Shown: in pieces, positions 1 to 30,131 of the stretch
Layout: each line of letters starts with the position of its first letter
Position numbering within the stretch: the stretch's first letter is position 1
Virus record (IMG/VR): IMGVR_UViG_3300000213_000004
Coordinates: 1 to 30,131 of that record
DNA: 30,131 nt
From: a virus
Strand: one strand, 5' to 3'
The notes under the pieces: generated by a model
Database searches by the model: none
What the model was told of the DNA's origin: nothing
The model's input: the letters and a program-made list of their open reading frames with translations, nothing else
Made by a program: the position numbers and the translations under genes

Positions 1-599
1 CAATTGCCAATATATTCTATATTTTTTTGTTTTTGACGAAGATGGAAGTGCCCAGAGAATACATGTTCTACTTTAGAGAAGTCATCTGTGCTAATCTCTC
101 CAGTGTCAGGCATTGTAATACTAGCGTTCATTTTAAAATGCGGTAGTTCGAAATGCCCAAATACATATTTGGCTTTTATCTTCTTTACTTTTGTATGATC
201 GTTTTTTACTAGCCACGGCACAATAGCTACATTATCCTCTTGGAACCACTTATTAATTACTTTAATGTTAGGTAAGTGTTTAGCCCATTCAGCACCATGT
301 ATGTCGCGCTTATCTTTGTAGTAAAGATCGTGATTCCCTGGCAAAAAATAAAAATTCTTAAAAGTTTTACTAAGTTTCTCTAGTGCCTTAAGGCTATAAC
401 TCAATGTAAGTAGGTTAATACTAGATCTATTATGATGCCAATCGCCTAAAAAAAAGCCTGTTTCGCATTTCTCTTTTTTAGCTATGTCGATAGCCCAATC
501 TACGAAATTATTGCAATCCTCGTTGTGTTGAGTGCTATTTGACTTTAGACCATAATGAATGTCAGTGAAGACGAGTGCTTTTTTAAATAAATTTGCCAT
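1..599 (-). CDS. 47: gp47-like recombination endonuclease subunit (SbcD/Mre11-type metallophosphoesterase), 3' end outside window
   Basis: The first 199 residues are present and the C-terminus runs off the left edge. The calcineurin-like phosphoesterase motifs occur in order: TDIHYG (D13, H15), GDWHH (about 52-56), PGNHD (87-91), GHFE (148-151) and SGHFH (182-186). These are the metal-binding residues of Mre11/SbcD/T4 gp47 nucleases. In T4, gp47 pairs with the gp46 ATPase to resect DNA ends for recombination-dependent replication. gp46 is not in the window and would be expected to the left. The start is the ATG at 597-599, giving MANLFKK, which puts the first metal motif at the usual distance from the N-terminus. 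It lies on the same strand as gp55 and only 14 bases after the end of the nuclease relic. Family assignment is firm; identity as gp47 rather than another phage phosphoesterase rests on the motif spacing and the gp55 neighbourhood. Confidence 0.85.
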   Translation of the reverse strand, partial: MANLFKKALVFTDIHYGLKSNSTQHNEDCNNFVDWAIDIAKKEKCETGFFLGDWHHNRSSINLLTLSYSLKALEKLSKTFKNFYFLPGNHDLYYKDKRDIHGAEWAKHLPNIKVINKWFQEDNVAIVPWLVKNDHTKVKKIKAKYVFGHFELPHFKMNASITMPDTGEISTDDFSKVEHVFSGHFHLRQKQKNIEYIGN

Positions 600-613
600 T
601 GGTGTATTATATA

Positions 614-1070
614 TTATTTTGCATTCAATGTATACACTAAATTCCCACAATCCCATATGCGATCGTATCCATTTATTCGCATATTATCCCATCCTGACAT
701 ATTGGGGTTAAATTTATCCAATAAATTCTCTAGTTTATGTTTTTGAAACTTATGCCTTGACCTTACTATTAATCCATTTTCGGCAGTGACTACATAGTTC
801 GGGGGGGACTACTCTGTTGTTGGACCAGCCCAATTTAGTTCCACCACCCACAAATCCTTCTAGGTGATTGTTCTTCATGAACTGCGTTGCATCCTTGGTT
901 GATACTTCTTTTAAGTTGCATTTCTTGGCATATATTCTATTAGCTCTTTGCAAACGAATTAAAATCATACTTTTCCAAATTAATTGGGATACTGGGTTAC
1001 TCCATTCAACATCGGATACATGCAATAATTGAATGCCTTTAGACTCGCAAGCTGTTGTCTTTGATATTTT
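614..1070 (-). pseudogene. Decayed homing-endonuclease-like gene (Hef-type C-terminal region), frameshifted
   Basis: Two overlapping reading frames on the minus strand together resemble one phage protein family. The first frame (1070 down to about 801) reads CESKGIQLLHVSDVEW, then IYAKKCNLKEVSTKDATQFM and NNHLEGFVGGG. The second frame (about 807 down to 614) reads PNYVVTAENG, then RSRHKFQKHKLENLLDKF, GYDRIWDCGNLVY and a stop. From memory these are landmarks of the C-terminal region of free-standing phage homing endonucleases of the Hef/VSR-like type. The frames meet at a run of seven G (801-807; C on the coding strand). Six instead of seven bases would join them into about 151 codons without a stop. 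There is no ATG start: the frame opens after a stop at 1071-1073, and a TTG at 1023-1025 is the only common start codon near its beginning. The N-terminal nuclease part is missing, and the segment between NHLEGF and PNYVV looks much shorter than in intact relatives. I read it as a relic between gp47 and gp55. A sequencing indel in the homopolymer could explain the frameshift but not the other losses. Confidence 0.72.
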
Positions 1071-1084
1071 TTACTGTTAAATAT

Positions 1085-1963
1085 TTACGGGATATTAAGT
1101 TGTTTGAATCTATTTTTTCTTGTTTTTTCAATTTCTGCCTCGTTTGCTAACTGTCTAGTCCAACTTGGGTCTAAACCGTGTTGCTCTAATATGTCATCTC
1201 TGATATTTTGCATCTTCTTTTCTGTTATTAATATCCTAGTAAAACAATTAGTTATCACAGCAGTATAATAAGCAAATGGATTCTGACTTTTCATCTCGTT
1301 GAATTGTAATCCAACTTGAACTAATTGCACTAGTGCTTGCCCTCTCATTTCATCGTTGTATGTATATCCTCGCCAATTGCTACGAGTACCATAACGTTCA
1401 CATAGCTTCATGAACATTTTAGCTAATTCAGCTGATATCTCACCGAGATCTTTATTAAATTCACCTGTATCGAAATCACCCTTCCAATGACTCTTACCGA
1501 CAATAAATGGTTGTTTTTTTCCATTGACTCGATAATGAAAGAAAGGTGGAAAATTACATTTAGTGGGTATCATTATTACATTAGGATCTTCTGATATTTC
1601 AACTTCTTCTTGTATGTTACTAAATTCATCTTTAAATACATCTTTAACCTTTTTTGGCTTTATTTTCTTTTTTGGTTTTTTTTGAATTCTAGGTACGTGT
1701 TCATCAGTCATAACTCTAAATACTACATCTGTATTAGTAATCGTTTTTAAATCTACGATTTCTCCAGTTTCTTTTGATAATCTAGTTGCTCTAGCTTCAC
1801 GAGCTTGTTTTAGTGTCCTAACGTTAATCTCACTTACATCCTCTATGATTAAGTCAAACATATAATCCTTCTCTCGATTAATATATGTACAATATGATGT
1901 CTTGCTTAGATGAATTTGTTTAAGTATGTCTTTGTTGTTTAAGTAATTAACTTTTCTTGTCAT
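1085..1963 (-). CDS. 55: gp55-like sigma factor for late transcription
   Basis: This is a 292-residue protein whose C-terminal half (about 185-275) matches T4-type gp55. It reads LCERYGTRSNWRGYTYNDEM, then NPFAYYTAVITNCFTRILI, then EKKMQNIRDDIL and GLDPSW. The segment around GYTY to FAYYT corresponds to sigma region 2, which binds core RNA polymerase and opens the short late promoters. T4 gp55 is about 185 residues, so this protein is longer. The extra N-terminal part has a very basic stretch near residue 98 (KKPKKKIKPKK) and a conserved-looking PPFFHYR block near 140-146. The ATG at 1961-1963 is preceded by a good Shine-Dalgarno (GGGGA, opposite 1970-1974), and a sigma70-type promoter lies upstream (1995-2023). 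The gene is read away from the late structural genes, as expected of a regulator made before them. Assignment is confident; the role of the N-terminal extension is unknown. Confidence 0.9.
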   Translation of the reverse strand: MTRKVNYLNNKDILKQIHLSKTSYCTYINREKDYMFDLIIEDVSEINVRTLKQAREARATRLSKETGEIVDLKTITNTDVVFRVMTDEHVPRIQKKPKKKIKPKKVKDVFKDEFSNIQEEVEISEDPNVIMIPTKCNFPPFFHYRVNGKKQPFIVGKSHWKGDFDTGEFNKDLGEISAELAKMFMKLCERYGTRSNWRGYTYNDEMRGQALVQLVQVGLQFNEMKSQNPFAYYTAVITNCFTRILITEKKMQNIRDDILEQHGLDPSWTRQLANEAEIEKTRKNRFKQLNIP

Positions 1964-1994
1964 TGGAAGTCCCCGTATTGATGCGTTTTATTGT

Positions 1995-2023
1995 ATTATA
2001 AAATAAATTTATGAGATAGACAA
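1995..2023 (-). promoter_or_regulatory. sigma70-type promoter for gp55
   Basis: On the minus strand, TTGTCT (opposite 2018-2023) is followed after exactly 17 bases by a perfect TATAAT (opposite 1995-2000). Transcription would start near 1988, leaving a leader of about 25 bases that contains the gp55 Shine-Dalgarno. The -35 matches four of six consensus bases. This suggests gp55 is read by unmodified host polymerase. Confidence 0.7.
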
Positions 2024-2042
2024 GTATTATTTGATTATATAC

Positions 2043-2059
2043 GCATATTGTCAATATGC
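2043..2059. repeat. Perfect 17-bp palindrome next to the late promoter
   Basis: GCATATTG (2043-2050), a central T, then CAATATGC (2052-2059) form a perfect inverted repeat with 8-base arms. Its last base is the first base of the CTAAATAAG motif of the structural operon, and it lies 20 bases upstream of the gp55 -35 box. As RNA the loop would be cramped, so a dimeric DNA-binding protein site is the more natural reading. No such protein is identified here. Confidence 0.45.
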
Positions 2060-2067
2060 TAAATAAG
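2059..2067 (+). promoter_or_regulatory. Late-promoter-like motif upstream of gp48
   Basis: CTAAATAAG resembles the T4 late promoter core (TATAAATA). The TAAATAA core begins 29 bases before the gp48 ATG, the same distance as for the two fibre-like genes. It is the natural start of the whole baseplate operon. The Shine-Dalgarno between it and the gene is weak (AAGG at 2073-2076, 12 bases from the ATG). Confidence 0.6.
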
Positions 2068-2088
2068 ATAATAAGGTAATCTATTGTA

Positions 2089-4257
2089 ATGGCATCACAA
2101 ACTCAAATATTATATCAACAATTAATAGACCAAGGTTATAGTCCAGATCGAGCCGCTGACACAGCGATATCGCAGACAGGCGGGGATATAGATGATTTTG
2201 AATTCGGAATGTACAACGAACTAGTAGATCTTAATGTTATAGAAGAACAAAGAGTTGCCGAGTTAAGAGCTCAAGGTGCTAGGTTCTCGCAAGAAATAAC
2301 CACAATAGAAGAACTAGATACACAAACAACAACTTCTGCAACAGGCGGCAATACTGTTACTTTTATTAGTGCCACAAGCGAACATAATAGTCAAAGTATA
2401 GAATTAAATAATGAAGCCGTTGACGCATCGGAATTAGCTATTGCTCGTAGAGATCAGATATTTAATGAAACACGAGCTAATGGTGGTAGTAAAGGAGATG
2501 CATTACGAGCATTAAGATCGGATAGTGAATATAAAAGCCTTCAATCAGACGCGGCAGTTGCGTTGCGAAAATCAGTTAACGCAAAGACTGTTGTACCTGC
2601 TCGAATTGAAGTCAGAGATGTAAGTGGAAATTTATTAGATAGTGGTGATAGTATCAATGATGTTGATACTAGCAATTCTACGCAAAATGTAGTAATTAAT
2701 ACAGAACCAACAACTACAGTGCCGCTCGATGCTCCTCTAAATGATCAAGATACTTTTACGGAAACAGTAGCAAATCCAGTTTCAACTTTTGGTTTTGACG
2801 AACCTACACTTAATCCGGATAATCCTAACAGGACAATAGGCGGTGGTGTAAATCCATTATTATCTCTAGAAGAACAAGAAGCAGAACTAACGATAATTAA
2901 TGCAGAAAACAGAGGCGGCCCTGTTATTACAGAACCTGCTCCAGTTGATGATTTAGTATTCGATGATGAGCTTGGTGAATTTGTGCCAAGAGAAGATTTA
3001 GCTGGTGTCCCTGGGTTTGATGAAAATCCAACTGGACCATTACCGGTAGATGATCCTTTAAACGTCCAAGATACTTCCACTGAAAACATTACGCCAAATA
3101 ATTTAGTATTCGATGAGGAGTTAGGCGAATATGTACCTGCTGAAGATTTAGCTGGTGTCCCTGGGTTTGATGAAAATCCAACTGGACCATTACCGGTAGA
3201 TGAAGAAGTAGTCCGGGATGGCTTTGGTTGTTTGCCAGGCGAGACATACGATGATGAAAGCTTAGTTTGTGTACCTAGCGGTCGAACTATTGAAGGCTTA
3301 CAAGAGGGTGGGTTAGACGACTTTGGGTGTAAAATTGGGCTTGAGTTTTATGATGACGAGAATGGCATTTGTGTACCAAATGGTAAAAATGCTTCCGATA
3401 TACAACAGCCACCACCTTCTAAGCCTGTTCCAAAGGATGTTCAGGAAGCTAGACGAAAGATTGATAAAGGTGATTGGCGTGTAAGATTAAGTCTAGCACC
3501 TAATTCAGAATACTTATATAACGATCCATTCGCTAGTGCAGGGATACTTGGCCCGTTAATTGCAACAGATGGTATTATCTTCCCTTACATGCCCAAAATC
3601 GATCAGACATATTATGCAACATATTCATCGCACGATTTAACACATAGTAATTACAGAGGGTATTTTTATCAGAATAGTTATCCAGCAGAGGTAATTATTA
3701 ATGCTAAGTTCACAGCACAGGATACAAAAGAAGCAAATTATATGTTAGCTGTAGTACACTTTTTGAGAAGTTGTACTAAAATGTTTTATGGGCAGGATTC
3801 GGGTAATCCACATCGCGGTGCTCCACCACCTTTATTATTTTTGCGAGGGTTGGGTGAATTCCAGTACAACGAACATCCTTGTGCTGTAACAATGTTTAAT
3901 TATAACTTACCGGATGATGTTGATTATATTAAAGCAGGGGATGCTCCTGCTACTAACTTTGATTTTTTAGGCGGTCTTAAAAATAGTGGACATAGGAGTT
4001 GGAGTAGTAAAATTTCTAGACTATTATCATCGGGACTATCCTCTGGAGCGCAAGATACATTTCAATCTAGTACGAGTTTAACTGAAAATAATCAGAAATT
4101 TAGTCCATTTTCTATAGCAGAAGGAGCAACATATGTTCCTACTACATTAGATATACAATTTACTCTATTACCAATACAGACACGTAAACAAGTTAGTCAA
4201 CAATACAGCAATAAGTACTATGGCTATGGAACACTCACACGCAAAGGATTCTGGTAA
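2089..4257 (+). CDS. 48: gp48-like baseplate tail-tube cap with a long repeat-bearing N-terminal extension
   Basis: The C-terminal part (about 460-722) matches the tail-tube cap of T4-like marine phages as I remember it. It reads DWRVRLSLAPNSEYLYND, then GIIFPYMP, HSNYRGYFYQ, FTAQDTKEANYMLAVVHFLR, TKMFYGQD and EFQYNEHP, and ends with LLPIQTRKQVSQQYS and GFW. gp48 sits at the centre of the baseplate and nucleates tail-tube polymerisation with gp54. The first roughly 450 residues are not part of that core. Residues about 7-35 (LIDQGYSPDRAADTAISQTG) look like a small three-helix, UBA-like segment. Then comes an acidic Asn/Thr/Asp-rich region, two copies of an acidic repeat (about 288-322 and 338-372), and two copies of a short Cys motif of the form FGC-x2-G-x2-YDDE-x3-CVP-x-G (second copy FY; about 376-398 and 410-432). 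The stop codon overlaps the gp53 start by one base (TAATG), which implies translational coupling. The core assignment is good; the extension has no function I can name. Confidence 0.82.
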   Translation: MASQTQILYQQLIDQGYSPDRAADTAISQTGGDIDDFEFGMYNELVDLNVIEEQRVAELRAQGARFSQEITTIEELDTQTTTSATGGNTVTFISATSEHNSQSIELNNEAVDASELAIARRDQIFNETRANGGSKGDALRALRSDSEYKSLQSDAAVALRKSVNAKTVVPARIEVRDVSGNLLDSGDSINDVDTSNSTQNVVINTEPTTTVPLDAPLNDQDTFTETVANPVSTFGFDEPTLNPDNPNRTIGGGVNPLLSLEEQEAELTIINAENRGGPVITEPAPVDDLVFDDELGEFVPREDLAGVPGFDENPTGPLPVDDPLNVQDTSTENITPNNLVFDEELGEYVPAEDLAGVPGFDENPTGPLPVDEEVVRDGFGCLPGETYDDESLVCVPSGRTIEGLQEGGLDDFGCKIGLEFYDDENGICVPNGKNASDIQQPPPSKPVPKDVQEARRKIDKGDWRVRLSLAPNSEYLYNDPFASAGILGPLIATDGIIFPYMPKIDQTYYATYSSHDLTHSNYRGYFYQNSYPAEVIINAKFTAQDTKEANYMLAVVHFLRSCTKMFYGQDSGNPHRGAPPPLLFLRGLGEFQYNEHPCAVTMFNYNLPDDVDYIKAGDAPATNFDFLGGLKNSGHRSWSSKISRLLSSGLSSGAQDTFQSSTSLTENNQKFSPFSIAEGATYVPTTLDIQFTLLPIQTRKQVSQQYSNKYYGYGTLTRKGFW
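2950..3203 (+). repeat. Two direct repeats inside gp48, period 150 bp
   Basis: Segments 2950-3053 and 3100-3203 are related, and 2992-3053 is identical to 3142-3203 over 62 bases. They encode LVFD, ELGE, then EDLAGVPGFDENPTGPLPVD. The spacer (PLNVQDTSTEN) echoes an earlier stretch near 2734-2775 (PLNDQDTFTET), so the whole 50-residue unit has probably been duplicated. The period keeps the reading frame. Confidence 0.9.
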
Positions 4258-4550
4258 TGTATAAATCAACTAGTGCTTATTTCGGAACTGCGATTACTGG
4301 TAATTATTTAGATATAATGGTTAATCGTGGTATACCTAAATTAGATGATGATAAGTTGTTTATAATCAACGAAACATACAGTTTAAGGCCCGATTTATTA
4401 GCATTTGATTTATACAGTGATGCTGATTTATGGTGGGTATTTGCACAACGAAACCCAAATACATTAATAAATCCATTATATGATTTTTTGGTAGGTACAG
4501 AGATATATCTACCAAAGCTATCGACATTAAAACAGACATTAGGGTTCTAA
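4257..4550 (+). CDS. 53: gp53-like baseplate wedge protein
   Basis: This 97-residue protein is recognised by its C-terminal LysM-like part. ADLWWVFAQRNPNTLINPLY (about 59-78) is followed by DFLVGTEIYLP. The WW-x-FAxRNPNTL pattern, then a Gly and an IYLP ending, is typical of gp53, which completes the wedge and helps wedges join around the hub. It is shorter than T4 gp53 (about 196 residues) but close to marine homologues. The start overlaps the gp48 stop by one base and the next gene follows its stop with no gap, so it is embedded in a coupled operon. Confidence 0.85.
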   Translation: MYKSTSAYFGTAITGNYLDIMVNRGIPKLDDDKLFIINETYSLRPDLLAFDLYSDADLWWVFAQRNPNTLINPLYDFLVGTEIYLPKLSTLKQTLGF

Positions 4551-7031
4551 ATGACCGAGATTAAAAATAAACCAGGTATATCTAGCGCAGGTAGAATAGT
4601 TCAATCCGTCAGAAATGCCAAAGCAGAAGGTGCAATAGAACAAGATCCAGCAACTTTGCCTGGCATAGCAGTAACACCAGAAGAATCAAAACTATTAAAT
4701 AATCAATCACAACAATCAATTATTAACTCTAGTGCTACTAGTGCTAATTCAGTGGCTTCGATAGGAGGCAATACTAACGCTATAAAGCCAACATTAGATA
4801 ACTCTCCAGGCAGAATATTAAAAGAAGGCGCCCCTGGTTCTACATCACCTGATATATTTAATAAAAAGGGCAAAAAGAATCAAGAAGAAGTAGATAGCAA
4901 AGATACTGTTTTTAAAGAAGGTGCAAGCCCTGTTGCTAGTGAGTTTATAAAGAATATAACTGCACGTCCTAACATATTCACACAGTTTGCTTCAATGACA
5001 TACTCGATAAGCATTTATTTAATGAATCCACAACAATATACATCTATGATATCTACGGGTAATAGATCTGTGCAAGGATTAACTCTAATAATGCAGAGTG
5101 CTGGGATAGATAATAATGATAGTATAGTTAATGGTAATTTCGGTGCTATCAGAAGCGAGTTTTTTCCTGTTGATTTTTATATAGATAAAGTCGAACTAAA
5201 AGGTTTAGTGTCAGGAACATCAGTGAATGCTCCGCATAATGTATTTGAGATGAGTTTTACAATTACGGAGCCTAACGATTTAAGTTTTTTAGAGAGACTG
5301 CATGGAGCTGTACAACAGTATAATATAAACGAGGGTATTAGCAAAGATAGAATTAACTATGCCGCCCAAAACTTTTTAATGGTAGTAAGATTCTATGGAT
5401 ATGATCAACATGGGAAAATAGTATCAGGTAGTGATTTAGGTGTAGTGCCTGGAAGTGATACTACTAGTATTACAGAGAAGTTTATTCCATTTCAGTTTTC
5501 AGGTATACAATTTGGAATTGCCAATCAATTTGTAGAATATCGTTGTAAGGCTGTAGCCCCACAGACACAAGCGATTAGTTCTGCTAGATCTACTATACCG
5601 TTTAATGTGGAACTCGAGGGACAGACGCTACACGCTCTGTTTAATGGGCCGGGAGATGCGGCTACGGTATTACAGTTAGATCATGGCATTAGACCAAGAA
5701 GTGATGATACTGGATTATCTTTTGCTTTTATTGAAAAACATGCATCTGGGTTAACCGATTCATTAAATGAACATTACAAACGGGAAGCAGAGAAGAAGAA
5801 TTACGAGATTCCAGATGAATATATAATCTTTTTTGAAAAAGATAGTAAAATAGATAGAGCTACTGTAGCAAAACCAGGAATAACAGAAAAAGAAAGGACT
5901 AGTATGTCCCCACAAGCTACTGCATCTGATAAGTTGCTAACTAGTAAAGGATCCGTTAATAAAGATAGACGGTTATATTCAGTAACAGCCGGTATGTCTA
6001 TACTTCAATTTATCGATTTAGTTATGAGGACAAGTAGTTATATTACTAGTCAACAGAATTTTGTCATTGATGAAGTTACAGGCGAAGCTAAGTTAAACGG
6101 AGCATCAAATAAAGTCCTCCAATGGTATAAAATTAGAACAGAAGTAACACCGATTGGGTATGACAATAAACGCAACGATTATGCATACCGGATGAAATAT
6201 ATTGTTTCTAGGTATCTAGTTAACAATGTTAGAACACCTTATTTTCCTATTGCAAAATATAGAGGAGTACACAAAAAGTACAACTACTGGTTCACAGGCG
6301 AGAATACAGAAGTACTAAACTTTACACAAGATTACAACTATTTGTATTTCCAATCGTTTGGTCCAGAACTAAAAGGATTACCGAAGTTACAAAATAATGC
6401 CAGAGAGATTGAAAAGCGTTATTATCAGGCTAGTAGTGCAGAGAGTAGTCAAGGTGGCAAAAATAAATCAAATGAACCTGCGGCTAATGCGGCTGAAATA
6501 TTATACAGCCCAGCTGACCAAGCACAAGCTAAGTTAGAAATTTTAGGTGATCCAGACTGGATTGCACAAAGTGAAATATTCTACGGTGCAGATAAAAGTT
6601 TAAAAGATGTGGGTTTAGGACCATTTATGACTGATGGCTCGGTTAATTATGATGCGTCAGAAGTGTTATTCTCTATAAATTACAATACAAACACAGATTA
6701 TAATTTATTCACTGGTATAGCTAATGTTGGTAAAGATAATTACGGGCAGAAGTTAGATAGTGGTATACCTGGAGATTCTAGGATTAGTTTAGTGTATAGG
6801 GCTAATACAATTACCACTAAGTTATCTAAAGGTAAGTTTACACAGGAATTAGAAGGGACATTAATGTTATTCCCGACAGAAGAGCAACGAGTTAAACAAA
6901 ATACGGAGTTAGCAGGTCCACCTGGGTTTCAAACTTCTAATGTTAAGATAGACCCATCTGCAGGTGATGCATTAACTGTGTTACGTGCTCGTGGACATAG
7001 TGGAAATCAACAAAATACGGATTTTAACTAA
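4551..7031 (+). CDS. Large baseplate hub-type structural protein (gp27 position)
   Basis: This is an 826-residue protein between gp53 and the gp5 spike, where a hub protein that carries the spike would be expected. The first roughly 135 residues are polar and low in complexity. A structured part follows: FTQFASMTYSISIYLMNPQQ (about 142-161), then FFPVDFYIDKVELKGLVSG and FEMSFTITEPNDLSFLERL. Near the end (about 760-785) YRANTITTKLSKGKFTQELE followed by GTLMLFP looks like the closing strand pattern of hub proteins of the gp27/gpD type. I cannot align it with T4 gp27 (391 residues) from sequence alone, so the hub call rests on position and that pattern. It starts immediately after the gp53 stop and its own stop overlaps the gp5 start (TAATG). 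Confidence 0.6.
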   Translation: MTEIKNKPGISSAGRIVQSVRNAKAEGAIEQDPATLPGIAVTPEESKLLNNQSQQSIINSSATSANSVASIGGNTNAIKPTLDNSPGRILKEGAPGSTSPDIFNKKGKKNQEEVDSKDTVFKEGASPVASEFIKNITARPNIFTQFASMTYSISIYLMNPQQYTSMISTGNRSVQGLTLIMQSAGIDNNDSIVNGNFGAIRSEFFPVDFYIDKVELKGLVSGTSVNAPHNVFEMSFTITEPNDLSFLERLHGAVQQYNINEGISKDRINYAAQNFLMVVRFYGYDQHGKIVSGSDLGVVPGSDTTSITEKFIPFQFSGIQFGIANQFVEYRCKAVAPQTQAISSARSTIPFNVELEGQTLHALFNGPGDAATVLQLDHGIRPRSDDTGLSFAFIEKHASGLTDSLNEHYKREAEKKNYEIPDEYIIFFEKDSKIDRATVAKPGITEKERTSMSPQATASDKLLTSKGSVNKDRRLYSVTAGMSILQFIDLVMRTSSYITSQQNFVIDEVTGEAKLNGASNKVLQWYKIRTEVTPIGYDNKRNDYAYRMKYIVSRYLVNNVRTPYFPIAKYRGVHKKYNYWFTGENTEVLNFTQDYNYLYFQSFGPELKGLPKLQNNAREIEKRYYQASSAESSQGGKNKSNEPAANAAEILYSPADQAQAKLEILGDPDWIAQSEIFYGADKSLKDVGLGPFMTDGSVNYDASEVLFSINYNTNTDYNLFTGIANVGKDNYGQKLDSGIPGDSRISLVYRANTITTKLSKGKFTQELEGTLMLFPTEEQRVKQNTELAGPPGFQTSNVKIDPSAGDALTVLRARGHSGNQQNTDFN

Positions 7032-8440
7032 TGGCAGAAAGTATACAACGAAGCAGAGGTAGGCCGAGTGGATATAAACTCGATAGGGGTAATGTTCCTA
7101 ATGAAGGTGGTCCGTTCATCGGCGAAGTAATGAATAATGTAGACCCTACTAAAAATGGTAGGGTACAAGTCTATATTGAAGAACTTGCTAAACCAGATAA
7201 AAATGATTCTTCGGGTTGGAGAACAGTATCTTATCTAACACCATTTTATGGTTCGACACTGCATTCTGGTGTTACAACAGGCGATGGTACATATCCAGGC
7301 AACTCTAATTCGTATGGTATGTGGTTTACAGCACCAGATTTAGGCATTAGAGTAATGTGCTTTTTCGTTAATGGGGATCCTAACTTTGGCTATTATGTAG
7401 GATGTGTACCAGAATCAGGACTTAATCACATGATCCCTGCGGTAGCGGGCAGTGATAAAAACTCTTCTGGAGCACAAACACCTGTAACTGAAATTAATCA
7501 CAAGAACAATGCAATTAACGAAGATCCTAGATTTTTTGATCAAAACAAGCCAGTGCATTCGTATGTTGCTGGCACAATGCTACAACAAGGGCTAGATAAA
7601 GACACAGTAAGAGGTCCAATTAATTCTTCTGCACAAAGAGAAAGCCCAAGTAACGCATATGGTATTACTACACCAGGACGTCCTGTTTATGCAGGTGGTT
7701 ATTCAGATGCTACTGTTAAACAAACATTAGAAGCTAACACAGTTACTAAAGCAGATGCAAAAATAATTGGTCGTCGTGGCGGACATAGTTTTGTTATGGA
7801 TGATGGTGACTTAGAAGGTAATAATCAACTAGTTAGAATTAGAACTAGTAAAGGTCATCAAATAACAATGAGCGATGATGGTGATAGTTTTTATATCACT
7901 CACGCTAATGGACAATCATGGATTGAGTTGGGCAAAGAAGGCACAGTTGATGTATATAGTTCTAATAGTGTGAATGTTAGGACAGAAGGGAGTATTAATT
8001 TACATGCAGACGATGACATTAACTTACAAGCTGGCAGAGCGGTAAACATTAAAGGTAATAGTTCAGTAACACTTGAATCTCCAGCACAAATTGGCATTAA
8101 GAGCGATGGCACAATAGCATTAGTGTCTAGTGGGCAGACTACAGTAAATTCTGGCGGCAATTTTGCTGTAGTTGCTCCTAGAATTGATTGGCAAGATGCA
8201 CCGACACTAAGTGTATCAGCAATACCAACAACTATATACGATGATGTTAAGTACAAGAACGAATGGATACCAGATACAGGCAAAATTACTAGTATTTCGA
8301 CTCGCGTTCCGACACACGAACCGTATAACGCTCATAATAGTAGTATAACTGCTACAGCAACATCAATAAACAGAACAACAATGGATGCCGACATAGTGGC
8401 ATTAATCAATAACTTAAAGGTGAATCCACCTAAATATTAG
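7031..8440 (+). CDS. 5: gp5-like baseplate central spike, no lysozyme domain
   Basis: Residues about 28-135 form the N-terminal OB-fold module of gp5/VgrG proteins: FIGEVMNNVDPTKNGRVQVY, then a GW-x-TVSYLTPFYGS block and PNFGYYVGCVP. A linker follows. From about 247 a repetitive beta-helix begins: GRRGGHSFVMDDGD, LVRIRTSKGHQITMSDDGDS, then short strands such as SINLHADDDINLQAGRAVNI and an end near 385. This is the trimeric needle that pierces the outer membrane. T4 gp5 has a lysozyme domain between these parts; here the linker of about 100 residues is too short for one and no lysozyme motif is visible, as in other marine T4-likes. Its last codons contain a late-promoter-like string that I do not accept as a promoter. 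gp25 follows after ten bases. Confidence 0.85.
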   Translation: MAESIQRSRGRPSGYKLDRGNVPNEGGPFIGEVMNNVDPTKNGRVQVYIEELAKPDKNDSSGWRTVSYLTPFYGSTLHSGVTTGDGTYPGNSNSYGMWFTAPDLGIRVMCFFVNGDPNFGYYVGCVPESGLNHMIPAVAGSDKNSSGAQTPVTEINHKNNAINEDPRFFDQNKPVHSYVAGTMLQQGLDKDTVRGPINSSAQRESPSNAYGITTPGRPVYAGGYSDATVKQTLEANTVTKADAKIIGRRGGHSFVMDDGDLEGNNQLVRIRTSKGHQITMSDDGDSFYITHANGQSWIELGKEGTVDVYSSNSVNVRTEGSINLHADDDINLQAGRAVNIKGNSSVTLESPAQIGIKSDGTIALVSSGQTTVNSGGNFAVVAPRIDWQDAPTLSVSAIPTTIYDDVKYKNEWIPDTGKITSISTRVPTHEPYNAHNSSITATATSINRTTMDADIVALINNLKVNPPKY

Positions 8441-8450
8441 AGGATAACTT

Positions 8451-8825
8451 ATGGCAAGATTCAAAGGATTTAACACAATTGGACAACACAAGAAGTTTAC
8501 ATTAACGGATCGTGATTTAGTTATTCGCGATTTGCTTAATGCTTTAAACATAAGAGAAGGTGAGTTACCAGGCAAACCCGAGTTTGGTACTGGAATTTGG
8601 AATTATGTATTTGAGCCTAACTTACCAGAGACTGAACGTAGAATTGTTGCAGAGATGCAAGAATTAATTGACGCAGATCCTAGGATTGTTGCAGATAACA
8701 TCAATGCGTTCTCACAGGAGAATGGAATAATGATAGAATTAAGGGTTAGGGTATTGCCTAACGTAGAACCTGAGACACTAAAGTTATTGTTTAACGAAGA
8801 ATCTAACACAGCTGAAATTGTATAA
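8451..8825 (+). CDS. 25: gp25-like baseplate wedge protein
   Basis: This 124-residue protein belongs to the gp25/GpW-type wedge family. Features are an N-terminal LTDRDLVIRDLLNALNIREG, the PGKPEFGTGIWNYVFEP block (about 40-56) and the helix with RRIVAEMQELIDADPRI (about 63-79), followed by a strand ending in ELRVRVLPN. gp25 sits where the wedge meets the sheath and shares its fold with type VI secretion TssE. A Shine-Dalgarno GAGG (8440-8443) lies seven bases before the ATG. Immediate proximity to gp5 and gp6 fits the marine T4-like order. Confidence 0.88.
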   Translation: MARFKGFNTIGQHKKFTLTDRDLVIRDLLNALNIREGELPGKPEFGTGIWNYVFEPNLPETERRIVAEMQELIDADPRIVADNINAFSQENGIMIELRVRVLPNVEPETLKLLFNEESNTAEIV

Positions 8826-8845
8826 TAACCGAACATAATAATTGC

Positions 8846-8854
8846 CATAAATAA
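8846..8854 (+). promoter_or_regulatory. Late-promoter-like motif upstream of gp6
   Basis: CATAAATAA lies in the 49-base gap between gp25 and gp6, with the TAAATAA core 27 bases before the gp6 ATG. A clear Shine-Dalgarno (AAAGG, 8863-8867) follows it. It would let gp6 and the giant gene be transcribed separately from the hub genes. Confidence 0.6.
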
Positions 8855-8874
8855 CTAAAATAAAAGGTTTTCTT

Positions 8875-11800
8875 ATGGCAACTACTAGCAGACAGACAAG
8901 TATTTTCGGTGTACAAGATTGGAGAAGTATATATAAAACTTTCAACGAAGCGGATTTTCAGAGTTATAACTTTGAAACATTACGTAAAAGCTTCGTTGAT
9001 TATTTAGAACAATTCTATCCAGAGAATTTTAACGACTTCGTTGAAAGTTCAGAGTTCATTGCGTTAATTGATTTAATGGCTTTTATGGGTCAATCATTAA
9101 GCTACAGAACAGATCTTAACACTAGAGAAAATTTCATTGATACCGCTGAACGCAGAGACAGCGTCATAAAACTAGCTAATCTAGTTGGTTATACTCCAAA
9201 ACGGAACGAAACATCTACAGGCTTTTTAAAAGTAGATTCTATAAGTACAACCGAGAATGTATTTGACTTTAATAACAATAGTTTAGCTAATGTTACTATT
9301 AGGTGGTTTGATCAAACTAATCCAGATTGGCAAGAACAATTTACAGCTATTATTAATGCAATGTTAGTAAGTAGTCAATCTATTGGTCGAGCAAGTAATG
9401 TTGCCGAAATACTAGGTATTACACATAGTGAGTACACAATTAAGTTGACTAACAACTTACTTCCTGCTATTCCATTTACTTCGACCGTCGATGATATTAA
9501 TATGACATTCGAAGCTATACATAGCACATCTGTTAATGACACAAAAATATATGAACCTGCCCCAAGAGCAAGTAATAGTCTTAATGTATTGTACAGAGAT
9601 GATCATAATGGATTTGGTAGCACTAATACTGGATATTTTTTCTATTTTAAACAGGGTGTCCTAGATAGTAGAGACTTTACAGTATCAGAGAGAATAGCTA
9701 ACAGAACAATAAATGTTGATATCGAAGGTATTAACAATTCAGATGTGTGGTTATACCAAGTGAATCAAACGACTGGTGATTTAACATTATGGGAACAAGT
9801 AGAGAGTGTTTTTGCTATAAATGAGCAGTCAGGTATTACAGAGAGACAAGTATATAGTATTACTAGTAGATCTAACGATCAGATATCGCTTGTATTTGGT
9901 GATGGTGTATTTGGTGAAATACCATCAGGATCATTTCGAGTATATGTAAGAAGTGGCAATGGATTAGATTATGTTATTAACCCAGAGAATATTTCTAGTG
10001 TATCATTAACTATACCATATATTAGCAGGACAAACAAGATCGAGACTGTAACATTTAATGTTAGTCTTCAACAGAACATTAGTAATTCAGAGAGTAGAGA
10101 GGATTTAGATGATATTAAACTAAATGCTCCAGCTAGATTCTATACACAAAATAGAATGGTAAACGGAGAGGATTATAATAATTTTCCGTATACACAGTTT
10201 AGTAGTATTATCAAGAGTAAAGCAATTAACCGTTCTAGTGTAGGAGTGAGTAGGTATTTAGATTTAGTTGACCCTACTGGGAAGTTTTCTAGCATTAACA
10301 TTTTCGGCAATGATGGGCTAATATACGAAGAATTCACAGAAGAAGAATTCACATTTACTTTTGTTGACAACAATGACATCGAAACAGCTATTGTAAACCA
10401 GTTAGAACCTATTTTAGGCCTATCTGGGTCAACGCAATTTTATTATGATAAATTTACTAGACCCGCATTGAATTCTGGAGGGTCGTCCATTGATATGCAG
10501 TGGGATCAAATTTCTTCTTTGGTTAATGAGACTACAGGGTATTTCACAGAGACAGGAAGTTCAACAGTATTGCCTGTAGGTAGTTCGGAGGCAGACAATA
10601 AACAATTTATAGTTGAAGGTGCGTTGATTAGGTTCGAACCACCAGTTGGTCAGTATTTCGATAAAAATAATAAGTTACAGTCTGGAGTTCCTTTGCAATC
10701 AGGCGACAGAACAGTAATATGGGCTAGTGTAATAAACTTAGATGGAAATGGTGCCGCTGTTAACACAGATGGTACAGGACCAGTAACACTCAACAGTTTT
10801 GTTCCAACTAATGCTATACCAACAGAGGTTGTATCTGTGTTCAATGTTGATCTATCTTTTGACTTTAAACAGGAAATGCTACAACAAATAGAATTATTCC
10901 GTAACTTTGGTATTGGATATGATAATACTATAGGCGAATGGTATATTATAAATAGTGACAACTTAGATACTAGTGGAGAGTTTAGTGATGCGTTTGCTAA
11001 AGATACCAGTAACACAAATAAAGATGCTAGTTGGATAGCTAAGTTCATAGCAACTAATTCAATATATACAGTCTCAGCAAGGTTGCTAAAATATTTCTTC
11101 GCTAGTGTACTAGAGACTAGGTTCTTTTTTGATTCGCACGACAGAATATTCGATGCAAGCACAGGCCATGTAATAAGCGATACTATCTATGTTTTAAAAA
11201 CTAATACAAAAACATCGGCTGGGTCTGAACCGTTATTAACAGAATTAGCATTTGATATTATAGGACAGCCAGTTGAAGCAGATGGATACATTAATAACCA
11301 TCTGGTAGAAGTTAGTCTAGCGGGTATCGCCGACCATTTAGAACATTCTCATAGTAGATCTATTCATGGTGATAGTCATCCAGACAGCTTTACTGATTTA
11401 GTTAATACAACAGTATCGCCGACAGATAGAGTATTCTCGCAAAGAACTGTTGATGCTGATAATTTAGAAAAATTTATTCCATTGGGCGAGAATGTTGTTA
11501 ATGAAGATTACACAACGGAAATATCAATAGAAGATGATATTTCCACATTTGAAGTTGGACAACTATTTTATGCCACAACAGATGATAAATTCTTTGAGGT
11601 TACGTTAAATGGCGGTGATAAAATCTTAACAGAAAGAACTGATATCATACTTAAAGTGGGCAGAGATGGATTACAGTTTAGATACAACCATAATAGTGGT
11701 GAAACTCATAGAATTAATCCAGGAATAACAAATATCATTGATATCTTCTTGGTAACCTCATCATATCACAATGAGTATAAACAGTACCTAGAGGATTCTA

Positions 11801-12285
11801 CTGATACAATTACCGAGCCTGAGGCACCTACAATAGATGAACTTACCATCGCGTACCAATCGTTGGACGACTTTAAAATGTTAAGTGATAATATTGTGTT
11901 AAACAGTGCTGTATTTAAAACATTGTTTGGAGATAAATCAGAAGATCAACTAAGAGCATTTATTAAAATAGTTAAAGATCGTAAAACTTTAGTGAGTGAC
12001 AATGAGATTAAGAGTCGCGTAATAGCCGCTATTAATGAATACTTCGATATTGATAATTGGGACTTTGGGGATACATTTTTCTTCTCTGAGCTATCAGCAT
12101 TTTTACACAATCAATTAGGTGACATAATTGGTTCTGTTGTATTGGTGCCTAAAGATCCAAGCCTAGCATTTGGTGAGTTATATGAAGTTAGATCACAAGC
12201 TAACGAAATATTCGTTAGTTCAGCAACTGTTAATGATGTTGTAGTTATTAATTCATTAACTACTGAAACATTAGGAGTAGGTTAA
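8875..12285 (+). CDS. 6: gp6-like baseplate wedge protein (baseplate J-like)
   Basis: This 1136-residue protein has the conserved gp6 N-terminus. DFQSYNFETLRKSFVDYLEQ (about 27-46) is followed by ESSEFIALIDLMAFMGQSLS and a YR-x-DLNTRENFIDTAERRDS block, then LVGYTPKR. The centre has the J-like core with VFGDGVFGEIPSGSFRVYVR (about 341-360) and the wedge signature APARFYTQNRMVNGEDYNNF (about 419-438). In T4, gp6 dimers form the ring that joins wedges and transmits the sheath contraction signal. T4 gp6 is about 660 residues; marine versions are longer, and the extra length lies in the C-terminal half. A Shine-Dalgarno AAAGG precedes the ATG by seven bases. The giant gene starts one base after the stop, with its Shine-Dalgarno (AGGAG, 12273-12277) inside gp6. 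Confidence 0.88.
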   Translation: MATTSRQTSIFGVQDWRSIYKTFNEADFQSYNFETLRKSFVDYLEQFYPENFNDFVESSEFIALIDLMAFMGQSLSYRTDLNTRENFIDTAERRDSVIKLANLVGYTPKRNETSTGFLKVDSISTTENVFDFNNNSLANVTIRWFDQTNPDWQEQFTAIINAMLVSSQSIGRASNVAEILGITHSEYTIKLTNNLLPAIPFTSTVDDINMTFEAIHSTSVNDTKIYEPAPRASNSLNVLYRDDHNGFGSTNTGYFFYFKQGVLDSRDFTVSERIANRTINVDIEGINNSDVWLYQVNQTTGDLTLWEQVESVFAINEQSGITERQVYSITSRSNDQISLVFGDGVFGEIPSGSFRVYVRSGNGLDYVINPENISSVSLTIPYISRTNKIETVTFNVSLQQNISNSESREDLDDIKLNAPARFYTQNRMVNGEDYNNFPYTQFSSIIKSKAINRSSVGVSRYLDLVDPTGKFSSINIFGNDGLIYEEFTEEEFTFTFVDNNDIETAIVNQLEPILGLSGSTQFYYDKFTRPALNSGGSSIDMQWDQISSLVNETTGYFTETGSSTVLPVGSSEADNKQFIVEGALIRFEPPVGQYFDKNNKLQSGVPLQSGDRTVIWASVINLDGNGAAVNTDGTGPVTLNSFVPTNAIPTEVVSVFNVDLSFDFKQEMLQQIELFRNFGIGYDNTIGEWYIINSDNLDTSGEFSDAFAKDTSNTNKDASWIAKFIATNSIYTVSARLLKYFFASVLETRFFFDSHDRIFDASTGHVISDTIYVLKTNTKTSAGSEPLLTELAFDIIGQPVEADGYINNHLVEVSLAGIADHLEHSHSRSIHGDSHPDSFTDLVNTTVSPTDRVFSQRTVDADNLEKFIPLGENVVNEDYTTEISIEDDISTFEVGQLFYATTDDKFFEVTLNGGDKILTERTDIILKVGRDGLQFRYNHNSGETHRINPGITNIIDIFLVTSSYHNEYKQYLEDSTDTITEPEAPTIDELTIAYQSLDDFKMLSDNIVLNSAVFKTLFGDKSEDQLRAFIKIVKDRKTLVSDNEIKSRVIAAINEYFDIDNWDFGDTFFFSELSAFLHNQLGDIIGSVVLVPKDPSLAFGELYEVRSQANEIFVSSATVNDVVVINSLTTETLGVG

Positions 12286-12286
12286 G

Positions 12287-15200
12287 ATGGCGCGATTTCG
12301 TTCGGTAGATCTGCTACCTGAGATTTTTAAAACTAGCACTAATAAAAAATTCCTAAGTGCTACTCTTGATCAATTAGTTCAAGAACCAAAAGTTAAAAAA
12401 ACACAAGGCTTTGTTGGCAGAAAGTTCGGTGCTGGTGTTGATCCTAGCGATGATTATGTATTAGAACCAACTACTATTCGTTCAAATTATCAGTTTGAAC
12501 CTAGTGTTGTGTTTGAGCGTGATAATCCAAATGATGTTATTACATATCCTGGCCTAATTGATGCTGTAAACGTTAATGGCGCAAATACAGCACGTCACGA
12601 TTTATTGTTCAATAGTGAGATATATAGTTGGGACCCGTTAATTGATTTCGATAAGTTCATTAACTACAGTCAATACCACTGGCTACCAAATGGTCCCGAT
12701 AGTGTAGATGTTAGTTCATCTGATATTGTGTTAACGGATAATTTTACTGTAACACAGGATTTCCCTGTCAATGCTTATAATTTAAGTGGGTCAGATGGAG
12801 TCAATCCAACACTTACCTTAGTTCGCGGGGGGTCGTATACATTTAATGTTATTCAACCTAGTAATTTTTATATTCAAATAGAGCCTGGTACAGATGGTTT
12901 ACTAAATTCTTCTCCTAACATAAACACTCGTTCTGTGCTTGGTGTTGTTAACAACGGCGAAGACAACGGAACAGTTACTTTTAATGTACCAGATGTCGAT
13001 GCTCAACAATTTTACTATGATTTAACGGATATTGAATCTGTAGATTTGGCTACCACTGCACGATTTGATAGCATTCACGGTAAGTATATTAGTGAATTAG
13101 TTGATATTGACGGTATTACAGATTTAAACAATAGAACTATTGTATTTTTGAATGACACTCCGGGTGATTCGGCTGATTTAGGATGGCAATATCTTGATCT
13201 GTTTGATAATGAGACAATACCATTCGATTCTGTTAATTTCGACAACACAGTTTTTATTCCTCTGCAAGCAGATAGATACAGTATCTACAGAATAATATAT
13301 GTGTTGGATGCAGAAGGTGATCCTTATATAACATTAAATAAAATTCAATCTATCGATAATTTAGAAAAGTTTACAATTGGATTTGGTGATCAGTATGGTA
13401 ATATTGGGTTTTATAAGAACTCGACTGGGTTTTTTGAACAAATTCCGTTATTAACCGCAGTACTGAATACGTTGTATTACCAGGACGATACTAATCCATT
13501 AATGGTTGGTGTTATTAACATAGTAGATGAGGCTGAAGCAACTGTATTAAACATAAGTGATATTATCGGTCAGATAAACTACACTAGTGTTAATGATGTA
13601 AAGTTCACCAATGGTCTAAAAGTAATCTTTAGAGGCAATGTTAACCCAGCATCATTTCAGAACAACGAATATTATGTTGAATGCGTAGGCGAAGGCATTC
13701 AGTTAATCCCGGTAACTAGTTTAGTTACTCCAGAGACATACGTTAATAATCTATCAGAGTCATGGGACAGATTACCATGGGACAGCGATTTATTTGGAGG
13801 TGCATTAAATGCACCGTTAGATTTAGATTATCTTACAATTAGTAGAGCAAGTCTAGACTTAAATGCTTGGTCTAGAAGCAATAGATGGATACATATTGAT
13901 GTTATTGAACAAACAGCCGAATACAATAATACTACTGCTGTAATTGACAACGAAGTTAAAGCAAAACGACCTATTATTGAGTTTAAGAAAGGACTAAGGT
14001 TATTTGCTCATGGAACACTAAGTAAAGACCCAGTTGATATTATAGATTTTACTGAATTAGATGCATTTAGCAATATCAACGGTATGTTACCTGGTACAGT
14101 TCCGCTAATAGATGGTTATACAATACAAGAAGGCGCAAGAATTATTTTCGCGGCTGATACAGACAATAACGTAAGAAATAAAATATACGAAGTTCGTTTT
14201 GAGGATTTTGATGGCATAGGTGTAGATCAAATACATTTAGTCCCATCTAGCGACGCCGACGTTGAAATAGATCATGTTGTTGTTATTTTATTTGGCACAA
14301 CATTACAAGGCAAAATGTTCAGATACACTGGAACAGAATGGGATGAAGCACAGCAAAAAACAGCAGTGAACCAAGCTCCGTTATTTGATGTGTTTGATAC
14401 ATCCAGTGATAGTTTGGCTAGTATAGCTTACACAAATTCTACATTTAGTGGAACTCCGTTGTTTAGCTATCAAGTAGGTGCTGGCGTAAATGACACAGTT
14501 TTAGATTTTCCATTAACATTCCAGAATATCAATAACATAGGTGATATTGTATTCGACAATAATTTGTACAAGGACTCGTTTACATTTACGCTGGTTAATG
14601 ACGAGTCAGGGTTAGAGGTAGAGACAACCGCAAAAATAGAGGCTGGGTTCCCGCGTGTATATACATCAAGAACAGATTTTTCAGATAAGCTAGGTTGGAC
14701 AACCTTTGCAGAAGATGATGCAATTCATCAGATATTTACTTTTGTGTACGATGCTAATCCACTAGTACTAGATGTTGCGCCAAGGATAGATATCAACATA
14801 TCAGCAATAAAAGTGTTCATAGAGAACACTTTTATACTTCCATCCGAATATACTATAGTTGCTGACAATCCCTCGACGACAATTACTTTTACTAGCACAG
14901 TAGATATAGGCAGTAACATTGAAGTTAAAATTATCAGTGAACAGAATAGCCAAGTTGGTTATTATGATATTCCATATAATTTACAGAATAACATTTTTAA
15001 TGAGAACTCAGAGACACTAACACTAGGATCAATTAGAAACCATTACACTAGTATTGCACAGAATGTAACTAATTTAGAGGGTGTTATAAACGGATCTAAT
15101 AATACAAGAGATATTGGGTTCTTATCGTCGTTTGGTAATGCAATTATACAACATAGTGCTCCAGTTGCTCCTATGGCTACATTTTTACGCAACGAAGAAT

Positions 15201-18200
15201 ATGATTTCTTTAAGTCGGTTAAATTTGTATCCGAGCAGTACGAGAAGTACAAAAATCAAGTATTAGATTATGTAGCTAGGAATGATGTATTTGGATTAAC
15301 AGCTAATATAATATTAGATAATGCTATTAAAACCATAACCCACAGTAAATCGCCTACTAGTGCGTTCTACTTGAGTGATATGGTACCTTCTGGCACAGAT
15401 TTTACGTCTATGACATATACAGTTACAGCAATAAGCATAAATTCATTTGCTACAGCTAATGTATATGATTTTACGACTGCTAACCATGCGAGTTTATTAG
15501 TATACTTAAATGGTGATTTATTGACTGTTGGTATGGATTATACAGTAGCAACAGATGGACCAAGAATAGAAGTATTAGTAACATTAAACGAAGATGATAC
15601 AGTAGAAATTAGAGAATATACTAGCACGGTTGGTTCATACATGCCGAGTACTCCCACTAAGTTAGGATTGTATCCAAAATACCTTCCCAAAAAATATGTA
15701 GATAGTTCATACATCAACAATACCGAAGTAATTCAAGGCCACGATGGAAGTATTACAGTAGGGTTTGGCGACATCAGAGATGATGTGTTGTTAGAATTAG
15801 AAACAAGAATTTACAATAACATCAAAGTTAATTCAGTGTTGCCAATAGAACCTGGGGATATAATCCCAGGCAAGTTCCGTAATACATCATATTCTGATAT
15901 TGATATCACAAACATACTTAGTACTAGTTTTCTAAGTTGGGTTGGATGGCATAGATTAGATTACAGAACACAAGATTATGATTCTACTAACGAGTTCACT
16001 TTTAACTATAGCACAGCAGGTAGTAGTATAGATAATAGTGTTTTAAAAGGTCATTGGAGAGGGATTTATAAACATTACTTCGATACAGATACTCCACACC
16101 TTACACCGTGGGAGATGCTCGGTCTTACAATTATGCCAACTTGGTGGGAAGATGAATACGGACCTGCCCCTTATACTAGTGGTAATTTAGTCTTGTGGGA
16201 TGATCTCGAAGCAGGAATAATCAAAGAACCGGGGAATGAGCACACAGATACTCGTTATGTTCGACCTGGGTTAACAACAATTTTACCTGTTAATAGTTTA
16301 GGCGAATTAGTAAGCCCATTCCAATCTGTAGTAAAGGACTACAATACAGTAGACTTTATGAAGAGCTGGGTAGTAGGCGACGTTGCTCCAGTGGAATCAT
16401 CTTGGAGACGTAGCAGTGATTGGCCGTTTGTTGTACAGCGGTTATACGCATTAACCAAACCAGCACAGTTCTTTGCACTATCAGTTGATAGAGATCGTTA
16501 CGCATTTGACACAACATTACAGCAATTCTTATATGATGGGCGTACTAGGTTAGACACAAGAACAATAGAAATAAGCGATACAGACTCAAAACACAGTTAT
16601 ACAATTTGGATTCGTAATTATAACAAGTACCATGGGTTTAATCAACTCACGACTCTAGTGGATGAGTTAGCTAACTTAAATGTAAAACTGTGCTATAGGA
16701 TGGCATCATTTACTGATAAGAAATATTTAAAAGTATTTTCTGATAACATTAGCCCTGATAGTGATAAGCCAGGGCTGATAATACCAGACGAAAGCTATCA
16801 GTTATTATTGTATAAGAATCAAATATTTAATGAAATACAGTATTCATCTGTTATTGTACAAAGAACAAGTGATGGGTACGCTGTACACGGCAATAGTATC
16901 ACAGATAGAATATTCAATATATTAAATAGCATTCCAAATCAAAATTTTGATACCTTGACTGTTGGTACTGATGCATTTAGAATCCCCAAAGATTTTACTA
17001 ATATAATAACAGTAGTCCCATATGGGTATGTGTTTACATCAGTTAATGGTGTTGTCGACTTCTTAGTTAGTTACGGTAGGTTCTTAGAAGTACAAGGGTT
17101 TATATTTGACCGCGAAAACGGTATTGTTAATTGGGTGCAGATGGCACAAGAGTTTATAGCGTGGGCTAATCAAAATTGGATTACAGGTAGTCTAATTAAT
17201 TTGAACCCATCTGCAACAACATTAGAGTTTGATAAAGAATTATCGATCGTTGACAGCATTACACAAGACCAAGCATCATTGCCGTTGGATCAAAATATGC
17301 ACCCACTAACAAGCGACGATTATGTTATTGATAGGCTAGATAACAGTTTTAAAATCACAATGTTGAATGATAAAACAGTTAGCTACCTAAAAGTTAAATT
17401 AACTAGCTTCGAGCACTTGTTAATGTTAGATAACACGAGTATATTTAACGACTTAATCTACAATCCTACATTAGGGTTAAGACAGAACAGAGTTAGAATT
17501 AATGGATTAACTACATTTGAATGGAATGGTCAAGTAGATGCACAAGGGTTTATATTAAGTCAAACAGATACAGAAGAGTGGAAAAGCAATCGAGAATATA
17601 AGAAAGGCAATGTTGTTGAATATAAAAATCAACTATGGAGCGCATTAGTTAAGATCGAACCAGCAGAAGAGTTCAATATTAGTACGTGGCAACTGCTAGA
17701 TTCTAATAGTATATCTGACGGTTTATTACCTAATATAGCTAATAAAGCACAACAGTTTACTAATTATTACGACAAAAAAGTTGCTAACTTAGAGACTGAT
17801 GGTGATCTGTTAGGGTTTGGGCTAACAGGGTTTAGACAGAGATCTTATCTCGACGCATTAAACTTAGACGATACTAGTCAATATAATGTATACAGTAAGT
17901 TAATCCGTGAAAAAGGTACAAAAGGCAATGTTGATTTATTTAGAAGTATTAAGTTAGATAAACAAGAATACGAATATAATACATTTGAAAATTGGGCTGT
18001 TAGAGAGGCTATCTATGGAGCTAGTGATAATAACGCATTTATCGATCTATCTCTAAGTTTGACCAACTTACAATCCAATCCGCATGTAATTGAGATTGGG
18101 ACAACTAGCGAATTTGTTGGCATTGACCAGTTTATAAACTTAACTGATGTTTACAGACAAAGTGAAGTACATAGTACTAAGAATATTTTACCAATAACTC

Positions 18201-21200
18201 AACCTAATTTAACAACAGATATTAATTTACCGAGTGCAGGTTTTGTACACGAAGATGATGTTGATATTGCGTTATTTGAGTTGAGCAATATTACTAATAC
18301 ACAAGTTAGTAGTTTAGTAGAAGACTCGACTATCTGGGTTGCCAAAGATAACGCATTCGACTGGAATGTTTATAGAGCAGAAGAGATTAGTGCTACATTG
18401 ATAACAATAGGCAGTGGGAGTATTACCCTTACCTTTAACACTTCTTCTGGGTTAGCTATTAACGATAAGATTGCAATACAACATAATAATACAACAATCA
18501 GTAGCGTACATATAGTAACAGCAGTAGAACCAACGTCGGCGGATAGCATAGAGGTAACTGTGGACAACATTGTCTTAACAGCAGATCAGTTTGGGCAAGT
18601 AATTGTTGAGGGTAGTATAGAAGACGAGATATTCGTACCAAGCGGCGATGATATAGACAATACAGCAGATACAATACTATTCACAGCAGATAGCGAAGTA
18701 AAAGTATTTAAGTTACTATCAGCAAGAATACCAAGTATTAGTAGCAATCCATATACTTCTGGAAAAGTATGGGCAGATGACAACTATACAACATACGAGT
18801 TTAATTCGTCTTCTTCAGTATTTGATGTTGTAAGATCACAGCCAACTTCTATTGTAGATACTAGTTTAATCAATGTTATTAAACTTTACTATAAAGACAC
18901 GTCGGCAATTTTGCCTATAGATTTTATTGATCCAATAAACGGTAAAATGCTAGGCGTAGTTGATCAAAATATAGATTATACAGGTGCTGTTGATTTAGCA
19001 TTGTATAATTCAGATAATAGTTCTGATACACTGTGGGGCGCAGAACATATTGGAGAAATATGGTGGGATACAATCGATGTTAGATTCGTAGATTATAACC
19101 AAAATGATATAGATTATGCAAGTAAAAAATGGGGGACTCTATTCCCAGGAAGTACAGTTAGTGTTTATGAGTGGATAGAGAGTGATTTTCCACCTGATCG
19201 ATATCAAGGTAAAGGAACTGTTAGGAATACAACAGACTTTACATCAATGGCTAGTATTAACAGTAGTAGAATTATTACAACCAAATATTATTTCTGGGTA
19301 ACTAATTTACCTGATATTAATACTAAAGCAGGCAAGACATTAAGTACTATGTTAATAAGTTCTTATATCTCGTCTCCTGCTGGTTCTGGTGTTTCTTATG
19401 CTTCTTTAATTAAAGAGAATGTAATAGGATTGCACAATGTACAGAATCTATTAACTAGCGAATCTGTTTTACACATTAATTACGACAAGACATTTAATAA
19501 TGATAACATATTCAGCGAATATTCGTTAATTAAAGAAGATAAAAACACTGACTTCTTAACAGATAATTTATATCTTAAACTGTTAGATAGCTTAATTGGA
19601 GTTAATACGTTAGGAAGTATAGTCCCGGATCCGTTATTAAACGATGCTGAGAAGTACGGTGTTAGTTTCCGTCCTAGACAATCAATGTTTATTGATAAAG
19701 AGAAAGCATTAACGAATTATCTAACAAATTTTAACACTTATATTAAACAATTCGCAATAAGCGAACAAAATGTGTTTAATTTATTGGACAGCAAAGATCC
19801 TGTGCCGAGTGTAGGTAGTTTTGATTTCCAAGTCTTAAACTTAGACGAATTGGCATTCCAAAATTTACTATTAGTGCCAGCAGGATTCAAATATCTTGTG
19901 TTAACAGATTCTAATAACAATAATGGCTGGTCAATATATGAAGTAGATACAAGACCGTCGACATTTTTAGTTTCTACACAATCATTTAGAACTAATCGGT
20001 ACTGGGATTTTATTGATTGGCACGACTCGAGCATTAATTCTAGTGTTATTCCAGAAGAGACAGTTACACAATTCTCAGATTTATTAACATTAGATGTAGT
20101 AGAGGGAACTATTGCAAAAGTAACGACCAACCCTTCTAATAAATTTGAATTTTATAGATTCGATGAAGGAAGCTGGGTTAGAGTAGCATTGGAAGATGGC
20201 ACAATTGCAATTAACATTACAACAGCAAAAGACGCACCAACAGAATTACGCCAAATCTTAAAAGCAATCAATGAAGAAGTTCTAATTGGTGACATGAAGA
20301 TACAACGTAATGTGTTGATGGTGCTGATGTTTAACTACATTCTATCCGAACAAGGTAATGTTAATTGGTTATACAAGACAAGCTTTGTTGATGTTGAAAA
20401 CAATGTCCGTGAATTAGCACGATTCCCTGTATTCCAACAAGACAACCATGACATAATTATCGATTATATTACAGAAGCTAAACCGTATCATGTTCTTCTT
20501 AAAGAATTCCTGTTTATATATAATAAATTAGATGAAGTAAACGGTAATGTTACTGATTTTGATGTTCCTGTGTATTTTGACACAACATTTGGTAAATTTA
20601 TTAGCCCAGTGCTAGACTATGATGGGGTTATACTAACATCGGATCAAAGTAATTTTGACGAAGATGGCATTGGGTTAAGAGTATCCAACCCTAATATCTG
20701 GACTACAAATCCATTGGATAGTTGGTTTACTAATCATCTGTTAAGTATAGATAGTATTATTGTATCTAATGGTGGCACTGGTTATAGCGTAGTACCAATT
20801 GTAACAATTACAGGTGATGCTACGACGCCAGCAACTGCAACCGCTAGAATAGATAGTGCTGGGCAAGTTATTGAAATAACATTAGATACAGCAGGATCTG
20901 GATATTTAACAACACCAGTTGTAACAATTACAGGTGGCAATGGCACAGATGCATTAGCAGTGCCGATGATGGATAACAATAAAGTTAGATCATTAACTAC
21001 AATAATTAAGTACGATAGATATCAATACGATACAACTATTGTTGAGTGGGAACCTAATATATGGCACGATGGTGAACAGTTATTCAGACAAAATAATGTA
21101 GTATATAAAGCAAACTCAACTCATACTCACGCAGTAGATCATACTGCTGATGTGTCCTTGACTGTTACCGCGGACATGTTTTTAAATGCAGACGTTGCTG

Positions 21201-23674
21201 AGTTTACATACGATACTGTATTGAACCAATACGAAAGGCTAGTTGGTACCACAGTTAAACCAATTTCCGAAGATTTATTTAAGATATTAACAAAAGATAT
21301 ACTCAGCTTAAAAGCAGATGCAAATACATTTGCTTACAGTGATGGTGTTTTTAACCCTGATAATTTTGATGTTGTAGATTCAGCTACATTAAGCGGCATT
21401 GATAGAACTATGGGTTACTATGACCCGGATGTTAATGATCCTGGGCTTAATCTTGCGTTATTAATTGATGGCATTGATTATCCTGGTGTAAAAGTTAAAG
21501 GTGTGTCATTCACAAGCACATACTCGGGTGTAGATGTTAGCACAATTGATGCTACTGTGGATGGGCATGGATTTATTACAGCATCGCAAGAGACATATAA
21601 CAGTCATGCTCCTGAAGAATTAGTCCCAGGTAGTACATTCGATACATTAAATTTAACAGTACATACAAGACCTGGATTTGATTATACGAACAATGGACAT
21701 GGGTTTGTATTAGCTGAAATGATACATGAGTGTGCTGTTATTCCTTCTACAATTGATTTTACTGGACTAGTAAAACATTTAATTACAGTTACGGTAGTTA
21801 ACATAACAACAGGTAAAACACTGTACGAAGGTGTTAATTATACACTAGATTGGGCAAAACAATTAGTAACAGTAACAACAGGAGTATCAGAAGATGATTT
21901 TGTTAAAATCATCGCGTATGAGATTGGCGGCGGTAATCAATTATATCGTAATACATACACAGGTAATGAATTTACAGATGGCAATCAATTAACTATTCCA
22001 GTTGAGTTAAATGATATTACTGACATTTACATATTAGTTAATGGAGTTGAGGTTACAGCATTTACATCTGCGGCTATCAATGCTCCAACTGTCGACACAA
22101 CATTAGTTACAACAGACGTAGATACAGTAACAGCAGATGCTAGTGTTCCAGATACATTAGATTTAACAGTAATTGACTTTACAGCGGTGTATACATCGAA
22201 CGACTTTATTTCGGTAACAGTATTCGGTGGTCAATCATTGGAACATGATCTTGTGACATCTGCTGGTGTTGAAGTAGAGTTAAATAGTCACCCAGAATCT
22301 GAAGTGTTTATATCTGATGGTAGCACAACTAGCTTTACTTTAGGTATTGATATAAACGCTAGTGATTTAACGCCAGGCAAGAATAAATTAAATGCTATTG
22401 TTGAACACAATGGCCTAAGGTTGCGTCCACCCGAAGGGATTCAATACATAGGCAATGGCACAACAACAGTGTATCGATTACCAACAAGTGGTGGAATAAA
22501 TCATGATTTAATTGTAGATGCTGACGTATTTGTGTTTACTAGAGAAACAGGAATACAGAATGCTCCATGGACATACGAAGAGTTAAAAATATTAACAACA
22601 GATTATACTATAAGTCCTATTACTGGAGATGCTAGGTTTATAACATTTACAACACCGCTAGCACTAGATAACGAGATTGAAATATATATCACAACCAAAG
22701 CACGATATTCGTTTAGTAATGGATGGACTGGCACAACACCAGCGACACCTGATTTAATAATCAGCAGTACTGTTACGCTTGATGCATTGGATACTATTGC
22801 AATTACAGCATGGCGCGAAGTTAGTGCATCAAGGGTATTAACGAATGTGTTTAAGGGACCGTTAGATTCAGAATTATTTGATAGTACACCTTTCGACACT
22901 ATTGGCTTTGATAATAGCGACGAAATTGTTGCTTTGTTTGGCACCGCAAATGTTTTTAACATTGGAAGAACGACCACAGATGATAGGTTGTGGGTTACAT
23001 TTAATGGAAGAGTTCTAACATCAGATATAGATTATACACTAAGTGGAACCGTAGTTGTGATACCTGATATTGTAGTAGAAACGTTAATAGCAGATGATGT
23101 GGACGATTTTGATGTTGTTATTACTAGTTTTACACCTAATGTTGTACCTAGTAGCTTATCATACAGAGTATTTGATGATATGCGTGGTAATAAAGCAATG
23201 TATAAAGTATCGGATACAAATACAACATACATAACCACCGCAATATTACCAACAGACAACACAATTTATGTAGAGACTGCTAGTGTATTAGAAGATCCTA
23301 ATCTACCAGCAGGTAAGTTTGGTATTTTAAACGTAAATGGCGAGAGGATTACGTTTAGAGATAGGACATTAACTACAGCCGATACAATTACAATTACAGG
23401 TGATAGTGATATTACTATTGATTCTACTGATTCTATAACAGGATTGCGGAGAGGAACAGCAGGTACAGCAGTTATTGCACACCCAGTTGGTTCTACTGTG
23501 GTTGATTCGAGTGAGAAGAGTTTATTAGCATTCCGAGAAGCAAGTTCTAATCCATATCCAACTACATTAACGGATGGGGAATTCTTAGATGTTGGACTTA
23601 TTGGATATAATCGGAGTCTAGGGTCTCCTGTACAAGAGCAAGACACAATAGCAGTGAATTTTATCAAACGTTAA
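12287..23674 (+). CDS. Giant virion structural protein, gp7 position (3795 residues)
   Basis: A single open frame of 11.4 kb encodes a protein of more than 400 kDa, about 3.7 times the length of T4 gp7 (1032 residues), the wedge protein that follows gp6 in T4. It is probably a baseplate wedge or peripheral fibre-network protein. Landmarks in order: N-terminal MARFRSVDLLPEIFKT and INYSQYHWLPNGPDSVDV (about 125-142); VIQGHDGSITVGFGDIRDD followed by LLELETRIYNNIK (about 1148-1185); PTWWEDEYGPAPYTSGN (about 1284-1300), all resembling blocks in huge marine-phage structural proteins; a carbohydrate-binding-like segment (about 1763-1806); a pair of GGTGY/GSGY beta repeats ending in VTITG (about 2829-2890); a second Trp/Tyr-rich segment (about 2920-2946); and a C-terminal block ending with TGLRRGTAGTAVIAHPVGST (about 3700-3740). 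No enzyme motif is visible. The gp7 equivalence is positional; that it is a structural protein is secure. Confidence 0.75.
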   Translation: MARFRSVDLLPEIFKTSTNKKFLSATLDQLVQEPKVKKTQGFVGRKFGAGVDPSDDYVLEPTTIRSNYQFEPSVVFERDNPNDVITYPGLIDAVNVNGANTARHDLLFNSEIYSWDPLIDFDKFINYSQYHWLPNGPDSVDVSSSDIVLTDNFTVTQDFPVNAYNLSGSDGVNPTLTLVRGGSYTFNVIQPSNFYIQIEPGTDGLLNSSPNINTRSVLGVVNNGEDNGTVTFNVPDVDAQQFYYDLTDIESVDLATTARFDSIHGKYISELVDIDGITDLNNRTIVFLNDTPGDSADLGWQYLDLFDNETIPFDSVNFDNTVFIPLQADRYSIYRIIYVLDAEGDPYITLNKIQSIDNLEKFTIGFGDQYGNIGFYKNSTGFFEQIPLLTAVLNTLYYQDDTNPLMVGVINIVDEAEATVLNISDIIGQINYTSVNDVKFTNGLKVIFRGNVNPASFQNNEYYVECVGEGIQLIPVTSLVTPETYVNNLSESWDRLPWDSDLFGGALNAPLDLDYLTISRASLDLNAWSRSNRWIHIDVIEQTAEYNNTTAVIDNEVKAKRPIIEFKKGLRLFAHGTLSKDPVDIIDFTELDAFSNINGMLPGTVPLIDGYTIQEGARIIFAADTDNNVRNKIYEVRFEDFDGIGVDQIHLVPSSDADVEIDHVVVILFGTTLQGKMFRYTGTEWDEAQQKTAVNQAPLFDVFDTSSDSLASIAYTNSTFSGTPLFSYQVGAGVNDTVLDFPLTFQNINNIGDIVFDNNLYKDSFTFTLVNDESGLEVETTAKIEAGFPRVYTSRTDFSDKLGWTTFAEDDAIHQIFTFVYDANPLVLDVAPRIDINISAIKVFIENTFILPSEYTIVADNPSTTITFTSTVDIGSNIEVKIISEQNSQVGYYDIPYNLQNNIFNENSETLTLGSIRNHYTSIAQNVTNLEGVINGSNNTRDIGFLSSFGNAIIQHSAPVAPMATFLRNEEYDFFKSVKFVSEQYEKYKNQVLDYVARNDVFGLTANIILDNAIKTITHSKSPTSAFYLSDMVPSGTDFTSMTYTVTAISINSFATANVYDFTTANHASLLVYLNGDLLTVGMDYTVATDGPRIEVLVTLNEDDTVEIREYTSTVGSYMPSTPTKLGLYPKYLPKKYVDSSYINNTEVIQGHDGSITVGFGDIRDDVLLELETRIYNNIKVNSVLPIEPGDIIPGKFRNTSYSDIDITNILSTSFLSWVGWHRLDYRTQDYDSTNEFTFNYSTAGSSIDNSVLKGHWRGIYKHYFDTDTPHLTPWEMLGLTIMPTWWEDEYGPAPYTSGNLVLWDDLEAGIIKEPGNEHTDTRYVRPGLTTILPVNSLGELVSPFQSVVKDYNTVDFMKSWVVGDVAPVESSWRRSSDWPFVVQRLYALTKPAQFFALSVDRDRYAFDTTLQQFLYDGRTRLDTRTIEISDTDSKHSYTIWIRNYNKYHGFNQLTTLVDELANLNVKLCYRMASFTDKKYLKVFSDNISPDSDKPGLIIPDESYQLLLYKNQIFNEIQYSSVIVQRTSDGYAVHGNSITDRIFNILNSIPNQNFDTLTVGTDAFRIPKDFTNIITVVPYGYVFTSVNGVVDFLVSYGRFLEVQGFIFDRENGIVNWVQMAQEFIAWANQNWITGSLINLNPSATTLEFDKELSIVDSITQDQASLPLDQNMHPLTSDDYVIDRLDNSFKITMLNDKTVSYLKVKLTSFEHLLMLDNTSIFNDLIYNPTLGLRQNRVRINGLTTFEWNGQVDAQGFILSQTDTEEWKSNREYKKGNVVEYKNQLWSALVKIEPAEEFNISTWQLLDSNSISDGLLPNIANKAQQFTNYYDKKVANLETDGDLLGFGLTGFRQRSYLDALNLDDTSQYNVYSKLIREKGTKGNVDLFRSIKLDKQEYEYNTFENWAVREAIYGASDNNAFIDLSLSLTNLQSNPHVIEIGTTSEFVGIDQFINLTDVYRQSEVHSTKNILPITQPNLTTDINLPSAGFVHEDDVDIALFELSNITNTQVSSLVEDSTIWVAKDNAFDWNVYRAEEISATLITIGSGSITLTFNTSSGLAINDKIAIQHNNTTISSVHIVTAVEPTSADSIEVTVDNIVLTADQFGQVIVEGSIEDEIFVPSGDDIDNTADTILFTADSEVKVFKLLSARIPSISSNPYTSGKVWADDNYTTYEFNSSSSVFDVVRSQPTSIVDTSLINVIKLYYKDTSAILPIDFIDPINGKMLGVVDQNIDYTGAVDLALYNSDNSSDTLWGAEHIGEIWWDTIDVRFVDYNQNDIDYASKKWGTLFPGSTVSVYEWIESDFPPDRYQGKGTVRNTTDFTSMASINSSRIITTKYYFWVTNLPDINTKAGKTLSTMLISSYISSPAGSGVSYASLIKENVIGLHNVQNLLTSESVLHINYDKTFNNDNIFSEYSLIKEDKNTDFLTDNLYLKLLDSLIGVNTLGSIVPDPLLNDAEKYGVSFRPRQSMFIDKEKALTNYLTNFNTYIKQFAISEQNVFNLLDSKDPVPSVGSFDFQVLNLDELAFQNLLLVPAGFKYLVLTDSNNNNGWSIYEVDTRPSTFLVSTQSFRTNRYWDFIDWHDSSINSSVIPEETVTQFSDLLTLDVVEGTIAKVTTNPSNKFEFYRFDEGSWVRVALEDGTIAINITTAKDAPTELRQILKAINEEVLIGDMKIQRNVLMVLMFNYILSEQGNVNWLYKTSFVDVENNVRELARFPVFQQDNHDIIIDYITEAKPYHVLLKEFLFIYNKLDEVNGNVTDFDVPVYFDTTFGKFISPVLDYDGVILTSDQSNFDEDGIGLRVSNPNIWTTNPLDSWFTNHLLSIDSIIVSNGGTGYSVVPIVTITGDATTPATATARIDSAGQVIEITLDTAGSGYLTTPVVTITGGNGTDALAVPMMDNNKVRSLTTIIKYDRYQYDTTIVEWEPNIWHDGEQLFRQNNVVYKANSTHTHAVDHTADVSLTVTADMFLNADVAEFTYDTVLNQYERLVGTTVKPISEDLFKILTKDILSLKADANTFAYSDGVFNPDNFDVVDSATLSGIDRTMGYYDPDVNDPGLNLALLIDGIDYPGVKVKGVSFTSTYSGVDVSTIDATVDGHGFITASQETYNSHAPEELVPGSTFDTLNLTVHTRPGFDYTNNGHGFVLAEMIHECAVIPSTIDFTGLVKHLITVTVVNITTGKTLYEGVNYTLDWAKQLVTVTTGVSEDDFVKIIAYEIGGGNQLYRNTYTGNEFTDGNQLTIPVELNDITDIYILVNGVEVTAFTSAAINAPTVDTTLVTTDVDTVTADASVPDTLDLTVIDFTAVYTSNDFISVTVFGGQSLEHDLVTSAGVEVELNSHPESEVFISDGSTTSFTLGIDINASDLTPGKNKLNAIVEHNGLRLRPPEGIQYIGNGTTTVYRLPTSGGINHDLIVDADVFVFTRETGIQNAPWTYEELKILTTDYTISPITGDARFITFTTPLALDNEIEIYITTKARYSFSNGWTGTTPATPDLIISSTVTLDALDTIAITAWREVSASRVLTNVFKGPLDSELFDSTPFDTIGFDNSDEIVALFGTANVFNIGRTTTDDRLWVTFNGRVLTSDIDYTLSGTVVVIPDIVVETLIADDVDDFDVVITSFTPNVVPSSLSYRVFDDMRGNKAMYKVSDTNTTYITTAILPTDNTIYVETASVLEDPNLPAGKFGILNVNGERITFRDRTLTTADTITITGDSDITIDSTDSITGLRRGTAGTAVIAHPVGSTVVDSSEKSLLAFREASSNPYPTTLTDGEFLDVGLIGYNRSLGSPVQEQDTIAVNFIKR
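14807..14835 (+). other. Perfect 12-bp hairpin inside the giant gene
   Basis: ATAAAAGTGTTC (14807-14818), a 5-base loop, and GAACACTTTTAT (14824-14835) are perfect complements. The right arm ends in TTTTAT, so the shape is like an intrinsic terminator with a short U run. It is in frame, encoding part of ISAIKVFIENTFILPSEY. It may be an mRNA structure or partial attenuator, or chance in AT-rich DNA. Confidence 0.5.
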
Positions 23675-23680
23675 TGTTAA

Positions 23681-23711
23681 TGTTATTTAAAAAAAAAAGG
23701 TAAATATAACA
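23681..23711 (+). promoter_or_regulatory. Poly-A leader with ribosome binding site, possible hairpin with the site in the loop
   Basis: Between the giant gene and the next gene, TGTTATTTA (23681-23689) and TAAATATAACA (23701-23711) are imperfect complements. They flank ten A (23689-23698) followed by GG. The only Shine-Dalgarno-like sequence (AAAAGG) is in this A-rich stretch, 11 bases before the ATG. I see no TAAATAA-type late motif at the usual distance here, so this gene is probably read from an upstream promoter. Confidence 0.4.
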
Positions 23712-24371
23712 ATGCAAGATGATCAAGTTAAAACAGTCAAAATATTGAAAAAAGAAGATAAAAAACCAGACGAGACTGGCACGATTCAAGTTGAAGGGCA
23801 TATTAAGATATTTGATCCAGACACTAAAGAAGTATTCGTCGAAAAAAGAAATGCAATTCATTACGAGCATATGTCAGAAGCATTAGTACAGAGTTTCGCA
23901 AACAAGAATTTAGGATATATCTATTCGATGTCATTTGGCAACGGCGGGTCAACCGTGGATCCAACTGGAATAATTACATATTTGCCAACTAATACAACAG
24001 GGCAAAATGCCGCCTTATATAACGAGACATACAGCAAAGTCGTTGATGATAATTCAACAACTAATACCGATATTAGCAGGAATAATTTAACAGTATCACA
24101 CGTAGTAGGTAATGTATATACCGATGTATTAGTTAATTGTTTACTTGATTTTGGTGAGCCGGCAGGTCAGCAAGCATTTGATAATAGTACAAACCTAGAT
24201 GGTAAGTTTGTATTTGATGAATTAGGGTTAAAAAGCTGGAATGGAAGTGTAAGTGATCTTAAATTAATAACACACGTTATCTTTCATCCAGTACAAAAGA
24301 GCTTAAACAGACAGATCCAAATCGAATATACTATTCGAATACAAACATTAACGAATTTAAGTTCAACATAG
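23712..24371 (+). CDS. Conserved marine-phage virion protein (possible wedge or gp8-position protein)
   Basis: This 219-residue protein has a well-defined pattern: VEGHIKIFDPDTKEVFVEKR (about 27-46), NAIHYEHMSEALVQSFANK, then YSMSFGNGGSTVDPTGIITY, LYNETYSKVVDD, a GEPAGQQAFD segment, FVFDELGL, and LITHVIFHPVQKSLNRQIQI near the end. I recall proteins of this type beside baseplate and fibre genes of cyanophages and pelagiphages, where they are annotated as structural. In T4 order, gp8 would follow gp7, but I see no direct resemblance to T4 gp8 (334 residues). The first 25 residues are highly charged (Lys/Asp/Glu) and probably flexible. No membrane segment or signal peptide is visible. Virion role is likely; the precise position is unknown. 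Confidence 0.6.
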   Translation: MQDDQVKTVKILKKEDKKPDETGTIQVEGHIKIFDPDTKEVFVEKRNAIHYEHMSEALVQSFANKNLGYIYSMSFGNGGSTVDPTGIITYLPTNTTGQNAALYNETYSKVVDDNSTTNTDISRNNLTVSHVVGNVYTDVLVNCLLDFGEPAGQQAFDNSTNLDGKFVFDELGLKSWNGSVSDLKLITHVIFHPVQKSLNRQIQIEYTIRIQTLTNLSST

Positions 24372-24384
24372 GTACCAAAATAGA

Positions 24385-24393
24385 CATAAATAA
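24385..24393 (+). promoter_or_regulatory. Late-promoter-like motif upstream of the first fibre-like gene
   Basis: CATAAATAA in the 44-base gap, with the TAAATAA core 29 bases before the ATG. A strong Shine-Dalgarno (GGAG, 24406-24409) lies six bases before the ATG at 24416. It has nearly the same sequence as the gp6 motif, and the same spacing to the ATG as the gp48 motif. Confidence 0.62.
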
Positions 24394-24415
24394 GTAAAAA
24401 GACACGGAGATATAA

Positions 24416-26344
24416 ATGGCTTATAGCATAAATTTAACAGATGCAACATTATTCGCAACTGTAGCGGATGGCACACAAAACACCAGTAGTTCAATGACGA
24501 TCATCGGCAAGAACTTTTCGGGTTATGGTGAACAATTAGGTGAGAATTTTATTCGTCTGCTGGAAAGTAATGCAAATACGTCAGCTCCTAGTGCTCCATT
24601 AATAGGGCAATTATGGTATGATAAGACAACTAATCTTATCAAAGCCTACAATGGCACTATTTTTAAGAGTTTAAGTGGAGCAGAAGCTAGTTTAACCGCA
24701 CCAACATCGCCGATAGAAGGTGATTTATGGTTTAAAAATGATGATGATCAATTATATATTTACAATGGTGCCGCGTTTATATTGGTTGGACCACAAACAA
24801 TTGCAGGATTAGGGTTAACTGGCGCAGTAGTAGAAGTTATTACTTCGGGCGCAACAACAATAAACCATACTGTTACTAAATTATATATCGAAAATACAGT
24901 AGTTGGTATATGGAATGAAGATGCTGAGTTTACACCTGATGTTGCTATTACTGGGTTTGCAACGGTTAAGCCTGGTTTGCAAATGTCAACTACTGTTACA
25001 GGTGCATTATTTCAAGGCACTGCTACAGATTCGCAATTACTTGATGGCATTGATAGTACTGGATTTCTAAGTGCATTATCAGATGATACAACTGCAGGGA
25101 CATTAGGTGTCTTAAATGACGGCGGATTAGCAGTTGGTGTAGATAGTGATTTTACTGTTACAGTATCAGGCACTGATGTTACATTAGCTAATGCAACAGT
25201 TGGCGGCGATATGACTATTACCGTAGACGGCGTTGATGTTTTAAAATTCAACGATAGCGGGGTAGGGTCAAACGAGATGACTGGTCATTTCCTTCCAGCA
25301 ACACACGATACATATGATTTAGGTAGTGCTGATGTAAGATGGAAAGATTTATACATGACAGGAACATCTATTTATATGGGTGCTTCTGGCGCAACAGATG
25401 GTAAAATTTCATGGGACAATGCAACTAGTACCTTCGCCTTCGAAGATGCAAGCGGCGGTACTGCTAATGTATCGAGTAATGTATCAGCCGGTAATGTTCA
25501 GCTTGGTGTTACTACAGCTAACACAATCGACACTACGTCAGGAGGCTTAGTACTTGATAGTGCCGACGGTACTGTTATAATTAACGGTAATGTATCAGCC
25601 GGTAATGTTCAGCTTGGTGTTACTACAGCTAACACAATCGACACTACGTCAGGAGGCTTAGTACTTGATGGCGCCGACGGTACTGTTATAATTAACGGCA
25701 ATTTAACCGTATCTGGCACAACCACTACAGTTGATTCAACTACATTGAATGTAGTCGATCTTAATATTACTGTGGCCAATGGAGCGGCATCAGCGGCCGC
25801 GGCTAATGGTGCAGGTTTAACAGTTGATGGCCCAGCAGGTGCAACAATTACATATACAAATACTAACAATAGTTGGAATTTTAATAAAGATTTACAAATG
25901 GGAGCTAATAACATCGTAACATCAGGTGAGTTCCAAGGTAAAGCAACATCAGCAGAGTACGCTGACTTAGCAGAGCGTTTCGAAGCAGATGAGATATATG
26001 TTCCCGGTACAGTAGTGGAACTCGGCGGCGATAAAGAAGTAACACAATGTAACACTGATGCAAGTGAAAACGTATTTGGTGTTGTAAGTACAGATCCAGC
26101 TTATTTAATGAATTCAGGTATAGGCAATGATAATACACATCCTCCTATTGCATTAGCTGGTAGAGTACCAGTAAATGTTATTGGAGTGATAAACAAAGGC
26201 GATCGTTTAGTTACAGCAGGGAATGGGTTAGCTAGAGCCGCAAAAACAGGCGAAGCAACACTATTTAATGTAATAGGACGAGCATTAGAGAATAAGACTA
26301 CTATTGGTAGTGGAAATATTGAACTAATCGTAAAGATTAACTAA
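24416..26344 (+). CDS. Tail fibre-like protein with C-terminal chaperone-like domain
   Basis: This is a 642-residue protein. Residues about 60-125 contain two copies of a Trp/Tyr module: APLIGQLWYDKTTNLIKAYN and SPIEGDLWFKNDDDQLYIYN, each ending in a short strand. This is common at the start of marine-phage fibres. The middle is a Gly/Thr/Asn-rich beta region with the fibre motif TYDLGSADVRWKDLYMTGTS (about 301-320) and two nearly identical 37-residue repeats (about 354-427). The C-terminus (about 505-642) has AEYADLAERFEADEIYVPGT, GVVSTDPAYLMN and ALAGRVPVNVIG. From memory this is the end domain of many cyanophage fibres, related to intramolecular chaperone (peptidase G2-like) domains. Whether it self-cleaves cannot be judged. 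It probably forms a trimeric baseplate-attached fibre or spike that contacts the host. It has its own late-type motif and a strong ribosome binding site. Confidence 0.72.
   Translation: MAYSINLTDATLFATVADGTQNTSSSMTIIGKNFSGYGEQLGENFIRLLESNANTSAPSAPLIGQLWYDKTTNLIKAYNGTIFKSLSGAEASLTAPTSPIEGDLWFKNDDDQLYIYNGAAFILVGPQTIAGLGLTGAVVEVITSGATTINHTVTKLYIENTVVGIWNEDAEFTPDVAITGFATVKPGLQMSTTVTGALFQGTATDSQLLDGIDSTGFLSALSDDTTAGTLGVLNDGGLAVGVDSDFTVTVSGTDVTLANATVGGDMTITVDGVDVLKFNDSGVGSNEMTGHFLPATHDTYDLGSADVRWKDLYMTGTSIYMGASGATDGKISWDNATSTFAFEDASGGTANVSSNVSAGNVQLGVTTANTIDTTSGGLVLDSADGTVIINGNVSAGNVQLGVTTANTIDTTSGGLVLDGADGTVIINGNLTVSGTTTTVDSTTLNVVDLNITVANGAASAAAANGAGLTVDGPAGATITYTNTNNSWNFNKDLQMGANNIVTSGEFQGKATSAEYADLAERFEADEIYVPGTVVELGGDKEVTQCNTDASENVFGVVSTDPAYLMNSGIGNDNTHPPIALAGRVPVNVIGVINKGDRLVTAGNGLARAAKTGEATLFNVIGRALENKTTIGSGNIELIVKIN
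25476..25697 (+). repeat. Tandem duplication of 111 bp in the fibre gene
   Basis: Copies 25476-25586 and 25587-25697 differ at only two bases that I can see, both in one codon region, changing LDSADG to LDGADG. Each encodes 37 residues beginning NVSAGNVQLGVTTANTID. The frame is kept, so copy number could change without breaking the protein. Near-identity points to a recent duplication. Confidence 0.93.
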
Positions 26345-26349
26345 ATAAA
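26341..26349 (+). promoter_or_regulatory. Late-promoter-like motif upstream of the second fibre-like gene
   Basis: CTAAATAAA overlaps the stop codon (26342-26344) of the preceding gene. Its TAAATAA core is 29 bases before the ATG at 26371. A good Shine-Dalgarno (AAGGA, 26358-26362) follows. Confidence 0.58.
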
Positions 26350-26370
26350 ATAATATAAAGGAAGAGAACA

Positions 26371-27348
26371 ATGGCATATACAACAGGTAATTTAATATTA
26401 GACGATCATTACAATGAGTTTGCAAACAATGCGGCTAATAACATCAATAAGGTATGGGGTGCAGGATCTAGTAATTTTGGTTATGGACAGACTAATACAA
26501 TTAGTAATGTAAGTGCTGGAACAACTATTTCGGCAACGCAATGGGCAGATTTATTAAATAGAATAAGTTCGGCCGCATCGCATCAAAACTCTAGTATTAC
26601 TAGTATTACTAATCCAGTGTCAGAAGATACAATTAGTGCTTATACAGCATTAAGTGGAAACGTTACAACAATTAATACTAATAAGTTAAATGTATTGCAG
26701 AATGGTTCAGATTCATCAAGCTCGTCTACTTATACATCTACATGGATTGCTAGTACTCAGCATATTTGGACGGTTACATTTAATTCGGATGCTCATGCAC
26801 GTTATTTCTTTAATGCGGGCGGACAAATTCGTTTATCATTTAATTTATTAAATGAATCTAGCAATTCTAAAGACGTCGACTGGAATGATTTAACAAACGA
26901 GTGTGGAACAGTAGTGTTTACAGGTGGCTCGGGTAGTTCAGTAAATAACGCTGATTCACAAACATATACAGGCACAAATAGAGTAGGTGGTAGTGGTGCA
27001 ACGCCTACTGTTGCTACTTCTACTGGACACAGTGATTTAACTACATCGAATGTGCAAATATTTAAGCAATTCTCCGACAATGCAACATATTCAAGTAATT
27101 ATATTGCAATTTTAGCTCGAGCAGATACTACTTATCCAGCGAATGTATTAACATTCACTGTAAACTGGGTCGATAATGCGGCTGATACACAAACTGATTC
27201 GGTTGGTAATTCATTAACGCAAGATAATGTTACTGGTGACACAAGGGTTACTTTAACAATTCGACCACCGTCGACTACAAATCTTAATGCAGATACATGG
27301 ACTGGAACAGGAATTGCAGTATTTGCAACTACACCTACTGGATCGTAG
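26371..27348 (+). CDS. Fibre- or tail-associated virion protein
   Basis: This 325-residue protein has an N-terminal module (about 10-75) reading LDDHYNEFANNAANNINKVW, then GYGQTN, a VSAGTTISATQWADLLNRIS segment and HQNSS. I associate this with small virion proteins encoded next to tail fibres in marine T4-likes. The rest is Ser/Thr/Asn/Gly-rich beta structure, including TSTWIASTQHIWTVTFNSDA, HARYFFNAGGQIRLSFNLLN and, near the C-terminus, GDTRVTLTIRPPST. No signal peptide, membrane helix or enzyme motif is visible. It has its own late-type motif and is the last gene before the terminator at 27368-27395, so it ends the late transcript. It may be a second fibre or a receptor-binding accessory; the exact role is unknown. 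Confidence 0.6.
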   Translation: MAYTTGNLILDDHYNEFANNAANNINKVWGAGSSNFGYGQTNTISNVSAGTTISATQWADLLNRISSAASHQNSSITSITNPVSEDTISAYTALSGNVTTINTNKLNVLQNGSDSSSSSTYTSTWIASTQHIWTVTFNSDAHARYFFNAGGQIRLSFNLLNESSNSKDVDWNDLTNECGTVVFTGGSGSSVNNADSQTYTGTNRVGGSGATPTVATSTGHSDLTTSNVQIFKQFSDNATYSSNYIAILARADTTYPANVLTFTVNWVDNAADTQTDSVGNSLTQDNVTGDTRVTLTIRPPSTTNLNADTWTGTGIAVFATTPTGS

Positions 27349-27367
27349 TTAAAAACTACTAAGTTTT

Positions 27368-27395
27368 AATAAAAGAGGCAAATGCCTCTTTTATT
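27368..27395 (+). terminator. Intrinsic terminator after the fibre genes
   Basis: AATAAAAGAGGCA (27368-27380) and TGCCTCTTTTATT (27383-27395) are perfect complements around AA. The practical hairpin is about 12 bp with a 4-base loop, a GC-rich top and a T-rich right flank. A small hairpin (AAAACT / AGTTTT, 27352-27367) lies just upstream. Its A/T-rich arms make it able to work in either direction. Confidence 0.88.
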
Positions 27396-27408
27396 TTGAT
27401 TAAATTTC

Positions 27409-27417
27409 TGTTATACT
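27409..27417 (+). promoter_or_regulatory. Extended -10 promoter immediately before the downstream operon
   Basis: TGTTATACT fits the extended -10 form (TG-N-TATACT, hexamer 27412-27417). No good -35 is seen at 16-18 bases. The predicted transcript start (about 27423-27425) coincides with the ATG at 27424, so the message would be leaderless or nearly so. It lies just behind a terminator, as expected of a new transcription unit. Confidence 0.5.
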
Positions 27418-27423
27418 ATTACA

Positions 27424-27723
27424 ATGGACGAAGTTATTAAAAATGTTAAGGTTCGTTTTGATCATAATCAAAATAAACAAATACTAAAAGAGAAGTACGA
27501 AAGCAAAATGTTATTCGCATTACAAGGTGGAATGTGGGAAGCAGGACCTGATTTATTATCAACTCTGTCGGTCTGTTTAGACGATACAGCCGTTTTAACA
27601 GATCTATATAATACGCCAGTACAAATTAATACCAAAGATTTATATAACGAAGCTCAAATGCGTTGGCAAGAACAGATGAATGCTTGGTTAGTAGAATACG
27701 AACAGTCTAGCAGAGAACGATGA
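27424..27723 (+). CDS. Small conserved phage protein of unknown function
   Basis: This 99-residue protein has a core of SKMLFALQGGMWEAGPDLLS (about 27-46), then a variable loop, DLYNTPVQINTKDLYNEAQM (about 69-88) and an amphipathic end, RWQEQMNAWLVEYEQSS. I recall similar small proteins (KMLFA-x-GGMW then NP/TPV-x-VN) near the structural genes of cyanophages, with no assigned function. There is no Shine-Dalgarno before the ATG and the -10 box ends only six bases upstream. No other ATG occurs before residue 29, and starting there would cut into the conserved core. The stop overlaps the next start by four bases (ATGA). It is probably cytoplasmic, with no signal or membrane segment. Confidence 0.6.
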   Translation: MDEVIKNVKVRFDHNQNKQILKEKYESKMLFALQGGMWEAGPDLLSTLSVCLDDTAVLTDLYNTPVQINTKDLYNEAQMRWQEQMNAWLVEYEQSSRER

Positions 27724-28529
27724 GTAAAGGTTGTTTAATAGTAGCGTTTAACAACAAAGATATAGACTATGTAAAATTAGCAAATTATAGTGTTAAGAAT
27801 ATTCAACGTCACTTAGGCGTTAGTACTACTCTTATTACAGACCAAGAAGTTAAGTTTAAACATAACTTCGACCAAATAATTATCGTAGATAAACCTAACA
27901 GTAGTCCAAGAAATTTTCGTGACTTAGATAAAGCTGTGAATTGGATTAACTTCAATCGTTATCAGGCATTTGATTTTACTCCGTACGATCAAACCATATT
28001 GTTAGATGCAGATTATATCGTTGCTAGTAATCAGTTAAGTATTTTGTTTAAGTTAGACCGGAGTTTTTTATGCCATCGACATTCGTATGATATTGCTAGT
28101 CTAAATCCTACTTTACCTAATACTTTTGGGTTATATAAAATGCCAATGGATTGGGCTACTGTGATTTATTTTAAGAAAGATAAAGTAGCTGAGAATATTT
28201 TTAATACAATAAAAATGGTTCAAGATAATTACTCTCACTATGCATTATTATATAACTTTAATAATCGTCCTTTCAGGAATGATTATGCGTTAAGTATTGC
28301 GTTAAATATAAACAATGGGCATTTTAACAACATAAATGACTATTATATACCGTGGGATTTAGTATATGTTGATCCCAGACACGATATTAAAAGAATGGAT
28401 TCAGATACATATCAAATCAACTATTCACGCGAAGTAAATAAAAAATCTATGCTGTATAGAGTTATAGTTAAAGATCAAGATTTGCACGTTATGGGAAAGT
28501 CTTATTTAAAAAAATTATATGAAGATTGA
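27720..28529 (+). CDS. Glycosyltransferase-like protein (GT-A fold, GT8-like)
   Basis: The 269-residue protein begins GCLIVAFNNKDIDYVKLANY, a nucleotide-sugar-binding style beta strand and helix. At about 90-103 it has DQTILLDADYIVAS, where DAD fits the DxD metal-binding motif of GT-A transferases. The segment TVIYFKKDKVAENIFNTIKM and the later RNDYALSIALNI resemble the acceptor-side half of GT8-type enzymes. Sugar donor and acceptor are unknown. It is translationally coupled to the small gene before it (ATGA overlap) and overlaps the next, related gene by 11 bases. The pair looks like an old duplication. A role in glycosylating virion proteins, DNA or host surface is inference. Confidence 0.6.
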   Translation: MSKGCLIVAFNNKDIDYVKLANYSVKNIQRHLGVSTTLITDQEVKFKHNFDQIIIVDKPNSSPRNFRDLDKAVNWINFNRYQAFDFTPYDQTILLDADYIVASNQLSILFKLDRSFLCHRHSYDIASLNPTLPNTFGLYKMPMDWATVIYFKKDKVAENIFNTIKMVQDNYSHYALLYNFNNRPFRNDYALSIALNINNGHFNNINDYYIPWDLVYVDPRHDIKRMDSDTYQINYSREVNKKSMLYRVIVKDQDLHVMGKSYLKKLYED

Positions 28530-29343
28530 AGCAGAGCAAGGTTACCTAATTGTCGCAGTAAATAATGATAGTACAGATTATATTGCCTGTGCTAGAGTAT
28601 TAGCAAAGAGTATACATTATTGGATGCCTAATGCTAAGGTTTGTTTATTAACAGACAAAGAGATTATAGAGCCAGCATTTGATTATATTAAGATATTGCC
28701 ATATGGTGATCAGTCTACTTCTAATTGGAAACTTAACAATGACTGGCAAGTATTTTGGGCTAGTCCATTTCGCGAGACTATTAAAATAGAAGCCGATATG
28801 ATTGTTACTAGTGATATTAGTCATTGGTGGGATATGCTTAGGCATCGTGATGTTGTTATTACAACAGGGTGTCGTAATTTTAAAAACGATATTTCTGATA
28901 GTAGATTTTATCGAAAAATATTCGATCTGAATCAATTGCCTGATGTTTATAACGCTATCACATATTGGAGATTTAGTAGGATCAGCAAAGATTTTTTTAC
29001 ATTAGTGAAGAAAATCTTTACTAACTGGGATGAGTACAAGAAAACCTTAAAAGGTGGAAATGAGGAAGAGGCTACGACAGATGTTGTATATGCATTAGCC
29101 GCCGTTATAATTGGGCCAGAAACAGTTACATTACCTAGTACATCGTATCCATCGTTGATACATATGAAGAAGAGGATTAATAATATTAGAGTCGATGATT
29201 GGCGTAAACAATTAGTATGGGAACTAGTGGATGGAGAATTTAGGATCAATACCATAAGCCAACGTTATCCAGTTCATTACAATATAAAAGAATTTGCACA
29301 AGAACTGGAGCCATTGTATGACAAACTTATGGGAAGCTCTTAA
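28519..29343 (+). CDS. Second glycosyltransferase-like protein, paralogue of the preceding gene
   Basis: The 274-residue protein opens with GYLIVAVNNDSTDYIACARV, parallel to the start of its neighbour. It has TIKIEADMIVTSDISHWWDM (about 91-110), where EAD stands in the DxD position and could weaken or change metal binding. Later parts include YNAITYWRFSRISKDFFTLV and a GGNEEEATTDVVYALAAVII helix with acidic residues typical of the acceptor side. The start ATG lies inside the previous gene (11-base overlap), so coupling is tight; an internal Shine-Dalgarno is not obvious. Divergence from the neighbour is large enough that the two probably use different substrates. Function beyond a sugar-transferase fold is not established. 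Confidence 0.55.
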   Translation: MKIEAEQGYLIVAVNNDSTDYIACARVLAKSIHYWMPNAKVCLLTDKEIIEPAFDYIKILPYGDQSTSNWKLNNDWQVFWASPFRETIKIEADMIVTSDISHWWDMLRHRDVVITTGCRNFKNDISDSRFYRKIFDLNQLPDVYNAITYWRFSRISKDFFTLVKKIFTNWDEYKKTLKGGNEEEATTDVVYALAAVIIGPETVTLPSTSYPSLIHMKKRINNIRVDDWRKQLVWELVDGEFRINTISQRYPVHYNIKEFAQELEPLYDKLMGSS

Positions 29344-29653
29344 ATTAACTAATAAACCAACACCACCTGTTAAATATGAATACAGGGTCTATTATGACGA
29401 ATTAGGTGATATAAAATATTACTCGACCGAAAAGCATAAAAGTAAATATAGTTATATTGTAATAGATCAAAAAGCGTATAGGGCAGGAAATTATAGTTTA
29501 GTGGTAAGAAACGGTAAGCTAGTAAAATTAGGCGAGACGAATAGAACACAGAAACTAATACCACAAGAGATAGGAATAATGTGTTACATAGACGATGTGA
29601 GTATTATTGTTAAAAAAAATGGACAACCGTGGGGAATAAAAAGATATGAGTAA
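29318..29653 (+). CDS. Small conserved protein of unknown function
   Basis: I choose the ATG at 29318 (MTNLWEALKLTNK, 111 residues). It has a Shine-Dalgarno GGAG seven bases upstream, within the end of the preceding gene, whereas a longer frame would need a TTG at 29294. The protein has a beta-rich pattern: YEYRVYYDELGDIKYYSTEK, YSYIVIDQKAYRAGNYSLVV, then LIPQEIGIMCYIDDVSIIVK and a final W. I remember similar small proteins beside glycosyltransferase-like genes in marine T4-like phages but know no function. It overlaps the preceding gene by 26 bases and the next by 8, so it belongs to the same operon. Confidence 0.6.
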   Translation: MTNLWEALKLTNKPTPPVKYEYRVYYDELGDIKYYSTEKHKSKYSYIVIDQKAYRAGNYSLVVRNGKLVKLGETNRTQKLIPQEIGIMCYIDDVSIIVKKNGQPWGIKRYE

Positions 29654-30131
29654 TATCATTGATGTAGCTGACCTAGATTGTGTTTATTTATCGTACGATG
29701 AGCCACAGAAAGAAGAGTTTTGGGTTAAGATTAAAAATATAGTCCCGTGGGCAGTTAGAGTTGATGGAGTAGAAGGTAGTGATAATGCACATAAAGCGGC
29801 GGCAGAAGCCAGTACAACAGACCGTTTTATTTTAATAGATGGTGATAATTTACCAGATCCAGAGTTCTTTAATTTACAATTAGAATTCAAAAATTCGCAT
29901 TACGAAAAAGCTGTATATAGATGGAGAGCTAGAAATCATGTTAACGGGCTAATGTATGGTAATGGTGGGCTGAGTTGTTGGACTAAAGATTTTATTCAAA
30001 ACATGAAGACACATGAAAACAGTGATGGTAATACCGATACTTGTGTTGAGTTTTGTTTTGATCCATATTATTGGGCAATGCACGACAGTTATAGCACAAC
30101 ATATCCCAACGGTAGTGCTTTTCATGCTTGG
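29646..30131 (+). CDS. Glycosyltransferase-like protein (GT2-like), 3' end outside window
   Basis: The first 162 residues are open to the window end. The opening DLDCVYLSYDEPQKEEFWVK, then VRVDGVEGSDNAHKAAAEAS and TDRFILIDGDNLPDPEFF (about 57-74), fit a GT-A transferase. The DGD of IDGDN is in the DxD position and HKAAA is the helix before it. Later residues include YRWRARNHVNGLMYGNGGLS. This type recurs in cyanophage genomes, and the acceptor is unknown. The start overlaps the preceding stop by eight bases and follows a purine-rich GGGGAATAAAAAGAT. It is the third sugar-transferase-like gene of this operon. Confidence 0.6.
   Translation, partial: MSNIIDVADLDCVYLSYDEPQKEEFWVKIKNIVPWAVRVDGVEGSDNAHKAAAEASTTDRFILIDGDNLPDPEFFNLQLEFKNSHYEKAVYRWRARNHVNGLMYGNGGLSCWTKDFIQNMKTHENSDGNTDTCVEFCFDPYYWAMHDSYSTTYPNGSAFHAW

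Follow-up and report, generated by a model that had tools for sequence, protein, structure and literature searches.

A Probable Pseudogene of a Free-Standing Hef-Like Homing Endonuclease Between gp55 and gp47 of a T4-Like Phage

Introduction

What is the DNA that lies between gp55 and gp47 in a T4-like phage known from a metagenome assembly, and how might it have come to its present state? The window, i.e., the whole stretch analysed here, is a 30,131-bp IMG/VR virus record, and the DNA in question is carried on its minus strand. A first-pass annotation, made from the letters alone, saw at 614–1070 the relic of a homing endonuclease that marked a past invasion site between the two genes, and held a seven-base homopolymer chiefly responsible for its broken frame. 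The decay of phage endonucleases is usually inferred from a single broken copy; here one site offers an intact allele, many empty ones and two deletion alleles, neither of which can be derived from the other. The best explanation of the locus, to which we give a probability of about 0.9, is a pseudogene of a free-standing Hef-like homing endonuclease, a protein comprising an EDxHD/Vsr-type nuclease, a DUF7487 repeat region and a conserved C-terminal domain.

Preserved Pieces of the Endonuclease Gene

The relic is flanked by a gene for a gp55-like late sigma factor of 292 amino acids (1085–1963, minus strand; PHROG 12791, E 4e-75) and by the N-terminal part of a gene for a gp47-like (SbcD-like) recombination endonuclease subunit, which runs off the window (3–599, minus strand; PHROG 100, E 6e-49). 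All of the landmarks named in the first-pass annotation are located on the minus strand, with CESKGI..YAKKC..NNHLEGF in one frame, at about 1066–829, and RSRHKFQKHKL..DCGNLVY..NAK* in another, at 828–614. The PHROG 3339 profile (“homing endonuclease”, 536 positions long) matches over positions 317–395 (E 1.5e-20) and 477–535 (E 4e-14), or with E 5e-37 when the two frames are joined, and both halves match PHROG 559 in the same colinear order. Since the two halves match the same two endonuclease families colinearly, the resemblance is not due to chance, and by this similarity the locus is a decayed member of the Hef-like/PHROG 3339 family. Pfam yielded no model for either piece, and a DNA search of an isolated-phage collection with positions 1–2400 of the window, in near and distant mode, found nothing.

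An intact protein of 578 amino acids, encoded at the same location in contig 3300028706_000007 (L063), provides the reference for what has been kept. Its alignment to the window by HMMER consists of three colinear pieces: residues 3–31 at 1137–1051, 356–443 at 1076–813 and 513–578 at 814–617. The first is a 5′ stub (1051–1137, minus strand), recovered by HMMER in its own genome with E 4e-8 and by DNA alignment, which overlaps the 3′ end of gp55. Sequence comparison delimits the others as segment A (829–1066, minus strand), which covers residues about 356–438 with 91.6% DNA identity to L063, and segment B (614–828, minus strand), the C-terminal end from about residue 509 to 578, whose codons from 799 on are 88% identical to L063 and which keeps the original stop codon TAA at 616–614. 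The two frames placed at 614–1070 are therefore real, but the relic starts upstream of them, with the third, 5′ piece. As the annotation said, the endonuclease frame of the window lacks an ATG start; nothing in the window corresponds to the ATG at L063:2927. An upstream ATG within gp55 was also considered as the start of the window copy and was ruled out, being absent from the sequence.

Two other features of the window lie apart from this locus. An ORF for a 722-aa virion protein (2089–4257) contains a 106-bp direct repeat, about 90% identical between its copies at 2948–3053 and 3098–3203, and comparable repeats with the pattern (D/N)xxY/FDexxGEYxP occur in the L063 counterpart of this ORF. 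On the plus strand, 3′ of a baseplate wedge gene, a single open frame of 3,795 codons (12287–23674) probably encodes a giant structural or fibre protein.

An Intact Relative and Three Frame-Breaking Lesions

Scans of viral contigs with segment A returned one close relative, L063, at 89% amino acid identity, and segment B led to the same contig at 84%. The L063 protein matches PHROG 3339 with E 2e-124 and the Pfam family DUF7487 with E 2e-22, and its next-best relatives are about 40% identical. A five-member profile of intact proteins matches I-Bth0305I (PDB 3r3p), the type member of the EDxHD homing endonucleases, with E 6.5e-5 over the nuclease region. When viral contigs were scanned for others that share the flanks or the endonuclease segment, only L063, a second contig (L002) and one distant match came up. 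Two sister contigs each carry another uninterrupted Hef-like endonuclease elsewhere, about 34% identical, at the loci L130 (G001:C1:4531-5826) and L131 (G002:C1:40648-41766).

Relative to L063, the window copy has three lesions. Deletion 1, of 998 bp, has its junction at a 7-bp direct repeat, TATCAAA (1060–1066, minus strand), and takes out residues about 32–358, including the entire nuclease core. The residues E327, D329, E340, H347, K355 and H358, which are invariant in five relatives, all fall inside this deletion, so the nuclease is gone; lacking the EDxHD/Vsr-type core (E..D, E, H, K, H), the window copy is classed as a pseudogene and not as an active member of the family. Deletion 2, of 211 bp, has its junction at GGG (829–831, minus strand; GGGAT is repeated in L063) and costs the central part about 70 residues. 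The third lesion is a run of seven C residues (801–807, minus strand; G7 on the plus strand) that corresponds to C5 in L063. The annotation had described the nuclease part and a central segment as apparently lost. These sizes and the ancestral length of the run are relative to L063, which is a proxy and not the true parent, its endonuclease gene being about 10% diverged. The run length and the junctions come from one metagenome assembly, and the exact relic is present in one contig only.

None of the three changes is divisible by three, and each of them shifts the frame, leaving the open frame of the copy broken in three places. This bears on the suggestion that the two frames would join if the G7 at 801–807 had six bases. 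The position of the run and the net offset of one base are correct; the offset, however, results from the 211-bp deletion and the change in run length together, and the homopolymer is accordingly neither the sole nor the main cause of the disruption. Changes with respect to L063 favour third codon positions (12 of 20 and 12 of 22).

The endonuclease segments and their neighbours differ in their distance to L063. Synonymous divergence (dS) is 0.31 and 0.34 in the two endonuclease segments, 1.54 in gp55 and saturated in gp47. The ancestry of the endonuclease is thus more recent than that of the flanking genes, as in a mobile element, and this difference indicates that the endonuclease moved horizontally.

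A Second Deletion Allele and a Recombination Patch

Contig 3300024339_000480 (L002) represents nearly the same virus: outside the endonuclease its alignment to the window, over 28,477 bases, is free of gaps and has 14 substitutions, so that the two deletion alleles sit in flanking genomes that are 99.95% identical. The gp55–gp47 gap of L002 is only about 100 bp long. At the 5′ end of the endonuclease gene, this contig still carries 50 bp that are missing from the window; downstream of them, a deletion of roughly 1.6 kb at GCAAA has taken away everything that the window retains. Because each keeps DNA that the other has lost, neither allele can be derived from the other by deletion, and the two descend separately from a more complete gene.

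The differences between these two genomes are concentrated around the locus. A patch of about 1 kb at 503–1556 holds 10 of the 14 substitutions, together with the differing endonuclease deletions, whereas the roughly 27 kb outside it have 4; clustering of this kind did not arise once in 200,000 random placements. Eight of the ten patch substitutions are synonymous and the other two conservative, and they therefore look like real divergence. The region 503–1556 is a recombination patch. Homing could have produced it, as could ordinary recombination without an endonuclease, and either genome could be the recipient: no direction of transfer emerged when the substitutions between the window and L002 were polarised against L063 and other relatives, and of the ten patch sites the window shares three with L063 and L002 another three.

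The gp55–gp47 Gap Among Relatives

Comparison of 54 gp55–gp47 loci (not dereplicated) revealed a gap of 24–92 bp, i.e., an empty state, in 32 of them. With an intact gene in L063, a differently deleted one in L002 and these empty gaps, one site is polymorphic for presence and absence of the gene, as is typical of a mobile element. The comparison of empty and intact states that the first-pass annotation had proposed thus supports its view of a dying copy at a past invasion site. Other endonucleases also occupy the gap. GIY-YIG enzymes are found in L012–L014 and L045 (PHROG 314 and 5123), and Hef-like genes are present in L056 and L073/L076 in the same orientation and in L151 in the opposite one. 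In T4-like phages, endonucleases of several classes are known to share one site (PMC2988022). No intron was found with Rfam in four loci, which leaves an origin from a group I intron without support.

The gap of L003, L015, L016, L017, L020 and L035 contains unrelated genes of 0.8–2 kb (radical-SAM-like, sulfotransferase-like and others, judged by eye), which marks it as a general insertion site and not one reserved for endonucleases. Intein-like elements were also noticed in these relatives. In two diverged phages, L073 (448–2391, plus strand) and L056 (about 4603–5522), gp55 is split in frame at the same site by an intein-like insert (NWRGY / C...N / TYN) with a weak Pfam intein-splicing match (E 5e-4), and a Hef-like endonuclease lies directly downstream of the insert-bearing gene. 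A gp46-like protein of L151 (3–1553, minus strand) carries an intein in its P-loop (GNGTGK / AQPLTSN...VVTHN / TT; LAGLIDADG_3, E 4e-11).

A Possible Mark of the Insertion on gp55

The last codons of gp55 in the window (..RKNRFKQLNIP*) lie in DNA homologous to the endonuclease 5′ end, read in a different frame. The same arrangement holds in L063, L002 and the window, where the final codons and stop of gp55 overlap the endonuclease start region in the other frame (IELNNLISRKYLTVK). This stretch, IELNNLISRKYLTVK, aligns with MTIDQLKLLKYITVG of L056, whose gp55 stops upstream of it, and the gp55 tail differs in relatives with an empty gap. From these alignments we infer that the insertion may have given gp55 a new C-terminal tail, which would explain why both deletion alleles keep a 5′ stub. 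A broader reading, which we put forward tentatively and at somewhat less than even chances, is that the endonuclease changed a core gene for good: gp55 would end inside the endonuclease 5′ end, loss could proceed only downstream of that point, with the same stub kept in both deletion alleles, and the gap would present a natural series in which some alleles are empty, some intact and others dying independently. If this is true, the speed and route of endonuclease loss become measurable in a phage population.

Alternative Explanations

The history of the relic could differ from decay in place. The gene may already have been broken when recombination, whether ordinary or driven by homing, imported it with about 1 kb of flank from a slightly diverged relative, and we regard this as a roughly even proposition. 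The contrast in substitution density between the patch and the remaining genome favours an import, and two large deletions plus a run change are less likely to have accumulated in place within so short a time. The even split of the ten patch sites with respect to L063 tempers this argument, since L002 may be the recipient instead. Import touches only the history of the locus, which is still a dead endonuclease gene. A different concern is that the assembly of a strain mixture created the deletions or the C7 run artificially, and that the virus itself has an intact gene. Errors are common in homopolymers, near-identical genomes differ at this locus, a setting in which assemblers misjoin haplotypes, and the allele is known from one contig. 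An artefact would nevertheless have to account for three separate frame-breaking lesions, two of them at repeats of 3–7 bp, which are too short for assembly collapse, and for the different deletion that L002 has in the same gene; we consider it improbable.

Still less credible is a functional short protein, which the first-pass annotation had allowed for by slippage at the run and which could also be sought in a TTG-started frame of 91 codons at 750–1025. The segment A frame is free of stops through the junction and up to the C7 run, and the third-position bias against L063 would fit coding function, although it is expected from the earlier time as an intact gene. Such a product would have to do without the catalytic core and about 70 central residues and to cope with three frame shifts. 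Moreover, the near-identical sister L002 has lost the whole 3′ part and kept only the 5′ stub, and the conserved short form in relatives that would have spoken for function was looked for in the viral-contig scans, which found none. The pseudogene thus remains the preferred reading.

A Model for the Locus and Comparison With Known Systems

Under the pseudogene reading, a lineage of the endonuclease gene would have entered the phage horizontally. The intact gene would cut alleles without it, and recombination repair would copy the gene and some flanking DNA across, after which the endonuclease start may have come to overlap the 3′ end of gp55. Deletions between short direct repeats (3–7 bp) would then have removed the nuclease core and the central domain, with a change in homopolymer length, while other members of the same phage population would have lost the gene through a different deletion. 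What we infer is that the intact relative cleaves DNA, where its target lies, in which order the lesions arose and that no functional product is made. The locus makes it possible to measure, in a natural phage population, the loss phase of homing and the part that short repeats and an overlap with a core gene play in it.

The closest known systems are the Hef-like endonucleases (PHROG 3339/559) of Campylobacter, Vibrio and Yersinia phages, which belong to the same family, share the conserved C-terminal RSR.KFQKHKL..DCGN.VY and, in intact form, are also placed between core phage genes. The window copy differs from them in being broken by two deletions and a run change, and in being inserted between gp55 and gp47; for comparison, nrdB is the target of the T-even Hef of phage U5 (PMC2988022). 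I-Bth0305I resembles the intact relatives in that their nuclease domain aligns with it, but it is intron-encoded, and the corresponding domain is deleted from the window copy. I-TevIII, the nrdB intron endonuclease of T4, is inactive through a large deletion and has an intact ortholog in phage RB3 (PMC2988022). It thus offers a parallel, in which an internal deletion kills an endonuclease while a related phage keeps an intact copy at the same site. I-TevIII is nevertheless an intron-borne HNH enzyme, whereas the relic described here is free-standing and EDxHD-like, has several lesions and is accompanied by a second deletion allele in a sister genome. At the level of population dynamics, the finding follows the known homing cycle of invasion, degeneration and loss (PMC1654191, PMC3943268), to which it adds an allelic series, with empty, intact and degenerate states all present at one site. 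That model was built on introns and inteins, which need precise loss, whereas the intergenic gp55–gp47 site tolerates imprecise, scarring deletion.
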